From assembly GCF_021025955.1 (NCBI RefSeq), contig NZ_JAJNCL010000005.1, positions 310,001 through 374,000 of the forward strand: a stretch of DNA of 64,000 nt, written 5' to 3'. Positions 1-64,000 of this stretch are shown one piece after another. Below the pieces are notes generated by a model. The model was given only the letters and a program-made list of their open reading frames with translations. It ran no database searches and was not told the origin of the DNA. The first letter of the stretch is position 1. Each line of letters starts with the position of its first letter. The stretch comes from Rhodococcus qingshengii (lineage in GTDB: Bacteria > Actinomycetota > Actinomycetes > Mycobacteriales > Mycobacteriaceae). Both the position numbers and the translations under genes were made by a program.

Positions 1-6
1 GCATCG

Positions 7-1434
7 ATGCAGGATTTGTTCGACAACAACGACATGACCGGTCTGGCCGAAGCAATCAAGAGCGGCGGCGTCTCCGCCAAGGAAGTCCTCGAGTTCAGCC
101 TGGAGAGGCTCGGCGAGCGCAACCCTGCAGTCAACGCAGTGATCAGTGAGCGGCGCGAGGAAGCGCGGAACGAGGTATCAGGCGGCCTGCCGGAAGGTCC
201 ACTGCATGGCGTCCCGTTCGTGATCAAAGACCTCGGCATGGACGTCGCAGGATTGCCGAGCACCAATGGATCTCGATTGTTCGCCGACGCTGTGGCAGAA
301 AAAGATTCGACGCTCGTCGAGCGCTACCGTCAGGCTGGTCTGGTTGTCATCGGCAAGACGAACACCCCGGAGTTCGGCAAGAACGCGAGTACCGAACCTG
401 CGCTGTTCGGGCCCACCCGCAACCCGTATGCACTTGATCGTTCGCCCGGTGGATCTTCGGGTGGCACCGCTGTAGCTGTTGCCGTCGGGATCGTGCCAGG
501 CGGACATGCCAGCGACGGTGGTGGATCGATCCGTATTCCCGCGTCTGCCTGCGGCTTGGTAGGCCTCAAGCCAAGCCGCGGACGCACTCCGACGGCACCG
601 GCGCGCACGCTCTTCTCGTCGCCGATGAGTGTTCATCACGCGCTCACCCGAAGTGTCCGCGACACTGCGCTGCTTCTCGATCTCTCCGCCGGACCGACTG
701 TGGGCGATCCTTACGTGATCCTGGCGCCGAAGCGGCCGTACGTCGAGGAAGTGGGTGCGGATCCCGGGCGGTTGCGGATTGGTCTGAGCAACGTGCTGCC
801 GGACGGCACTCCGGTTGATCCGGAGTGTGCGGCCGTCACAACCAGTGTCGCCGGCTTGCTCGAAGAACTCGGTCACGATGTCACCGAGGGTGCCCCGAAC
901 TTTCCGCTCGATGCGCTTACTGCCGGCCTCTCCGTGTTGATGGGTGTTCCGATGACGATCGAGGTCGACGAACGACTCGAGGTCCTGAACCGCGCAATCC
1001 GCGACGACGACCTCGAGCCGATGGCCCGGATGATCTACGACCGCGCGAAGTCCGAAACTGCGACGAACGTCGTCACAGCGTTGCAGGAACTCGAGCGGGC
1101 AGCCCAGGTGATCGGTGCGTTCTTTGTCGATCACGACCTGTTGCTGACGCCGACGATGGCTCGGCCGGCAGCTCCGCTCGGTCTGCTCGATACGGCAAAT
1201 CCCATGTCGATCTGGGAACACTCGGCCGGATACAGCGGTTTGACCAGTCCGTTCAACAGTTCCGGTCAGCCTGCGATTTCCTTGCCGATGGGGCACGACT
1301 CGGCCGGTGTGCCCGTCGGCGTGCAGTTGGTCGGCGCGTTCGGCCGTGAAGATTTGCTGATACAGGTGGCCTCGCAGCTCGAAACGGCCCGTCCGTGGTC
1401 CATTGCGCCGGTGTGGCCGCCGGTCCCGGTGTAG
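7..1434 (+). CDS. Amidase (amidase signature family)
   Basis: 475 codons read from the ATG at 7. The start sits at the window edge, so a start further upstream cannot be excluded. The Ser-cisSer-Lys triad of the amidase signature family is visible: Lys74 in GVPFVIKDL, Ser150 in SPGGSSGG and nucleophile Ser174 in [10 protein letters not shown]. Such enzymes are cytosolic hydrolases of carboxylic amides; the substrate cannot be read from sequence. It converges on the exonuclease gene, with about 30 bp between the two stops. It may contribute to amide or peptide nitrogen use beside the peptide operon on the other strand, but nothing couples them directly. Confidence 0.9.
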
Positions 1435-1465
1435 TCGCTCTCGGTTGTTCGAGCCGGGGAGGGCG

Positions 1466-2146
1466 TCAGGCGATGATGCGAATCGGCCACTGGCCGTTCA
1501 CATCTGCCACGTCTCTCCCCTGGCTGAGAAGATACTGGGCGAAATCACGCTGGCGCTCGGCGTGCCAATCGGCCTGATCGACCATGAGATCGAGCCCCAG
1601 GATGTCAGGGAACCGCACGGCCAGCTCGCGGGCCAACGCTGCCGCTGCTTTGGCATCGGCCTCAGCCTCGTGGGCCGACTCGAGGGAAATCCCGTAGTGC
1701 TCGCACACGGCCGCGAGCGTTCGTTTTCCCTTGCGGAAGGTGTCCATGGCGCGATCGATCACGTACGGATCGATGACCAACCCCGGAACGAAGGCGGGCT
1801 TGCCGATGCGCAGACCCTCGGCATGCATGACCGTCAGATCATAGGACGCGTTGAACGCCACGACAGCGTGATCGCGCGCCCAGGAATTGTGCAGAGCCTC
1901 ACGGATCTCTTCGTAGCCCTCGGAGTAGTTCTGGCCGTGTTGCGCCGCGAACTCGGTGCTGATGCCGTGAATGGCCGAGGCGCCGGCGGGGATGTCGACG
2001 CCGGGATCGAGTAGCCACGTGCGTGTTTCGACACTCGAACCGTCGATCACCGCGACGCAAGCACTGACGATACGAGCGGTCGACGGATCTCGTCCCGTGG
2101 TTTCGAGGTCGAACGCGCAGATCGGGCGATCGGACCAGCTACTCAT
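1466..2146 (-). CDS. DEDDh 3'-5' exonuclease (DnaQ/PolIII epsilon-like)
   Basis: About 226 aa from the ATG at 2146, preferred over upstream ATGs because a GAAAGG ribosome-binding sequence precedes it. DEDDh motifs are visible: Exo I FDLETTG with Asp13 and Glu15, Exo II in AFNASYDLTVMHAE, and Exo III in the HEAEADAKAAA stretch. These residues bind the two catalytic metals. Family members remove nucleotides from DNA or RNA 3' ends. The protein is a stand-alone exonuclease domain, so it may serve in repair or nucleic-acid turnover rather than as the replicative proofreading subunit. Confidence 0.88.
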   Translation of the reverse strand: MSSWSDRPICAFDLETTGRDPSTARIVSACVAVIDGSSVETRTWLLDPGVDIPAGASAIHGISTEFAAQHGQNYSEGYEEIREALHNSWARDHAVVAFNASYDLTVMHAEGLRIGKPAFVPGLVIDPYVIDRAMDTFRKGKRTLAAVCEHYGISLESAHEAEADAKAAAALARELAVRFPDILGLDLMVDQADWHAERQRDFAQYLLSQGRDVADVNGQWPIRIIA

Positions 2147-2218
2147 CGGGGGCCTTTCGGTGCGGTACATCATGTCCGAATCACTATGCACCGCCCTACC
2201 GACACAAACGACAAACAG

Positions 2219-2247
2219 TCACCTCCGCCGGGTGAAGGCGGAGGTGA
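2219..2247 (-). terminator. Rho-independent-type terminator of the peptide/racemase operon
   Basis: A perfect 11-bp inverted repeat (TCACCTCCGCC / GGCGGAGGTGA) around a 7-nt loop lies about 20 bp beyond the racemase stop. On the minus strand it is followed by a T-rich stretch (CTGTTTGTCGTTTGTG). It marks the 3' end of the long minus-strand operon. Confidence 0.75.
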
Positions 2248-2269
2248 CTGCAGCTGACGCAGTGGAAAA

Positions 2270-3403
2270 CTACAGAATTTCGGTTCCGACGGTGAAGCGC
2301 TCCATGACGTCCTCACGCGGAGTCACACCGAAGCCCGGTCCCTGGGGCACAGCGATGTGGCCGTCCTCGATGACAAACGGTTCGGTGATGTCTTCCTTGT
2401 AGAAGCGATCGGACGCCGAGATGTCACCCGGAAGCGTGAAACCGTCCAACGCCGCGAGAGCTGCGTTGGCGGCGCGGCCGATTCCGGTCTCGAGCATTCC
2501 GCCGCACCACACAGCAATACCGTGCGCCGAGGCAAGATCGTGGATTCGCTTGGCTTCCAGGTATCCACCGACACGGCTCGGCTTGATGTTGATGACCGAA
2601 GCGGCGCCGAGCGTGATGGCGTCCGCCGCATCCTTGGCCGACTCGACCGACTCGTCGAGGCAGATCGGAGTCGAGAGGGACTGGGCAAGCTTGGCGTGCT
2701 GCACCAAATCGTCCTCGGCCAGCGGCTGTTCGATGAGGAGCAGTGCAAATTCGTCCAGGCGACGCAGCAGCTGCGCGTCGACAAGTGTGTACGCGGCATT
2801 CGCGTCGACCTGCAAGGGGACGTCGTAGCCGAACTCCTTGCGCACTGCTGCGACAGGTTCGATGTCCCAGCCCGGCTTGATCTTCAGCTTGATTCGCACG
2901 TAACCCTGCGACAGGTAATTGCCAACGGTCTCGAGCAACTGCGGAATGCTGTCCTGAATACCGACGGATACACCGGACGGAACCCGCGTGCGAGTGGCAC
3001 CGAGGTACCGAGCGAACGACTGTCCGCGAGCGCGCAGTTCAGCATCGAGAATTGCCATTTCGATAGCCGACTTCGACATCTGGTGACCCACGATGTGGTG
3101 AAGTACGCTGCCGACAGTCTCGGCGGTGAGCGGTTGATCCGACTGCGACTTACGTAGCGTCGGAACGAGATACTCGCGAAGCATCGCCCGCGCACCAGCT
3201 GTGTATTCGGAGTTGTAGTACGGATCGCTCAGCGAGCCGCACTCGCCCCAGCCGACAGTCTCCACCGGACCGTTGGGGCCGTCGGTGGTGCCGCTCACCT
3301 TCAAGACGAGGGTGTTGCGCTCGAGCTGGGTGCTGAATGACGTGGTGAAGGGGGAGACGAGAGGGATGCGCAGTTCGCGCAATTCGACGGACTCAATGTG
3401 CAT
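2270..3403 (-). CDS. N-succinylamino acid racemase / o-succinylbenzoate synthase family (enolase superfamily)
   Basis: 377 aa. All active-site residues of the NSAR/OSBS subgroup are present: the KxK pair ending at Lys174 in IKLKIKPG, metal ligands Asp200 (VDANAAY), Glu225 (LIEQPL) and Asp250 (CLDESV), and the opposing Lys274 in INIKPSRVGG. Members racemize N-succinyl or N-acyl amino acids, and some also make o-succinylbenzoate for menaquinone. Here the gene follows a GNAT acyltransferase (11-bp overlap) and an M20 deacylase in a peptide-transport operon with no menaquinone genes. That context favours N-succinylamino acid racemization in D-amino acid use over MenC function. Confidence 0.9.
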   Translation of the reverse strand: MHIESVELRELRIPLVSPFTTSFSTQLERNTLVLKVSGTTDGPNGPVETVGWGECGSLSDPYYNSEYTAGARAMLREYLVPTLRKSQSDQPLTAETVGSVLHHIVGHQMSKSAIEMAILDAELRARGQSFARYLGATRTRVPSGVSVGIQDSIPQLLETVGNYLSQGYVRIKLKIKPGWDIEPVAAVRKEFGYDVPLQVDANAAYTLVDAQLLRRLDEFALLLIEQPLAEDDLVQHAKLAQSLSTPICLDESVESAKDAADAITLGAASVINIKPSRVGGYLEAKRIHDLASAHGIAVWCGGMLETGIGRAANAALAALDGFTLPGDISASDRFYKEDITEPFVIEDGHIAVPQGPGFGVTPREDVMERFTVGTEIL

Positions 3404-4214
3404 GGACTTGCTCTTCTCCGGTTGTCTCGCAGATTTTCGTGAACATGTAATAGCCGCTGGGGTCGAAGCCGGTCGATTGCCATTCTTTCGAGGCGATCAG
3501 TGGTTCGAGGTACTCGCGAAGCGCGTGTCGCCAGGCAAAGGCAGAGGCGCGGTCGACTGTTCTCAGATGCTCTATGTCTCTGGGTATTCCGACTGCGATA
3601 TCGATGCAGTCGGGTGGGATCGGGAGCATTCGAGGCGTACCGTCTTCGGTGGGTCGAAGCACCTTGAATGTATCATTCACGGCCACAGCAGAACTCGGAG
3701 ATTCATCGACGCCGAGATCCCAACTTACGAGCATTCGATCGCTGGCGTCGCCTGCGTTGATGCCGTCTGCCATCGACCCGTAGAAATCCGGATTGTATTC
3801 GGTCGGTGCGGCACCGAGACGCTGAATGTTGAAATATGCATTTCGTGCGACCAGTGGATCGAAGGTCCACCGGATCGTCCTGACACCGCGCTCGATGCAC
3901 CAGTCTCGCTGATGATGCTTGAGGGCGCGGCCGATTCCCTTGCCTGCGTGTCCCGGTAGTACTCCGGCGATGTGTGAGTGTAGAACCTCGCCGAGAGGCT
4001 CGACGAAGAATCCGACACAACCACCGATCATTTCGCCTTCGGAAAAGGCTCCCACCACGTAGTGACCACCGTGATGAAGCGCAACCAACATCGCCGTGCC
4101 GAAATGAGCCGGTCCGGGACTGGTGGCCCAGATCTCATCGAAAACGGCGGATAGATCGGCTATTTCGCGATTGTCGACCAGTTCTCGAAACTCAACCGCT
4201 TTGCTTTTCGACAC
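3393..4214 (-). CDS. GNAT N-acyltransferase (probable amino acid N-succinyltransferase)
   Basis: About 273 aa from GTG 4214, which has an AAGGGGG ribosome-binding sequence. The longer reading frame runs back into the M20 gene and is unlikely to be used. The acyl-CoA-binding motif A of GNAT proteins is seen in GHAGKGIGRAL. The gene overlaps the M20 gene by 23 bp and the racemase by 11 bp, so the three are probably translationally coupled. In the Geobacillus kaustophilus pathway a GNAT enzyme succinylates D-amino acids before NSAR racemizes them. That role is inferred here from gene order, not from specificity residues. Confidence 0.8.
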   Translation of the reverse strand: MSKSKAVEFRELVDNREIADLSAVFDEIWATSPGPAHFGTAMLVALHHGGHYVVGAFSEGEMIGGCVGFFVEPLGEVLHSHIAGVLPGHAGKGIGRALKHHQRDWCIERGVRTIRWTFDPLVARNAYFNIQRLGAAPTEYNPDFYGSMADGINAGDASDRMLVSWDLGVDESPSSAVAVNDTFKVLRPTEDGTPRMLPIPPDCIDIAVGIPRDIEHLRTVDRASAFAWRHALREYLEPLIASKEWQSTGFDPSGYYMFTKICETTGEEQVHAH

Positions 4215-5355
4215 GAGGGCCCCCTTCAGACGTGATCGAACGAATAAGGCCCGCAACCAACGCCGTTCGCGGGGCGATAGCGGACACGAGCGCATGCTCG
4301 GTCTCGGCGTGTGCACCGCCGCCGACGCCACCGAGGCCGTCGAGGGTGGGGATGCCGATGCCGGCAGTGAAGTTTCCGTCCGAGGCTCCGCCGACGGCGA
4401 GGCCGACGGGAGGAGTCAGATCATGCTCGAGCGCAACACGTTCCGCCAAGGCAAGCAACGGTGCGGACATCGCTGCTTCGAGGGGAGGCCGGTTGACACC
4501 ACCCGAGACCGTTACTACGGCTTCGGGGTGGATTGCCTGCAGGGCTCGGATATTCGAATCGACCCGCTCCTGCTCGGCTGCGCTGGTTGCGCGCACGTCC
4601 ACGTCGACAAATGCTTCTGCCGGAACCGTGTTGGTGGTGGTTCCGGCCGAAATGACGGTCGGCGTGACGGTGGTTGCCTGCGCGGGAGAGGACAAGTCGT
4701 TGATCGCGATCACGAGACGAGCCAGTTCGACTGCCGAGTTGATGCCCTTTTCCGGTTCCAACCCGGCATGCGCAGCGCGGCCGGCAACATGGATCCGATA
4801 CAGCGACACTCCCTTGCGGACGGTCTTGAGTTCACCGCCGTCGCCGCCGGCCTCGAGGACGAGCACCGCGCCCGCAGCAAGTTCCTCGATGAGGGACCGC
4901 GACGTGGGTGAACCGATTTCCTCGTCACCGGTCACGAGGAGTGTGATTCCGTCGAGTGCATCATCTCCGTGCAACTCTCGGACGATGGCGAGGGCGTGGA
5001 TTGCCTGAACGACACCAAGTTTCATGTCGAGGCCACCCGGACCTCGAAGTGCTCCGTCGGTGACGGCTGCGGGCAGGCGCGTCAGGGTGCCGATCGGCCA
5101 CACGGTGTCGTGGTGACCGAGCAGCATCAGCCGCGTCGGTGAGCTGCCGAAACGGGTCAGCAGATGGGTTCGGCCTTCCCTCACTATCGACTCCGGTGTA
5201 ACGCCGAGTCGTTCGTGGACAAGGTCTGATGTCCATTTCGCGCTACGGGCAACAGCTTCGAGATCGTGGGACGGCGACTCGACTTCGATGAGAGCGATGG
5301 CGTCCTCGAGGATTTGAGGAAGTTGGCGCTCGGCCAGATCGCGGAGAACGGTCAT
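4192..5355 (-). CDS. M20 family metallopeptidase (probable N-succinyl/acyl-L-amino acid hydrolase)
   Basis: 387 aa from ATG 5355, whose ATGA overlaps the stop of the upstream fusion hydrolase. M20 metal ligands are visible: His81-x-Asp83 in GHHDTV, Asp110 in GGLDMKLG, Glu145/Glu146 in TGDEEIGS, and a late His in the GAHAETEHA region. The GHHDTVWPxGTL and GGLDMKxG patterns are typical of the glutamate carboxypeptidase/ArgE-like branch. In an NSAR pathway such an enzyme releases the free L-amino acid from its N-succinyl derivative, making the conversion irreversible. A carboxypeptidase or dipeptidase role on imported peptides is the alternative. Confidence 0.88.
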   Translation of the reverse strand: MTVLRDLAERQLPQILEDAIALIEVESPSHDLEAVARSAKWTSDLVHERLGVTPESIVREGRTHLLTRFGSSPTRLMLLGHHDTVWPIGTLTRLPAAVTDGALRGPGGLDMKLGVVQAIHALAIVRELHGDDALDGITLLVTGDEEIGSPTSRSLIEELAAGAVLVLEAGGDGGELKTVRKGVSLYRIHVAGRAAHAGLEPEKGINSAVELARLVIAINDLSSPAQATTVTPTVISAGTTTNTVPAEAFVDVDVRATSAAEQERVDSNIRALQAIHPEAVVTVSGGVNRPPLEAAMSAPLLALAERVALEHDLTPPVGLAVGGASDGNFTAGIGIPTLDGLGGVGGGAHAETEHALVSAIAPRTALVAGLIRSITSEGGPRVEKQSG

Positions 5356-8300
5356 CGGTTGTTCACTCGCGGATATGCGCGGCTTCCGACGTGTAACAAT
5401 TGTGTACTCCCGTTGTCGGAGAAAGTGATCCGGATCCAACCCGCTGCTTGAGGTAGTTGGGTCGTGAATACTCCAGGGTGAACTTCGATCAAGCTGAGAG
5501 AGACGGACTCTGCCGTTTCGGCGTTGAGCGAAGGATCGATGTGATCGGTGCGGCGGGCGGTCAGGGAACTGCCGGTCCGTTCCAGGACGAAATCGGCGGC
5601 AGCATCGCGGTACAGACCGCACAGCGCATCGAGTTCCTCGGGCGAGGACGTGTTGCGGGTGTGGGGGTCACCAGGTGAGAATGCCGGTGTCACGGCGACG
5701 CCGCTGATGGAACCGAACACTTCAGCCAGAAGATCGCCCGAGAGAGCGTCCATCGCTCCGCCGTTGGCCATCAGGACTACCGCTATGCCGCACGACGGGA
5801 CCACCCGCAAGAACGACTGCTGGCCGAGAGTTCCGCCGTTGTGGCCGTGCGCCACTACCCCGCCCCAATTGTGCAGCAGCCACGTAGTTCCCATCACGTC
5901 TGCAGACGACACGTCACTGATCTGGCGGCGTTCCTCGAGCATCGCCAGGTGAGTGGAACGCTGAAGCAGCACCGGATTCTCGCGCATCGAATCTTGCGCG
6001 AACAGGAGTAGATCTTCGGCTGTGCTGTTGATGAGGCCAGCGGGGCCCATCGAACGAGGGATGAGGAATTGTGGTGTCTGCTCTAGATTTTCGGCGCCGC
6101 CGACGTGTCCGACCGCGGCGCGGTGCAGTGCCGTCTCCTCGGGCAGAGTCGTGGTTTTGGTCAGGCCGAGCGGCTCGATGATCCGCTCGCGCAGAACTGC
6201 GTCCCAACTCTTACCTCGGAGAACCTCGATGATTCGTCCGGCGATGACGAAGCCGGTGTTGCAGTAGGACCAATCGGTGCCGGGGGCGAAGAGTTGCACC
6301 GTCGATGACAGGGCTGCGACGTATCGCTCGACGCAGTCGTCGCCGCGTCCGCCGTCGATGAAGACGTCACCGTCGATGCCACTGGTATGAGTCAACAGGT
6401 GGCGTGTCGTGACCGTTTCGGTGGCTATCGTGTCGGCAACCGCGAAGTCCGGCAGTATGTTCCGGACAGGCGAGTCGAGGTCCAGCAGCCCTTCTTCGAC
6501 GAGTTGCATGATCAGGGTGGCCGTCCAGACTTTGCTGATCGAACCCATCTGGAACAACGTGTCGGGAGTGGCCGCGACACCGGTGCGGGTACTGACGACA
6601 CCGGACGTGACCACGGTGCGGTCGAAACCGCTGCGGGTAGTGGTCAGAATTCCCAGCGAGGCACCGGGAACCCCGTACTTCGCGCTCAGGGTGTCGAGTC
6701 GGTACTGCCAGTAGTCGGGATCGACCGTGGTCAGTGTCGGCGTAGGCGAGAGATGACGTTCGATCCAGTCGACGAGGCGAGTGCTGTAATCCAGACGGTG
6801 GGAGGGCCGACCCGTCAACACAAAGGCATGCGACGCGTCCGGGAAGACCACCAGCTCGGTCGGGGTGCCGGCCAAACGCAGTCCACCGAACCACTGTTCT
6901 GCCTGGTTGACCGGGCAGCGGACGTCGCTACCGCCGTGAAGTATCAGGGTCGGTGTCGTCACCTGGGAGACTCGCCCCAGCGGCGAAAGTTCCTGCACCC
7001 GAGATGACTGCGGGTCGAATTCGACCGTCTGCAGCAAGATGCCCTCGTCCGACGGGCCCGCCGTGTTCGCAATGTCGCAGACAAGGCCACCGGCGACTGC
7101 GACGGCAAACCGATCGGTGACGGACGTCAGGGCGCACGTCATGAAACCGCCGTAGCTGTAGCCCGTGAGCACCAGTTGCTTCGGATCGGCCATCCCCTCG
7201 GCGACAAGGGTTTCGACCGGTTCGAGCAGGTCGGCGCGATCCGCCTCACCCCAACCGTCACGCACACCGTCGAAGAACTCGTTGCCGTAGCCGTCGCTTC
7301 CGCGCGGATTGATCATCAAGACCGTGTATCCGAGCGCGACTAGTTCCGCGTGGTACGCGTGCATCGGGGTGGGCGTACCGGTCCAGGCATTGTGTGGTCC
7401 GCCGTGGACGTCCAGAACCAGCGGACCGGCGCCCGTGACGTTCGGGTCACGCAGGATCCAACCCTGAACACGGGTGCCGTCGCTGATGTCGAACCAACGC
7501 TCGGAGGCGACTGGAAACGCGACGGCGGTTGTCAGTTCCGTGTTCAATTCGGTGACGGTTTCGACTGCGCGAGTCTCGAGGTCGATGACGGCGACCTCAC
7601 CGAAGGACGTCGCCGTTGCCAGCGTGACGACGGCCTTCCCGGACGTCAGGGCAAGACCGGAGACCACTGTCTGTTCTCCGGTGAGAAGTGTTGAGACGGA
7701 GCCTGATCCGAAATCGATCTTGTGCAGTTCGGTGGAGCCGTGGTTGCGGATGCAGAAGACGATGGCGCCGTCGGCGGTGAAACGCGGTGCGCCACCGGGA
7801 TAACCGGTCCCGCCAGGCATGACGTTTCGGTCGAGTTCGGATGTCAGACTGCGGTCTTCCACTCGCTGGTCGCGGTGCAGGACAAGAAGTTCGTTGTTGT
7901 GAATGATCGGCGTGTGCCAACCGACTGCTACGACGGCGTCGCCCGCAGGTGTCCACGCAAGTGGTCCGACGATGCCGCGTGCGTGCCCCAGCATCCGCGG
8001 AGCGGAAGCGAGATCCGTCAGCGATACGGTCCAGGCGGAACTCGCACGCGTCAGATCGGCGTCGCCGTCCATCGTCGCGGTGAAAGCAAGTTCGGTGCCG
8101 TCGGGACTGTACGCGGGATGCGAAGCGTCCCAATCGCCGTCCGTCAGTTGCCGAAGCGAGCCGGCGGCCAGATCGAACTCGAACAAGTGCGCCCGAACGC
8201 TGCCCCGGACACCGGATCCGTCGACCTTGTAGTTGAGGCGTTTCGCCACCAAGAGGTGTGACGATCCGGCGGCAGTGCGGTCGACCGGGGCACTGAAGGC

Positions 8301-8711
8301 GATTCGAGCACCGTCGGGAGAGAACACCGGTGCCCCAGCACCGAGCGGGAGTTGTTCCGCGGTGGTCATCTGAACGGCGGGTCCGCCGGTGGCATCGACC
8401 TTCCACAGTTGCTGTGTGCCCGAGGAATCCGGCCGAACGAAGACCAACAGCGTGGAAACGGGATGCCAAGCCGGCGAGGTGTCGGCAGGTCCCGCGGTGA
8501 GCTGTAGTTGCGGGGAAGCCAACCAGATCGAGTGCTCGTTGGTATCCGCGGCCGGATTCGCTTCGGTACGTACGTATGCAATGCGTCCCGACGCCGATAC
8601 AGCGATGCTGGTCGGTGTAACCACGGACGCGTAATCCTGGATTCTCGCCGAACGACGTTCTTCGGCACGGGCTACGGCAGCGGGGGAGTCGAGAGTGGTC
8701 GGCGTTGTCAT
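5352..8711 (-). CDS. Fused S9 prolyl-oligopeptidase-like peptidase and serine beta-lactamase-like hydrolase
   Basis: 1119 aa containing two complete hydrolases. Residues about 1-400 form a TolB/WD-like propeller. Residues about 400-650 are an S9 alpha/beta-hydrolase with Ser519 (GYSYGGF), Asp596 (GGSDVRCP) and His628 (DASHAF). Residues about 665-1000 are a class C beta-lactamase/D-aminopeptidase-type domain with Ser724-x-x-Lys727 (SISK), Tyr816-x-Asn818 (YCN) and a late HNGG motif. A short beta-rich tail ends the protein. No signal peptide is seen, so it acts in the cytoplasm. ATGA overlaps join it to dppF upstream and the M20 gene downstream. Beta-lactamase-like partners of this type often cleave D-residue peptides; that specificity is inferred. 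Confidence 0.9.
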   Translation of the reverse strand: MTTPTTLDSPAAVARAEERRSARIQDYASVVTPTSIAVSASGRIAYVRTEANPAADTNEHSIWLASPQLQLTAGPADTSPAWHPVSTLLVFVRPDSSGTQQLWKVDATGGPAVQMTTAEQLPLGAGAPVFSPDGARIAFSAPVDRTAAGSSHLLVAKRLNYKVDGSGVRGSVRAHLFEFDLAAGSLRQLTDGDWDASHPAYSPDGTELAFTATMDGDADLTRASSAWTVSLTDLASAPRMLGHARGIVGPLAWTPAGDAVVAVGWHTPIIHNNELLVLHRDQRVEDRSLTSELDRNVMPGGTGYPGGAPRFTADGAIVFCIRNHGSTELHKIDFGSGSVSTLLTGEQTVVSGLALTSGKAVVTLATATSFGEVAVIDLETRAVETVTELNTELTTAVAFPVASERWFDISDGTRVQGWILRDPNVTGAGPLVLDVHGGPHNAWTGTPTPMHAYHAELVALGYTVLMINPRGSDGYGNEFFDGVRDGWGEADRADLLEPVETLVAEGMADPKQLVLTGYSYGGFMTCALTSVTDRFAVAVAGGLVCDIANTAGPSDEGILLQTVEFDPQSSRVQELSPLGRVSQVTTPTLILHGGSDVRCPVNQAEQWFGGLRLAGTPTELVVFPDASHAFVLTGRPSHRLDYSTRLVDWIERHLSPTPTLTTVDPDYWQYRLDTLSAKYGVPGASLGILTTTRSGFDRTVVTSGVVSTRTGVAATPDTLFQMGSISKVWTATLIMQLVEEGLLDLDSPVRNILPDFAVADTIATETVTTRHLLTHTSGIDGDVFIDGGRGDDCVERYVAALSSTVQLFAPGTDWSYCNTGFVIAGRIIEVLRGKSWDAVLRERIIEPLGLTKTTTLPEETALHRAAVGHVGGAENLEQTPQFLIPRSMGPAGLINSTAEDLLLFAQDSMRENPVLLQRSTHLAMLEERRQISDVSSADVMGTTWLLHNWGGVVAHGHNGGTLGQQSFLRVVPSCGIAVVLMANGGAMDALSGDLLAEVFGSISGVAVTPAFSPGDPHTRNTSSPEELDALCGLYRDAAADFVLERTGSSLTARRTDHIDPSLNAETAESVSLSLIEVHPGVFTTQLPQAAGWIRITFSDNGSTQLLHVGSRAYPRVNNR

Positions 8712-9499
8712 TGGAACATCGGCTCCCCGAATGTCGGGATCGCAGACAACAGCTTGGCCGTGTACGCCTCCTTGGGCGAATCGATCACGTCGAGAACCGG
8801 TCCGTGTTCGACGATCTCGCCGCCGAGCATGACTGCGACGTGATCGCAGACGTAGCGGATCACCGCCAGGTTGTGACTGACGAACAGAACCGTCAGACCC
8901 AGCTGCTTCTGCAGATCCACCAAGAGATTCAGGACGGCGCCCTGTACGGATACATCGAGGGCAGAGGTGATTTCGTCGGCAAGCAGGACCGCTGGTGCAG
9001 CAGCCAAGGCCCGCGCGAGAGCAACACGTTGGCGCTGACCACCCGACAACGACGACGGGTATTCGTGCGCCTTCTCCACCGGCAGTTGGACGGTGGTGAG
9101 GAGTCGAGCCACCTCGGCCGCGCGGTCACCGCGGCTGCGGCGAGCTTTGTCACGACGCTCGGTGGACCGCAGCGCCTCGGCCAAGGACTGGCCGATGGTC
9201 ATTCTCGGATCGAGGCACGAGTACGGATCTTGGAAGACCATCTGGATCCGGTGGCGCAGACGAGCCGTCGCGCCGCGGGCGTGAGCGACGTCCACGCCGT
9301 CGAGAAGGATCTGGCCCGAACTGGGTTCGGCCAGACCGACGGTTGCTCTCGCCAGCGTCGACTTTCCGGAACCCGATTCACCGACGAGGCCGACGACCGA
9401 TCCGGAGGGGATGTCGAGGTTGACGTTCTTGACGGCGTGGAATTTCTTGGAACCGTTTCCCAGATGAACATTGACGTCGCGAAATTCCAGCCTGCTCAT
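8708..9499 (-). CDS. dppF: Oligopeptide ABC transporter ATP-binding protein (DppF/OppF-like)
   Basis: 263 aa from ATG 9499, which overlaps the stop of the upstream fused gene as ATGA. Walker A is GESGSGKST, the signature is LSGGQRQR, and Walker B leads into LLADEITSALD. The Q-loop region MVFQDPYSCLDPRM is typical of the Dpp/Opp/Nik ATPases. It is the second ATPase of the transporter. The usual C-terminal oligopeptide-transporter extension is short. Its ATGA overlap with the downstream peptidase fusion ties import directly to cleavage. Confidence 0.9.
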   Translation of the reverse strand: MSRLEFRDVNVHLGNGSKKFHAVKNVNLDIPSGSVVGLVGESGSGKSTLARATVGLAEPSSGQILLDGVDVAHARGATARLRHRIQMVFQDPYSCLDPRMTIGQSLAEALRSTERRDKARRSRGDRAAEVARLLTTVQLPVEKAHEYPSSLSGGQRQRVALARALAAAPAVLLADEITSALDVSVQGAVLNLLVDLQKQLGLTVLFVSHNLAVIRYVCDHVAVMLGGEIVEHGPVLDVIDSPKEAYTAKLLSAIPTFGEPMFQ

Positions 9500-11376
9500 C
9501 GGATCTCCTCTGCAACTGCCATCAGCTCGTCCAATTCGATGTCGGCGGCGCTCTCTTCGATGTCGAGACTTTCCACCTGCCAGGCTTCGTCGACGGTGGC
9601 GAGCGGCTTGTCGCGATCGGTGGTCATGGTGGGGACCGCGGCGATCAGCGCGCGGGTGTAGGGGTGTCGTGCGCGTCCGGCGACCAGGTCGTCGACTGCG
9701 ATGTCTTCGACGATTTCGCCGGCAAACATGACCAGGACACGGGTGCACATGCCGGTGATGACGGCCATATCGTGCGAGATGAGAAGGATTGCGGCGCCGG
9801 TTTCTTCGCGAACCTCGTGGAGCAGCCCGAGGACCTCACGCTGAACGGTCACGTCGAGCGCAGTGGTGGGTTCGTCCGCGATGATCAGCGCGGGCTTGCC
9901 CATCAGACCCATGGCGATCATCGCGCGCTGACGCATACCGCCCGAGAACTCGTGGGGGTACTGCTTCGCGCGGCGGGGAGCGTCGGGGATCTTGACGGCG
10001 TTCAGTCGCTCGACTGCCGCCTTCTTCGCTTCGGCTTTGCTCATACCTTCATGGAGCCAACCGATCTCGGCGACCTGGTATCCGACCTTGAGAGACGGAT
10101 TCATGGACGACATCGGATCCTGGAACACCATCGCCATGCGTGTGCCGAGTTGACGGGCAACTTTGCGTGAGGCCGCGTTGTCCGGCCGATTGCCGTCCTT
10201 CATCAACACGGTGCCGTCGAATTCGATGAGGCCGGCGTCGACCACGGTGGGGTAGTCGGTGAGCTGCGCGATTGCCATGCAGCTCAGCGACTTTCCGGAA
10301 CCCGATTCGCCGACGATGCCGACGGTTTCGCCGCGGTGAACGGTGAAGCTGATATTGTCGACCGGCCGGCGCCAGTCGCCGCCAGCAGGAACTGCGACAG
10401 ACATGTTTCGAACGGTCAGTACCGCGTCTTCGTCGCTGGGCGTCGAGTCCGTCTGAGCTGTACGTGCATTGATCGGCTTCCACTTCGGCAGACGACTGCT
10501 GATCGGGCTGCGAACTCCCGCGCCGCGAGCAATAGCCTCGCCGAGCAACGTGAAGGTCAAGCCGGCAAGCACGACGGCGACGCCGGGCGCAAGTGCGGTT
10601 GCCGGGTTGACGAAGATCTTCGACAGACCTTCGTTGAGCATCCGGCCCCAGTCGAACGCGGGTGGCTGAATGCCCAAGCCGAGGAACGAGAGTCCGGCAA
10701 AGACCACAAGACCGCTGCCCACGGCGATGCTGGCGTTGACGATGAGTGGTTCACGGATGTTGGGGAGAATGTGGCGGAACAACAACCCGGGCTTGGTGAC
10801 CCCGAGGATGCGTGCTGCGTCGATGAAGTCGCGTCCGTTGACCGACGAAGCCAGCGCGTACGTCAACCTCGCGAACGGCGAGGCCAGGGCGAGACCGATG
10901 GCGATCACCGCGCTGCCAGCGCCCTGTCCAAGAACGACCAACAGGAAGATGGCCAGAAGGAGACCGGGGAACGCGATGGCGAAGTTGAGGAATGCCACGA
11001 CCATTCGTCCGACCCACCGGGGAGCGAGCGTCGGGAGCGTACCGAGGATCAGGCCAAGTGTCACACCGAGTGCTACGGCTCCGAGCGCCATGACTACCGA
11101 CAGCCTCGCGGCGGTCATCGTGCGCGCGAAGACGTCACGCCCGCCCGCGTCGGTACCGAAGATGTGCTCGGAACTCGGTCCTTGAGACAGTGCCTTCGGG
11201 TTGGCCGCGACGGCGGCGTCACCCCAGATCATCGGTCCGAAGATGACGAGGGCGATCAGAGCGGTCAGGAAGGTGAGGGCCAGGATTCCCAGTGGGGTGC
11301 GGAACGTTCCGACAATCCAGTGTCGTCGCGGAGGCGTCTTGGGGGCCGCAGTGGGGGCCGTAGGTGAGGTGCTCAA
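9496..11376 (-). CDS. Oligopeptide ABC transporter, fused permease and ATPase (DppC-DppD)
   Basis: 626 aa starting with TTG at 11376, two nucleotides after the dppB stop and preceded by GGGAGAA. Residues about 1-290 are a DppC-type inner-membrane permease with several hydrophobic helices and an EAA-like loop (FIDAARILGVTKPGLLFRHILPN). Residues about 315-626 are a DppD-type ATPase with Walker A GESGSGKS, signature FSGGMRQR and Walker B ADEPTTALD. DppC and DppD are usually separate chains; the fusion fixes their stoichiometry. With DppB and DppF it would form a complete importer. Confidence 0.9.
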   Translation of the reverse strand: MSTSPTAPTAAPKTPPRRHWIVGTFRTPLGILALTFLTALIALVIFGPMIWGDAAVAANPKALSQGPSSEHIFGTDAGGRDVFARTMTAARLSVVMALGAVALGVTLGLILGTLPTLAPRWVGRMVVAFLNFAIAFPGLLLAIFLLVVLGQGAGSAVIAIGLALASPFARLTYALASSVNGRDFIDAARILGVTKPGLLFRHILPNIREPLIVNASIAVGSGLVVFAGLSFLGLGIQPPAFDWGRMLNEGLSKIFVNPATALAPGVAVVLAGLTFTLLGEAIARGAGVRSPISSRLPKWKPINARTAQTDSTPSDEDAVLTVRNMSVAVPAGGDWRRPVDNISFTVHRGETVGIVGESGSGKSLSCMAIAQLTDYPTVVDAGLIEFDGTVLMKDGNRPDNAASRKVARQLGTRMAMVFQDPMSSMNPSLKVGYQVAEIGWLHEGMSKAEAKKAAVERLNAVKIPDAPRRAKQYPHEFSGGMRQRAMIAMGLMGKPALIIADEPTTALDVTVQREVLGLLHEVREETGAAILLISHDMAVITGMCTRVLVMFAGEIVEDIAVDDLVAGRARHPYTRALIAAVPTMTTDRDKPLATVDEAWQVESLDIEESAADIELDELMAVAEEIR

Positions 11377-11377
11377 C

Positions 11378-12391
11378 TCAGTTCTCCCGAATTGTGGATC
11401 GTGGGTCGATGAGAGCGAGCACCACGTCGACGATGAAATTGATGAGAAGGACGATGGCGCCGTAGATCACGACCAGTGTCTGGGCGAGCGGGTAGTCCTT
11501 CTCGGTGATGGACTTGACCAGCGCCATGCCCATGCCGGGCCAGGCGAAGATGCTCTCGATGAGCACGGTGCCGGCGATCAGTGCGCCCAAGAGGAGTCCG
11601 GCAAGCGTCAGCGTCGATGTCAAGAGGTTGGGCATTGCATGACGGAAGTAGATTCGTGCCACAGTCATTCGCTTGGCGCGCGCCGTGCGGATGTAATCCA
11701 TGTCCAACACGCCGAGCGCCTCTGCACGGACGATGCGCGACATCGAGGCGATGGCACCGATCGACATGGCCGCGACCGGAAGGATGTAGCTTTCCGGTCC
11801 GCCGCGGCCGGCGACGGGAAGAACAGGGAACGTGACGGCAAAGAGGTAGACCAATGCCGTGCCGAACATGAACTCGGGGATCACGGCGATGGTTCCCGAC
11901 GTTGCGGTGTAACCGATCTCGACTCCGCGTCGTCTACCGTTGCGGGTCAGTGCAGCGAAGATGAGGCCGATCGGAATGCCCAGTACCAACACCGTGACGA
12001 CTGTGAGTACAGCCAGTTCGAGTGTTGCCGGTAGGCGGGACGCGATCACCTCGAAGACCGGAGTCCTCAAGGTGATCGAGTCACCGGGATTCCCGCTCAG
12101 CAACCCGCCGATGAATCGGAAGTACTGCTGCCACAAGGGAAGGTCGTAACCGAGCTGAGATCTCGTCGTCTCGACCAGTTCGACCGGTGCGTTCATTCCC
12201 AGTGCCAACCGAACCGGGTCGCCCGGAATCAGTTGGAGCATCAGGAACGCCGCAGTCACCAGCGCCCAGAGTGAAATCACGAAGGTGCCGAAACGACGCA
12301 GAAGATATGCAGGCCAGCTGTCGGACTCGAGCCACTTTGCTCGAGCCTGAGGCGCCGCTTCTGGTTTCGCGGCTTCAATAGTTTGACTCAT
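11378..12391 (-). CDS. dppB: Oligopeptide ABC transporter permease (DppB-like)
   Basis: 337 aa integral membrane protein. After a roughly 30-residue cytoplasmic N-terminus, a first helix is followed by the typical DppB sequence LIPGDPVRLALG. Further helices and the EAA-type loop (YIRTARAKRMTVARIYFRHAMPNLL) are visible, and the C-terminal DPRSTIRE tail is characteristic of DppB. It pairs with the permease half of the downstream fusion protein to form the membrane channel. Confidence 0.92.
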   Translation of the reverse strand: MSQTIEAAKPEAAPQARAKWLESDSWPAYLLRRFGTFVISLWALVTAAFLMLQLIPGDPVRLALGMNAPVELVETTRSQLGYDLPLWQQYFRFIGGLLSGNPGDSITLRTPVFEVIASRLPATLELAVLTVVTVLVLGIPIGLIFAALTRNGRRRGVEIGYTATSGTIAVIPEFMFGTALVYLFAVTFPVLPVAGRGGPESYILPVAAMSIGAIASMSRIVRAEALGVLDMDYIRTARAKRMTVARIYFRHAMPNLLTSTLTLAGLLLGALIAGTVLIESIFAWPGMGMALVKSITEKDYPLAQTLVVIYGAIVLLINFIVDVVLALIDPRSTIREN

Positions 12392-12451
12392 GGGCTGTCT
12401 TTCCGGAGGGCGGGATGCTGGGGCGGGAAGAGATTCAGTGCGGGATGCTGC

Positions 12452-14056
12452 CTACTGGTACAGACGCAACGCAGAACCGGTGTACGACTTACCGAATGCG
12501 AGCCCAGCTTTGTTGAAGTACACGTTCATGACCGAGTCGGCGAAAGGCACAGCGGAGAACGACTTGGTGATCTCCGACTCGGCGTCGGCCCAGGCATCAC
12601 AAGCCTCGCTACCGGTCAGGCCGGAGGCCTTCGTTGCGGCTGCTTCGTAGGCGGGGTTGCTGACCGACGCGAAGTTCTTGCCTGCTGCGGGAATCGGCCC
12701 GGCGAAGTACGCGGCGAAGGTGCTGGGGAGCGGAGTGTTGATCTGGACCCACGCGATGTCCCAGGCAGAGTTGTCCTTGCCGCTCAGAATGACGTCGATG
12801 ATCTTGTTCGAGTCACCACCGGTCACCTCGACGTTAGCGCCGAGTTCGGACCATGCCGACTGAGCGAGTTCGGCTGCCGCGTTGCGCGGATCGTCGGTGC
12901 CGTCGTAGACGAGGCGAAGGTTCAGCGGCTTGCCGTCCTTGCTTCGCTTGCCATCAGAGCCGGCAGTCCAGCCCGCCGCATCCAGGGTTGCCTTCGCGGC
13001 AGTCAGATCGAAGTCGGGAATGTTACCCGCGACAGAGTCGTAGACACAGGCGCGCGGTTCGACGCCGACGAGACTGGTGGCCCGGACACCGCGCCCCGCA
13101 GTGATGACCTGAGTAAGGTCATCGAGATTGACTGCTTGGATCAGTGCCTTACGCACTGCGGGATCACTGGTGGGATTGCTCGCGATCTGATTGAAGTACA
13201 TCTGACCGGCGGGATTCGGCCTCAGGACTGAGTCCAGGTTGGCGGCGTCGACGCGGTCCTTGTCCGGCCCTCCGATCGGGGCGGCATTGAGCTCACCCGA
13301 GAGAAGCTGGTTGGCGGCTGTGCTGACATTGGGTGCCATGGCGGCGACGACCGTCTTGGGGACACCGGGGGTGTCAGAGGTGGTTCCGTCCGGGCCCCAG
13401 TTGTAACCCTCACGACGCTCGAACGTGTAGTGGTCGTTGGGGACAACTTCGGTGAGTTCGAACATGCCGGTACCGAGCGACTTCTTGTTCGAAGCGGTCG
13501 GGTCCTCGAGCCCGGCGTCACACATGATCGCCAGACGGGCGCCGACGTTCAGCAGAAGGAACGGGCTCGGCGCCGCAGTGGTCACCGTGACAATGCGCGT
13601 TGCAGGATCGGCGGTTGCAGTCGCGCCGGTCGGCACGGTCTGGCCGCGCAACTGGGAACCGTTGTCCGGGTTGGCCACGAAATTGATGTTGTCGGCGACG
13701 GTCTGCGGGGTCAGTGTTGACCCGTCGGTACAGGTCACACCTTCGCGGATGGTGAAGGACGCAGAGGTCGGGGTCTCCTCCCACTTCTCTGCCAACCACG
13801 GTTTGATTTCACTGGTATCGGGGTCCTGGTAGATCAGGTAGTCGTAAGCCAACTTCGACATCTCGCCAGTTGCCGAGGACGCCGCCATGATCGGGTTGAG
13901 TGCGCCCGGATCGGCCTGCATCGCGAACCGGAATGTCCCGTCCGTGGCCGGTTCACCGCCACCGGAGCCCGAAGACGTGCCTCCCGAGCCACAGGCAGAC
14001 AACACGAGCGTGAGCCCTGCGGCTGCCGCGAGTGTTGGATAGGAGCGGTGTTTCAT
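12452..14056 (-). CDS. Oligopeptide-binding lipoprotein, paralog 1 (family 5 SBP)
   Basis: 534 aa from ATG 14056, with a GGAGG ribosome-binding sequence. The signal peptide ends in lipobox LVLSAC, so the mature protein is anchored outside the membrane. The family-5 solute-binding fold is recognisable from MQADPGALNPIMAASSATGEMSKLAYDYLI and the IREGVTCTDG block. It is the copy closest to dppB and the most diverged of the three. It should bind extracellular peptides and deliver them to DppB/DppCD. All three paralogs share the tail pattern of a final LRLYQ or LRLYE. Confidence 0.92.
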   Translation of the reverse strand: MKHRSYPTLAAAAGLTLVLSACGSGGTSSGSGGGEPATDGTFRFAMQADPGALNPIMAASSATGEMSKLAYDYLIYQDPDTSEIKPWLAEKWEETPTSASFTIREGVTCTDGSTLTPQTVADNINFVANPDNGSQLRGQTVPTGATATADPATRIVTVTTAAPSPFLLLNVGARLAIMCDAGLEDPTASNKKSLGTGMFELTEVVPNDHYTFERREGYNWGPDGTTSDTPGVPKTVVAAMAPNVSTAANQLLSGELNAAPIGGPDKDRVDAANLDSVLRPNPAGQMYFNQIASNPTSDPAVRKALIQAVNLDDLTQVITAGRGVRATSLVGVEPRACVYDSVAGNIPDFDLTAAKATLDAAGWTAGSDGKRSKDGKPLNLRLVYDGTDDPRNAAAELAQSAWSELGANVEVTGGDSNKIIDVILSGKDNSAWDIAWVQINTPLPSTFAAYFAGPIPAAGKNFASVSNPAYEAAATKASGLTGSEACDAWADAESEITKSFSAVPFADSVMNVYFNKAGLAFGKSYTGSALRLYQ

Positions 14057-14164
14057 GGTGCCTCCGGGATGGAGCTGGGGCCCGAGCGAAAAACGTGAGG
14101 GCGCGATTGAGTGTTGACTGCTAAATCTTGGCGCATGACGTGACGCGCATCTCTGTCGATCCTC

Positions 14165-14206
14165 ACGAAAATCGGGTCGATTTTCGTCCGCTCCCACGAA
14201 AATCGG
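14165..14206 (-). promoter_or_regulatory. Inverted and direct ACGAAAATCG repeats upstream of SBP paralog 1
   Basis: ACGAAAATCG at 14165-14174 and its exact reverse complement at 14178-14187 flank a 3-nt spacer. A third, direct copy lies at 14196-14206. The block is 110-150 bp upstream of the start at 14056. Related ACGAA elements lie about 120 bp upstream of the other two SBP genes, so a regulator site is likely; the PucR encoded nearby is the obvious candidate. Confidence 0.45.
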
Positions 14207-14222
14207 CGCGATCAGTGAATAC

Positions 14223-14275
14223 CTGTCCGTATGCGGACAGCGACCGGCGAAACAGAACGATTTCCCCGGTCGCTG
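14223..14275 (-). other. Overlapping hairpins between SBP paralogs 2 and 1
   Basis: Just downstream of the SBP2 stop two mutually exclusive stems can form. One is CTGTCCG/CGGACAG (14223-14229 with 14234-14240). The other is CAGCGACCGG/CCGGTCGCTG (14238-14247 with 14266-14275). Neither has a clear U tract. They may protect or partially terminate the transcript and so set the ratio of binding protein to transporter. Confidence 0.4.
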
Positions 14276-14283
14276 CAGCACGG

Positions 14284-15882
14284 TTACTCGTACAACCGAA
14301 GGGCGGAGCCGACATAGTTGCGTCCGAAGGCGAGCCCCGAATTGGAGAAGTACAGCGTGGTGATCTGGTCGGCGAACGGAATCGCCGAATTGGCCTTGAC
14401 GATCTCCGACTCGGCCTCCGCCCACGCGGAGCACGCAGCATCGCCGGTCACTGCCGACGCCTTGGCTACCGCTGCGTCGTAGTTCGGGTTGGAGATGGAC
14501 GCGAAGTTCAGTCCGTCGGCCGGAACGGGGCCGGAGAAGAAGGGCACGAGCATGCTCGGCACTGCAACGTTGATTGTTTCCCACGCCACGTCCCACGCGG
14601 AGTTGTCCTTGCCACTCAGCGCGACATCGAGAATCTTGTTGGCGTCGCCGCTGATCAGTTCGACGGTTGCGCCCAGGTTCGACCATGCGGAGAGCGCGAG
14701 ATCCGCCGAGGCGTCGGACGAGTCACCGAGTGCCTCGTAGAGCAGTCGGATCCGCAACGGCGCGCCGTCCTTGCTGCGCTTACCATCCGCGCCGACCTTC
14801 CAGCCCGCAGACTCGAGAGTTGCTGCCGCTGCGTTGGAATCGAAGTCGGGTACGTTGCCCGTGACCGAATCGTAGACACATGCGCGTGGTTCGACGGACA
14901 CCATCGTGCTCGAACGTGTGCCACGTCCTGAGGTGTAGATCTCGGCGAGATCGTCGAGATTCAGCGACTGGACGAGAGCCTTCCGAACCGCCGGATCGCT
15001 TGTCGGATTGCCCGGCATGTGGTTGAAGAACATGTCGCCGGACGGAAAGGGTTGCCTGATCGTATCCAGCGGAGCAGAGTTCAATCGGTCCTGATCCGCG
15101 CCGGACACCTGTGCCGCGTTCAGATCGCCGGCAAGAAGTTGGTTTGCGGCGGTGCTCATGTTCGGGACGATCGACGCGACGACGGCTTCCGGTAGACCGG
15201 CCGTGGTCGAGGTCGTGTCGTCCGGTCCCCAGTTGTAGCCCTCGCGCCGGGCGAAGGTGTAGTGATCGTTGGCGACGGACTCGGTCATCTGGAACATGCC
15301 GGACCCGATGGTGGTTTTGTTCGCCGCTGCCGCATCCGTCAATCCCGCCTCACACATGATCGGCAGGCGGGCCAGGTTGAGGAGCAGAAACGGGGACGGT
15401 TCCGGGGTAGTGACTGTCACCGTCCGGGCCGCGAGATCATCAGTGGCAGTTGCTGTTGCAGGCACGTAGACCCCGCGGAGAGCGGACCCGTTGGTCTCGT
15501 CTGTGACGAAGTTGATGCTGTCTGCGACGGTGCGTGCCGTCAGCGCGGATCCGTCAGAGCACGTGACACCGTCACGAATTGTGAAGTCGGCTGAAGTGGT
15601 TGTCTCTGACCACTTTTCGGCCAGCCAAGGCCCTGCGTCCCCGGTTTCGGGATCGACGTGAATCAGGTAGTCGTAGCTGAGACGCGCAAGACTGTGGGCG
15701 TAGGTGGACGTGGTCATCAATGGATTCAGCGCTCCTGGATCACCGAACAGTGCCAGCCGGAATGTTCCGTCCGTGACGGGTTGGCCGCTGTTACCTCCGG
15801 GCGACCCGCCTGAAGAACAAGCGGACAAGAGAAGGGTCGCGCAGCCGGCGACTGCCAGCACGACGCAAGTACGTTTTTTCAT
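14284..15882 (-). CDS. Oligopeptide-binding lipoprotein, paralog 2 (family 5 SBP)
   Basis: 532 aa from ATG 15882, with a GGAGGCTCC-type ribosome-binding region. The lipobox is LLLSAC. The same family-5 fold is seen in LFGDPGALNPLMTTSTYAHSLARLSYDYLI and IRDGVTCSDG. It is closer to paralog 3 than to paralog 1, and shares with paralog 3 an exactly identical 63-bp stretch (14764-14826). Expected role is peptide capture at the outer membrane face. Three binding proteins with one transporter suggest a widened substrate range. Confidence 0.92.
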   Translation of the reverse strand: MKKRTCVVLAVAGCATLLLSACSSGGSPGGNSGQPVTDGTFRLALFGDPGALNPLMTTSTYAHSLARLSYDYLIHVDPETGDAGPWLAEKWSETTTSADFTIRDGVTCSDGSALTARTVADSINFVTDETNGSALRGVYVPATATATDDLAARTVTVTTPEPSPFLLLNLARLPIMCEAGLTDAAAANKTTIGSGMFQMTESVANDHYTFARREGYNWGPDDTTSTTAGLPEAVVASIVPNMSTAANQLLAGDLNAAQVSGADQDRLNSAPLDTIRQPFPSGDMFFNHMPGNPTSDPAVRKALVQSLNLDDLAEIYTSGRGTRSSTMVSVEPRACVYDSVTGNVPDFDSNAAAATLESAGWKVGADGKRSKDGAPLRIRLLYEALGDSSDASADLALSAWSNLGATVELISGDANKILDVALSGKDNSAWDVAWETINVAVPSMLVPFFSGPVPADGLNFASISNPNYDAAVAKASAVTGDAACSAWAEAESEIVKANSAIPFADQITTLYFSNSGLAFGRNYVGSALRLYE

Positions 15883-15998
15883 GGAGCCTCCGGTGGCAGA
15901 ATCCTTGGCCCAAGTCGAAAACAGATGCGGCGGGCAAGGAACGAATGACGATTGGACGACACTAACGCGACGACCCCTCAGTCGTATCGTGGCGATTC

Positions 15999-16010
15999 AC
16001 GAAAGTTCGG
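15999..16010 (-). promoter_or_regulatory. ACGAA element upstream of SBP paralog 2
   Basis: ACGAAAGTTCGG centred about 122 bp upstream of the ATG at 15882. It has the same position and a similar sequence to the elements upstream of paralogs 1 and 3. It could be a regulator site or a relic of the duplicated promoter. Confidence 0.35.
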
Positions 16011-16037
16011 AGACTCTTCGTAGTGGATTACGGTCGC

Positions 16038-16086
16038 CCTGCCCGGTCGACTCTGAGCGTCAATGCACAGTTGTCGACCGGGCAGG
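16038..16086 (-). terminator. Intra-operon hairpin after SBP paralog 3
   Basis: A perfect 14-bp inverted repeat (CCTGCCCGGTCGAC / GTCGACCGGGCAGG) with a 21-nt loop starts 12 bp after the SBP3 stop. There is no U tract on the minus strand. It could act as a partial terminator or 3' stabiliser, allowing more SBP3 than downstream products. Confidence 0.5.
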
Positions 16087-16097
16087 CCGTCGAACCA

Positions 16098-17696
16098 CTA
16101 CTGGTACAGGCGCAGGGCCGAACCGATGAAATTGCGGCCGAATGCAAGACCTGCATTGTTGAAGTAGAGAGTCGTGATCTTGTCGGCAAAAGGTACCGCC
16201 GAGTTTGCTTTGATGATCTCGGACTCAGCGTCTGCCCAAGCGGCACAAGCGTCCTCGCCGGTCAGTCCGGAGGCTTTGACGACGGCTGCGTCGTAGGACG
16301 GGTTGGAGATCGACGCAAAATTCATTCCCGCAGCGGGCACCGGACCGGAGAGGAAGGGGACCAACATGCTGGGCAGCGCGACGTTGATCGGCTCCCACGC
16401 GACATCCCACGCCGTGTTGTCCTTGCCGCTGAGTGCTACATCGAGAATCTTGTTCGAGTCTCCACTGGTGAGTTCAACGGTGGCGCCCAGGTCGTTCCAC
16501 GCGTTGACCGCGACGTCGGCGGCAGCATCGGTCGCGTCACCGAACGTCTCGTAGACCATCCGAATTCGGAGGGGTGTGCCGTCCTTGCTGCGCTTACCAT
16601 CCGCGCCGACCTTCCAGCCCGCAGACTCGAGAGTTGCTGCGGCCGCACTGGTATCGAAGCCCGGTAGGTTTCCGGCGACAGAGTCGTAGATGCAGGCCCG
16701 CGGTTCGATGGACACCATCGTGGTCGATCGGGTTCCGCGACCGGCCGTGAAGATCTCGGCGAGGTCGTCGAGATTGAGAGCCTGGACCAGAGCCTTGCGT
16801 ACGGCAGGATCGCTCGTCGGATTGCCAGGACTGTGGTTGAAGAACATCTCGCCCGCCGGAGCAGGCTGTTTGACGGTATCCAAGTTCGCGGCGTTCATGC
16901 GGTCCTGATCGGGGCCGGAAACCGCTGCGGCATTCAGATCACCGGACAACACCTGGTTCGCCGCTGTGCTGTTGTTCGTGATGATGGATGCGACGACATT
17001 CTTGGGTACTCCGGCTGTATCGGAGGTAGTGCCGTCCGGCCCCCAGTTGTACCCGTCGCGCCGGACGTACGAGTAATGATCGTTCGCCACGGCTTCGGTC
17101 ATCTGGAACATGCCCGACCCGAAGGTCGTCTTGTTTGCCGCCGTCGGATCCTTCAATCCGGCCTCGCACATGATAGGTATTCGCGCCAGGTTGAGAAGCA
17201 AGAACGGCGAGGGCTCCGGAGTCGTGACGATGACGGTCCGCGTTGCCGAGTCGGCGGTGGCGCTCGCAGTTGCCGGTGCGTACACCCCGCGGAGAGCGGA
17301 TTTGTTTGCGGCGTTGGTGATGAAGTTGACGTTGTCTGCGACAGTCTGAGCAGTCAGGGCGGAACCGTCGGTACAGGTGACGCCGTCGCGGATGGTGAAG
17401 GATGCGGAAGTGGTTGTCTCTTCCCATTTTTCGGCGAGCCACGGTTTGGTGACACCGGTATCGGGATCTGGATGGAGCAGATAGTCGTAGCTCAAACGTG
17501 CCAGTTGGTGTGCCGGCGAGGCGGCGGTCATCAGCGGATTCAGTGCACCCGGGTCTGCTACGAGAGCCAATTTGAAGGTGCCGTCGGTGAGGGGCTCCCC
17601 ACCGCCCGAACCCGACGAGTCGCCCGACGAGCACGCGGTCAGGGCAAGAACGGTGCCGGTTGCTGCAGCCAGTAGTGCGTAGGACCGTTGTTTCAT
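16098..17696 (-). CDS. Oligopeptide-binding lipoprotein, paralog 3 (family 5 SBP)
   Basis: 532 aa from ATG 17696; the upstream in-frame extension lacks a signal peptide and is rejected. The lipobox is LALTAC. Family-5 SBP sequence LVADPGALNPLMTAASPAHQLARLSYDYLL and IRDGVTCTDG follow. It is the first gene of the peptide operon, and the PucR gene ends 145 bp upstream. It would be the most highly expressed binding protein if the hairpin behind it attenuates transcription. Confidence 0.92.
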   Translation of the reverse strand: MKQRSYALLAAATGTVLALTACSSGDSSGSGGGEPLTDGTFKLALVADPGALNPLMTAASPAHQLARLSYDYLLHPDPDTGVTKPWLAEKWEETTTSASFTIRDGVTCTDGSALTAQTVADNVNFITNAANKSALRGVYAPATASATADSATRTVIVTTPEPSPFLLLNLARIPIMCEAGLKDPTAANKTTFGSGMFQMTEAVANDHYSYVRRDGYNWGPDGTTSDTAGVPKNVVASIITNNSTAANQVLSGDLNAAAVSGPDQDRMNAANLDTVKQPAPAGEMFFNHSPGNPTSDPAVRKALVQALNLDDLAEIFTAGRGTRSTTMVSIEPRACIYDSVAGNLPGFDTSAAAATLESAGWKVGADGKRSKDGTPLRIRMVYETFGDATDAAADVAVNAWNDLGATVELTSGDSNKILDVALSGKDNTAWDVAWEPINVALPSMLVPFLSGPVPAAGMNFASISNPSYDAAVVKASGLTGEDACAAWADAESEIIKANSAVPFADKITTLYFNNAGLAFGRNFIGSALRLYQ

Positions 17697-17812
17697 GGTG
17701 CCTCCGGGAGATGTAGTCCCGACCCGAGCGACGCGCGGCCTATCGAGTGGGGAGCAAAAGACGATTGCATGAATCTTCACCCAACGAAAGAAGGAGAGCA
17801 TCGTCCGAATTT

Positions 17813-17824
17813 ACGAAGGTTCCG
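17813..17824 (-). promoter_or_regulatory. ACGAA element upstream of SBP paralog 3
   Basis: ACGAAGGTTCCG centred about 122 bp upstream of the ATG at 17696, in the gap between pucR and the operon. It has the same spacing as the paralog 2 element. Candidate activator site; support is comparative within this window only. Confidence 0.35.
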
Positions 17825-17841
17825 TGATATTTGGTAGATCG

Positions 17842-19449
17842 CTACGACACCGCCGGATAGAAGAGACGAAGCTGGAGCATCAGGCTGAATCGGGTCTCGG
17901 GGTCGTCGAGATCGATCCCAGCGATGCCGGCGAGCTTCTTGAGGCGGTACCGGAACGTGTTGACGTGGATGTGAACCAAGGAGGCGGCCGCCGGAATGTC
18001 GCCGAACGTGTCGAGCCAGGCGCGGAGAGTGTCGACGAGGTTGATGTCGTGCGTACGGTCGTATTCGCGTAGCACGGCGAGCGGACCTGACGCTGTCTCG
18101 TTCTCGTCGGCCAGGGCGTCGGAGAGGCGTAGAAGCAGGGAATTGATCTGCACGTCGTCGGCACGCGCGACGGTCCGGCCCGAGGAATTCCACGTCGACC
18201 TCAGAACGCGAAGCGCTCTGTCGGCTTCGTCGCGTGACTTCTCCAGCGTCATCACGTCGGTCACCGTCGCGCCGATTCCGATGACCACCGACTTCTCCGA
18301 ACGGGAACGGTCTGCGAACTCCGACGCGATCCGGCGCACGTAGTCGTCGTCGGTCTGGTGCCGGGTGTGGGGGATGACGGCGTAGACGGTGCCGCCGATC
18401 GCTGCCGCCACCGACAGCGGAAATACCTGGTGGAGATAGGTATTGAATGTCAGGGCCAGTTGATCGACGTCGGCTTCGGCCTCCAACGACGCGCCGGCGC
18501 CGCCACGGAAGCCGGCCGCCAGCACGGTTGCCTTCGAACGACCGTAGCCCAGTCGCTCGGCCGCTTCCTTGGCCGAAGTACCGCCACTGAGTAGTGTGAT
18601 CACCTCACCCAGCCTCAGCCGTCGTGCCGAATCCGCGGCCAGCTTGGCGCGAAGCAAACTCATGGCGGCCACGCCCGCAGCCTCGACGAGCGTTTTGACC
18701 TGCAATTCGTTCGGCTCTTCATCCAAGATCACCCAGATCGAACCGAGGATCTGAGATGCCGCATGTATTCGCATGCCGACTCGGGGTCTGATGCCCGGCC
18801 CGATACCCGGTAGAAAGACCGGAAGAGCCGAGCCGTAGATCTTGTTGAAGTACCCCATGGACCTGAGTCGGTCGGAATAGTGCTGCGGCACTTGATGTCC
18901 GAGGACGCTCTGCTTGCGGGCTTCGTCGCCGAAGGCTTGATCCGCCGAGAACGCGAGGATCCGGCTCGACTGGTTCTCGATGGTGACGGGGCCGTTCATC
19001 ACCTGTGCGATCGAGTTGGCGAGATCGAACAGGTCGGCATCGGCGGCCGTCGTGCGGTCCCTGTTGTTGCCGGATTCGAGGATCTCGTTGATCAACGACG
19101 CACTTTGGAGCCAGCTCGCATCCTTGACCATTCCGAGGAGCGCGACGTCGGTGTCGGCCACCGCCTGCTTGACGAGTCCGTCGAAGTCCAGGGGTTCCTT
19201 GACGATCAGCGCTACCGCGCCTGCCGAGCCGTATTCTCTTACCGCCGTTGCGATATCGGCCGAACCAGCGAGACCTGCACCGAGCACGACGGCGCCCGCA
19301 CTGTCCTGCGTAGCTTCGGACCCTTCATGCAGGGTCACGCGGCTTACAGTGCGGGCGCCGTCGACGGTGTCGCCACCGCTGAGGAACGTCATTCCCAGCC
19401 TGTCGACGATGTCGACGATCGATACTCCCGTGGGTGTGGTCACCACCAC
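17842..19449 (-). CDS. PucR/CdaR-family transcriptional regulator
   Basis: 535 aa from a run of GTG codons at 19449; which of the three is used is uncertain. Residues about 10-130 resemble the PucR N-terminal domain (sensing), followed by a GAF-like middle. The C-terminal PucR helix-turn-helix is clear in LVDTLRAWLDTFGDIPAAASLVHIHVNTFRYRLKKL. Such proteins usually activate catabolic genes in response to small nitrogenous molecules. Its position immediately upstream of the peptide/racemase operon, on the same strand, makes it the probable regulator of that operon. It follows an SDR gene by 43 bp and may be cotranscribed with it. Confidence 0.85.
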   Translation of the reverse strand: MVVTTPTGVSIVDIVDRLGMTFLSGGDTVDGARTVSRVTLHEGSEATQDSAGAVVLGAGLAGSADIATAVREYGSAGAVALIVKEPLDFDGLVKQAVADTDVALLGMVKDASWLQSASLINEILESGNNRDRTTAADADLFDLANSIAQVMNGPVTIENQSSRILAFSADQAFGDEARKQSVLGHQVPQHYSDRLRSMGYFNKIYGSALPVFLPGIGPGIRPRVGMRIHAASQILGSIWVILDEEPNELQVKTLVEAAGVAAMSLLRAKLAADSARRLRLGEVITLLSGGTSAKEAAERLGYGRSKATVLAAGFRGGAGASLEAEADVDQLALTFNTYLHQVFPLSVAAAIGGTVYAVIPHTRHQTDDDYVRRIASEFADRSRSEKSVVIGIGATVTDVMTLEKSRDEADRALRVLRSTWNSSGRTVARADDVQINSLLLRLSDALADENETASGPLAVLREYDRTHDINLVDTLRAWLDTFGDIPAAASLVHIHVNTFRYRLKKLAGIAGIDLDDPETRFSLMLQLRLFYPAVS

Positions 19450-19492
19450 ACTTTAGGGGGAGCATGGTCGATCAGTTGGCGGGTTGCCCCGC

Positions 19493-20407
19493 TCAGTTGG
19501 TCGGCTGCTCCGCTACAGCCTTCTCGACGAACCGGCGGGTCTGATCGAATGCCGCGGGCACCTGAACGGAATTCGTCATGTCACTGATCTCGGCCCACCG
19601 CTCGGCAACGACCTCGGGGGAGAGTGCGCTTTCGGGGATGTACACACCCTGCGACTCCTCCATACGAGCGATCGCGAAGACGCCGGCACCCGCGCTGAGG
19701 ATGGTCTTGGTGGGCGCATCGTCGGAGACCATGAACAGCGCGCCGGGTGAAATCGATTCGGGTGCAAGCAGAGCGAGAGTCTTCTCGTCGAGGAGATCCT
19801 CGGTCATGCGGGTCGCGGCGGTCGGGGCCAGCGAGTTGACGCGGATGCCCTTGCGCTCGCCCTCGATGGACAGAACGTTCATCAGGCCGACGACGCCGGA
19901 CTTCGCGGCGCCGTAGTTCGCCTGGCCGAAGTTACCGTAGATTCCCGATGCCGACGTAGTCATGAGGATGCGTCCGTAGTTCTGTTCGACCATGTGCGGC
20001 CAGACCGCCTTGGAACAGATGACGGAACCCATCAGATGCACGTCGATGACTTTGCGGAAGTCGTCGAGCTCGGCCTTGACGAAGGACTTGTCACGCAGGA
20101 TTCCGGCGTTGTTGATCAAGATGTCCACGCGGCCCCACTTGGCGACTGCTGTCGCAACCATGGCGGCAACGGCGTCGGCATCGGTGATGTCGCAGTGGTC
20201 CGCGATGGCTTCGCCGCCCAGCTCGACGATTTCCGCCACTACCTTGGCTGCTGCGGTATCGGCGCCGCCACTGCCGTTGACCGAGCCACCCATGTCATTG
20301 ACGACGACGTGGGCACCGCGAGCGGCGAGGGCCAGTGCATGCGAACGGCCGAGTCCGCCGCCTGCGCCCGTGATGATCGCTACCTTGCCGGAAAAATCCA
20401 ACGACAT
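19493..20407 (-). CDS. SDR family oxidoreductase (hydroxyacyl-CoA dehydrogenase-like)
   Basis: 304 aa. The cofactor motif TGAGGGLG lies near residue 14, NNAG near residue 97, and the catalytic YxxxK appears as YGAAK. The segment with VNDMGGSVNGSGG and the long C-terminal extension resemble the dehydrogenase part of peroxisomal-type multifunctional beta-oxidation enzymes, so NAD(H)-dependent 3-hydroxyacyl-CoA oxidation is plausible. It is divergent from a TetR gene with a palindrome between them. The substrate is unknown. Confidence 0.85.
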   Translation of the reverse strand: MSLDFSGKVAIITGAGGGLGRSHALALAARGAHVVVNDMGGSVNGSGGADTAAAKVVAEIVELGGEAIADHCDITDADAVAAMVATAVAKWGRVDILINNAGILRDKSFVKAELDDFRKVIDVHLMGSVICSKAVWPHMVEQNYGRILMTTSASGIYGNFGQANYGAAKSGVVGLMNVLSIEGERKGIRVNSLAPTAATRMTEDLLDEKTLALLAPESISPGALFMVSDDAPTKTILSAGAGVFAIARMEESQGVYIPESALSPEVVAERWAEISDMTNSVQVPAAFDQTRRFVEKAVAEQPTN

Positions 20408-20429
20408 TGGAAAACCTCTCTGATCTGGG

Positions 20430-20443
20430 ATACTACTCAGTAT
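20430..20443. promoter_or_regulatory. Palindrome between SDR and TetR genes
   Basis: ATACT-ACTC-AGTAT lies in the 100-bp divergent gap, 23 bp from the SDR start. This is the usual position for a TetR operator controlling both genes. The half-sites are short, so support is moderate. Confidence 0.45.
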
Positions 20444-20507
20444 TACTATGCGATAGCGTGGAAACAGTCAAGGGCTGGCAGGCAGTGTGAACGGGAGTGG
20501 AAGTCGA

Positions 20508-21125
20508 ATGAGTAGTGATCTTCCGGACGTGCGATCCGCGATCATCACCAGCGCCGCCGACGCCTTTGCCGAAGACGGTTACGCGGCCACGACTGTAGAT
20601 TTACTGGCCGATCGAATCGGCGCCACCAAAGGTCTTGTCTACTACCACTTTCGTTCGAAGTTCGACATCTACCTGGCAATCTACGAGCGCGGGATGAGCC
20701 TGCTCCGCGCCGAGGTCGAGGCTCGGATGGACGGCGCAGACAGCGGCCTTGCGCGTCTCGAAGCGATGTCGCACGCCCACTTGGTCAATCTCATGACACA
20801 TCTCGGATATCACCACACGATCCACCAGGGGGTCCGGGGCCAGATGAACTCGGCGCTCAAGCCGAGGCAGCAGCAAGTCCTGGTGGAACTGAATTCGCTG
20901 CGGCTCGACTACGAGAATCTGTTCGTCGACGTGATGACCGAAGGTGTCGCGGATGGTTCGATTCGTGCGGGTTCACCTCGAATGGCCGCAAAAGTACTCC
21001 TCAGCAGTCTCAACGGCATCGACCTCTGGTACCGAAGGCGTGAAGGGCAGACGTTGGCGGAGACGGAGTCGTTGGCGGACCAGATCGTCGAGCTCTTGGT
21101 CGGCGGATTGCGCGCAGCGAGCTGA
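20508..21125 (+). CDS. TetR family transcriptional regulator
   Basis: 205 aa from ATG 20508, preferred over GTG 20487 because GGAAG precedes it at proper distance. The N-terminal HTH is typical: AAATAFAEDG-like helix, TVDLLADRIGATKGLVYYHFRSKFDIY. The C-terminal ligand domain has no specific match I can name. Divergent from the SDR gene, which it probably represses together with itself. By analogy with FadR/KstR-like regulators beside such SDRs, an acyl-CoA effector is possible. Confidence 0.88.
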   Translation: MSSDLPDVRSAIITSAADAFAEDGYAATTVDLLADRIGATKGLVYYHFRSKFDIYLAIYERGMSLLRAEVEARMDGADSGLARLEAMSHAHLVNLMTHLGYHHTIHQGVRGQMNSALKPRQQQVLVELNSLRLDYENLFVDVMTEGVADGSIRAGSPRMAAKVLLSSLNGIDLWYRRREGQTLAETESLADQIVELLVGGLRAAS

Positions 21126-21427
21126 CTGAAAGCTGCATTCACCGTGCGGGTTTCCTCCGGCCGGTTCGTGCTTTCCTGCGGCTTGTCGTTCGGTTTGTCG
21201 TGCCCTGACAGTCGGGGTAGCATGTTGGCGTCGTGCGCGGACTTGCGCAGGAATTCAGGGAAGAGGAGGTGTGGCTGTAATGCGTGGCCAACCTCCGAGT
21301 ACCAACTGAAGCTGTAGCCGCCCGGGTTGATCCGGTATTTTGCTGCAGCTTCATCGTGTGTTCATCGGCTTCGGCTTTGCTGTGAAGCAAGCGTCGTCGT
21401 TCACTCTTCCCTCGAAAGCTGTTCAGC
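21126..21427. other. Gap between TetR gene and corA; one imperfect hairpin
   Basis: About 300 bp without a convincing gene. TGAAGCTG near 21308 and CAGCTTCA near 21345 form an 8-bp inverted repeat with a long loop in the leader of corA. I see no recognisable Mg-sensing riboswitch. Confidence 0.4.
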
Positions 21428-22579
21428 ATGCGCGAATTTCGTCGTTCACGGTCGGTACTGCCACGTCGTTCTGCAGGTCTCGGTGACTCACATCCCGGGC
21501 ACTCGCGAGCCGTGCGCACCGTCGTGAAGGCTGCCCCGCCCGAGGCGGTGGCGCCCGTCGAATCGACCGTCGTCAACAGTGGCGTGTACCGCGACGGCGA
21601 GCGAATAGCGTCACCGTCGACGCTGGCGGAGGCACTGTCCTGCCTTCCGGATTCGCAGTCGATGGCGTGGATCGGCATGTACCGGCCCGACGACGCCCAG
21701 TTGTATGCCGCTGCACAGCATTTCGACCTCCACGAGCTGGCGGTCGAGGATGCGATCGTCGCGCACCAGCGCCCCAAGCTCGAGCGCTACGGCAAGACGC
21801 TGTTCGTGGTCCTGCGGGCAGCGCGGTACCGCGACGAGACCGAGCGGGTCGAATTCGGTGAGGTGCACATCTTCTGTGGTCCGAACTTCATTCTTACCGT
21901 CCGTCACAGTGAATCGCCGGATCTGTCCGCGGTGCGGACTCGTATGGAGAATGATCCTGACCTGTTGCGGTTGGGTACCGAGGCCGTTCTCTACGCCATT
22001 CTCGACGCAGTCGTCGACGGGTACGCCCCGGTAGTTGCCGGCCTGCAGAACGACATCGACGAGATCGAAACCGAAGTGTTCAGCGGCGATCCCGGAGTAT
22101 CGCGTCGCATCTACGAACTGACCCGTGAGGTAATCGAATTCCAGCGGGCGACTCGTCCGCTGCTGGGGATGCTGCGTGGGTTGTCGGCAGGATTCGACAA
22201 GTACCACACGGACGAAGAACTCCAGCGTTACCTCCGCGACGTCACCGACCATGCGACGACGGTGGTGGAGCGAGCCGATGGATTTCGTCAGTTGCTCGGA
22301 AACATCCTCACGGTGAACGCAACTCTGGTGTCGCAGAACCAGAACGAGGAGATGCGCAATCTGACGCAGGCAAGCTACGCGCAGAACGAGGAGATCAAGA
22401 AAGTCTCGGCGTGGGCGGCAATTCTCTTCGCGCCGACGCTCATCGGAACCGTGTACGGGATGAACTTCGACGACATGCCGGAACTGCACTGGCACTTGGG
22501 CTATCCGTTTGCGCTCTCGATGATGTTCCTGACGTGTGGAAGTCTCTACACGATCTTCAAGCGTCGGGGATGGCTGTAG
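21428..22579 (+). CDS. corA: CorA-family magnesium/cobalt transporter
   Basis: 383 codons from ATG 21428; the first 32 residues are Arg-rich and atypical, and GTG 21524 (351 aa) is an equally good start, neither having a strong ribosome-binding site. The long cytoplasmic helical domain (HQRPKLERYGKTLFVVLRAARY, LTREVIEFQRATRPL) is followed by two C-terminal transmembrane helices. The CorA selectivity signature YGMNF lies just after the first helix, and the protein ends in the usual basic tail (FKRRGWL). CorA pentamers import Mg2+ and sometimes Co2+. Monocistronic, with a strong terminator behind it. Confidence 0.93.
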   Translation: MREFRRSRSVLPRRSAGLGDSHPGHSRAVRTVVKAAPPEAVAPVESTVVNSGVYRDGERIASPSTLAEALSCLPDSQSMAWIGMYRPDDAQLYAAAQHFDLHELAVEDAIVAHQRPKLERYGKTLFVVLRAARYRDETERVEFGEVHIFCGPNFILTVRHSESPDLSAVRTRMENDPDLLRLGTEAVLYAILDAVVDGYAPVVAGLQNDIDEIETEVFSGDPGVSRRIYELTREVIEFQRATRPLLGMLRGLSAGFDKYHTDEELQRYLRDVTDHATTVVERADGFRQLLGNILTVNATLVSQNQNEEMRNLTQASYAQNEEIKKVSAWAAILFAPTLIGTVYGMNFDDMPELHWHLGYPFALSMMFLTCGSLYTIFKRRGWL

Positions 22580-22601
22580 AACGCACTCGTTGTAGAAAGC
22601 G

Positions 22602-22643
22602 CTGTGCGCCTTGTCAACCGAGTTCGGTTGGCAAGGCGCACAG
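22602..22643. terminator. Bidirectional terminator between corA and lipoprotein gene
   Basis: An 18-bp stem (arms 22602-22619 and 22626-22643, one G-U type mismatch) with loop GAGTTC lies between two convergent genes. It should stop transcription from both sides. Confidence 0.85.
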
Positions 22644-22667
22644 GTTTGTTCGGGAGAGACGCTCGAA

Positions 22668-23285
22668 TCAGAGCGTGGCGACGCAGACCGTGAACTTACG
22701 TTCCGGGTGCTCGAATCCCGAGTCTGCCCCCGAACCGCATTCGTCGATCGACGTGGAGTTCTGCAGAATTTCGACGACCTCGACGACATTGGTGCCGCTG
22801 GTGTCCGAGCATTCGATGCGGGCAGGCTCGTCCATGCCGCTGCCGAGATCCATGCATCCGCCCACTACCCAGTCGACGTCGAGACAGACAGCGCCCTGCT
22901 CGTCACCCGCGAGAGTCTCGTAGTAGTACGAGTCGACATCGGAGGCGCACTGATCAGAGGTGGGAACCTTGGCGACCACCTTGTAATTGGATTCCTTGCT
23001 ACCGCAGTCCGCATTGTCGATCTCGGCGGCCGTCGTAGTGCCGCCGAGTTTGACGCAGTCACCGATCGACACGTCGATGTCGACGTCGCCGCCGTCGTCC
23101 GAACCCTCCTGGCCGGTGATCTTCGAGGTTGTCGGCGCCGCTGAGGTAGTGGTCGAATCGGCAACCGAGGACGATGATTCCGCGATGGCTTTCGGCTCGA
23201 TGTCGGAACCGCAACCGACGGTGAAGGCGGCGATTGCAGAAGTTGCGATCACCGCAGTGCAAAGTCGCCGGACGATTCCGGACAT
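22668..23285 (-). CDS. Hypothetical lipoprotein, LppU-like
   Basis: 205 aa from ATG 23285, with AAGGGG ribosome-binding sequence. The signal peptide ends at a Cys in AAFTVGC, a slightly unusual lipobox, followed by a Ser/Thr-rich linker (about residues 30-65). The globular part has evenly spaced Cys pairs (GDCVKL, NADCGS, DQCASD, AVCLDV, GGCMDL, IECSDT, DECGSG, TVCVAT), suggesting several disulfides. The spacing recalls the LppU/SCO3897 family of actinobacterial cell-envelope proteins. No function is known to me. Divergent from ligC. Confidence 0.7.
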   Translation of the reverse strand: MSGIVRRLCTAVIATSAIAAFTVGCGSDIEPKAIAESSSSVADSTTTSAAPTTSKITGQEGSDDGGDVDIDVSIGDCVKLGGTTTAAEIDNADCGSKESNYKVVAKVPTSDQCASDVDSYYYETLAGDEQGAVCLDVDWVVGGCMDLGSGMDEPARIECSDTSGTNVVEVVEILQNSTSIDECGSGADSGFEHPERKFTVCVATL

Positions 23286-23393
23286 AAGGACCCCTTTGGT
23301 TATTCTGGATAGTTCTGTTGGTTCGTAGATTGTTCGGGACCTATTCCAATACATCGGTAGTCGAATTGCCAACCGGACTGTCAGTATGAGTGG

Positions 23394-24440
23394 GTGGACC
23401 TACCCCTGATGCCGCCGCTTGCCCCGATGCTCGCGAAGGCCGCGGCTACCGTGCCGCCGCAGCCCGAGTCCGGGGATCCGACGTGGTCGTACGAGCCGAA
23501 ATGGGACGGATTTCGAGCAATCATCTTTCGCGACGGTGATGAAGTGGTGCTCGGGTCGCGGGGAGGAAAAGACTTGGCGCGGTATTTTCCCGAAGCAGTT
23601 GAAGCCGTCAAAGCTGAATTGCCCGAGAAATGCGTAGTGGACGGCGAACTGGTGGTTCCCCGTGAAATCGACGGTGTGACGCGCCTGAGCTGGGAAGCAT
23701 TGTCCGAACGTATTCATCCCGCAGCGAGCCGCGTTGCATTGTTGTCGGAACAAACGCCCGCACAGTTTGTCGGGTTCGATCTACTTGCACTCGGGGATCG
23801 AGACGTCTCGATCGAGGATTTCGGTGTGCGGCGTGCGCTGCTCCTCGATTCCGTCGGCGGCGGACCGAGTTGCCACGTGACAGCAGCGACGGCAGACAGT
23901 GCCGAAGCAATGGTCTGGTTCGAAACCTTCGAAGGCGCGGGTCTCGACGGGGTTGTCGCCAAGAAGCTGGCGGGGCGGTACCTGCCGAACAAGCGCGAGA
24001 TGATCAAGGTAAAGCACGCCAGGACCGCGGATGTCGTACTGCTGGGTTACCGTCCCCACAAGAGCCAGCCAGGTATCGGGTCGATGCTTCTGGGTCTGTT
24101 CGACGGTTCGGAATTGAAGATGGTCGGTGGCGCTTCGGCTTTCACCGCAGCGCGGAGAATCGAGTTGCTGGCCGAGCTTGAACCTCTGCGGCTCGGGGAC
24201 GATGTTGTGGCCGAGGGCGAGGCCAGTCGGTGGAGATCTGCCGCAGACCGTTCGTGGATTCCGCTTCGTCCGGAGCGGGTGCTGGAAGTGGCATACGACC
24301 AGATGGAAGGGGAACGCTTTCGGCACGCTGCACGATTCCTGCGCTGGCGTCCGGACAGGGTCCCCGACGAATGCACATTCGATCAGTTGGAGGTTCCGGT
24401 GCGATACGACTTCGCGGATGTACTTGCAGGTGGTAAGTGA
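23394..24440 (+). CDS. ligC: ATP-dependent DNA ligase LigC
   Basis: 348 aa from GTG 23394. The adenylation motif I is EPKWDGFR with nucleophile Lys36. Other ligase motifs are VDGELV (motif III), EGAGLDGVVAKK (motif IV) and MIKVKHARTADVVLLGYR (motif V), then an OB-fold domain. The size matches mycobacterial LigC, which has only catalytic and OB domains. It overlaps the next gene as TGATG. LigC with a stand-alone primase-polymerase has been linked to short-gap base-excision repair in mycobacteria. Confidence 0.92.
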   Translation: MDLPLMPPLAPMLAKAAATVPPQPESGDPTWSYEPKWDGFRAIIFRDGDEVVLGSRGGKDLARYFPEAVEAVKAELPEKCVVDGELVVPREIDGVTRLSWEALSERIHPAASRVALLSEQTPAQFVGFDLLALGDRDVSIEDFGVRRALLLDSVGGGPSCHVTAATADSAEAMVWFETFEGAGLDGVVAKKLAGRYLPNKREMIKVKHARTADVVLLGYRPHKSQPGIGSMLLGLFDGSELKMVGGASAFTAARRIELLAELEPLRLGDDVVAEGEASRWRSAADRSWIPLRPERVLEVAYDQMEGERFRHAARFLRWRPDRVPDECTFDQLEVPVRYDFADVLAGGK

Positions 24441-25480
24441 TGGCAAGTCCGGCAGAGGAATTGGACGTCGACGGGATCGCGGTCCGGTTGTCGAGCCCGG
24501 ACAAGATCTACTATCCGCAGCTGGGTGAGGACGGCGGAACCAAGCGTCATCTTGTCGAGTACTACCGCACGGTGGCGCTGCAGGGCGCAGCGCTGCGAGC
24601 ACTCCAAGATCGCCCCACGCATCTGCAGCGGTTTCCCGACGGCATCGAGGGCGAAGAGGTCTACCAGAAGCGGCTGCCGGCAAAGCGGCCCGAGCACGTC
24701 GAGTCCTGCGAGGTCACGTTCCCCTCCGGCCGCAAGGCCGATGTCCTTCGAGTGCGCAGTGCCGCGAACATCGTGTGGGCTGCAAATCTCGGGACCGTCA
24801 CCTTTCATCCGTGGGCCGTGCGGTGCCCGGACACCGACCACCCGGACGAACTCCGCATCGATCTCGATCCGCAACCGGGAACCGGGTTCGACGAGGCCGT
24901 TGCCATCGCGGACGAGGTTCTTCGTCCCCTGCTCGACGAGCTGGGGTTGGAGGGATTCCCCAAGACTTCCGGTGGCCGAGGCCTTCATGTCTACATCCCG
25001 CTCGAAGCGCGCTGGGACTTTGTCGAGGTCCGTCACGCGGGTATCGCCCTCGCTCGTGAGGTCGAGCGTCGTAGTGCCGATCGCGCCACAACCGCGTGGT
25101 GGAAGGAAGAGCGGGGTGAACGGATCTTCATCGACTTCAATCAGAATGCCCGTGACCGGACGATCGCGGCGGCGTATTCCGCTCGCAAGACGCCGATTGC
25201 AACCGTGTCGACGCCGGTGACCTGGGACGAACTGCGCGACGTGCATCCAGACGACTGCACCATCGCCACGGTTCCCGGCTTGCTCGCCGATCGTGGTGAT
25301 CCGATGGAAGCGATGCACGACAAGGCCTTTGCCCTCGATGTTCTGTTGGAGATGTGGGAGAAGGATCTGGCGGCGGGACTTGGCGATCTGCCGTACCCGC
25401 CGAACTATCCCAAAATGCCCGGTGAACCCAAACGTGTTCAACCGAGCAAGGACCGCGATCGGAAGAACAAAGACGGGTAG
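24440..25480 (+). CDS. LigD-type primase-polymerase domain protein (Prim-PolC-like)
   Basis: 346 aa from ATG 24440, which shares its A with the ligC stop; the adjacent GTG 24437 is an alternative. Archaeo-eukaryotic primase fold motifs are visible: catalytic DLDP (in ELRIDLDPQPG), SGGRGLHVYIPL, and the downstream FIDFNQNARDRTIAAAYS block. It is the polymerase domain of LigD as a separate protein. It fills short gaps with ribo- or deoxyribonucleotides before LigC seals. Translational coupling to ligC supports a joint role. Confidence 0.92.
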   Translation: MASPAEELDVDGIAVRLSSPDKIYYPQLGEDGGTKRHLVEYYRTVALQGAALRALQDRPTHLQRFPDGIEGEEVYQKRLPAKRPEHVESCEVTFPSGRKADVLRVRSAANIVWAANLGTVTFHPWAVRCPDTDHPDELRIDLDPQPGTGFDEAVAIADEVLRPLLDELGLEGFPKTSGGRGLHVYIPLEARWDFVEVRHAGIALAREVERRSADRATTAWWKEERGERIFIDFNQNARDRTIAAAYSARKTPIATVSTPVTWDELRDVHPDDCTIATVPGLLADRGDPMEAMHDKAFALDVLLEMWEKDLAAGLGDLPYPPNYPKMPGEPKRVQPSKDRDRKNKDG

Positions 25481-25558
25481 CGTCAGAGGCGGACATATCG
25501 GGTAATTCGATTAGACGTCGAATGTACGGTCACGTCGAATGCACTGTGGGGGTTGGAT

Positions 25559-26074
25559 ATGGATCGCCGGAAAACGCGAGCAGTAGGTATAGCGGCGGGT
25601 GGCATGATTCTTGCCGCCTTCGGATTGTCGCTCGGTAGCGGAACAGCCTCAGCTGCGACGTTGGATTGTTCGGCGCGCGGCCAAGATCAGACGATCGTCG
25701 AGGGGGCGTCCGCGTGCCGAGCGGTGGCAGATCCCTCCAGCCACGCGATTTCACACGTGGAGGGCGACGGCGTCGGCGTCGCGGATTCGCGAGACGGTGG
25801 CCGGTCGGCGGGCGTGGGACTCTTCGGCGGAGTCGCTGCGGCGGAGTCGCGCGGGGGTCTACTTGCCGCCGTTGCGTACGGTCCGGGTTCGCTGGCACTC
25901 GGCCGCACCGACTCCTCGCCCTTTGCCGTCGTGCTCAGTGGGCCTGGTGGCAGAGCGGCGGTGGGTGACGCGGACGTCGGGGCGATCTGCTCAGGTGGTC
26001 CCACCCTTGTTTTCAATATCGCCACAGGTCAGGGATGTTTCAGCGACGGCACTTCGACGTGGGTCACCCCGTGA
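25559..26074 (+). CDS. Hypothetical secreted protein
   Basis: 171 aa from ATG 25559 (GGGGG precedes it; TTG 25553 is less likely). A Sec signal peptide with a long hydrophobic core ends near ASAATLD. The mature part has four cysteines (DCSARG, SACRAV, AICSGG, GQGCFS) and is rich in Gly/Ala/Ser repeats around residues 60-120. I do not recognise a characterised family; it resembles short secreted actinobacterial proteins of unknown function. Confidence 0.65.
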   Translation: MDRRKTRAVGIAAGGMILAAFGLSLGSGTASAATLDCSARGQDQTIVEGASACRAVADPSSHAISHVEGDGVGVADSRDGGRSAGVGLFGGVAAAESRGGLLAAVAYGPGSLALGRTDSSPFAVVLSGPGGRAAVGDADVGAICSGGPTLVFNIATGQGCFSDGTSTWVTP

Positions 26075-26182
26075 GAGCACCCCGGCCCTGAGCCTCTTGC
26101 GTGACAGTGGTCACAATGGTGTCAAGCTCCTGCCACCGATCGGGTGACCGGGCAACTTGATCAGCGGGGATCGGAGGACGCG

Positions 26183-27394
26183 ATGACTCCCAATGCACGA
26201 CGGGGTTCGCTCGCCCGGGTGGAGGTGCCTTCGCGCACCGAGTTGTATGTGGACCGGCGGTTCCTTCCCTTGGCCGACCGCTTCTTCGCGATGTATCGCC
26301 AACCGCAACAAGGCGGCGGCGCGCTGGTCGTGTACCTGGGTGGCGAGAAAGTGCTCGATATCTGGGCCGGCAATGCCGATCGTGATCGGCGCTGGGACCA
26401 CGACACGGTGTCGCTGTCGTTCTCGACCGGCAAAGGCGTCGCCAGCACTGTTGTCCATCGGCTCGCCGAACGTGGACTCATCGACTACGACGCTCCGGTT
26501 GCTCAGTACTGGCCCGAATTCGGGGCGGCTGGCAAGGACAAGATCACCGTCCGTGAACTGATGTCGCATCGAGCGGGCCTTCACCGCGTTCGCGGCCTGA
26601 TGCCGCATCCCCTCGACCTGATGGACTACGACGAGGTTGTTGCCGCCCTGGCTGCCGAGAAGCCGGATTCGCGTCGGCTTCGAGGCCCCGGCTATCACGC
26701 TGTGACCTACGGGTGGTTGGTAGCCGAACTTGTGGCCAGGGTGTCCGGTCAGCCGTTCATCGACGTCGTACAAGCGGAGATAGCGAAGCCCCTCGGAGTC
26801 GACGAACTCTGGTACCGCGTACCCGAAACCGAGCGTCCACGGATTGCGAAGCTGTTTCCACATATCAACCCTGCTGGCTTGAACTGGGCCTTCGCTTCTA
26901 CCGTGCTCTCACACGTCGGTCCGACTCGCGGACTCGCGGAGGCCGCGATGCCGGACGGTTTCGACGTCATGGTGCGCAACCCGGCTGTCCACGACGCCGT
27001 CATGCCGGGCTGGAACGGAGTGTTCAGCGCGCGTGCTCTCGCGAAGATGTACGGCGCCATTGCGAACGGCGGTGTGATCGACGGGAAGCGGTTCCTGAAG
27101 GAATCGACCATCGACCAGATGTCGACCATCCAGACTCGCGATCGGGACTACGTGCTGGCGGTGCGGCCCAACTGGACTCTCGGTTACCACCCGCCGATCA
27201 TCGCCGCGCGGCGGCAGCCGCGTAATGCGATAGGCCACTACGGAGTCGGCGGTTCGGGTGCGTACGCGGACCTGTCCAGCGGACTCTCACTCGGTTTCAC
27301 CACCAACAGGTTGGGTAGTGCTGTGACAGCTCTCGGTGATCTTCGCCTTGCGAGGCTCGGTGCCGAGGCGCAGGAGTTGGTTCGTCGAATCTGA
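26183..27394 (+). CDS. Serine hydrolase, beta-lactamase-like (class C/EstB type)
   Basis: 403 aa from ATG 26183, chosen over GTG 26144 because GGAGG lies six bases upstream. The active-site SxxK is STGK in LSFSTGKGV. The second motif appears as YGW within HAVTYGWLVAE rather than YxN, and a Gly-rich C-terminal motif GHYGVGGSG replaces KTG. These changes are typical of esterases or peptidases of this fold rather than true beta-lactamases. No signal peptide. Substrate unknown. Dodecin follows 15 bp downstream. Confidence 0.85.
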   Translation: MTPNARRGSLARVEVPSRTELYVDRRFLPLADRFFAMYRQPQQGGGALVVYLGGEKVLDIWAGNADRDRRWDHDTVSLSFSTGKGVASTVVHRLAERGLIDYDAPVAQYWPEFGAAGKDKITVRELMSHRAGLHRVRGLMPHPLDLMDYDEVVAALAAEKPDSRRLRGPGYHAVTYGWLVAELVARVSGQPFIDVVQAEIAKPLGVDELWYRVPETERPRIAKLFPHINPAGLNWAFASTVLSHVGPTRGLAEAAMPDGFDVMVRNPAVHDAVMPGWNGVFSARALAKMYGAIANGGVIDGKRFLKESTIDQMSTIQTRDRDYVLAVRPNWTLGYHPPIIAARRQPRNAIGHYGVGGSGAYADLSSGLSLGFTTNRLGSAVTALGDLRLARLGAEAQELVRRI

Positions 27395-27409
27395 CACGAA
27401 GGGAATGCC

Positions 27410-27628
27410 ATGAGCAGCAACGTGTACCGGGTGACCGAGATCGTCGGCTCGTCCACTGAGAGCAGTGATGCGGCAATTCGCACCGCCATCGCCCGGGCGA
27501 ACGAGACGGTGCGCAACCTCGAATGGTTCGAGGTGGTGGAAACTCGCGGTCACATCGAGAACGGCGCCGTGGCGCATTTCCAGGTCACGTTGAAGGTCGG
27601 CTTCCGGCTCGACGGCGACGAATCTTGA
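27410..27628 (+). CDS. Dodecin (flavin-binding protein)
   Basis: 72 aa. The dodecin fold is recognisable from YRVTEIVGSSTESSDAAIRTAI and RNLEWFEVVETRGHIENG, including the aromatic residue (Trp38) that stacks on bound flavin. Dodecins form hollow dodecamers that store or buffer flavins or flavin-like cofactors. It lies between the serine hydrolase and the toroid protein, probably in one transcript. Confidence 0.92.
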   Translation: MSSNVYRVTEIVGSSTESSDAAIRTAIARANETVRNLEWFEVVETRGHIENGAVAHFQVTLKVGFRLDGDES

Positions 27629-27638
27629 GTCGTCATTC

Positions 27639-28520
27639 ATGAGTGTTGATCTCAGGGCGGCCGTCGGGTTCATGGCGGGACATGCCAGGGCTCTCGATCG
27701 GTATCGACTGAATTTGATTCTCGGACAGGGTGACCGGGCCGCGGCTTGTGCGGCCGTGGACGGTTATCGCAACCAGGACGGTGGGTACGGCTGGGGACTC
27801 GAACCGGATCTCCGCTCGGCAACCAGCCAACCTGGCGGAGCGCTGCATGCCTTCGAAGCCTTTGCGGACATCGGAACGCCGACGCCCAGAGCGGTCGAGC
27901 TGTGCGATTGGTTGCAGACGAATTCGCTGGCAGGCGGCGGTTTGCCGTTAGCCTTCCCGATCGCCGACCCGGCCGGTTGTGCGCCCTTCTGGGTGGATGC
28001 GGATCCGACGACGCCGTCGTTGCAGATCACCAGCATCGTGTGTGCTGCAGCGACTCGCGTCGCCGAATTCGACGAGGCCGTTGCCGAACATCCGTGGTTC
28101 GCCTCTGCCGTTCGATATTGCCTCGACGCGATCGACGGGGCGGATTCTCTGCATGCCCTCGAGTTGGCCTTTGCCTTGCAGTTTCTCGACGCGGTACACA
28201 GCACGGCCCCCGAGGTGTCGTCGTTGGTGAATGCACTGGGTAAACGAATCCCGGCCGACGGCCTGGTTCACGTGGACGGGGGAGCCGAGGGCGAGTTCAT
28301 GCGGCCCCTCGATTTCTCACCGCTTCCCGGTGGCCCGACCCGCGCGTTGTTCGAGGCATCAGTGATCGAGTCCGAACTGTCTGCGCTCGCTGCGCGACAA
28401 CATGACGACGGCGGTTGGGCGGTGGATTTCGACAGCTATTCGCCCGCCGCTGCGTTGGAATGGCGAGGTCACGCCACCGTGCAGGCTGTATGGCTGCTGA
28501 AGCGCAATGGGGTGATCTGA
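27639..28520 (+). CDS. Alpha/alpha-toroid (terpene cyclase/prenyltransferase-like) hypothetical protein
   Basis: 293 aa. Repeats with QDGGYGWGLEPD near the start and HDDGGWAVDFD near the end resemble the QW-type motifs of squalene-cyclase and prenyltransferase toroids. The DxDD-type catalytic motif of cyclases is not seen, so enzymatic cyclisation is doubtful. Similar proteins occur widely in actinobacteria without known function. It follows dodecin by 10 bp. Confidence 0.7.
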   Translation: MSVDLRAAVGFMAGHARALDRYRLNLILGQGDRAAACAAVDGYRNQDGGYGWGLEPDLRSATSQPGGALHAFEAFADIGTPTPRAVELCDWLQTNSLAGGGLPLAFPIADPAGCAPFWVDADPTTPSLQITSIVCAAATRVAEFDEAVAEHPWFASAVRYCLDAIDGADSLHALELAFALQFLDAVHSTAPEVSSLVNALGKRIPADGLVHVDGGAEGEFMRPLDFSPLPGGPTRALFEASVIESELSALAARQHDDGGWAVDFDSYSPAAALEWRGHATVQAVWLLKRNGVI

Positions 28521-28540
28521 AAACGATTCTCGCGCCAAAT

Positions 28541-28554
28541 TGGAACACGTTATA
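28541..28554. promoter_or_regulatory. KstR-type operator motif upstream of the fprB-like gene
   Basis: TGGAACACGTTATA fits the published KstR consensus TnnAACnnGTTnnA at every fixed position. It lies 48 bp upstream of the ATG at 28602. KstR is the TetR-type repressor of cholesterol catabolism in Rhodococcus and Mycobacterium. The match is by eye to a short consensus. Confidence 0.5.
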
Positions 28555-28601
28555 GTCTGGGAATCAGTTCGTGCTTCGTGTTTCAGGGATAGGGGAATGT
28601 C

Positions 28602-30284
28602 ATGGCGTATGTAATCACGCAGCCGTGCTGCAACGACGCCTCGTGTGTTGACGTGTGTCCGGTCAATTGCATTCACCCGACACCGGACGAAGCTCCGTTC
28701 GCGACCACCGAAATGCTTTACATCGATCCCGACACCTGCATCGATTGTGGTGCGTGTGTGGACGAATGCCCGGTCGAGGCGATCTTCCCGGACAACGAAC
28801 TCGACGAGGACGACGCGCCGTACCTGCAGATGAACGCGTCGTACTTCGAGAAGCATCCGATGGGCCCGGATTGGCCCGAGCCGATCACGATGGCCAAGAT
28901 CGATCCCGAACTGGGAACGCTGAAAGTGGCGATCGTCGGCTCCGGCCCGGCCGCCTGCTACGCGGCGATGGAACTGACCGGCAAGCCTCGCGTCGAGGTC
29001 GACATGTTCGATCGACTTCCCACTCCATACGGATTGGTGCGCGCCGGCGTGGCTCCGGATCATCCCGGAACCAAAGGGGTCACCGATCAGTTCCGCGCCG
29101 TCGTCGCGAAGAAGACTGTGCGCTGCCACTTCAACGTCGAGGTGGGCACCCACATCTCGCATTCGGAACTCTTGGACCATCACCACGCAGTGATCTACGC
29201 GGTAGGCGCTGCCGGGGATCGCAAGCTCGAGATCCCGGGCGAGGATCTGCCGGGAAGTCACGCTGCCACCGAGTTCGTCGCCTGGTACAACGGCCACCCG
29301 GGATACGCCGATCGGACTTTCGATCTGTCCGGCGAGCGAGCGGTGATCGTCGGAAACGGCAACGTCGCACTCGACGTCGCACGCATCCTGGTGACCGACC
29401 CTGACCAGCTTGCGAAGACGGACCTCGCCGAGCATGCATTGGAAGCGCTGCGTAACAGCAAGATTCGTGAGGTCGTCATTCTCGGGCGTCGTGGGCCGGC
29501 GCAGGCCGCGTACACCAATCCCGAACTGTTGGCGCTCGGACAGATGGCGAACGTGGACGTAGTGGTCGACCCGATCGAAGCCGAACTCGACGAGGCCAGT
29601 CAGGCGTTCGTGGAAAGCGATGCCGCGGAGCCGTCCGTCCTGCTCAAGGTCAAGCAGGCGCAGGAATTTGCTTCACGTACCGCAGATCCTTCTCGCAAGC
29701 GGATCGTTCTCCGGTTCCTCACCTCTCCCGTCGAGGTCCTCGGCGACGGTGCAGTCTCACAGGTGCGGATCGTGAAAAACGAATTGGTGGCAACGCCGAC
29801 CGGTCAGCTTTCCGCCCGGCCTACCGAAACCGAAGAGACGATCGACACTTCACTGGTGCTTCGGTCGGTCGGATACCGCGGCACACCGATGGCCGACTTG
29901 CCCTTCGACGACGCTCGCGGCGTAATCCCCAACGAGAACGGCAGAGTAGTCGACACCGAGACCGGCACGCCGATCCCGGGTGTCTACGTCGCAGGTTGGA
30001 TCAAGCGCGGACCGACTGGCGTGATCGGCACCAACAAGTACTGCTCCGCCGAGACCGTGTCGATGATCTTCGACGACTTCGCTGGTGGGCGCCTCGCCAC
30101 CCCGACCGAGGATGCCGACAAGTTGCAGGTTTTGTTGGCAGACCGGTCGCCGGATCAGGTGGACTATCAAGGTTGGCAGCGTATCGACAAGGCAGAACGC
30201 GCATCCGGTGCCGCAACCGGACGACCGCGAACCAAACTCATCTCCATCGAATCCATGTTGGCGGCTGCCCGCTGCGAGGGATAG
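28602..30284 (+). CDS. fprB: Fused ferredoxin and ferredoxin-NADP reductase (FprB-like)
   Basis: 560 aa. Residues 1-75 are a ferredoxin with two clusters: CCNDASCVDVCPVNC and CIDCGACVDECP. The rest is an adrenodoxin-reductase-type flavoprotein with FAD motif VGSGPAACYAA and NADP motif VGNGNVALDVAR, ending with the GWIKRGPTGVIGTNK block typical of the family. Such proteins pass electrons from NADPH through FAD to Fe-S partners, for example P450s or Rieske oxygenases. The KstR-like motif upstream suggests supply of electrons to steroid oxygenases. Monocistronic. Confidence 0.93.
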   Translation: MAYVITQPCCNDASCVDVCPVNCIHPTPDEAPFATTEMLYIDPDTCIDCGACVDECPVEAIFPDNELDEDDAPYLQMNASYFEKHPMGPDWPEPITMAKIDPELGTLKVAIVGSGPAACYAAMELTGKPRVEVDMFDRLPTPYGLVRAGVAPDHPGTKGVTDQFRAVVAKKTVRCHFNVEVGTHISHSELLDHHHAVIYAVGAAGDRKLEIPGEDLPGSHAATEFVAWYNGHPGYADRTFDLSGERAVIVGNGNVALDVARILVTDPDQLAKTDLAEHALEALRNSKIREVVILGRRGPAQAAYTNPELLALGQMANVDVVVDPIEAELDEASQAFVESDAAEPSVLLKVKQAQEFASRTADPSRKRIVLRFLTSPVEVLGDGAVSQVRIVKNELVATPTGQLSARPTETEETIDTSLVLRSVGYRGTPMADLPFDDARGVIPNENGRVVDTETGTPIPGVYVAGWIKRGPTGVIGTNKYCSAETVSMIFDDFAGGRLATPTEDADKLQVLLADRSPDQVDYQGWQRIDKAERASGAATGRPRTKLISIESMLAAARCEG

Positions 30285-30413
30285 CAACGTTTGGGCGAAC
30301 ATCCGAATTGCTCGATTGCCGCTTTTGTGTGTTAATGACTATGGAAATGTGCGGTTTGCTCTCTTTGGCGTGCTCGGGTGTGTAGGTGTGCTCCCAGAGG
30401 GCGCGTCCGAATG

Positions 30414-30459
30414 GTGCATCGGCATCGGTACCAGGCGGGTATCGATGCCGGCCGTGCAC
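30414..30459 (+). promoter_or_regulatory. Long hairpin in the leader of the L,D-transpeptidase gene
   Basis: CGGCATCGGTACC (30420-30432) pairs with GGTATCGATGCCG (30438-30450) over 13 bp with one G-U pair and a 5-nt loop; outer GTGCA/TGCAC can extend it. A second short stem, CCACGT/ACGTGG, lies at 30463-30478. It ends about 40 nt before the start codon and has no U tract. It may be a regulatory leader or a DNA operator. Confidence 0.4.
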
Positions 30460-30500
30460 GATCCACGTGAGTACGTGGTCAGTCGAGCGAAGGTAGTGAC

Positions 30501-31424
30501 ATGGTCAGCAAAAAGGGTCGTCGGACGTCACGGGTTGCCGTGGCAATCGTCGGAGCAGTGGCCGCCGGCCTCGCTCTGGCCGGACCCTCCGCGGCTGTTC
30601 CGCTCTTTCCCGGTGGACCCGACATTCCGTTGCCGGTGATCCCCGGCGTTCCGTACCTCGACCCGGCAATTCCGGTTCCGGGCATCCTGGGTACGCCGAT
30701 CCAGGCGCCCATCGGCGTCCCCAACTTCTCTGCACCGTCGCTCAACCCGTCCGCGGGCGAGACCGTCGGCATCGCACAGCCGATCATCATTCGATTCAAC
30801 GAGGCCGTCGGCGACCGTGCGACGGCTGAACGCGCTATTCGCGTGACCACCGATCCGCCGGTCGAGGGCAGCTTCTACTGGATCAACGACAGTCAGGTCC
30901 GTTGGAAGCCGGCACAGTTCTGGCCGGCGAACATCTCCGTGACCGTCGACGCCGGTGATTCGCACTCCACGTTCAACATCGGTGATGCGCTCGTCACGGT
31001 CGCGGACGACAACACCAAGCAGGTCACCGTCACCCGCAACGGCGAGGTCGTGCGCACCATGCCGACGTCGTTCGGCAAGCCGGGCCACGAAACACCGAAC
31101 GGCACGTACATCGTCGGCGAGCAGCTGCGCGACATGTACATGGATTCGTCCACGTACGGCGTTCCGATCGATTCTCCCGAGGGTTACCGCACCTACGTCG
31201 AGTACGCGACGCGAATTTCCTACAGTGGCATCTTCGTCCATGCAGCTCCGTGGTCGGTTGCGCAACAAGGTTTCACCAACGTCAGCCACGGCTGCCTCAA
31301 TGTCAGCACCGAGGACGCCAAGTGGTTCTTCGAGAACGCAGGCAAGGGCGACCCGGTGATCGTGCAGAACACCGCAGGTGGAGTCCTCAGTGGCGCCGAC
31401 GGATTGGGTGACTGGAACCGCTAG
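30501..31424 (+). CDS. Secreted L,D-transpeptidase (YkuD domain)
   Basis: 307 aa. A basic N-terminus and hydrophobic signal peptide end near SAAV. A Pro-rich segment (about 35-75) leads to an Ig-like domain (about 80-155, ending WPANISVTVDAG). The YkuD domain (about 160-290) carries HxxX SHGCLN with His263 and catalytic Cys265. These enzymes make 3-3 cross-links in the peptidoglycan of mycolic-acid bacteria and are the targets of carbapenems. There is no lipobox, unlike some mycobacterial paralogs, so the protein may be released or held by non-covalent contacts. Confidence 0.92.
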   Translation: MVSKKGRRTSRVAVAIVGAVAAGLALAGPSAAVPLFPGGPDIPLPVIPGVPYLDPAIPVPGILGTPIQAPIGVPNFSAPSLNPSAGETVGIAQPIIIRFNEAVGDRATAERAIRVTTDPPVEGSFYWINDSQVRWKPAQFWPANISVTVDAGDSHSTFNIGDALVTVADDNTKQVTVTRNGEVVRTMPTSFGKPGHETPNGTYIVGEQLRDMYMDSSTYGVPIDSPEGYRTYVEYATRISYSGIFVHAAPWSVAQQGFTNVSHGCLNVSTEDAKWFFENAGKGDPVIVQNTAGGVLSGADGLGDWNR

Positions 31425-31436
31425 ACGCAGTCGACG

Positions 31437-31475
31437 AAGGCCCTGTGCGAGAAGTATTCGCGCAGGGCCTTTTTC
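31437..31475 (+). terminator. Rho-independent terminator after the L,D-transpeptidase gene
   Basis: A 14-bp stem (AAGGCCCTGTGCGA / TCGCGCAGGGCCTT, one G-U) with a 7-nt loop is followed by a run of T. It lies 12 bp after the stop and separates this gene from the ugp-type operon. Confidence 0.88.
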
Positions 31476-31543
31476 GTGTCGCGTTCAGCTCGAGTGTCTT
31501 GTACGTTCACCATTCATTCGTTGCGGGCGGTCAGACTGCCTCA

Positions 31544-32473
31544 GTGAGATCGAGTCCGGAAAGAACGCTGCCCACTTCAGGCAAGCCAGGTCTGTGGGGC
31601 AGACCATGGCGTGACTACGCGCTCTTTGCGCTCTTGGTTGGCCCCAATCTCGCGTTGCTGATCTTGTTCACCTATCGCCCGCTGGTGGACAACATCCGAC
31701 TTTCGTTCTTCGACTGGAACATTGCAGACCCGAAGGCGACGTTCATCGGGCTGAGCAACTACCGCGAGTGGTTCGGACGAAGCGACACCTGGCAGATCGT
31801 CACCAACACAGTGGTATTCACGCTGGTCACAGTCGTGGGTTCGATGGCCATCGGTTTGGCGTTGGCCATGCTGCTCGACCGCAAGCTCGTCGGGCGAAAC
31901 CTGGTCCGGTCGGCCATCTTCGCGCCGTTCGTGATCTCCGGTGCAGCGATCGGTGTCGCGTTTCAGTTCGTCTTCGACCCCAACTTCGGCCTGATTCAGG
32001 ATCTCCTGCATCGCGTCGGACTTCAATCGCCCGACTTCTATCAGGATCCCCACTGGGCGTTGTTCATGGTGACGGTGACATACATGTGGAAGAACCTCGG
32101 CTACACGTTTGTCATCTATCTCGCTGCGCTGCAGGGAGTTCGGCAAGAATTGAACGAAGCCGCCGAAATCGACGGCGCCAAGCCGTGGACCAAGTTTCGC
32201 CGGGTGCTCCTACCTCAGTTGCGCCCGACGACGTTTTTCCTCTCCATCACCGTCATGCTCAACTCGCTCCAGGTCTTCGACATCATCAACGTCATGACCC
32301 GAGGTGGCCCGCTGGGGACAGGGACGACGACGATGGTCTACCAGGTGTACAACGAGACGTTCCGAAACTTCCGGGCGGGATACGGCGCGACGGTTGCCAC
32401 CATCATGTTCCTGATCCTGCTGATCATCACTGTCTACCAGGTTCGTGCCATGGATCGGGGAGAAGAGAAATGA
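31544..32473 (+). CDS. ugpA: Carbohydrate/glycerol-phosphate ABC transporter permease (UgpA-like)
   Basis: About 309 aa from GTG 31544; the longer frame from 31445 starts inside the terminator stem and is rejected, but the exact start is uncertain. Six hydrophobic helices are visible, with the MalF/UgpA-type EAA loop NEAAEIDGAKPWTKFRRVLLP. The first gene of a four-gene operon whose order (A, E, B, C) matches mycobacterial ugpAEBC, where glycerophosphodiesters such as glycerophosphocholine are imported. Other sugars are possible since this family is broad. Confidence 0.82.
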   Translation: MRSSPERTLPTSGKPGLWGRPWRDYALFALLVGPNLALLILFTYRPLVDNIRLSFFDWNIADPKATFIGLSNYREWFGRSDTWQIVTNTVVFTLVTVVGSMAIGLALAMLLDRKLVGRNLVRSAIFAPFVISGAAIGVAFQFVFDPNFGLIQDLLHRVGLQSPDFYQDPHWALFMVTVTYMWKNLGYTFVIYLAALQGVRQELNEAAEIDGAKPWTKFRRVLLPQLRPTTFFLSITVMLNSLQVFDIINVMTRGGPLGTGTTTMVYQVYNETFRNFRAGYGATVATIMFLILLIITVYQVRAMDRGEEK

Positions 32474-33372
32474 CAGCGGTAGAGGAAAAGAAAAGCGCTG
32501 CTCCGACTTCCGTCGTCCGACCCGGACCGGACCGCAAGAACCTGGACCGGCGTGAGGTCGGTGTGAAGATCCTCGGGTACGCGGCAATGGTGATCGCCTT
32601 GGTCATCATCGTCCTGCCGCTCTACTGGATCGTGATGACCTCGTTCAAGGAGCGCCCGGAGATCTACACGCAGCCGGCAACGTGGTGGCCGTCGTCGCTG
32701 CATCCCGAAAACTATTCCGAAGCAACCACATCGGTCCCGTTCTGGATGTTTCTGCGGAACTCGATAGTGATAACGACGATCCTGTCCGCGGCGAAGTTCG
32801 TTCTGGGGACTCTCAGTGCCTACGGGTTGGTGTTTCTGCGCTTCCCGGGGAAGAACTTCGTCTTTCTCGGCATCATCGCAGCGTTGATGGTTCCGAATCA
32901 GATCACCGTGATCTCGAACTACGCGCTCGTAGCAGAGTGGGGGTGGCGTAACACGTTCCAGGGCATCATAGTTCCGCTCGCGGGTGTAGCCTTCGGTACG
33001 TTCCTCATGCGCAACCATTTCCTCTCGATCCCTTCGGAGATCATCGAGGCGGCGCGGATGGACGGCGCCGGCCACTGGCGGCTGCTCTGGCGCGTGGTGC
33101 TTCCCGTGTCGGGGCCGACGATGGTGGCGTTCGGCATCATCACGGTGGTGAACGAATGGAACGAGTACCTGTGGCCGTTCCTCATGTCCGACGATTCCTC
33201 GGTAGCGCCGCTGCCGATCGGATTGACCCAACTGCAGAACAACGACGGACTCACCAACTGGGGTCCCGTCATGGCAGGAACGGTGCTGACGATGCTACCG
33301 ATCCTGGTGATTTTCCTTCTGCTGCAACGACACATGATCAAGGGCCTCACCTCCGGTGCGGTCAAGGGCTGA
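32470..33372 (+). CDS. ugpE: Carbohydrate/glycerol-phosphate ABC transporter permease (UgpE-like)
   Basis: 300 aa from ATG 32470, overlapping the ugpA stop as ATGA. The N-terminal 40 residues are polar, then six helices follow. The EAA loop is EAARMDGAGHWRLLWRVVLP, typical of MalG/UgpE permeases. Forms the membrane channel with the preceding permease. An in-frame extension upstream is a shadow of ugpA. Confidence 0.88.
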   Translation: MTAVEEKKSAAPTSVVRPGPDRKNLDRREVGVKILGYAAMVIALVIIVLPLYWIVMTSFKERPEIYTQPATWWPSSLHPENYSEATTSVPFWMFLRNSIVITTILSAAKFVLGTLSAYGLVFLRFPGKNFVFLGIIAALMVPNQITVISNYALVAEWGWRNTFQGIIVPLAGVAFGTFLMRNHFLSIPSEIIEAARMDGAGHWRLLWRVVLPVSGPTMVAFGIITVVNEWNEYLWPFLMSDDSSVAPLPIGLTQLQNNDGLTNWGPVMAGTVLTMLPILVIFLLLQRHMIKGLTSGAVKG

Positions 33373-33409
33373 CAGCTTTCCCGTCACATTTCTTTTTCGA
33401 GGAGCAGTA

Positions 33410-34741
33410 ATGGCAAACATGAACAGGCGCGGATTCTTGAGCCTCGGCGGCGCAATCGCCGCCGGCGCCGCACTGACCGCGTGCGCGGGTTCCGGCGGGT
33501 CAAGCGCTGATGCTGCGGGAACATCCGGTGCTGCGGGTGATTCCAACACCATCACTTTCTGGTCGAACCACCCGGGTAAGTCCACCGACGTGGAGAAGGA
33601 ACTGATCAACCGCTTCCAGGCCAAGTACCCGGACCTGAAGGTCAACTTGGTGGACGGCGGCAAGAACTACGAAGAGGTGGCACAGAAGTTCAACGCTGCC
33701 CTCTCCGGTGGAGATGTTCCCGATGTGGTTGTGCTGTCGGATGTCTGGTGGTTCAACTACGCACTGGCCGGGGCGATCGAGCCGCTCGACGGACTCTTCT
33801 CCGAGGTGGGCGTCGACTCGGCCGACTACGTCGATTCGCTGCTCGCCGACTACCTTTTCCAGGGTAAGCACTACGCGCTTCCCTACGCCCGGTCGACGCC
33901 GTTGTTCTACTACAACAAGGCGGTCTGGTCGCAGGCCGGTCTTCCCGATCGTGGGCCGGCAACGTGGCAGGAGTTCGACGAGTGGGGACCAGAGTTGCAG
34001 AAGGTAGTGGGCAACGGCAAGTTGGCACACGGGTGGGGCAACGCGAAGGATTACCTCGGCTGGACCTACGAAGGCCCCATCTGGACGTTCGGCGGCTCGT
34101 ACTCCGACCAGTGGAATCTGCAGCTCGACAACGAGAAGACCATTGCCGCAGGGCAGTTCCTCTCCAGCATGATTCACGACAAGAAGTACGCCGCGGTCTC
34201 CACCGACATCGCAAACGAATTCGGTACCGGCATTCTGGCGTCGACCATCGCGTCGACGGGTGATCTGTCCGGCATCAAGAAGACTGCGAACTTCGACTTC
34301 GGCACCGCTTTCCTCCCCGCCGTGGACGGAACTCCCGGTTGCCCCACCGGCGGCGCCGGGCTCGCCATCCCGTCGAAGATCTCCGATCAGCGGAAGAAGA
34401 ACGCGCTCAAGTTCATCGACTTCATCACCAATGGTGAGAACACGGCGTACTTCTCGCAGAACGTCGGCTACATGCCGGTCCGCAAGTCGGCAACGTCGGA
34501 GCCGAGCATGAAGGCGTTCCTCGACGCGAACCCCAACTCCCGTACCGCGGTGGATCAGCTTGCGCGCACGCGCTCGCAGGACTACGCACGCGTGTTCGTC
34601 CCGGGCGGCGATCAGATCATCGGCACCGGACTCGAGCAGATCGCTCTCCAGAAGGCCGACGTCGCATCGACATTCGCCGGCGTCGCGACCCAGTTGCAGC
34701 AGATCATCGACCGGCAGATCACCCCCAAGCTGCCGAAGTAG
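33410..34741 (+). CDS. ugpB: Solute-binding lipoprotein of the ugp-type transporter
   Basis: 443 aa from ATG 33410, with GAGGAG six bases upstream. The N-terminus combines a twin-arginine motif (NRRGFLS) and a lipobox ending LTAC, so it is probably exported folded and then acylated. The mature part is a family-1 extracellular binding protein (TITFWSNHPG, LPYARSTPLFYYNKAVW). Gene order suggests a glycerophosphodiester or related ligand; the binding residues were not checked against UgpB. Confidence 0.85.
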   Translation: MANMNRRGFLSLGGAIAAGAALTACAGSGGSSADAAGTSGAAGDSNTITFWSNHPGKSTDVEKELINRFQAKYPDLKVNLVDGGKNYEEVAQKFNAALSGGDVPDVVVLSDVWWFNYALAGAIEPLDGLFSEVGVDSADYVDSLLADYLFQGKHYALPYARSTPLFYYNKAVWSQAGLPDRGPATWQEFDEWGPELQKVVGNGKLAHGWGNAKDYLGWTYEGPIWTFGGSYSDQWNLQLDNEKTIAAGQFLSSMIHDKKYAAVSTDIANEFGTGILASTIASTGDLSGIKKTANFDFGTAFLPAVDGTPGCPTGGAGLAIPSKISDQRKKNALKFIDFITNGENTAYFSQNVGYMPVRKSATSEPSMKAFLDANPNSRTAVDQLARTRSQDYARVFVPGGDQIIGTGLEQIALQKADVASTFAGVATQLQQIIDRQITPKLPK

Positions 34742-34756
34742 TAGGAGAGAACACTC

Positions 34757-35842
34757 ATGGCCAACGTGCAATTCGCGGGAGTAACGCACCGTTACGAAGG
34801 AACCGATCGACCGGCAGTCGACCGTCTCGACCTCGACATCGCAGACGGTGAGTTCCTGGTACTCGTAGGACCTTCCGGTTGCGGTAAGTCCACCAGCCTG
34901 CGAATGCTCGCCGGTCTCGAATCCGCGTCGGACGGCCGGATCGAGATCGGCGGCACGGACGTCACGCACCTCGCTCCGCGAGCACGTGACGTCGCCATGG
35001 TGTTTCAGAGTTACGCGCTGTACCCGAACATGACCGTCGAGCAGAACATGGGCTTCGCGCTGCAGAATGCCGGAGTAGGAAAGGCAGAGCGCCGGGAGCG
35101 GGTACTCGAGGCAGCGCGGATGCTCGAACTCGAACCGCTGCTCGGACGTAAGCCGGCCAAGCTGTCGGGTGGGCAACGTCAGCGAGTTGCTATGGGTAGA
35201 GCCATCGTTCGCCATCCCAGGGTGTTCTGCATGGATGAGCCGCTCAGCAATCTGGACGCCAAACTACGCGTCAGTACGCGGTCGCAGATCGCCGCCTTAC
35301 AGCGTCGACTCGGCACCACGACGGTCTACGTCACCCACGATCAGGTGGAAGCGATGACGATGGGAGACAGGGTGGCGGTAATGCTGGACGGTCGCTTGCA
35401 GCAGGTGGCGAAGCCGCGCGAACTTTACGACAACCCCGTCAACACTTTTGTGGCCGCCTTCATCGGGTCGCCGGGCATGAACTTGATCGAAGCGCCGGTC
35501 GAGGGCACCGTCGCGGTGCTCGGTGATCTACGGATACCGCTGCCCACCGGGGCGTCCGAGCGGGAACGGGTAGTCGTGGGAGTTCGCCCGGAGTCGTGGG
35601 ATCTGGTGGGAGCGTGGCGAAAGGGCTCGCTGGCCGTGGATGCCGACCTGCTCGAAGAGTTGGGCGCCGAATCGTTCGTGTACGCGAAGGGCGCTCCGGA
35701 TTGCCAGTGGCAGAGCCGATCCGGCCGGATTGTCATCCGCGTTGACCGGAAGATGTCCGTGTCACCAGGGGAGTCGCTTCACCTGCTGCCCAAAGCAGGT
35801 GAGGTGTACTTCTTCTCCGCGGAGACCGGGGTCCGTCTGTAG
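34757..35842 (+). CDS. ugpC: ABC transporter ATPase (UgpC/MsmX-like)
   Basis: 361 aa, preceded by GGAGAG. Walker A is GPSGCGKST, the signature [17 protein letters not shown], Walker [11 protein letters not shown] and the switch [17 protein letters not shown]-terminal TOBE-type regulatory domain starts near residue 235. It energises the two upstream permeases. MsmX/UgpC ATPases can serve several sugar transporters. Confidence 0.9.
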
Positions 35843-35858
35843 CGATACTGTGTGCGGC

Positions 35859-36185
35859 ATGACCGTCGCGCGTTCGCTGTTGTTGTTCGTTCTCGCCGCG
35901 CTGCTCGAAATCGGGGGCGCGTGGTTGGTGTGGCAGGGAATTCGCGAGCAGAAGGGTTGGATCTGGGTAGGGCTGGGCGTCATCTCGCTCGGCCTCTACG
36001 GCCTGGTCGCGACCATGCAACCGGATGCCAACTTCGGCCGTATCCTCGCTGCGTACGGCGGCATCTTCGTTGCGGGGTCGCTACTCTGGGCGGTGGTGAT
36101 GGACGGATTTCGCCCGGATCGCTTCGATATCGCCGGTGCGCTGATCTGTCTCGTCGGTGTCGGGGTGATCATGTACGCCCGGTAG
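35859..36185 (+). CDS. YnfA/UPF0060 family membrane protein
   Basis: 108 aa from ATG 35859. Four hydrophobic helices cover nearly the whole length ([21 protein letters not shown] first). The [16 protein letters not shown] and [25 protein letters not shown] blocks are typical of the YnfA family, which is related to small multidrug resistance transporters. Function is not well defined. It follows ugpC by 16 bp and may be cotranscribed. Confidence 0.88.
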
Positions 36186-36193
36186 GACCTTCG

Positions 36194-36244
36194 GCCCCGT
36201 GCGCGCTCAGGGAGTCCAGAGGGTCCTCAAGCGCGCACAGGGGC
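36194..36244. terminator. Bidirectional terminator between ynfA and the M13 peptidase gene
   Basis: Arms GCCCC+GTGCGCGCT (36194-36207) and AGCGCGCAC+GGGGC (36230-36244) pair with one bulged A between two convergent genes. The 22-nt loop can form a small inner stem. Confidence 0.75.
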
Positions 36245-36255
36245 TTGCCCCCCTG

Positions 36256-38214
36256 CTACCAGATCTTCACACGCTTCTCCGGCTCCAAATACAGTGCGTC
36301 ACCGGGCTTGACGTCGAACTCCTCGTGGAACGTGTCGAGGTTGCGGACGACGCCGTTGCACCGGAACTCCGGCGGCGAGTGCGGGTCGACGGCCAGACGG
36401 CGAAGCGCTTCGGCCTCCCGAGCCTTCGTGCGCCACACCTGCGCCCACCCGAAGAACACGCGCTGCAAGCCGGTGAGTCCGTCGATGACCGGCGGTTCGG
36501 TACCTTCGGTTGCGATCTTGTACGCCGCGATCGCGATCGACAGACCGCCGAGGTCGCCGATGTTCTCGCCGATCGTGAACTCGCCGTTGACGTGGTGGCC
36601 TGGCAGTTCCTTCGGCTCGAATTCGTTGTACTGCTCGATGAGAGCCTTTGTGCGCTCGCCGAATTCGCTGCGATCCTCGTCGGTCCACCAGTCGACCATG
36701 TTGCCGTCGCCGTCGTACTTGGCGCCCTGATCGTCGAAGCCGTGACCGATCTCGTGTCCGATGACGGCGCCGATGCCGCCGTAGTTGGCAGCGTCGTCGG
36801 CTGCCGCGTCGAAGAACGGCGGCTGGAGAATGGCTGCGGGGAACACGATTTCGTTCATGCCCGGGTTGTAGTAGGCGTTGACGGTCTGCGGCGTCATGAA
36901 CCACTCGTCACGGTCGACGGGGCCGCCCAGCTTGGCCAGGTCACGGTCGTACTCGGCGGCGTATCCACGACGGTAGTTGCCCACCAGGTCGGTAGCCGAG
37001 ATCTCGAGACCTGCGTAGTCCCGCCACTTGTCGGGGTAACCGATCTTCGGAGTGAACTTCTCGAGCTTGGCCAATGCGGCCTCACGCGTCTGCGGGCTCA
37101 TCCACTCGAGATCGGAGATGTTGCGGCGGTACGCCTCCTGCAGGTTTGCGACCAGTTCCAGCATCCGGGTCTTGGCCTCTGCGGGGAAGTGCCGATCGAC
37201 GTAGAGCTTGCCGACGGCCTCTCCGAGCAGATCCTGAACAAGGCTGACTCCGCGCTTCCAACGCTCACGGTTCTCTTCCGTCCCGGAGAGCGTGGTGCCG
37301 TAAAACGCAAAGGTTTCGTCCACCAGGGCCGAATGCAGGTAAGGGGAGCGGGCATGAAGCACCTTCCACGCCGCCCATGCCTTCCAGTCGTCGAGTGACT
37401 CCGATGCCCATAGAGCGGTGAAGGTGTGCAGGAAGTCCGGCTGACGGACGACGATCTCGGCGAACTTCTCCGAATCGGCGCCGAGACCCGACAGCCACGC
37501 CGCCCAGTCCAACCCGGGGTTCTGCTCGGTCAGTTCCTCGAAGCCCACGAGGTTGTAGCTCAGATCTGCGTCACGACGCTTGACGACGTCCCAGTGCCCG
37601 GCCGCGATCTTCTTCTCGAGTTCGAACACACGCTGCGCGTCGTACCCGACGCCGGCGAGGGTGAACATCTTGTCGATGTGCGCGACGTACTTCTCGCGGA
37701 TTTCCGCGTAATTGTCCTCGCGGTAGTACGACTCGTCGGGCAGGCTGATGCCCGACTGGCTGAAGTGAATCAGGTATCGCTCGGAGTTCTTGGCGTCGGT
37801 GTCGACGTAGTGAGAGATGGCGCCACCGACGCCGACGCGCTGGTGGCGTCCGATCACGGTGGCGAGAGACGAACGGTCCGGTGCGTCTGCGACGGCGTCC
37901 AGCTCGTCGTCGATGGGGCTGAGGCCCGCAGCTTCCACGGAATCGGCGTCCATGAAGCTCGAGTACAGGTCACCGATGCGCTGAGCATCGGTACCGGCGG
38001 CGGAGTTGGACTCCGCGGCTTCGGTGATGATGGTCTGTACGTCTTCTTCGGCCTTGTCGTAGAGCGTGCGGAATGCCCCGTCGACGGCGCGGTCTGCCGG
38101 AATCTCGTATTCGGCGAGCCATTTTCCGTTGACGTGGACGAACAGATCGTCCTGCGCCCGTGTGTCGCCGTCGAGGTGGGTGAGGTCGATGCCTGAGCGA
38201 TGAGCCGTGGTCAT
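36256..38214 (-). CDS. zmp1: M13 family zinc metallopeptidase (Zmp1/PepO-like)
   Basis: 652 aa. The zinc site is HEIGH with His487, Glu488 and His491; the third ligand is Glu550 in ENIGDLGG, and Asp554 completes the neprilysin pattern. The N-terminal helical M13_N domain spans about residues 15-400, and the protein ends with the family's CxxW-like tail lacking the Cys (KRVKIW). No signal peptide is visible, as in mycobacterial Zmp1 (Rv0198c), which is nevertheless found outside the cell. It cleaves short peptides. AAGGATGGAG precedes the start. Confidence 0.93.
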   Translation of the reverse strand: MTTAHRSGIDLTHLDGDTRAQDDLFVHVNGKWLAEYEIPADRAVDGAFRTLYDKAEEDVQTIITEAAESNSAAGTDAQRIGDLYSSFMDADSVEAAGLSPIDDELDAVADAPDRSSLATVIGRHQRVGVGGAISHYVDTDAKNSERYLIHFSQSGISLPDESYYREDNYAEIREKYVAHIDKMFTLAGVGYDAQRVFELEKKIAAGHWDVVKRRDADLSYNLVGFEELTEQNPGLDWAAWLSGLGADSEKFAEIVVRQPDFLHTFTALWASESLDDWKAWAAWKVLHARSPYLHSALVDETFAFYGTTLSGTEENRERWKRGVSLVQDLLGEAVGKLYVDRHFPAEAKTRMLELVANLQEAYRRNISDLEWMSPQTREAALAKLEKFTPKIGYPDKWRDYAGLEISATDLVGNYRRGYAAEYDRDLAKLGGPVDRDEWFMTPQTVNAYYNPGMNEIVFPAAILQPPFFDAAADDAANYGGIGAVIGHEIGHGFDDQGAKYDGDGNMVDWWTDEDRSEFGERTKALIEQYNEFEPKELPGHHVNGEFTIGENIGDLGGLSIAIAAYKIATEGTEPPVIDGLTGLQRVFFGWAQVWRTKAREAEALRRLAVDPHSPPEFRCNGVVRNLDTFHEEFDVKPGDALYLEPEKRVKIW

Positions 38215-38327
38215 TTCTCCATCCTTACACGATCATGACGAACTGCTCGGTGTGTGCATGATCGCTCCAAGCCCCAGTTCAACTATTGCGCTGGGCAACG
38301 TCGGTATGGCATGGCACGATCGATTAC

Positions 38328-38777
38328 GTGACCAGCAGACCTGCCGCAGATCCGCACCTGCAGGACCTCGCGCGACTACGACGCGTGCGTGACCGTATCG
38401 ACCGCGAGTACGCGCGGCCTCTGGACGTGGAGGCGCTCGCGCGGGGAGTGAACATGTCTGCGGGGCATCTCAGTCGTCAATTCCGCCAGGCGTACGGCGA
38501 ACCGCCGTACGCCTACTTGATGACCAGGCGCATCGAGCGCGCGATGGCGCTTCTGCGCCGCGGCGACCTGAGTGTTACGGACGTCTGCTTCGAAGTGGGC
38601 TGCAGCTCACTCGGCACCTTCAGCAGCCGGTTCACCGAGTTGGTCGGGGTTCCGCCCAGTGTCTATCGGCGCGAGGCCGAGCAGTCGACGGCCGGAATGC
38701 CGTCCTGTGTGTCGAAACAAGTCACCAGACCGATCAGGAATCGAGAAGCGCAGACCCCACAACCGCAATTAACGTGA
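38328..38777 (+). CDS. Short AraC-family regulator (DNA-binding domain only)
   Basis: 149 aa from GTG 38328. The two AraC helix-turn-helix motifs are present ([26 protein letters not shown] and [35 protein letters not shown]), with no ligand-binding domain. The stop overlaps GTG 38774 of the next frame. Such short AraC proteins are often found beside a VOC protein; ligand sensing may come from the VOC partner, but this is speculation. Confidence 0.85.
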
Positions 38778-38782
38778 TCGCC

Positions 38783-39193
38783 ATGGACATCACCATTCAC
38801 TCGAGTTTCCTTCCGCAGGACGACCCTGATGCCGCCCTGAACTTCTATCGCGACACGCTCGGCTTCGAGGTTCGCAACGACGTCGGTTACGACGGGATGC
38901 GTTGGATCACCGTGGGGCCGCCCGGCCAGCCCGGCACTTCCATCGTGCTGCATCCGCCGGCCGTCGATCCCGGCATCACCGACGAGGAGCGCCGCACCAT
39001 CATCGAGATGATGGCCAAGGGCACCTACGGCGGACTTCTCCTGGCCACCAAAGATCTGGACGACACGTTCGAGCGGCTTCAGGCCGGCGACATCGACGTC
39101 GTCCAGGAACCGACAGAGCAGCCCTACGGCGTTCGCGATTGCGCCGTCCGCGACCCAGCGGGAAACCTGATCCGTATTCAAGAACTGCGCTGA
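38783..39193 (+). CDS. VOC (glyoxalase/bleomycin-resistance fold) protein
   Basis: 136 aa from ATG 38783; GTG 38774, which overlaps the AraC stop as GTGA, is an alternative. The betaalphabetabetabeta modules are seen in [31 protein letters not shown] and [17 protein letters not shown], ending [13 protein letters not shown]. Members bind metals or toxic small molecules. Position between AraC and a UvrA-like ATPase suggests drug sensing or sequestration. Its last 18 bp including the stop codon are tandemly repeated. Confidence 0.85.
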
Positions 39194-39229
39194 ATTCAAG
39201 AACTGCGCTGAGACCGTCAACTGCGCTGA
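39176..39229 (+). repeat. 18-bp tandem repeat carrying the VOC stop codon
   Basis: attcaagaactgcgctga occurs at 39176-39193 and again, identically, at 39194-39211. A partly changed third copy (gaccgtcaactgcgctga) is at 39212-39229, and a further gaccgtc follows. The unit length is a multiple of three, so each copy contributes an in-frame TGA. Confidence 0.9.
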
Positions 39230-39263
39230 GACCGTCGGCGATCGACTGACAGATGGAGACACG

Positions 39264-41624
<2,361 letters not shown>

Positions 41625-41637
41625 CCTGGCTCCTACT

Positions 41638-42585
41638 TCAGGCGTCTATACCCAGGTTGATGACGGCGAGGTAGGAACCGTCCGACTGCTTTTCGACGGT
41701 CATGAGGCCAGTGTCGTCGTAGATGCCGTCACTGGCGTTGTTTGTGTTGTTCTCACGACCGGTGTGCTCGCTGTACGGGGACTGCGAGTACACCTCGTCG
41801 AGGAGCGTCTCGTCGAAGAAGGTCTGCGACGTCAGGACCGTCTTCTTGTCGATGTGCACCTTGACGTGGATGTGGGTGGTGCGGCCCATGTACCAGCCGG
41901 GGAAGATGGTGGTGAACTGCGCGATTCCGTTTGCATCGGTGGTCTGGGCTCCGCGCAGGTAGGTGCCGTCGTCGGTGGTGGTGGCTTCGGTGTCGCCGAC
42001 GCTGTACGAACCGTCCGACGTCTCGCCAGAACCGCCCATGCCGCCGCCCATCCCAGCGGGTGCGCCTGACGGAGGTTCCCCCATTCCGCCGGCCGGGGGA
42101 GTTCCGCCGCCACCGCCGCCGTTGGCGCTCAGCGAACCGGATTCGAAACCGGAGTACACGCCGCCGGCGTCGCAGTGCCAGATCTCGACGACGGCGTTAG
42201 AGACCGCGCCGATGCTGCCGTCGACGTTGCACTGGCTGTTGTCCTGCACGCGCATTGCCACCTGGAGTGTGGTGCCCGGACGGTCTTCGCGGATGTCGCC
42301 GCGAATGGAGTCGACGTCGAACCAGTAGGGACCCTGCGTCTCTTCCTTGCTCATGACGCACTGACGCGCCTTGGCCAGAAGTGCGGTGACGACATCGCCG
42401 GACGTGGCAGCGGCGGAAGTTCCGGACGTGGTTGTCGTCGATGCAGCCGCAGTCGAAGTCGTCGGGGCGGTGCCACTGTTACCGGAACACGCTGCGATGA
42501 GCCCGCCCAGGCTGATGGTTCCGCCGAGCGCGAGGGCCCGTCGACGGCTCACGCGTAGCCGGCTTGCTTCGATGTCTTTGTTCAC
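41638..42585 (-). CDS. Tat-exported lipoprotein, intradiol ring-cleavage dioxygenase family
   Basis: 315 aa from GTG 42585, with GGAGGT upstream. The N-terminus has [10 protein letters not shown] (twin-arginine) and lipobox LIAAC, so it should act outside the membrane. After a Ser/Thr linker, the dioxygenase core shows [22 protein letters not shown] (Tyr ligand), and [14 protein letters not shown] (Tyr, His, His ligands) for non-heme Fe3+. A Gly/Pro/Met-rich insert of about 45 residues lies between the first Tyr and the rest. Substrate unknown; catechol-like compounds are plausible. Last gene of the pirin set. Confidence 0.83.
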
Positions 42586-42651
42586 GCCGCTGTACCTCCA
42601 TTGTGTGGGCTGTTGTCTCAATGGTGGACGGGCGACCTGGTTCGGAACTGG

Positions 42652-43578
42652 TTATCCGCTGTGAACTTGCTGGGAGAGCATCTGAATGCTCGAGGTGGCC
42701 CGTACGTAGACCTGTCCGCCGTCGTCGACGATGCGAGTTTCGATCAGTGCGAGCCTGCGCCCGGCACGAATCACGACGGCCTCGGCGCGCATGATCGGCC
42801 CACCGATGTCGGGGGAGCGCAGGAAGTCGATCTTGTGGTCGAGGACGCGATAGTCCTGATCGACGCTGGTCAGCGTCTGCGCTGCCAGACCGGTGACGGC
42901 ATCGACCGCTGAGATGAGGACACCTCCCTGAACGGCGCCCAACGGGTTGGCCATCCAGGTGACCGGGGCGAACTCGCCCACGACGGAACCCGGGGTCACG
43001 TCGACGACTGCAAGATCGAGGAGCCCGGCGAGCGGACCGCGTTCGAGTTTGCCGTCGCGGATTCCTTCGACGACGTCGGACCCGGACAACCCGCTCAGGT
43101 TGCTTTTCTTTTCCGGCGTCGGGACGGGCAGCGGCTCACCCTCCACGTAGTCGTCGATTCCCACGACGGGAGGACGCGAGACCACCATGGCGCGGCCGGC
43201 CATCACGGCCAGGAGGGTGCCGTTGTCGTCGTGAAGTTGCCCGGATGCCAGACCGACGCCGTCGTCGAGATGGACGAGTGTGCCGGTGGCACCGACGTCT
43301 GCGAGGGCCGGGATGTCTGCGCCGGCACTGACCGTGACCTGCGCAAGTACGGACTGATGCCCGGAAGTCAGTCCCGAGTACACCGCGCCGCCCATGGCTC
43401 CGTCGATCATGACTCCGATGGAACCGAGCACGGTCTTGCCACGGTGATCGTGGAATCGCGGGCCGACGGACTGGACGAAGGCCAGGTCCCCGGGCGCAAC
43501 CGACACGGCACGCACACCCATCAAGGTGTTGAGGGGGTCAAGCTTCTTGACGGGCGCGGCGGAGTTGTCGATGCTCAT
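42652..43578 (-). CDS. Double-hotdog acyl-CoA thioesterase (PaaI/4HBT-like)
   Basis: 308 aa from ATG 43578. Two hotdog domains: about residues 20-140 (GSIGVMIDGAMGGAVYSG) and about 180-305 (NPLGAVQGGVLISAVDAVTGLAA), the second having the classic HGG-like helix region. Such tandem hotdog proteins hydrolyse acyl-CoA or aryl-CoA thioesters. It follows a pirin gene by 44 bp on the same strand. Substrate unknown. Confidence 0.8.
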   Translation of the reverse strand: MSIDNSAAPVKKLDPLNTLMGVRAVSVAPGDLAFVQSVGPRFHDHRGKTVLGSIGVMIDGAMGGAVYSGLTSGHQSVLAQVTVSAGADIPALADVGATGTLVHLDDGVGLASGQLHDDNGTLLAVMAGRAMVVSRPPVVGIDDYVEGEPLPVPTPEKKSNLSGLSGSDVVEGIRDGKLERGPLAGLLDLAVVDVTPGSVVGEFAPVTWMANPLGAVQGGVLISAVDAVTGLAAQTLTSVDQDYRVLDHKIDFLRSPDIGGPIMRAEAVVIRAGRRLALIETRIVDDGGQVYVRATSSIQMLSQQVHSG

Positions 43579-43622
43579 CCGTCGAGTATCTCCAGCGCGC
43601 ACAGTCCGGCCGAGACCGGGTC

Positions 43623-44405
43623 TCAACCTCCGATACGGGAATGCATTTCCCAGACGAGGACTTCGGCCCCGGCGTCGGAGGTCAGTTGCTGCCCACCCGA
43701 ATCGCTCAACCGGACGGCATCGCCCTCGTACAGTGTGCCGACGCCCTCCATCTCGGCAGTGCCCTGCGCGACGAAGACGTGCAGGAACGGTGCGCTGGGA
43801 AGATGTACAGAGGTGCCAGGCAGAATGCGTGCGACGTGCATGGCGGCGTTCTTGTTGTTGATGCGAATCGCCGAATGATCCTTGTAGCGACCCATTCCGG
43901 AGGCGACCGGGATCAGACCGCCGCGCAGCAATTCGTCGTCGATCTCGAGTTGTTCGTACCCGGGAGTCAGTCCACCTTCGTCCGGCACCACCCACATCTG
44001 GATGAAATGCACGGGGTCGGAATGCTGTTCGCCGCCCAGACGCCACGAATCGTTCTTCTCACTGTGCATTATTCCGGTACCGGCGCTCATGCGCTGGGCG
44101 AGCCCTGGATAGATGACGCCGGTGTGGCCGATGGAATCCTGGTGCACGAGCGAACCGCGAAGCACCCACGTCACGATCTCCATGTCCTTGTGCGGATGGG
44201 TATCGAAGCCGGTTCCCGCCAGTACGGTGTCGTCGTTGTTGACCAGTAGCAATCCGTGATGGGTGTTGTCGGGATCGTAATGCTGCCCGAACGAGAACGA
44301 ATGCTTTGAATCCAGCCAGGAGACGCGGGATTTCAAGCGATCACCGGAGCGGTGCACATCGACGTGCGGTGTCGTCCGTGGGGCCTGTGCTCGACCAGAT
44401 GCCAT
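43623..44405 (-). CDS. Pirin family protein, copy 1
   Basis: 260 aa from ATG 44405, with GGAGGAG immediately upstream. The pirin cupin metal site is visible: HPHKDMEIVTWVLRG, HQDSIGH and GTGIMHSEKND supply the His/Glu ligands. Bacterial pirins bind Fe or other metals and some are quercetin dioxygenases. The C-terminal cupin lacks metal ligands, as is usual. It is about half identical to copy 2 by eye. Confidence 0.9.
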   Translation of the reverse strand: MASGRAQAPRTTPHVDVHRSGDRLKSRVSWLDSKHSFSFGQHYDPDNTHHGLLLVNNDDTVLAGTGFDTHPHKDMEIVTWVLRGSLVHQDSIGHTGVIYPGLAQRMSAGTGIMHSEKNDSWRLGGEQHSDPVHFIQMWVVPDEGGLTPGYEQLEIDDELLRGGLIPVASGMGRYKDHSAIRINNKNAAMHVARILPGTSVHLPSAPFLHVFVAQGTAEMEGVGTLYEGDAVRLSDSGGQQLTSDAGAEVLVWEMHSRIGG

Positions 44406-44519
44406 GGCTCCTCCTTCTGTGCCACCGGGATCCATCACTGCCGGATCCACCACTACCGGAATCCACCCTACGACGAACCTCCTGTGTAGTCCGAGCATTG
44501 GGCGTACTCGGTTGTGTCG

Positions 44520-45266
44520 TCAGTTCGTAGACGCGTGCATCTCCCACACGAGTATCTCCGCATCGTCGATCCCCTCGACTCTTTGACCGCCAGTATCCTT
44601 GAGACGCAACGAATCTCCCGGACCGAGCAATCCGACTCCCTCGACGTCGACCGTGCCGCCGGCGATGAAGCCGTGCACGTACGGTGCGTCCGGCAGGAAT
44701 ACCGACCCGCCGGTCTCGAGGCGTGCAACATGAAGGGCCGCATGTTTGTTGTGCAGGCTTATCGCGCTGTGATCACGATGCGCGGGCATCCCCGACGCCA
44801 GGGTGATCAGGCCACCGGCGTCGAGTTCGGAATTGATGTCGAGTTCTTGATAACTCGGAGTCACTCCGGATTCGTCCGGCGGTATCCACATCTGAACGAG
44901 GTGAACGGGTTCGGTGACACGTGAGCCGTCGGCGCGCCAGCGATCGTTGCGTTCGGAGTGCAGGATTCCGGTACCGGCACTCATTCTTTGCGCGAGGCCT
45001 CGATGGATGACTCCGGAGTGCCCAGCGGAATCCTGGTGAACCAGAGATCCGCTGAGCACCCACGTCACGATCTCGGTGTCGCGGTGCTGATGAGTGTCGA
45101 AACCGGAGTCGGCTTCGATGATGTCGTCGTTGTTCACCAACAGAAGTCCGTGCGCGTACGCGGCGTGATCGAAGTTTCCGGCAAAGGGGAAACTGTGACG
45201 TGCCGTGAGCCAGCCGTAGTTGAGATGCGCACGTTCGTATGCTCGTTGGACGACTACCGACGACAT
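44520..45266 (-). CDS. Pirin family protein, copy 2
   Basis: 248 aa. The same metal-site segments appear: HQHRDTEIVTWVLSG, HQDSAGH and GTGILHSERND. It starts one nucleotide after the stop of copy 3 (TGA-C-ATG), so the two are translationally linked. Copy 1 and copy 2 share length and spacing and look like a local duplication. Confidence 0.9.
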   Translation of the reverse strand: MSSVVVQRAYERAHLNYGWLTARHSFPFAGNFDHAAYAHGLLLVNNDDIIEADSGFDTHQHRDTEIVTWVLSGSLVHQDSAGHSGVIHRGLAQRMSAGTGILHSERNDRWRADGSRVTEPVHLVQMWIPPDESGVTPSYQELDINSELDAGGLITLASGMPAHRDHSAISLHNKHAALHVARLETGGSVFLPDAPYVHGFIAGGTVDVEGVGLLGPGDSLRLKDTGGQRVEGIDDAEILVWEMHASTN

Positions 45267-45267
45267 G

Positions 45268-46233
45268 TCAGCTCAGCGTCTCGTGTGCCGCCGGGATGGA
45301 TCCGAGGCGTCCGGCTTGAAAGTCCTCGAAAGCCTGCATGACCTCGGACTTGGTGTTCATGACGAACGGCCCGGCCATGGCGATGGGTTCGCGGATCGGC
45401 TTGCCGCCGAGGATGAAGACCTCGAGGGATTCGGTCCGTGAATCCTGGCGATCGGAAGCGGCGACGGTGATGGAGTCACCACGTCCGAAGACAGCTGTCT
45501 GTCCGACACGAATGGGCCGGCGCTCGGCCCCGACCGTGCCTTCGCCGGCGAGGACGTAGACGATCGCGTTGAACTCGGGGTTCCAGGGAAGTGTCAGGCT
45601 CGCACCCGGGGCCACGGTCGTGTGGGAGAGCGCGATGGGTGTGTATGTCGAACCGGGTCCGGCGTTGCCGGCGATGTCTCCGGCGATGACGCGTACCAAG
45701 GCTCCACCGTCGGGGGAGGAGAGCAGTGCCACCTTGTTGCCGGTGATGTCCTGGTACCGCGGCGCTGCCATCTTGTTGTCGCGGGGCAGGTTGACCCACA
45801 GCTGGACACCATGGAACAGGCCGCCGCTGACGACGAGGTGTTCCGGCGGAGTTTCGATGTGGAGGATGCCGCCACCCGCTGTCATCCACTGGGTGTCGCC
45901 GCCGCCGATAATGCCGCCGCCGCCGTTTGAGTCCTGGTGCTCCATGATGCCGTCGATCATGTAGGTAACGGTTTCGAAGCCGCGGTGCGGGTGCCACGGT
46001 GTGCCCTTGGGTTCGCCGGGTGCGTAGTTGACTTCGCCCATCTGGTCCATGTGGATGAAGGGGTCGAGGGCGGAGAGGTCGATGCCCGCGAAGGCGCGAT
46101 GAACGGGGAAGCCTTCACCTTCGTATCCGACCGGTGCGGTGGTGATGCTCTTGACCGGGCGGTCGACTGCTGACGCGGCCGGCTCGTCGAGGCGGGGCAG
46201 GGCCAAGATGTTCTCGACTGTCACAGCAGGCAT
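45268..46233 (-). CDS. Pirin family protein, copy 3 (long form)
   Basis: 321 aa, preceded by GAGGAG. This is the longer pirin type: metal site HPHRGFETVTYMIDG, HQDSNGG and GGGILHIETP, then a full second cupin (about 190-270) and a C-terminal helix (EVMQAFEDFQAG). It is first in the minus-strand set and has a 7-bp palindrome in its promoter region. Candidate oxidoreductase for flavonoid- or catechol-like compounds. Confidence 0.9.
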   Translation of the reverse strand: MPAVTVENILALPRLDEPAASAVDRPVKSITTAPVGYEGEGFPVHRAFAGIDLSALDPFIHMDQMGEVNYAPGEPKGTPWHPHRGFETVTYMIDGIMEHQDSNGGGGIIGGGDTQWMTAGGGILHIETPPEHLVVSGGLFHGVQLWVNLPRDNKMAAPRYQDITGNKVALLSSPDGGALVRVIAGDIAGNAGPGSTYTPIALSHTTVAPGASLTLPWNPEFNAIVYVLAGEGTVGAERRPIRVGQTAVFGRGDSITVAASDRQDSRTESLEVFILGGKPIREPIAMAGPFVMNTKSEVMQAFEDFQAGRLGSIPAAHETLS

Positions 46234-46268
46234 GTCGTACTCCTCGTGTCCGTGAAGCTGAAGTCAGG

Positions 46269-46286
46269 TAGTTGATTGTTCAACTA
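46269..46286 (-). promoter_or_regulatory. Palindromic operator candidate upstream of the pirin operon
   Basis: TAGTTGATTGTTCAACTA: 7-bp perfect arms with a 4-nt spacer, 36 bp upstream of the pirin copy 3 start. Size and AT content resemble MarR-family sites. No MarR gene is present in the window. Confidence 0.5.
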
Positions 46287-46311
46287 TCTCACCAGGAGTC
46301 AACAAAGTCGA

Positions 46312-46331
46312 GCCCCGAGTATTCCCGGGGC
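46312..46331 (-). terminator. Short hairpin downstream of the IclR gene
   Basis: GCCCCG/CGGGGC with an 8-nt loop, about 35 bp after the IclR stop on the minus strand. There is no strong U tract. Possible terminator separating the IclR gene from the pirin promoter. Confidence 0.45.
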
Positions 46332-46335
46332 CCGG

Positions 46336-46369
46336 CTGGTGTCTGGATCAGCCTGGTGCCTGGATCAGC
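46336..46369 (-). repeat. 17-bp tandem repeat over the IclR stop codon
   Basis: ctggtgtctggatcagc (46336-46352) and ctggtgcctggatcagc (46353-46369) differ at one base. The copy at 46353-46369 contains the stop codon of the IclR gene (46365-46367). A second case in this window of a duplication starting in a gene's last codons. Confidence 0.85.
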
Positions 46370-47087
46370 GCAACATGCTGCCGAGGGTTTTTGCGGCTGC
46401 CACGACCTCGGCGCCCAGCGCTGCTTGGTCCTGAGAGTCGAAGACGGAAATTCCGAGGCTGGAAATGGCGTCGCGGCGTCTGCCGGGGATCACTGCCGAG
46501 ATTCCCAGGACGGACGGGATGACTTCGCCGACGGTCACTGCGTAGCCGCGTGCGCGTGCGGCCGTCACTTCCTCTCGTTCCCCACTCGTCGGCGGGAGTG
46601 AGGCAAGGATGGAAAGCCCGGCCGAGCCGCGGTCGATCGGATCAACCTGCCCTGGGTGGAACGCGACGTGGACTTTGGCGCTGCGCGGTTCGACCACCAT
46701 CAGGGCGCGCACTTCGGTGTCGCTCTCGCGGACCACCAGGTGCGCTGTCGCCTCGGTGGCCTCGGCGAGTTCTTGAAGAATCGGGCGAGCGAGAGTGCGC
46801 AAATCTTGTTCCACCGGTTCGGCAAGGGTGACCAGCCCGGCGCCGAGAGTGACGCGCTTGAAGGAGTCCTTGCGGCACAGGTGATGAGCCTCGAGTGTGC
46901 GGATCAATCGATGCGCGACGGTTCGGTGGACTCCCACTCCGTCGGCGATGTCGGTGACCGACAGGCCGTGTGGATAGGACGTCAGGAGTTCCAGGATCTC
47001 GAGTCCGTGGTGCAGCGTTTTCGACATGCTCGAGTCCACTTGAACTGCACTTTTGCGCGGTCGGTGTTCCTCGCTCAGCTCTGACAT
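46365..47087 (-). CDS. IclR family transcriptional regulator
   Basis: 240 aa from ATG 47087, with AAAGGGA upstream. The N-terminal winged HTH is clear (GLEILELLTSYPHGLSVTDIADGVGVHRTVAHRLIRTLEAHHL). The C-terminal effector domain (about 90-235) is of IclR type but shorter than usual. Divergent from a SnoaL-SDR-SDR-flavoprotein-transporter operon, with strong palindromes between. It most likely controls that operon and itself in response to the substrate. Confidence 0.88.
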   Translation of the reverse strand: MSELSEEHRPRKSAVQVDSSMSKTLHHGLEILELLTSYPHGLSVTDIADGVGVHRTVAHRLIRTLEAHHLCRKDSFKRVTLGAGLVTLAEPVEQDLRTLARPILQELAEATEATAHLVVRESDTEVRALMVVEPRSAKVHVAFHPGQVDPIDRGSAGLSILASLPPTSGEREEVTAARARGYAVTVGEVIPSVLGISAVIPGRRRDAISSLGISVFDSQDQAALGAEVVAAAKTLGSMLR

Positions 47088-47137
47088 CAAATCCCTTTCT
47101 TGACGTTTGTGAGGTATGCCACCTACGCTTTGAACAT

Positions 47138-47166
47138 ATCGCACAGCGTGTGCGATTATCGCACAC
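47138..47166. promoter_or_regulatory. IclR-type operator, three alternating half-sites
   Basis: ATCGCACA (47138-47145), TGTGCGAT (47149-47156) and ATCGCACAC (47158-47166) form two overlapping palindromes. The second, GTGTGCGATTATCGCACAC, is perfect over 9 bp on each side of one base. It lies in the divergent gap, about 50 bp from the IclR start and 60 bp from the SnoaL start. Confidence 0.75.
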
Positions 47167-47225
47167 TTTACGGAGCTGCACAACCTTCGGGTGGATGCAG
47201 CGCAGCGTGTTCGGAGAGAACCTTC

Positions 47226-47675
47226 ATGAGCAACTACAGCGTCGTGGCAACGGAGGACGTTGTCGCAATCCATCAGCTGTACGGCCACCAGAGTCATTGC
47301 ATAGACTCTGGGCGCCAGCAGGATTGGGCGCAGACATTCACCGATGGCGGTGAGTTTCATTCCCCCAGTTATCCGGAATCCGTGGTCGGTTTCGTCGACC
47401 TTGCGGCTTTTGCTGCTCGTTTCTCCGCTGCGGCGGAAGCTGCCGACGAGGTGCATCGTCACGTTCTGACCAATCTCGTCGTCGAGGTGGTGGACGAGAG
47501 TGCTCTCGCAGTGCACGGGTACCTGCAGATCGTTGCCACCGCTCGCGGCGGAGACTCGCGGCTACTGCGGATGACGACTGTCACAGATCACGTGGTTCGG
47601 GTCGGTGAGGAGTGGAAGATCGCCCGCCGCACCGTCTCCCGCGACGACGCGCCCCGAGCGTCCGAACAAGCTTGA
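47226..47675 (+). CDS. SnoaL-like (NTF2 fold) protein, first gene of the catabolic operon
   Basis: 149 aa. The pattern AIHQLYGHQSHCIDSGRQQDWAQTFTDGGEFHSP and the ending VGEEWKIARRTVSRDD fit the SnoaL/NTF2 fold used by dehydratases, isomerases and hydroxylases acting on cyclic substrates. No catalytic residues can be assigned with confidence. It precedes the SDR gene by 49 bp. Confidence 0.82.
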   Translation: MSNYSVVATEDVVAIHQLYGHQSHCIDSGRQQDWAQTFTDGGEFHSPSYPESVVGFVDLAAFAARFSAAAEAADEVHRHVLTNLVVEVVDESALAVHGYLQIVATARGGDSRLLRMTTVTDHVVRVGEEWKIARRTVSRDDAPRASEQA

Positions 47676-47724
47676 AGTACCGAAATGTTTCTTGCGCAAC
47701 AATATTCAGTAGGAGAAGTACATC

Positions 47725-48561
47725 ATGACCGAAAGCTCTGACCAGACGAACCCGGGCCGTACCGTAGTGACGCAGATGTCGGCGGTGTACCCGGAGTTGG
47801 CAGGCAAGGTCGCAGTGGTGACCGGCGCGGCCCAGGGTATGGGTGCGACGTTCGCCGAAGGACTGGCAACACGCGGCGTACATGTCGTCGGCGCCGACAT
47901 CAACGAAGAGCAGATGCTCGCCACGGCCGCACGAATCAACACGGACCTCGAACCGAATGCACTGGCGGACAAACCGGGCCGCGTGGTCGGAGCTCGGGTC
48001 GACGTCACCAAGCCCGACGAGCATGAATTGCTTGCTCAGTTGGCGTTGAAGGAGTTCGGCCGGGTCGATTTCTGGATCAACAATGCGGGAATCTTCCCGT
48101 TTGCGCTGGCCGAGGAGATCACCCCGGAGCAGATCGGCGCAACGCTGAGTGTCAATGTCGAAGGAGTGCTCTACGGTGCCCAGGCGGCGGCACGTCACCT
48201 CGGTCCCGGCGGCGCCATCGTCAACATGTCCTCGGTGTCTGCGCTGCGTGTGCGGAAGGGGAGAGGCGCATACTGCACGTCGAAAGCTGCCGTTGCGCAC
48301 CTCACGGAGTCTCTCGCAGTGGAGTTCGGCGACAAGGGTATTCGAGTCAACTCCATTGCGCCCGGCTACATCGACACGGCGATGACGAAGTGGGTCCAGG
48401 AAGATCCGATCGCGCTCGCGAACGCACTCGACGCGGTACCGCTGCATCGTCTGGGCTCGCCCGAAGAGGTCTTCGGCCCGCTGCTGTTCCTGCTCTCGGA
48501 CAGCGCGCGCTACGTCACCGGGCACAGCATTGCGGTGGACGGTGGTTCGCGGCATGTCTGA
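47725..48561 (+). CDS. SDR family NAD(P)-dependent dehydrogenase 1
   Basis: 278 aa, with AGGAGAAG upstream. Cofactor motif TGAAQGMG, NNAG, Ser in NMSSVSA and catalytic YCTSK are all present; the acidic residue after beta-2 (GADIN) suggests NAD rather than NADP. It probably oxidises a cyclic or aliphatic secondary alcohol. Its stop lies 8 bp inside the next gene, implying coupled translation. Confidence 0.9.
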   Translation: MTESSDQTNPGRTVVTQMSAVYPELAGKVAVVTGAAQGMGATFAEGLATRGVHVVGADINEEQMLATAARINTDLEPNALADKPGRVVGARVDVTKPDEHELLAQLALKEFGRVDFWINNAGIFPFALAEEITPEQIGATLSVNVEGVLYGAQAAARHLGPGGAIVNMSSVSALRVRKGRGAYCTSKAAVAHLTESLAVEFGDKGIRVNSIAPGYIDTAMTKWVQEDPIALANALDAVPLHRLGSPEEVFGPLLFLLSDSARYVTGHSIAVDGGSRHV

Positions 48562-49336
48562 GTCCACGACATATCCCGGCGTCGTTCTCGTTACCGGCGG
48601 TGCTGCCGGGATGGGAGCGCATCACGCGCGCACTCTCGCAGCGCGCGGTTCGCATGTCTGCATTGCCGATGTTTCGGATTCATCCGGCGTGGTCGACGAC
48701 ATTGTCTCCGCCGGCGGATCGGCATCCGCTCATCTTCTCGACGTCACCGATGCCGATGCCTGGGACCGGGTTGTCGACGAAATTCGCACCACCCGTGGGG
48801 AACTCGGCGGGCTGGTCAACAACGCCGGTATCTCGCGTCGGCTCGAATTCATGGACACCCCGAACGACATCTGGGAACTGACCATGAAGATCAACCTCTT
48901 CGGCCCGTTCTACGGTATGAAGGCGGTAGCGCCGCTGATGCGCGAGAGTGGTGGCGGATCGATCGTCAACATCTCGTCCATCGCCGGTCAGATCGGATAC
49001 TTCTCCCCGGCATACTCGTCGAGCAAGTGGGGTCTGACAGGTCTGTCGAAGTCGGCCGCGGGCAACTTCGCGCAGTGGGGGATACGCGTCAACTCGGTGC
49101 ACCCGGGACTGGTCGGTACGGCGCTGCTCGGCGGCGCAAACGATTTCGTCGCCGCGTCACTGAAGTCGGTTCCCTTCGGACGCATGGGAACTCTAGACGA
49201 GATCACCGAAGCAGTGCTCTTCCTGCTCTCGAACAGTTCGACCTACACCACCGGTACGGAACTCACTGTCGACGGCGGGTTGGTGTCGAACGGTCTTTAC
49301 CACCGCATCATCGCGGAGACTGGAGAACTTTCATGA
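48554..49336 (+). CDS. SDR family NAD(P)-dependent dehydrogenase 2
   Basis: 260 aa from ATG 48554. Motifs TGGAAGMG, NNAG, NISSIAG and YSSSK identify a classical SDR; IADVSD after beta-2 suggests NAD. Overlaps SDR 1 by 8 bp and the flavoprotein by 4 bp (ATGA). Only moderately similar to SDR 1, so the two probably act on different intermediates or stereoisomers. Confidence 0.9.
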   Translation: MSESTTYPGVVLVTGGAAGMGAHHARTLAARGSHVCIADVSDSSGVVDDIVSAGGSASAHLLDVTDADAWDRVVDEIRTTRGELGGLVNNAGISRRLEFMDTPNDIWELTMKINLFGPFYGMKAVAPLMRESGGGSIVNISSIAGQIGYFSPAYSSSKWGLTGLSKSAAGNFAQWGIRVNSVHPGLVGTALLGGANDFVAASLKSVPFGRMGTLDEITEAVLFLLSNSSTYTTGTELTVDGGLVSNGLYHRIIAETGELS

Positions 49337-50790
49337 CCGAGCACTGGGACGTCGTTGTCATCGGTGGCGGCGGAGCAGGTCTCGCCGCTGCGGTGTCGGC
49401 AGCTGAAGAAGGCGCATCCGTTCTGCTGTTCGAGTCCGAAACCGAACTCGGTGGATCCACTGCGCTGTCGGCCGGCATCTTCACAGCCGCCGGAACAAGC
49501 GTGCAGGCCGGCCTCGGCGTCGACGACTCGGCAGAGAAGTTCTTCCAGCACTACATGGACCTCAACCAGTGGATGCTCTCACCTGGATTGATTCGTGCGT
49601 TCTGCGAAAACGCCGGTCCGACACTGGAATGGCTCATCGGACTCGGCGTCGAGATTCCCGCGGCGATCTCGGGTAACGCTCACCAACCTGGGCTCGCCCA
49701 AGCCGGCGTCGAGGACGTCTGGCGCGGCCACGTGCCGAAGGATCAGGGATACGGACTGATTCAAGTGCTGGACAAGGCTCGTCGAAAGCACGGGATCGAG
49801 GTCATCTTCGGAACACGGGTGCAGAAGCTGATCGTGGAAGGCGGCCGGGTTGTCGGTGTTGTCGCCGACGACATCGAGGTACCTGCAGGCGCCGTCGTTG
49901 TTGCTTCCGGAGGATTCGCGCAGGATCCAGGGTTGGTGGAACGGCACTTCCCGGACGCGAACAAGGCTGGGGACGCGTTGTTCGTCGTCGCGGCGGCGGG
50001 TAGCCGCGGAGATCACCTTCGCTTTGCCGAAGACCTCGGAGCTTCAGTAGCCGGCGACGGCTGGGGCTTGATGCTGCCCACCGTCTACTTCCAGCGATTC
50101 CATCACTGGCAGGCCGGTTTTCCGCCGAAGTCACGGATCTACGTCAACCAGGACGGCCGTCGATTCATGGACGAGGACAGCTCGTACGCCGTCTCGACCG
50201 GCATCATCGACCATCAGGGCGGATACGGGTGGATGATCTTCGACGAGAACGCTCGCGTGAATCTCGCTCCGGGATATGCCGATTGGAATCCCGAACGCAT
50301 CGAGGAAGAAGTTGCCGCCGGTGGCACGATTCGCGCTGACACGATCGAAGACCTCGCAGTGGCGACTGGTGTTCCGGTTGCGACGCTGACCCAAACTTTG
50401 CGTCGATGGAACGAGCAACTGCCCAGCGGCCACGACGACGACTTTCTCCGCCATCGCACGTTGCGGAACAAGGGCGCCGTCGGCAACCCGGATCCTATTG
50501 CGACTGCACCGTTCTATGCCGCGAAAATCCTTCCTGCAGAGCTCGTATGCACGCATGCGGGAATGGAGATCGACACCGATGCGGCCGTACTCGGCAGCAC
50601 GGGAGCACCTATCGAGGGTCTGTACGCGGCCGGTGAGGCCGGCGCGGGAATTCTCGGACTGAGATACGTGGGCGGCGGCAATGCAGTTGCCAACGCTTTG
50701 ACCATGGGCCGCGTAGCGGGACGTAATGCGGCGAACTACACCAGGACCAGCGCTGACAGCGCACCGGTCCATTCCATCGCGCACTCCTGA
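49333..50790 (+). CDS. FAD-dependent dehydrogenase, fumarate reductase/3-ketosteroid dehydrogenase type
   Basis: 485 aa from ATG 49333. The N-terminal FAD motif is VVIGGGGAGLAAA, with ELGGSTALSAGIF next, and the C-terminal FAD segment is GLYAAGEAGAGILGLRYVGGGNAVANALTMGRVAGR. This is the architecture of soluble fumarate reductase, 3-ketosteroid delta-1-dehydrogenase and related enoate-forming enzymes. With two alcohol dehydrogenases before it, oxidation of an alcohol to a ketone and then introduction of a C=C bond beside the carbonyl is a sensible order. Confidence 0.88.
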   Translation: MTEHWDVVVIGGGGAGLAAAVSAAEEGASVLLFESETELGGSTALSAGIFTAAGTSVQAGLGVDDSAEKFFQHYMDLNQWMLSPGLIRAFCENAGPTLEWLIGLGVEIPAAISGNAHQPGLAQAGVEDVWRGHVPKDQGYGLIQVLDKARRKHGIEVIFGTRVQKLIVEGGRVVGVVADDIEVPAGAVVVASGGFAQDPGLVERHFPDANKAGDALFVVAAAGSRGDHLRFAEDLGASVAGDGWGLMLPTVYFQRFHHWQAGFPPKSRIYVNQDGRRFMDEDSSYAVSTGIIDHQGGYGWMIFDENARVNLAPGYADWNPERIEEEVAAGGTIRADTIEDLAVATGVPVATLTQTLRRWNEQLPSGHDDDFLRHRTLRNKGAVGNPDPIATAPFYAAKILPAELVCTHAGMEIDTDAAVLGSTGAPIEGLYAAGEAGAGILGLRYVGGGNAVANALTMGRVAGRNAANYTRTSADSAPVHSIAHS

Positions 50791-50848
50791 CGTCCGACGT
50801 CTGCGCGGCACCGAATCCAGTCAGTATCCAATCCAGGCAGGGAACAAC

Positions 50849-52180
50849 ATGTCAGAGAATGAGACCATGGCGAGAGCCGAATTCACCGAGGGCAGCAGCG
50901 TGGCAACCGAACGACAGTCGACGACGAAGGTAATTCGCGCGGCCATCGTCGGTACCGTCGTCGAGTACTACGACTTCGGTATCTACGGGTATATGGCGAC
51001 CACCATCGCCGCGCTGTTCTTCGTCTCCCACGACCCGAACGCAGCACTGCTCGGTACCTTCGCGGCGTTCGCGGTGGCCTTCTTCCTACGTGTGCCCGGC
51101 GGAATCTTCTTCGGCCACATCGGCGACAAGTACGGCCGCAAGAACGCCTTGTCCTGGACCATCCTCCTGATGGTTCTCGCGACAGCCGGAATGGGCTTGC
51201 TGCCGACATACGCCACGCTGGGTGTGTGGGCCACGTCCATCCTCGTTCTGGCTCGTTGCCTTCAGGGCTTCGCGGCCGGCGGTGAACTCGGCGGCGCCAA
51301 CGCGTTTGTCTCCGAGTCCGCTCCCAAACGGTGGCGTGCGACGCAGACGTCGATGGTCAACACCGGCACCTACCTGGGTTCGCTGGCAGCTTCGCTCATG
51401 GCCCTCGGCCTGACCTCGGTGTTTTCGCAAGAACAGATCCTCGAATGGGCTTGGCGCATCCCGTTCCTGCTCAGCCTGCTGATCGGTGGCATCGGTATCT
51501 GGATCCGTAGCCAGATGGAAGACACTCCTCAGTTCGAAGAACTGCAGGACAAGGGTGAGACCAAGAAGCTTCCCATCCGGGAACTGCTCAGCACCTCCGG
51601 CGGCAGCGTCGTCAAGATCATCATGCTGGGCGCACTCATCACTGGTGGCTATTACATCGCCTCGGTATATGCCGCGACTTACCTGCAGACCACGGGCGGT
51701 CATTCGTCGCGGGTTGCCTTCCTTTCCACCTCCCTTGCACTGGTTCTCGGCGTCATCACCTTGCCGATCTCGGGATACATGGCAGACAAGTACGGGCGTC
51801 GGCCGGTGCTGTTCGCCGGTAGCGCCGCCGCCGTGGTTCTCGGAATCCCGATGTTCATGATGATGGCCGGTTCTGGCATATGGCAGGCGGTTGTCGGTCA
51901 GTCGGTGCTCTTCATCTGTGTTTCCGTCGTCAACGGTGCTTCGTACGTGACCTATGTCGAAATGCTGAAAGCGTCTGTGCGGTACAGCGGTCTGGCCCTG
52001 GGCAACAACGTCACCAACATGTTCCTCGGCGGCACTGCGCCTTTCATCGCCACCTATCTGATCAGCTTGACCGGTAATTCCCTCGCCCCGGCCGGATACT
52101 TCGTCTTCTGCGCCGTGATCACCCTCGTCACGGTCTTCTTCATCAAGGAGACCAAGGGTGTTGAACTGCGAGTTGATTGA
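50849..52180 (+). CDS. MFS transporter, metabolite:H+ symporter (MHS) type
   Basis: 443 aa from ATG 50849. Motifs of the MHS/ProP-KgtP-ShiA group: VGTVVEYYDFGIYGYMA in helix 1, GHIGDKYGRKNAL between helices 2 and 3, and RCLQGFAAGGELGGA. About 12 transmembrane helices. These carriers import organic acids, osmolytes or aromatic acids with protons. Probably the uptake system for the substrate of this operon. Confidence 0.88.
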   Translation: MSENETMARAEFTEGSSVATERQSTTKVIRAAIVGTVVEYYDFGIYGYMATTIAALFFVSHDPNAALLGTFAAFAVAFFLRVPGGIFFGHIGDKYGRKNALSWTILLMVLATAGMGLLPTYATLGVWATSILVLARCLQGFAAGGELGGANAFVSESAPKRWRATQTSMVNTGTYLGSLAASLMALGLTSVFSQEQILEWAWRIPFLLSLLIGGIGIWIRSQMEDTPQFEELQDKGETKKLPIRELLSTSGGSVVKIIMLGALITGGYYIASVYAATYLQTTGGHSSRVAFLSTSLALVLGVITLPISGYMADKYGRRPVLFAGSAAAVVLGIPMFMMMAGSGIWQAVVGQSVLFICVSVVNGASYVTYVEMLKASVRYSGLALGNNVTNMFLGGTAPFIATYLISLTGNSLAPAGYFVFCAVITLVTVFFIKETKGVELRVD

Positions 52181-52207
52181 TCATCCGGGTAGAACAGGAG
52201 CCTGACC

Positions 52208-52696
52208 GTGTCCCTCGCTGACAAGCAAGCAATTACCGAAGTTCTGTATCGCTATGCTCGGGCCGTCGATCGGAAGGATTTCGACAGCGTTGCCCTCTGC
52301 TACTTCGACGACGCAATAGACAACCACGGTGGCTACATCGGAACTGTCGACGGGCTCATCGAAGACATGAAGCTCAGGCACAAGACGATCGACTCGTCGA
52401 TTCACTGCATCTCCAATATACTGATCGACGTCAACGGCGATGTCGCTCAGTGTGAGTCGTACTGCTTGTGCTTCCTGCGTCAGGAGCGATCAGGTCCGGA
52501 CGCCGTGCAGACGCTTGCGACGATCAAGTGCCGGTACGTCGACAGGTTCGAAAGGCGCCATGGTGAATGGCGAATCGCCGATCGGATCGTCGTGTTCGAC
52601 GAATCCCGTGAAGACGTGATCGAAAACGTCTTACCCACGGACTGGGTGACGCAACGTCGATCGTTCGACGACCCGGTCTACACCAGGATTCCCTGA
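52208..52696 (+). CDS. SnoaL-like (NTF2 fold) protein, last gene of the catabolic operon
   Basis: 162 aa from GTG 52208, with AGGAG six bases upstream. ADKQAITEVLYRYARAVDRKDFDSVALCYFDDAIDNHGGYIG is the usual start of the SnoaL_4-type family, which includes ring hydroxylating-dioxygenase small-subunit-like folds. Distinct from the SnoaL protein that opens the operon. A terminator follows within 16 bp. Confidence 0.85.
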   Translation: MSLADKQAITEVLYRYARAVDRKDFDSVALCYFDDAIDNHGGYIGTVDGLIEDMKLRHKTIDSSIHCISNILIDVNGDVAQCESYCLCFLRQERSGPDAVQTLATIKCRYVDRFERRHGEWRIADRIVVFDESREDVIENVLPTDWVTQRRSFDDPVYTRIP

Positions 52697-52711
52697 CCGC
52701 CCGTGCAGACG

Positions 52712-52744
52712 AAGGCCTTCACACACGATGTGTGTGAAGGCCTT
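52712..52744. terminator. Strong terminator at the end of the catabolic operon
   Basis: A perfect 15-bp stem (AAGGCCTTCACACAC / GTGTGTGAAGGCCTT) with a 3-nt loop lies between the operon and the convergent ABC-F pseudogene. Confidence 0.88.
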
Positions 52745-52763
52745 TCGCCTGTTAAGCGTTTGA

Positions 52764-54403
52764 TCAGTCCACTACATCCGGTGCAGCGACCTCGGTCAAA
52801 CAGCCGTTCGAGAGCCTCAGCCAGCGTTGGACCTTCACCTCGGCCAGGAATCTCTCGTCATGACTGACCACCACGAATGCCCCCTGATATGCGTTCAGGG
52901 CGCTTTCGAGTTGAGCGACACTCACCAAGTCGAGGTTGTTGGTCTGCTCGTCGAGAAGCAGCAGTTGTGGGGCTGGATCGGCGAAGAGAACGTATGCCAA
53001 CGTAGCTCGCAATCGTTCACCACCCGAGAGTGCAGCGACTAGTAGATGAGCGCCCGCGCCACGAAAGAGGAAGCGCGCCAGGATGTTCATGCGTTCCGGT
53101 GCCGGAAGGCCTGGAGCAGACAATGCAAAGTTCTCGGCGACGGTGCGCGTGGGGTCGAGTAGGTCGAGTCTCTGCGACAGATAGGCCACCCGACCGTCGG
53201 CTCGCTTGATCTCACCGGAAGTCGGCGCCAAGTCCCCGTTCACGATTCTCAGTAACGTCGACTTTCCGACGCCGTTCGGCCCGGTCAGGGCGATACGTTC
53301 CGGCCCTCGAATGGCCAGGTTAGCTCCGGGGTCGGTGAAGATCACGCGATCGTCGAACGCGAATTGCATTCGCTCGCCGAGGAATACCGTCCGGCCAGCC
53401 GGTACGTGGGTTCCCGGCAATTCGAGCGAAATGGTCTGGTCGTCTCGGAGAGCTCGACCGGCTTGGTCGAGTCGTTCCTTTGCCGCGTCGACCCGGGCGA
53501 GGTGTGTCTCGTTGGCCTTGCCTGCCGACTCCTGAGCATTGCGCTTCATGGTCCCCGCAAAGATCTTGGGCAAGCCCGCGTTCCCGAGATTGCGGGCAGC
53601 GTTACTTGCGCGTCGTGAAGCGCGTTCTCGGGCCTGCTGCAGTTCGCGCTTCTCGCGCTTGACCTCTTGCTCGGCGTTGCGGATGTTCTTCTCCGCCACT
53701 TCGCGAGCCGAGCGTGCCGCAGCTTCGTAGTCGGTGAAATTGCTACCGTAGAAGCTGATCTCGCCGCTGTGAAGTTCGGCGATGCGGTCCATGCGGTCGA
53801 GTAGTCCTCGATCGTGACTGACTACCAACAGACAACCACTCCAGTCGTCGAGAACGTCGTAAAGCCTGCGGCGCGCGTCCAGGTCGAGGTTGTTGGTGGG
53901 TTCGGCGAGGAGAAGGACATCGGGGCGTCGCAGGAGTTGCGCCGCCAGTCCGAGCGAGACGACCTGCGCGCCGCTCAGAGCGTCGAGGCGACGATCGAAC
54001 GTCATGTCGGCCAAACCGAGTCGACCGAGTTGGGCTCGCGTTCGTTCCTCGATATCCTAGTCGGACCCGATTGTCGTGAAGTGTTCTTCTTGTGTGTCCC
54101 CGGATTCGACAGCGTCCAACGCAGCGAGCGTCGGGGCGATGCCCAAGACCTCGGCAATGGTCAGATCGCCCGTCAGTGGCAGGTCCTGCGGAAGGTATCC
54201 GAGAACGCCGTCGACGGACACACTGCCGGCGCGTGGCCGCAACTGGCCGGCGATCAATCTGAGCAGAGTGCTTTCCCGACGCCGTTCTGGGTGACCAGCC
54301 CGGTTCGGCCGCCGGGCACGGTGAATGACAATTCGTCGAAGACCGGAGTGTCGTCCGGCCAGGCAAAAGACAGATTCGAGCAAACGATGTAGGTATCGGA
54401 CAT
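52764..54403 (-). pseudogene. ABC-F ATPase pseudogene (frameshift plus nonsense codon)
   Basis: Translation would start at ATG 54403 (MSDTYIVCSNLSFAWPDD). At about 54272, inside the first Walker A, one base is missing: NGVGK is followed by a frameshift where STLLRLIAGQL continues in the other frame. At 54057-54059 an in-frame TAG interrupts that frame between TTIGSD and DIEERTRAQLGRLGLADM. The rest reads cleanly to 52764, with the ABC-F linker (about 100 charged residues) and second ATPase (GPNGVGKST, LSGGERLR). The first Walker B is LLLAEPTNN, Ala replacing Asp. Intact relatives are cytoplasmic ribosome-protection or resistance ATPases. Confidence 0.85.
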
Positions 54404-54527
54404 GAATAGACCTCAGGTGTTGTGCGGGCGCGGCAACGCTGCTCCGCAAGCGGTCGGGTAAGTGAACGACAACATGGCCACGACGGCTGCGCTCCGAGGC
54501 GTCTGCCGGTGGCCGTCATGCCCGGTT

Positions 54528-54557
54528 TTATCCGGAGATGTCGAGTTCACCAACCAT
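54528..54557 (-). CDS. Possible leader peptide upstream of the ABC-F pseudogene
   Basis: ATG 54557, preceded by AAAAGGATCAG, encodes MVGELDISG and stops at TAA. It sits 125 bp upstream of the ABC-F start, among short inverted repeats such as GGCCAC/GTGGCC. Antibiotic ABC-F genes are often controlled by ribosome-stalling leader peptides. The ribosome-binding site is the main support; nine-codon ORFs arise easily by chance. Confidence 0.3.
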   Translation of the reverse strand: MVGELDISG

Positions 54558-54609
54558 GTCTGATCCTTTTTGGTCTGTCGTTTCATCCGACGATAACAGG
54601 AGCCGGTAT

Positions 54610-55167
54610 TTACATACGAGCAATACCGGCGCAGAGAAGTTCGACCAGTCGTCGATACACCCGATCCGGGTCGGTGCCGGCCGGTTGTCCCTCTACCGAT
54701 TCGAGGATGCAGAAACCGTGCAGCGCGCTGCGAAGAGACCACGCCGCCTGCTCCGAATCATCCGGGCTCAGACCGTATCCCGCGATTACCTTGTTGATGA
54801 CGTCGACCACCTCGCCGACGGCCGAGACCAGATCGGGATGCGGAGCGGTGGGGTAGCGATCGGTGATGGCGTAGAGACCGGGGTGCGCTCGGACGAAGGC
54901 GCGCCACGCGTCTGCGAGCGCCATGACGGCGTCGTCGCGGGAGAGGCCGACCGCGGCGGCGCGCAGTTGTTCGGCCAGAAGGTTGCGTGCGAGGAGACTG
55001 AGTTGATGGTGGACGTCGTCGACCCCGTCGACGTGTTTGTACAGGGCTGACTGCCGGACGTCGAGGGTCTCGGCGAGTTGACTCAGTACCAGAGCGTCGG
55101 CGCCTTTGCTGTCGACCAGGCTCGCTGCGGCAGCGATCACGCGTTCACGGGTAACCGGAGTTCTCAT
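54610..55167 (-). CDS. TetR family transcriptional regulator (TetR_C_33/WHG type)
   Basis: 185 aa. HTH in DALVLSQLAETLDVRQSALYKHVDGVDDV. The C-terminal half (LADAWRAFVRAHPGLYAITDRYP, WSLRSALHGFCILES) has the WHG-like pattern of the TetR_C_33 group. Divergent from an EamA transporter gene with a perfect palindrome touching the transporter's start codon. It probably represses the transporter and amidohydrolase. Its end lies about 200 bp upstream of the ABC-F pseudogene. Confidence 0.88.
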   Translation of the reverse strand: MRTPVTRERVIAAAASLVDSKGADALVLSQLAETLDVRQSALYKHVDGVDDVHHQLSLLARNLLAEQLRAAAVGLSRDDAVMALADAWRAFVRAHPGLYAITDRYPTAPHPDLVSAVGEVVDVINKVIAGYGLSPDDSEQAAWSLRSALHGFCILESVEGQPAGTDPDRVYRRLVELLCAGIARM

Positions 55168-55201
55168 GCACGCATCTTCCCCGTATAACAGGCCTCATGC
55201 G

Positions 55202-55218
55202 GGTGATACATTATCACC
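55202..55218. promoter_or_regulatory. TetR operator candidate at the eamA start
   Basis: GGTGATACATTATCACC is a perfect 7-bp inverted repeat with a 3-nt spacer. It ends at the base before the ATG at 55219 and is 35 bp from the TetR start. Bound repressor would block translation-start-proximal transcription of the transporter gene. Confidence 0.65.
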
Positions 55219-56178
55219 ATGAGTGATGAGGTATCGCCGCGTGAGCGGTCCGGCGATCAACTACGCCGTCGTGACCTGCGCGTAGTTGTCGCCGGTGCGT
55301 GCATCCTCGGGTTGACCTCGGTGCTCTACGAACTCTCCGGAGTGTCTCCGTCGACGGGTGCATTCTTTCGGTGTCTCTATGCGCTCATCCCTCTCGGCGT
55401 GCTCGTGCTCGTCCAGCGCCGCCGGTCACCACGAGCGTCGACGGCGGCGCCCTGGATCGTGAAGTCTCTACTCGCCGGCGCTTTCCTCGGAATCGATCTG
55501 GTGCTCTGGCACGAGTCGATTCATTCGATCGGAGCAGGTCTTTCGACTGTGATCCTGAACCTGCAGGTGCTGTTCGTCGCAATCCTCGGCTATGTTGTTC
55601 TGCGCCAACGGCTCGGCCGGGAACTGGTCGCCAGCCTTCCGTTGCTCTTTGTCGGAGTTGCTCTGGTAGCCGGGACGAGCACCACGCTCACAGGGTCGAA
55701 TCCTGCTGTCGGAGCGTCGTTTGCCGTGATCGCCGCAGGTGCCTACGCGGTCTACATCTTCCTCATGGGGCTGGCTACTCGGGCGGCGGGCAGAACGGCG
55801 TTGCCGATGTTCGTCTCGACCGGAGCCACTGCCCTCACGGCAGGTGTCTACGGCCTCGTGAGCGGAACTTTGGATCTGACGCCTTCGCTCGTAGCTCAAG
55901 GCTGGCTTGTGCTGCTCGCGTTGGTGTCTCAGGTGATCGGGTGGCTGCTGGTGGCCAGCGCCAGTCAGCGTCTGCCTGCCAGTGCAGTCGCCGCCAGCCT
56001 GGTGTTGCAATCGGCGTCGGCGATGGTGTTCGGCGCGGTGCTGCTCGCGCAGACCCCAACTCTCGTCCAACTCGCGGGTGCCGGAATGATTTTGGCCGGA
56101 GTGGTTGTGGCGACGCGGATACCCGCGAAGAAGTCCTCGACGACTGTTGTCGGAAAACGAATGGAGACAAGCGTATGA
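55219..56178 (+). CDS. EamA/DMT family transporter
   Basis: 319 aa. Ten hydrophobic helices in two EamA repeats (about residues 20-150 and 165-300), with the typical end-of-repeat segment PASAVAASLVLQSASAMVFGAVLLAQTPT. Such transporters export or import metabolites and drugs. Its stop overlaps the amidohydrolase start as ATGA, tying transport to hydrolysis of the same or a related compound. Confidence 0.88.
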   Translation: MSDEVSPRERSGDQLRRRDLRVVVAGACILGLTSVLYELSGVSPSTGAFFRCLYALIPLGVLVLVQRRRSPRASTAAPWIVKSLLAGAFLGIDLVLWHESIHSIGAGLSTVILNLQVLFVAILGYVVLRQRLGRELVASLPLLFVGVALVAGTSTTLTGSNPAVGASFAVIAAGAYAVYIFLMGLATRAAGRTALPMFVSTGATALTAGVYGLVSGTLDLTPSLVAQGWLVLLALVSQVIGWLLVASASQRLPASAVAASLVLQSASAMVFGAVLLAQTPTLVQLAGAGMILAGVVVATRIPAKKSSTTVVGKRMETSV

Positions 56179-57770
56179 CCACGGCGGCTGACCACATCTA
56201 CATCAACGGCGACTTCAGGCCCATGGACGGTCCGGTCGGCGATAACCCGACCGCTGTGGCGGTCAAGGACGGCCGATTCGTTGCCCTCGGAACTGATGCC
56301 GAGATCTCGGCGCTGACCGATTCCGACACTTCCGTTGTCGATCTCGCCGGCGCGGTGATTGTGCCGGGGTTCATCGAGACACACCTTCATCCGATGATGT
56401 GGGGTTTGATGCTCAGCGGGGTCGACGCAACGACGAATACGTGCCCGACCATCGAGAAGTTGATCACGGCGTTGGCTGCGCGGGCCGCGATCACACCAGT
56501 CGGTGATCCGATCGAAGCGTGGGGCTTCGACGACAGCCTCGTGGCGGAAGATCGAGGCCTGACCGCGGCTGATCTGGACAAGGCTTCCACCGAGCATCCG
56601 ATTCTGGTGCGGCACTTGTCTGCTCACGGGATCTACGTCAACTCGGTCGCGCTGGTGAAGGCCGGGATCGATTCCGCAACGGTCGATCCGGAGGGTGGTG
56701 TCATCGTTCGCGACAGTGACGGTGTACCCACCGGTGAGCTGTGCGAGGTTCCGGCAATGTCTCTGGTGCACGGCCTTGTTCCGGAGATGAACCCGGATGC
56801 GTCCAAGATCGCGATGCTGCGGGCGCAGGAAGTCATGGCGTCGGTGGGCGTGACGAGCTTCCACGACATGTATGTCACGGCCGAGATGTACGAGGCGTAC
56901 CGGCAACTCGATGCCGATGGTGACCTGCGTCTGCGTGCGCGTCTCTATCTCGGCCACGGGGTGCACAATCAGTTGGGCGAACTCGCCGATTCGACAGACC
57001 GAGTTCGTGTGGGTGGCGTCAAACTCATTTCGGACGGGTCGATTCAGTTGCATACTGCTGCGCTGACCGAGCCATATCACGATCTGGACGGATGCCACTG
57101 CGGCGGAATGGCAATCCCGGCAGGTGCGCTCGGGGCGCTCGTCGAGGAACATCACGCTGCCGGCCGGCAGGTTGCTATTCATACCAACGGTGATCAGGCC
57201 ATCGATTTTGCACTGGACGCAATTGCCGCGGCGCGTGCAGCGCACCCGGACGTCGAGGTCACACATCGACTCGAGCACGTTCAGACGTTGCGGGAAGATC
57301 AGATCGCGCGGATGGTCGAACTCGGGGTGGTGGCGTCGATCTTCGTGAACCACGTCTACTACTGGGGTGACCGGCACCGTGATCGGTTCCTCGGACCGGG
57401 CCGCGGCGAGCGGATCAGCCCCGTGGCTTCGGTCGTGGCGGCGGGGCTTGCCTACGCGCTGCATTGCGACTGCCCTGTCACTCCGGTGAACCCGCTCTTC
57501 ACCATGAACACAGCCGTACATCGAGTGACGCGAGAAGGTCATGTTCTGGGTGCGGAGCAACGGGTTTCCACGTCCGACGCGCTGGCCGGCTACACGAGTG
57601 CTGCCGCTCGTCTCACCGGTGAGTCATCGGACAAAGGTCGGATAGCGGTGGGACTTTTGGCGGATTTTGTTGTGCTCGACGGAGATCCGTTGAGGAGTGC
57701 TTCTGAGGATTTGAATGAACTGTCGGTCCTGCGCACGGTTGTCGGCGGTGAGACCGTCTTCGAGGCGTAG
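56175..57770 (+). CDS. YtcJ-like metal-dependent amidohydrolase
   Basis: 531 aa from ATG 56175; the longer frame upstream is a shadow of eamA. Metal-site residues: HLH in PGFIETHLHPMMW, Lys in GGVKLISDGS, His in AIHTNGDQAID, His in RLEHVQTL and Asp in LHCDCPVTPVNP. This is the amidohydrolase-3 group, which cleaves N-acyl, formyl or cyclic amide bonds. Regulated, by position, by the upstream TetR. Exact substrate unknown. Confidence 0.9.
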   Translation: MTTAADHIYINGDFRPMDGPVGDNPTAVAVKDGRFVALGTDAEISALTDSDTSVVDLAGAVIVPGFIETHLHPMMWGLMLSGVDATTNTCPTIEKLITALAARAAITPVGDPIEAWGFDDSLVAEDRGLTAADLDKASTEHPILVRHLSAHGIYVNSVALVKAGIDSATVDPEGGVIVRDSDGVPTGELCEVPAMSLVHGLVPEMNPDASKIAMLRAQEVMASVGVTSFHDMYVTAEMYEAYRQLDADGDLRLRARLYLGHGVHNQLGELADSTDRVRVGGVKLISDGSIQLHTAALTEPYHDLDGCHCGGMAIPAGALGALVEEHHAAGRQVAIHTNGDQAIDFALDAIAAARAAHPDVEVTHRLEHVQTLREDQIARMVELGVVASIFVNHVYYWGDRHRDRFLGPGRGERISPVASVVAAGLAYALHCDCPVTPVNPLFTMNTAVHRVTREGHVLGAEQRVSTSDALAGYTSAAARLTGESSDKGRIAVGLLADFVVLDGDPLRSASEDLNELSVLRTVVGGETVFEA

Positions 57771-58486
57771 ATGCTCGTCGTTTTACCTTGGGATTGGGTG
57801 CCGGTAGTCAACTCCTTACCGGCTTCGTAACTGTAGATGCACGTGGGCCGGGGAGCGAATTCGCTTCCCGGCCCACAGCTTTGGATGCAGAAGGGGCAAG
57901 TCGCTATTCGATGGTCGGGCAAAGTTATTGGTGGAGTGCTGGTTTCGGAGCGCGCGAGAGTTTGTCATGGCCGGCCGATCCGGCGAGGCGCAGCTATCGA
58001 TGGCGCCCGTGTCCGTGGCGCTCGTGAACGAAATGCAATGGGTACTCGAAACGGCTCGATCCTTCTGTTTGCTCGAGGGTCGCTGTTCTCGGCGAGTTCG
58101 TTCGTGAGGATTCTCGGACATACCAAGAGAATGTAGAACGTGTTCTTGCTTTTATTGGAACGAATCGCCCGTTTGACGACAAATCGTTTTCCGAGAACTA
58201 GTTATGATGCACAGCTAACTTTTTCTAACTGCACTGGTCAGGGTGCAGAATTCGCTCGCGGCGGACGTCGAAATTCCTACTGAACGTTTGACCAGGAAAA
58301 CCGCCACAAAAGCTGATACGTGTGATAAAAATTGATCCGAAGTGGAACAGTAGCTATGCAGGAGCGAGGGCATGCACAGCATCTCGGTTCGACTCGCAAG
58401 CTTTCTGCAACATGTTTGGCACCGATGGCGGATGTACCTTGTTCCGCCATCTCTTCACCTCAATACCCGGCAACGGGACAGATGAA
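57771..58486. other. 716-bp gap without a convincing gene; two hairpins and an AT-rich tract
   Basis: GCCGGTA/TACCGGC (57800-57823) and a 17-bp near-perfect palindrome (57843-57859 with 57860-57876) look like terminators for the amidohydrolase gene. The rest has no good reading frame. From about 58130 to 58340 the DNA is much richer in A and T than its surroundings and probably holds the promoter of the secretion cluster. Confidence 0.6.
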
Positions 58487-59419
58487 ATGAGTCTTCACAT
58501 GCCTCGATTTTTCCCGGTCGGGGACGGACACGAATCCCGTCTCCCTCGGCGCGCCACTGCTGTGTTGGCGGCGCTGCCGGCTGCATTGCTCCTCGCGACT
58601 TCGGGTGCGCTGCTCGCACCCGGTATCGCCTCGGCCGCCCCGGGCGACGACATCACTGACCAGTGCCTGGAGATGTCCCAGAACGGTGGTCCCTGGGTCA
58701 AGCCGCCAGCCTTCGACCCCAGCGGGACGGATTACATCCCGATCCCCGGTGGCGAGGGCACACAATTGGCCTTCGATGTCCGCAATGTCTGTGACCTTCC
58801 CGCCACACTCACACTCTTCAGTGAGGGCTGGTCCGTTTCGGGCGGCGGCACTGCGACGGTGCGGGGCAAAATCGGCAGCCAGGGCGGCCAGCAGTTCGTG
58901 ATCGGACCCGATGCGAATTCCGCGACTCGGATCGAGCTGGTGAAGACGCCTCTCGCGCAAAACGTCAACGTGATGGTCGGTTTCATGATCGGCATCCCGG
59001 CCGGCGAAGTCCTGCAGGGATACGAGATCAACCCCGGCTGGGGTCTGGTCCTGGTGGAGGGCGAGCCTGCTGTGGTAGCCCCCAGTGCTCCGACCGACTT
59101 GTCTCTGGGCGCCGCCGAGGTCGAGGTGGGCACACCCGTCAAGGTCTCTGGCAAGGCAGAGCCGAACAGCACCGTCACGGTCACCGGAGGGGGTGCCACC
59201 TGCACCGCCACCGCGGATACGAGCGGGAACTTCAGCTGCAACCTGACTATCACCACACCCGGCAGTCATCCGATCACCGCCACTGCGACAAATGCGGGTG
59301 GGACCAGCCCCGCCTCCGCAGGAGTCACGGTCAAGGTCACGGCGAAAACCACCGATCCGGGTGGCAGCAGCAGCGGTTCGCTCGGAAGCCTGGACCTGTT
59401 CGGAAGCCTCGGCGGATAA
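58487..59419 (+). CDS. Secreted protein with a bacterial Ig-like domain
   Basis: 310 aa from ATG 58487 (ATG 58499 is also possible). A long Sec signal peptide (basic start, core LAALPAALLLATSGALLAPG) ends at ASAAPGDD. Residues about 50-190 form a beta-rich domain with a Cys pair (DQCLEM, RNVCDL). A bacterial Ig-like domain follows (about 195-285: APTDLSLGAAEVEVGTPVKVSGKAEPNSTVTVTG). The C-terminus is Gly/Ser-rich (GGSSSGSLGSLDLFGSLGG). A probable surface or matrix component encoded just before the SipW operon. Confidence 0.75.
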   Translation: MSLHMPRFFPVGDGHESRLPRRATAVLAALPAALLLATSGALLAPGIASAAPGDDITDQCLEMSQNGGPWVKPPAFDPSGTDYIPIPGGEGTQLAFDVRNVCDLPATLTLFSEGWSVSGGGTATVRGKIGSQGGQQFVIGPDANSATRIELVKTPLAQNVNVMVGFMIGIPAGEVLQGYEINPGWGLVLVEGEPAVVAPSAPTDLSLGAAEVEVGTPVKVSGKAEPNSTVTVTGGGATCTATADTSGNFSCNLTITTPGSHPITATATNAGGTSPASAGVTVKVTAKTTDPGGSSSGSLGSLDLFGSLGG

Positions 59420-59450
59420 CCACTCCGGCCCGACCGGCCACTTAGACCTC

Positions 59451-59489
59451 GCGATGCGCGGGGCGATCTCGACCATCTCCGCGCATCGC
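59451..59489 (+). terminator. Hairpin between Ig-like protein and SipW operon
   Basis: Perfect 11-bp arms (GCGATGCGCGG / CCGCGCATCGC) with a 17-nt loop, 32 bp after the stop. There is no U tract, so it may be a terminator or a partial attenuator. Confidence 0.55.
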
Positions 59490-59637
59490 CAGCCTTCTCG
59501 GCCACCGAATTCAATTCGGCGGCTTGATTTCCCATGCCCCTTCCTGGGGCTGTTTCACCGGAGTGCACATCCGCACGGCCCGGGCTCAACCAAGCGCGTC
59601 GGATGTCCCGCCGCGAACTGCACAGGAGGAATACCAG

Positions 59638-60135
59638 ATGAACAAGACCACAAAGGGTGCGATCGCCGCAGGTGCGGCTGCTGTTCTGCTCGCAGGCGGC
59701 GCCGGCACCATGGCGGCATGGAATGCATCGACCGGCACTGGCGGAAGCCAAGCCGTCACCGCAGGCTCGATGACGATCAGCGAAGCGGCGGGCTCGGGTG
59801 TGTGGAAGCTCGGCGGGAGTGCATTCAACCCGACGACCGACAAGATCGTCCCCGGTGACGTCCTCACCTACACCGCTACGTACAACTACAACCTCGTCGG
59901 CACCAACCTCAAGGCCACGCTCACACCGACCGTCGGCGGTATTTCCGGGGCTCTCGCGAGCAAGCTGGAGGTCGCGACTGCCGGTGGCCAGAACGCAAGC
60001 GTCACCGCGGGCACCGGCACGCGGGATATCACCACCACGATCACGTTCAAGCCGGACACCGCCAACACGGACGGTGCGGGCGAGGCAGCCACGCTGTCCG
60101 GAGCCTCGGTCACCCTCGAGCAGACGCTCAACTAA
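59638..60135 (+). CDS. Alternate-signal exported protein A (RER_14450/TasA-like family)
   Basis: 165 aa from ATG 59638, with AGGAGG upstream. The signal region (basic MNKTTK, core AIAAGAAAVLLAGGAGTMAAW) then NASTGTGGSQAVTAGSMTIS is the alternate-type signal cleaved by SipW-like peptidases, with a Trp just after the cut region. The mature part is a small beta-rich protein (VLTYTATYNYNLVGTNLKATLTPTVGG), rich in Thr and Gly and without cysteines. TasA/camelysin-type proteins assemble into fibres in Bacillus; fibre formation here is inferred. Confidence 0.85.
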   Translation: MNKTTKGAIAAGAAAVLLAGGAGTMAAWNASTGTGGSQAVTAGSMTISEAAGSGVWKLGGSAFNPTTDKIVPGDVLTYTATYNYNLVGTNLKATLTPTVGGISGALASKLEVATAGGQNASVTAGTGTRDITTTITFKPDTANTDGAGEAATLSGASVTLEQTLN

Positions 60136-60150
60136 GCCAAAGAAGGTCAC

Positions 60151-60693
60151 GTGAAGACCCAGTACAAATGGGCGATCGCAGCGTCGTCGGTTCTGCTCAT
60201 CGGGTTCGTCTCGGTGCAGCAGACCGGCGCGCTGTGGCGCGATACCGCAGAATCGACCGGCGGCACTATCCAGGCGGGCATGCTCGATATCTCTGCCGGC
60301 GGTGAAGGGGTCAAGCAGTTCAACCTCGATGGGTTCAAGTTGGACAACAAGGGCCCGGGCGACAGCATTCAGATGCCCCTGCCGGTGATCAACTCCGGCA
60401 ACGTGCAGATGAACTACGTGCTTTCCGATGTTGTACTCAACGGCGCCACCCCACCGCCGCTGAGCCTGCGCGTGGCCAAGGTAGCCAACGAGGCGGCCTG
60501 CACCGCGACTGGTGACGTGGGCACCGAGCTTTACAACGGTGCCATGGACGGCGCAGCCTTTTCCGAGCAGTTGGTTCCGGCCGGGCAGATGCAGGTGCTG
60601 TGCCTGCGGGCCACGCTGGGCCAGGGCGCGGCAGCGAGCCAACAGTCCAACGCGACGTTCACGTTCGACGCAAGCTCAGTGAGCCAGTCATGA
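60151..60693 (+). CDS. Alternate-signal exported protein B (TasA-like)
   Basis: 180 aa from GTG 60151, 15 bp after protein A. Signal region KWAIAASSVLLIGFVSVQQTGALWRDTAESTGGTIQAG repeats the pattern of small residue, Trp, acidic residue and then an AG motif seen in protein A. The mature part includes two cysteines (EAACTAT, VLCLRAT). Its TGA overlaps the signal peptidase start. Substrate for the adjacent peptidase is the natural interpretation. Confidence 0.82.
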   Translation: MKTQYKWAIAASSVLLIGFVSVQQTGALWRDTAESTGGTIQAGMLDISAGGEGVKQFNLDGFKLDNKGPGDSIQMPLPVINSGNVQMNYVLSDVVLNGATPPPLSLRVAKVANEAACTATGDVGTELYNGAMDGAAFSEQLVPAGQMQVLCLRATLGQGAAASQQSNATFTFDASSVSQS

Positions 60694-61430
60694 CCGTCAC
60701 CGCGAGAAGCCGGCGCGCGGGCGAACGTGCCGAGTATGGACCCCGGCACAGCGCACACGTGGAAACATCTGAGCAGCAACATGATCCCGAACAAGACGCA
60801 GGCGAGAAGACCACTCTCTGGTGGTGGACTCGCACCATCGTCTCGTGGGTGCTGTTGCTGTTGATGATCGGCGTTCTCGCGGTGATGGTCGTTATCCCTC
60901 GACTTACCGACTCCACTGCGTTCACGGTTCTCACCGGCTCGATGGAACCGACCATGCCCCCTGGCACGCTCATCGTGGTCAAGCCGACCCCCAACGAGGA
61001 TCTGACCACCGGGGACGTGATCACGTTCCAGCCCGTCTCCGGCGATCCAGCGGTGGTCACCCACCGCATCGAGGGCATCTACTACACCGGGGAAGGGGAG
61101 CGTCGCATCCACACTCGCGGCGACAACAACCCCGTCGCCGACTCGTGGTCGCTGGTGCCCGAGCAGATCCGTGGTCGTGTCATCTACTCGGTGCCGTATC
61201 TGGGCCGGGTGAACTCGGTGATCAACGGGCAATCGCGTTCGATTCTCACCACAGGCGTGGCTGCCGGCCTGGCTGTATATGCGGTGTGGATGGTCGTCAG
61301 CGGCATCCGCGACAAGCGGGGCAAGGCCGATGACGACGAAAGTGGCACCGACCCGACTCTTTCCGGCCCTGAACTCGGCGCGCCGGTATTGCCCGCCGAT
61401 CCATCGGCACCAAACTCCGAATCGAAATAG
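60690..61430 (+). CDS. sipW: Signal peptidase I, SipW/ER type, copy 1
   Basis: 246 aa from ATG 60690. A roughly 45-residue charged cytoplasmic N-terminus precedes one membrane helix (TIVSWVLLLLMIGVLAVMVVIP). Catalytic Ser84 is in TGSMEPTMPPG, and His125 in VTHRIEG takes the place of the bacterial general-base Lys, the hallmark of ER/archaeal/SipW peptidases. The GDNN box follows. A second helix (LTTGVAAGLAVYAVWMVVSG) and an acidic tail (DDDESG) close the protein. It should mature proteins A, B and C. Confidence 0.9.
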   Translation: MTVTARSRRAGERAEYGPRHSAHVETSEQQHDPEQDAGEKTTLWWWTRTIVSWVLLLLMIGVLAVMVVIPRLTDSTAFTVLTGSMEPTMPPGTLIVVKPTPNEDLTTGDVITFQPVSGDPAVVTHRIEGIYYTGEGERRIHTRGDNNPVADSWSLVPEQIRGRVIYSVPYLGRVNSVINGQSRSILTTGVAAGLAVYAVWMVVSGIRDKRGKADDDESGTDPTLSGPELGAPVLPADPSAPNSESK

Positions 61431-61439
61431 GACAGCAGA

Positions 61440-62045
61440 ATGTCTACAGAACAGAAATCGGGCGGCGGCGCGCGTCTCGGGGCGCGGATGCGAAGCCGTC
61501 TGGGCGAGACCGGTTGGATACGTACCCGGGCCGTGCTTTCACTCGGTATGGTCCTGGGCCTCGGGGCGGTCGGCACGATGGCGGCGTGGTCTGACAGCGC
61601 TACCGCGACCACCGGCATGTTCAGCACTTCGTCGGTCCAGCTGAAAGTCGACAACCAGCGGCCCGCACACCAATTCACCGAACTCAAGCGCAACAGCATG
61701 CTGCCAGGCCAGAGTGAGGCCGGGGCATTGACGGTTCAGAACACCGGAACGGCCAACTTCCAGTGGGCAGTATCGGCAACGGCCACTGGCTCGTCCGCGC
61801 TGATCGGGAAGCTCAAGGTTTCCCTACATCAGACCGGTGCCAACGACGGCAGTACTTGTTCAGGACCGATCATCGGGACGCAGCAAGCGTTCTCCGGCAA
61901 CCCGACACTCGTCTCCGGCAGATCACTCGCTGCCGGTGTTTCGGAGCAGGTGTGCATCAAGGTGACCGTCGATTCGACCGCGGGTCAGACGGAGCGGTTC
62001 AAGATCGCCGATCTGGGCTTCAACTTCACCGCAACGGGGCAGTGA
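61440..62045 (+). CDS. Alternate-signal exported protein C (TasA-like)
   Basis: 201 aa from ATG 61440, nine bases after the peptidase stop. A longer basic N-terminus (about 30 residues) precedes core AVLSLGMVLGLGAVGTMAAW and SDSATATTGMFSTSS, the same alternate signal as in A. The mature region is beta-rich with two cysteines (STCSGP, EQVCIKV). Its stop lies 35 bp before the preferred start of the second peptidase. Confidence 0.83.
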   Translation: MSTEQKSGGGARLGARMRSRLGETGWIRTRAVLSLGMVLGLGAVGTMAAWSDSATATTGMFSTSSVQLKVDNQRPAHQFTELKRNSMLPGQSEAGALTVQNTGTANFQWAVSATATGSSALIGKLKVSLHQTGANDGSTCSGPIIGTQQAFSGNPTLVSGRSLAAGVSEQVCIKVTVDSTAGQTERFKIADLGFNFTATGQ

Positions 62046-62080
62046 TCATCGAGATGGACAGCACTGATGAGGAGGTGACC

Positions 62081-62653
62081 GTGGGACGAAGTCGTGGCAA
62101 GGAAATTGCCTTGAATGTGGCTGCGGTCGCCGGGCTCATCTGCCTCATCGCCACTTTCGCATCCCTGATATTCGGGATCAAGCCGCTGGTTTTTCGCTCG
62201 GGTTCGATGGAGCCTGCAATTTCTACCGGTGCGCTGGCGCTGGCGAAGGCCGTGCCTGCAACCGAACTCGCTGTCGGCGACGTGATCAGCGTCGACAACG
62301 ACCAAGGTGTGCGCATTACCCACCGCGTGGTCGAACTCGAACCGGCGGGAGCGGACACCGTGCTCGCCACGCTCAAGGGCGATGCCAACAATGTGGCTGA
62401 TCGGCTGCCCTACACCATCACCGAGGCCGACCGCGTGTTCACCAGTGTCGGCGGGCTCGGCTACGTCGTTGCTTGGCTTTCCAGTCCGCTCGCAACTTTC
62501 CTCGGCGGCGGATTTGTAGGCGCGGTGCTGGTCATCGCATTTGGACGAACTAAAGACCGGCGTCTGGAGAATGCCCGCGCCGCCACTACAAATGACGCCC
62601 GCGTCGATGCTGACGAAACCTGCGGGGAGCTTCAGGAGGCTCATAATGATTGA
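62081..62653 (+). CDS. Signal peptidase I, SipW/ER type, copy 2
   Basis: 190 aa from GTG 62081, chosen because AGGAGGT lies six bases upstream; GTG 62042 and ATG 62054 are in-frame alternatives without such a site. One N-terminal helix (ALNVAAVAGLICLIATFASLIFG), then Ser42 in RSGSMEP and His81 in ITHRVVE as the Ser-His dyad, then a GDANNVAD box. A second helix near LSSPLATFLGGGFVGAVLVIAFG. It differs strongly from copy 1, so this is not a recent duplication. It overlaps the next gene by 8 bp. Confidence 0.87.
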   Translation: MGRSRGKEIALNVAAVAGLICLIATFASLIFGIKPLVFRSGSMEPAISTGALALAKAVPATELAVGDVISVDNDQGVRITHRVVELEPAGADTVLATLKGDANNVADRLPYTITEADRVFTSVGGLGYVVAWLSSPLATFLGGGFVGAVLVIAFGRTKDRRLENARAATTNDARVDADETCGELQEAHND

Positions 62654-63704
62654 AATGCGTCGGGCTAGCACCCGCATGAAGTCGCTGCGGTCGTTGATCG
62701 CTATCGGCGGCGCTGCCGCAATGGCTTTCGGCCTGGCTCAGACCACCGGGACGATGGCCAATCCCACTGACGCGGTCAATTCGACTGGTGCGCAGGTGGC
62801 GACGGGCAACTTCTATCCGACGCCGTTGACCGCAAGTATCGGATGCTCGACGTCGGGTTCTGTCACGAGTCAACGTGGGAACCCATATTGGAGCGCTGTG
62901 CCCGGGGCAACGGGTTACAAGGTCGAACTGATGAACAGGAGTAACAACACGGTGAAGGACACGAAGACCTTCACCTCTACGCAACTTCAGTGGTCGAGCG
63001 TATCTGACTCGGATCGCACTGGACTGTACATCAGGGTCTACACCATCAATGGCCCGATGACCTCGTCCGGATATACAACCGGCGCCGGCATGTCTTTCAA
63101 AGACTGGGTGAGTGGTCGCACTGCGTGCGAGGGTAGTTCGAGCACAAGCAAGCCAAACCAGGTCTGGGAAAACACCAACACCTGGGATCCGACTACCCCG
63201 GCGCCGAACGGGTCGAATCCTCTGAGCCGGATGCAGGCCGAAGCGATGGTGCCGAACGAGCCAGATGCGTTGGAGGCGAACACCACCCAAGCTCCGTCCA
63301 CGAGCGAGACCGTCAAGTCGACAACGTCTACCGAGCCGACCAGCACAACCGAGACCACGACCACGACGGCACCGAGCACGACAACTCCGGCACCGACCAC
63401 CCCGGAAACCACGTCGCCGGAGACCACTCCCTCGGCTGATCCGAAGCCGGTTCTCACGGACACGGTCGAGAGTGGCGGCCTCACCGGCGGCTGGACTGCG
63501 GGTGGTAACAAGGTGGCGGTCGTCGATGCCGACGGCAACGAACTCGCCAGTGGCCGTGTCGAATCTGGCTCCACTCTGCACTGGTACAACGGCCAGCTGT
63601 GGATCGTCGGGGCAACCGAGGTTTTTCGCATCATGGAGTCGCCGCAGGACGGCACGTGGAAGTTCTACAAGGACAGCGGTCAGAACATGCCTGACTTCGG
63701 GTAG
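62646..63704 (+). CDS. Large exported surface protein with fibronectin-like domain and Ser/Thr/Pro stalk
   Basis: 352 aa from ATG 62646, with AGGAGG upstream. The signal-like region (MKSLRSLIAIGGAAAMAFGLAQTTGTMAN then ATGNF) resembles the alternate signal of proteins A-C, but lacks the Trp. Residues about 75-150 look like a fibronectin-type domain (NPYWSAVPGATGYKVELMNRSNN). A Thr/Pro/Glu-rich stalk (about 215-265) follows, a likely O-mannosylation site. The C-terminal domain (about 270-352) is Trp-rich (GGLTGGWTAGGNKVAVVDADG, LHWYNGQLWIV). No LPXTG or membrane anchor is seen. Last gene of the operon. Confidence 0.75.
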   Translation: MIEMRRASTRMKSLRSLIAIGGAAAMAFGLAQTTGTMANPTDAVNSTGAQVATGNFYPTPLTASIGCSTSGSVTSQRGNPYWSAVPGATGYKVELMNRSNNTVKDTKTFTSTQLQWSSVSDSDRTGLYIRVYTINGPMTSSGYTTGAGMSFKDWVSGRTACEGSSSTSKPNQVWENTNTWDPTTPAPNGSNPLSRMQAEAMVPNEPDALEANTTQAPSTSETVKSTTSTEPTSTTETTTTTAPSTTTPAPTTPETTSPETTPSADPKPVLTDTVESGGLTGGWTAGGNKVAVVDADGNELASGRVESGSTLHWYNGQLWIVGATEVFRIMESPQDGTWKFYKDSGQNMPDFG

Positions 63705-63730
63705 CAGCTAATCACTAGACCTCTCGATTA

Positions 63731-63758
63731 TGCCCCCGAGTCTCCGGACCCGGGGGCA
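63731..63758 (+). terminator. Terminator of the secretion operon
   Basis: TGCCCCCG (63731-63738) pairs with CGGGGGCA (63751-63758), with an inner GTC/GAC pairing in the loop, 27 bp after the last stop. Confidence 0.65.
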
Positions 63759-63823
63759 CAGTCGTTGATCCGCGTGCTCTGATTGTGGCGGGTAATAGGT
63801 AAACCGATGATGGGGAGGTTTCG

Positions 63824-64000
63824 GTGCCTCGCGAACGGGATAAAGCAACAACAGGTGGCAACGGCGTGGAGATATCGAAAGCGCTCGCAGCGGCGATGGC
63901 ATTCGCGCTTGCACTGTCTGCGTTGCTGTCGGTACAGAAATCAGGGTCGGTATCCGAACTCGGCGAGTGTAAATCGTCCATCCGGCGTTGCCGACGGGCC
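63824..64000 (+). CDS. Partial hypothetical protein cut by the window end
   Basis: Reads open from GTG 63824, preceded by GGGGAGG. The visible 59 residues have a charged start (VPRERDKATTGG), a hydrophobic segment (ALAAAMAFALALSALLSVQ) and a basic end. This would fit a signal or membrane anchor. The family cannot be named from this fragment. Confidence 0.4.
   Translation, partial: MPRERDKATTGGNGVEISKALAAAMAFALALSALLSVQKSGSVSELGECKSSIRRCRRA

Follow-up and report, generated by a model that had tools for sequence, protein, structure and literature searches.

An actinobacterial operon with two SipW-like signal peptidases, a candidate for the assembly of a donor-strand surface filament

A packed operon of Rhodococcus qingshengii probably encodes a SipW-dependent surface filament of the donor-strand type, in which three subunits, A, B and C, would be cut by two dedicated signal peptidases; sequence comparison, structure models and analogy with Bacillus all point to this reading. 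The operon lies in a stretch of 64,000 nucleotides (the window), with all genes on the plus strand in the order A-B-Sip1-C-Sip2-D and a gene for an Ig-like protein 5' of A. The earlier note had described this layout with its two Ser-His peptidases, and it matches the sequence base for base (slashes mark cleavage sites):

58487-59419, plus strand: Ig-like secreted protein, 310 aa; Sec signal ASA/AP, N-domain, one Big_6 domain, C-tail GSSSGSLGSLDLFGSLGG
59638-60135, plus strand: protein A, 165 aa; exported by an alternate signal, predicted filament subunit, predicted cut GTMA/AWN
60151-60693, plus strand: protein B, 180 aa; TasA-like subunit, predicted cut QTGA/LWRD, conserved Cys pair C117/C151
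60690-61430, plus strand: Sip1, 246 aa; Ser-His signal peptidase with two membrane spans, putative partner of the A-B module
61440-62045, plus strand: protein C, 201 aa; TasA/camelysin-like, predicted cut GTMA/AWSD, conserved Cys pair C140/C172
62042-62653, plus strand: Sip2, 203 aa; second Ser-His signal peptidase, putative partner of the C-D module
62646-63704, plus strand: protein D, 352 aa; signal GTMA/NPTD, beta-type domain, Thr/Pro-rich stalk, conserved C-terminal domain

B overlaps Sip1, and C overlaps Sip2, by 4 bp, the overlap of Sip2 and D is 8 bp, and gaps of 15 bp and 9 bp separate A from B and Sip1 from C, while 218 bp lie between the Ig-like gene and the operon. Neither consensus promoters nor plus-strand terminators were found in the operon above chance, and thus its limits are drawn from the spacing.

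Conservation of the gene set, which the earlier note had proposed as a check, is extensive. Among 52 named loci (C-containing loci of named genomes from at least 10 actinobacterial genera), both peptidases are present in 51 and A, B, Sip1, C and Sip2 are all present in 49; the set also occurs in nearly all loci of a first set, which had been fetched via Sip1 or A (genome-wide counts were obtained from genome searches). Since the same genes, mostly in the same order, are found in so many other genomes, the arrangement is not due to chance. That the two peptidases are merely chance SipW-like reading frames is ruled out by the conserved gene set, by their catalytic residues and by their separation into two clades. 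In addition to Rhodococcus and Prescottella equi, the set was found in Arthrobacter, Psychromicrobium, Aeromicrobium, one Nocardioidaceae genome and Kitasatospora, all of which lack mycolic acids. A system specific to mycolate-bearing bacteria is ruled out by this occurrence, and the special tie to mycolate envelopes that had been suggested for it is not supported; judged from these sequences, the system extends beyond Rhodococcus and its kin.

Both peptidases match TIGR02228 above its cut-off of 51.85 bits (Sip1, 87.2 bits, E 1e-24; Sip2, 61.3 bits, E 9.7e-17) and carry Ser-His motifs, TGSMEP...VVTHRI in Sip1 and SGSMEP...RITHRV in Sip2, and a separate LepB of the same genome (L010:3906-4673, minus strand) has the usual Ser-Lys. 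Among relatives, the catalytic SMxP motif is kept in 55/57 and 65/66 peptidases, and [TSM]HR is present in all of them. Against NF046067, the equivalog family of Bacillus SipW, the two enzymes score 75.8 and 54.7 bits, below the threshold of 190 bits, so that by sequence both are enzymes of the SipW kind and not the Bacillus equivalog.

The presence of two such enzymes is best explained, as far as sequences tell, by two linked modules that the peptidases mark, A-B-Sip1 and C-Sip2-D. It could be argued instead that Sip1 and Sip2 are interchangeable, that the second peptidase provides redundancy, and that the operon arose by duplication of a tasA-sipW pair. Both enzymes are indeed Ser-His peptidases of one family, and duplication is frequent here, with the genome also containing a second, paralogous copy of the system, which the earlier note did not have, and a C-Sip2-D-like cluster. 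Nevertheless, redundancy appears rather unlikely: in the tree Sip1 and Sip2 form two distinct clades (support 100/99), which have been kept together in 51 of the 52 named loci; among the loci fetched, the Sip2 module occurs without the Sip1 module but never the reverse; fusion to D is seen with Sip2 only; and the modules have moved as units among relatives, being permuted or divergently placed.

The SipW-type signals of A, B and C in the window have Trp at P2', and an aromatic residue at this position, almost invariably Trp, is strongly conserved. In the first set of relatives, P2' Trp is found in 38/38 A proteins with such a signal, in 25/25 B proteins and in nearly all C proteins, and in the named set P2' is W or F in 63/69 A, 50/50 B and 57/57 C, the remaining six A proteins being lipoprotein forms. 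The signal is also better conserved than the core (0.69 versus 0.32 in A, 0.70 versus 0.34 in C). With TIGR04088, the SipW-cognate signal family with a cut-off of 19 bits, C passes at 31.5 bits and A stays below at 14.7 bits. An aromatic residue at P2' hinders LepB, and TasA is cut by SipW (PMC10269814); the donor strand of TasA comprises residues 28-38, including F29 (PMC9674648), which is residue 2 of mature TasA. The aromatic residue thus makes a poor LepB site and yet anchors the donor strand in TasA, which would create the need for a dedicated peptidase and offers a simple reason why such peptidases exist.

With respect to the subunits, the evidence is clearest for C. The TasA/camelysin family PF12389 is matched by 18 of 29 C-family members (best E 3.9e-8), with no match among the A, B and C sequences of the window. 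In a Foldseek search of the PDB, the C model retrieved the TasA fibre 8aur (E 2.7e-5) at the top, followed by 7ueg (8.6e-4) and 7pnb (6.9e-3), and VIA aligned it with 8aur over 132 residues (Z 9.1, rmsd 3.8), so that both scores assign a TasA-type fold to the model. By profile and model, the C family is therefore a divergent relative of TasA/camelysin. B is homologous to the C family (hhalign probability 99.4%, E 4.7e-22), and the C profile retrieves B within the same genome at E 1.6e-14. A clearly belongs to TIGR04089 (143.9 bits, E 5.3e-42), whereas B (23 bits) and C (14.4 bits) fall short of the cut-off of 60 bits. A has its signal and the start of its mature chain in common with B and C, and its model is a beta-sandwich that resembles donor-strand pilins and TasA only weakly (best Foldseek E 0.023; against 8aur, Foldseek E 0.093 and VIA Z 5.2); A may be a related beta-sandwich. 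For the models of A and C, built on shallow alignments, confidence is moderate (mean pLDDT 69.6 and 64.8), and in both of them the mature N-terminus is unstructured. In sequence searches neither A nor B matched a filament protein of solved structure, and the hits obtained were chance-like (antibodies, fatty-acid-binding proteins). The proposal in the earlier note of a TasA-type surface fibre with SipW-like peptidases is thus strengthened for C and B by fold, profile and the P2' aromatic, and less so for A; the structure prediction that it had called for yields a likeness of C to the TasA fibre, a weak match for A and an N-terminus that is unpaired in both models.

It must also be considered that A, B and C might be soluble or wall-bound exported proteins, e.g. 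camelysin-like enzymes or carbohydrate binders, that are cut by SipW-like peptidases and never polymerise. PF12389 is named as a metallo-endopeptidase, and the best VIA match of A is a xylan-binding domain (Z 7.0). However, the alignments of A, B and C show no apparent conserved metal ligands, each of the top three Foldseek matches of C is a filament subunit, the aromatic-led mature N-terminus is unpaired in the models, and several TasA-like paralogues together with a stalk protein are more easily reconciled with a polymer that has minor components than with an enzyme. Non-polymerising proteins are, on this balance, unlikely.

D matches no Pfam or NCBIfam family, and no LPXTG motif was seen in it. 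Its relation to C by hhalign is confined to the signal and early mature region (E 2.8e-5). In the window, D has a SipW-like GTMA signal that is followed by NPTD, in place of the AWNA, LWRD and AWSD of A, B and C, and its processing by a SipW-like enzyme is less sure because this sequence has no aromatic residue at P2'. D orthologues and fused homologues were found in relatives, and many of the D proteins there have F, Y or W at P2'. In 42 of the 52 named loci Sip2 and D form a single in-frame fusion, an observation absent from the earlier note; a third membrane span precedes the D part of these proteins, and an internal site of the SipW type is often present. A clear aromatic site of this type is present in about 24 of 43 fused proteins (the P2' pattern count of 28/43 includes four, L112, L113, L115 and L116, that were judged not to be real sites) and absent from about 19.

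The fusions allow the tentative reading that D stays joined to Sip2 and is displayed outside on the membrane anchor of the peptidase, as a receptor or assembly platform. Most loci have the fusion, a clear aromatic site is missing from about 19 of the 43 fused proteins, and the window D also lacks the aromatic residue. On the other hand, many fused proteins have a strong internal site behind a hydrophobic span, e.g. GTAA/AFTDT, and in the window D is encoded separately and has a signal of its own, and thus permanent display of D seems possible but doubtful.

In the favoured donor-strand mechanism, A, B and C would be exported by Sec via their special signals, and Sip1 or Sip2 would cut just ahead of an N-terminal segment with an aromatic second residue. 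The freed subunits would then form a chain in which the N-terminal strand of one fills the groove of the next. TapA starts the polymerisation of TasA by donating its N-terminus (PMC10151520), and D is best viewed as a putative TapA-like starter or a tip or stalk protein that would donate and not accept, since only the signal and strand region is common to D and the subunits. Fusion of Sip2 and D would deliver each peptidase together with one substrate molecule. The A core of some relatives follows a lipoprotein signal and aligns from profile position 32 onward; this variant, also absent from the earlier note and not present in the window locus, might serve as an acceptor-only base, being a lipid-anchored A core without donor segment. 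A staged class of actinobacterial filaments can be sketched from these elements, in which Sip1 frees the shaft proteins A and B, fused Sip2 frees the starter D beside itself, and lipid-anchored A forms the base in some species, but this elaboration is speculative and rather less than probable. By analogy, amyloid character is not indicated and need not be assumed, as TasA subunits in the solved fibre are joined by donor strands (PMC9674648).

The system has several features in common with B. subtilis tapA-sipW-tasA and B. cereus sipW-calY1-bc_1280-calY2, namely a Ser-His peptidase beside its substrates, an aromatic P2' after an Ala-ending signal, the TasA/camelysin fold (here in C) and a minor partner (TapA; here D) that shares only the N-terminal strand region. 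The Bacillus systems have one SipW, whereas the actinobacterial operon has two peptidases of two clades and three types of subunit, and the Thr/Pro-rich stalk of D, the Sip2::D fusions and the lipoprotein A variants of relatives are further differences. Donor-strand filaments of the TasA type have been described in Bacillus, with related forms in archaea. The archaeal bundling pili (AbpA, 7ueg; AbpX) and threads (Saci_0406, 7pnb) are likewise donor-strand polymers, and AbpA and the threads rank second and third in the Foldseek search with C; AbpX appeared weakly (E 0.31) in a sequence-profile search of the PDB. We know of no two-peptidase operon and no peptidase-substrate fusion in these archaeal systems. 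The models of A and C also resemble the incomplete-Ig pilins of chaperone-usher pili (FimA, CfaB, PapG pilin), with which the donor-strand principle is shared, but no chaperone, usher or outer-membrane pathway was seen here and no sequence relation was found.

The description of TIGR04089 (exp_by_SipW_III, alternate-type signal peptide protein) already links A to SipW, but it covers A alone and not B, the second peptidase, D, the fusions, the lipoprotein forms or the TasA-type fold of the partner. No papers on TIGR04089 or on actinobacterial SipW/TasA systems were found in the open-access literature, which excludes most subscription journals. If the reading is correct, Rhodococcus, Prescottella equi and Arthrobacter would gain a defined and testable surface filament, and the peptidase-substrate fusions and lipoprotein variants would be natural experiments on filament start and anchoring. 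Adhesive appendages on Rhodococcus cells have been reported and left unexplained (PMC9748138); that they are the filaments of this operon is speculation.

An ordinary Sec signal and a Pfam Big_6 domain (E 1.8e-7) characterise the Ig-like protein, whose N-domain has no detectable relation to A, B, C or D (probabilities <4%). Its gene is found 5' of A in the window-type loci L059, L061-L065 and L092-L095, and the protein is thus an accessory restricted to this sub-type, a minority of loci.

By analogy, the A-B-Sip1-C-Sip2-D operon would work like a TasA-type filament system, in which cleavage, filaments and a division of labour between the peptidases are predicted. From known TasA-type operons it differs in having two peptidases, and its relatives differ in their fusions and anchored forms. 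All seven genes lie where the earlier note had placed them, and the genes for the four exported proteins (A-D) and the two signal peptidases (Sip1, Sip2) overlap or abut throughout:

58487-59419, Ig-like gene, separated by 218 bp from the following block
59638-63704, block A-B-Sip1-C-Sip2-D

Sip1 and Sip2 both pass TIGR02228, carry the Ser and His motifs and are SipW/ER-type enzymes; A exceeds the cut-off of TIGR04089 and C that of TIGR04088. Inspection of translations revealed no apparent relation of the system to its upstream neighbours (a transporter and an amidohydrolase) or its downstream neighbours (acyl-CoA dehydrogenases and others), and it therefore appears self-contained. The Ig-like gene is confined to loci of the window sub-type; its product ends in GSLGS-type repeats (GSSSGSLGSLDLFGSLGG, window positions 59360-59419) that are kept in its orthologues at L059 and L061-L065.

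The earlier note had suggested predicting the structures of A-C, and likeness to TasA fibres emerged clearly for C; the model of A gave weak matches to donor-strand pilins and TasA. C was modelled with AlphaFold from 29 sequences (mean pLDDT 64.8, about 80-87 over most of the core), and in Foldseek its model retrieved first the TasA fibre 8aur (E 2.7e-5), followed by an archaeal bundling pilus (7ueg, 8.6e-4) and an archaeal thread (7pnb, 6.9e-3); in VIA-align, 8aur reached Z 9.1 (132 residues, rmsd 3.8), ahead of the next entry by about 1. The sequence agrees with this match, since PF12389 was matched by 18 of the 29 C relatives (best 3.9e-8); window C itself gave no PF12389 match. Judged by its predicted fold and its relatives' sequences, not by its own Pfam score, C is a TasA-superfamily protein, and B, which is homologous to C, is one through it. 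The relation of A to B and C is limited to the signal and the beginning of the mature protein. In the models of both A and C the N-terminus of the mature protein stays unpaired, with low confidence, as would be expected for a strand awaiting its partner, although low confidence alone is no proof.

The residue at P2', the second of the mature protein, is predicted to be Trp in all A, all B and nearly all C proteins of the loci fetched through Sip1 or A, and Phe in a few proteins of the 52 C-containing loci from named genomes. In A and C, conservation is about twofold higher in the signal region than in the core. LepB is hindered by aromatic P2' residues, and TasA, with Phe at P2', is handled by SipW (PMC10269814); in the TasA fibre this residue, F29, is part of the donor strand 28-38 (PMC9674648). 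We infer that the aromatic residue may have a double role in A, B and C, being required for strand insertion and at the same time forcing the use of a special peptidase. An ordinary Ser-Lys LepB is encoded elsewhere in the genome (L010).

A further A-like protein, encoded in Prescottella, in R. erythropolis-type loci and in some others, has a lipobox and a Thr/Pro- or Gly-rich spacer where profile positions 1-31 would be; its A core is intact. Examples, among others, are:

L068:9084-9698, lipoprotein A, TIGR04089 positions 32-179, 76.7 bits
L105:10167-10955, lipoprotein A, lipoprotein signal and spacer replacing SipW signal and early mature segment
L102:10140-11006, lipoprotein A, same replacement
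L096:7131-7784, lipoprotein A, same replacement

The missing segment comprises the signal and roughly the first ten mature residues, the mature part being about as long as the TasA donor strand. A lipid-anchored A subunit, accepting but not donating a strand, would by this analogy be a natural base. Several of these forms carry a GSLGS motif after the lipid-anchored Cys, and the end of the Ig-like protein resembles this stretch.

Kinship of D with C is limited to the signal and the ~20 residues after it; beyond these, D has a domain of its own, a Thr/Pro-rich stalk and a C-terminal domain for which no family match was found. In this respect D resembles TapA, a completely folded protein that donates its N-terminus to start TasA (PMC10151520). 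The most frequent gene order is A-B-Sip1-C-Sip2::D, with peptidase and D fused in frame; six loci have A-C-Sip2::D-A-B-Sip1, and in two the two modules, A-B-Sip1 and C-Sip2-D, lie on opposite strands. Of four fused proteins examined, three have a third hydrophobic span ahead of D, which would place D outside. About 24 of 43 fused proteins keep an aromatic SipW-type site in this region; D of the window, a separate protein, has NPTD in its place. A Sip2 module lacking Sip1 occurs in L009, L077, L078 and L088-L090, and the converse, Sip1 without the Sip2 module, was found in none of the fetched loci. A tree built from 123 peptidase sequences places Sip1 and Sip2 on opposite sides of one branch (support 100/99); because it contains these sequences without an outside enzyme and is rooted at the midpoint, the tree does not give the direction of the split.

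The same genome contains further copies:

L007:9426-11015, contig 48, Sip2::D, single ORF of 529 aa
L009:4355-7649, contig 3, third, shorter cluster C-C-Sip2-D
L085:5545-6294 (-), contig 45, A-core protein standing alone, ordinary Sec signal (GSAAP)

The contig 48 cluster comprises A, B, Sip1, C, the Sip2::D fusion, with the internal SipW-type site GGTQA|AFTG, and another A. The contig 3 cluster encodes two C-like proteins, a Sip2-type peptidase and a stalked D-like protein of 470 aa; clusters of this type are kept in close relatives (L078, L088, L089). No SipW-type peptidase was found on contig 45.

Conservation of the set, named in the earlier note as a check, was found in Rhodococcus and further genera. 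Of 28 genomes in the genus, 15 gave matches to Sip1 as query (three of them weak and Sip2-like only). TIGR04089 is rare in the order as a whole, its cut-off being exceeded in 7 of 399 genomes, and a phylum-wide search for C-like proteins was positive in 22 of 396 genomes. Scanning named genomes with the C alignment yielded the 52 loci, from Rhodococcus, Rhodococcoides, Prescottella, Tomitella, Williamsia, Speluncibacter, Arthrobacter, Psychromicrobium, Aeromicrobium, a Nocardioidaceae genome and Kitasatospora. Both peptidases are present together in 51 of these, A, B, Sip1, C and Sip2 in 49 and a peptidase-D fusion in 42; C was the bait and is present by construction, which does not apply to the other genes. 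One locus (L069, 18 kb) is tandemly expanded: it carries two Sip2::D fusions and several genes of the A, B and C types, and the A-B-C block recurs in a near-identical copy.
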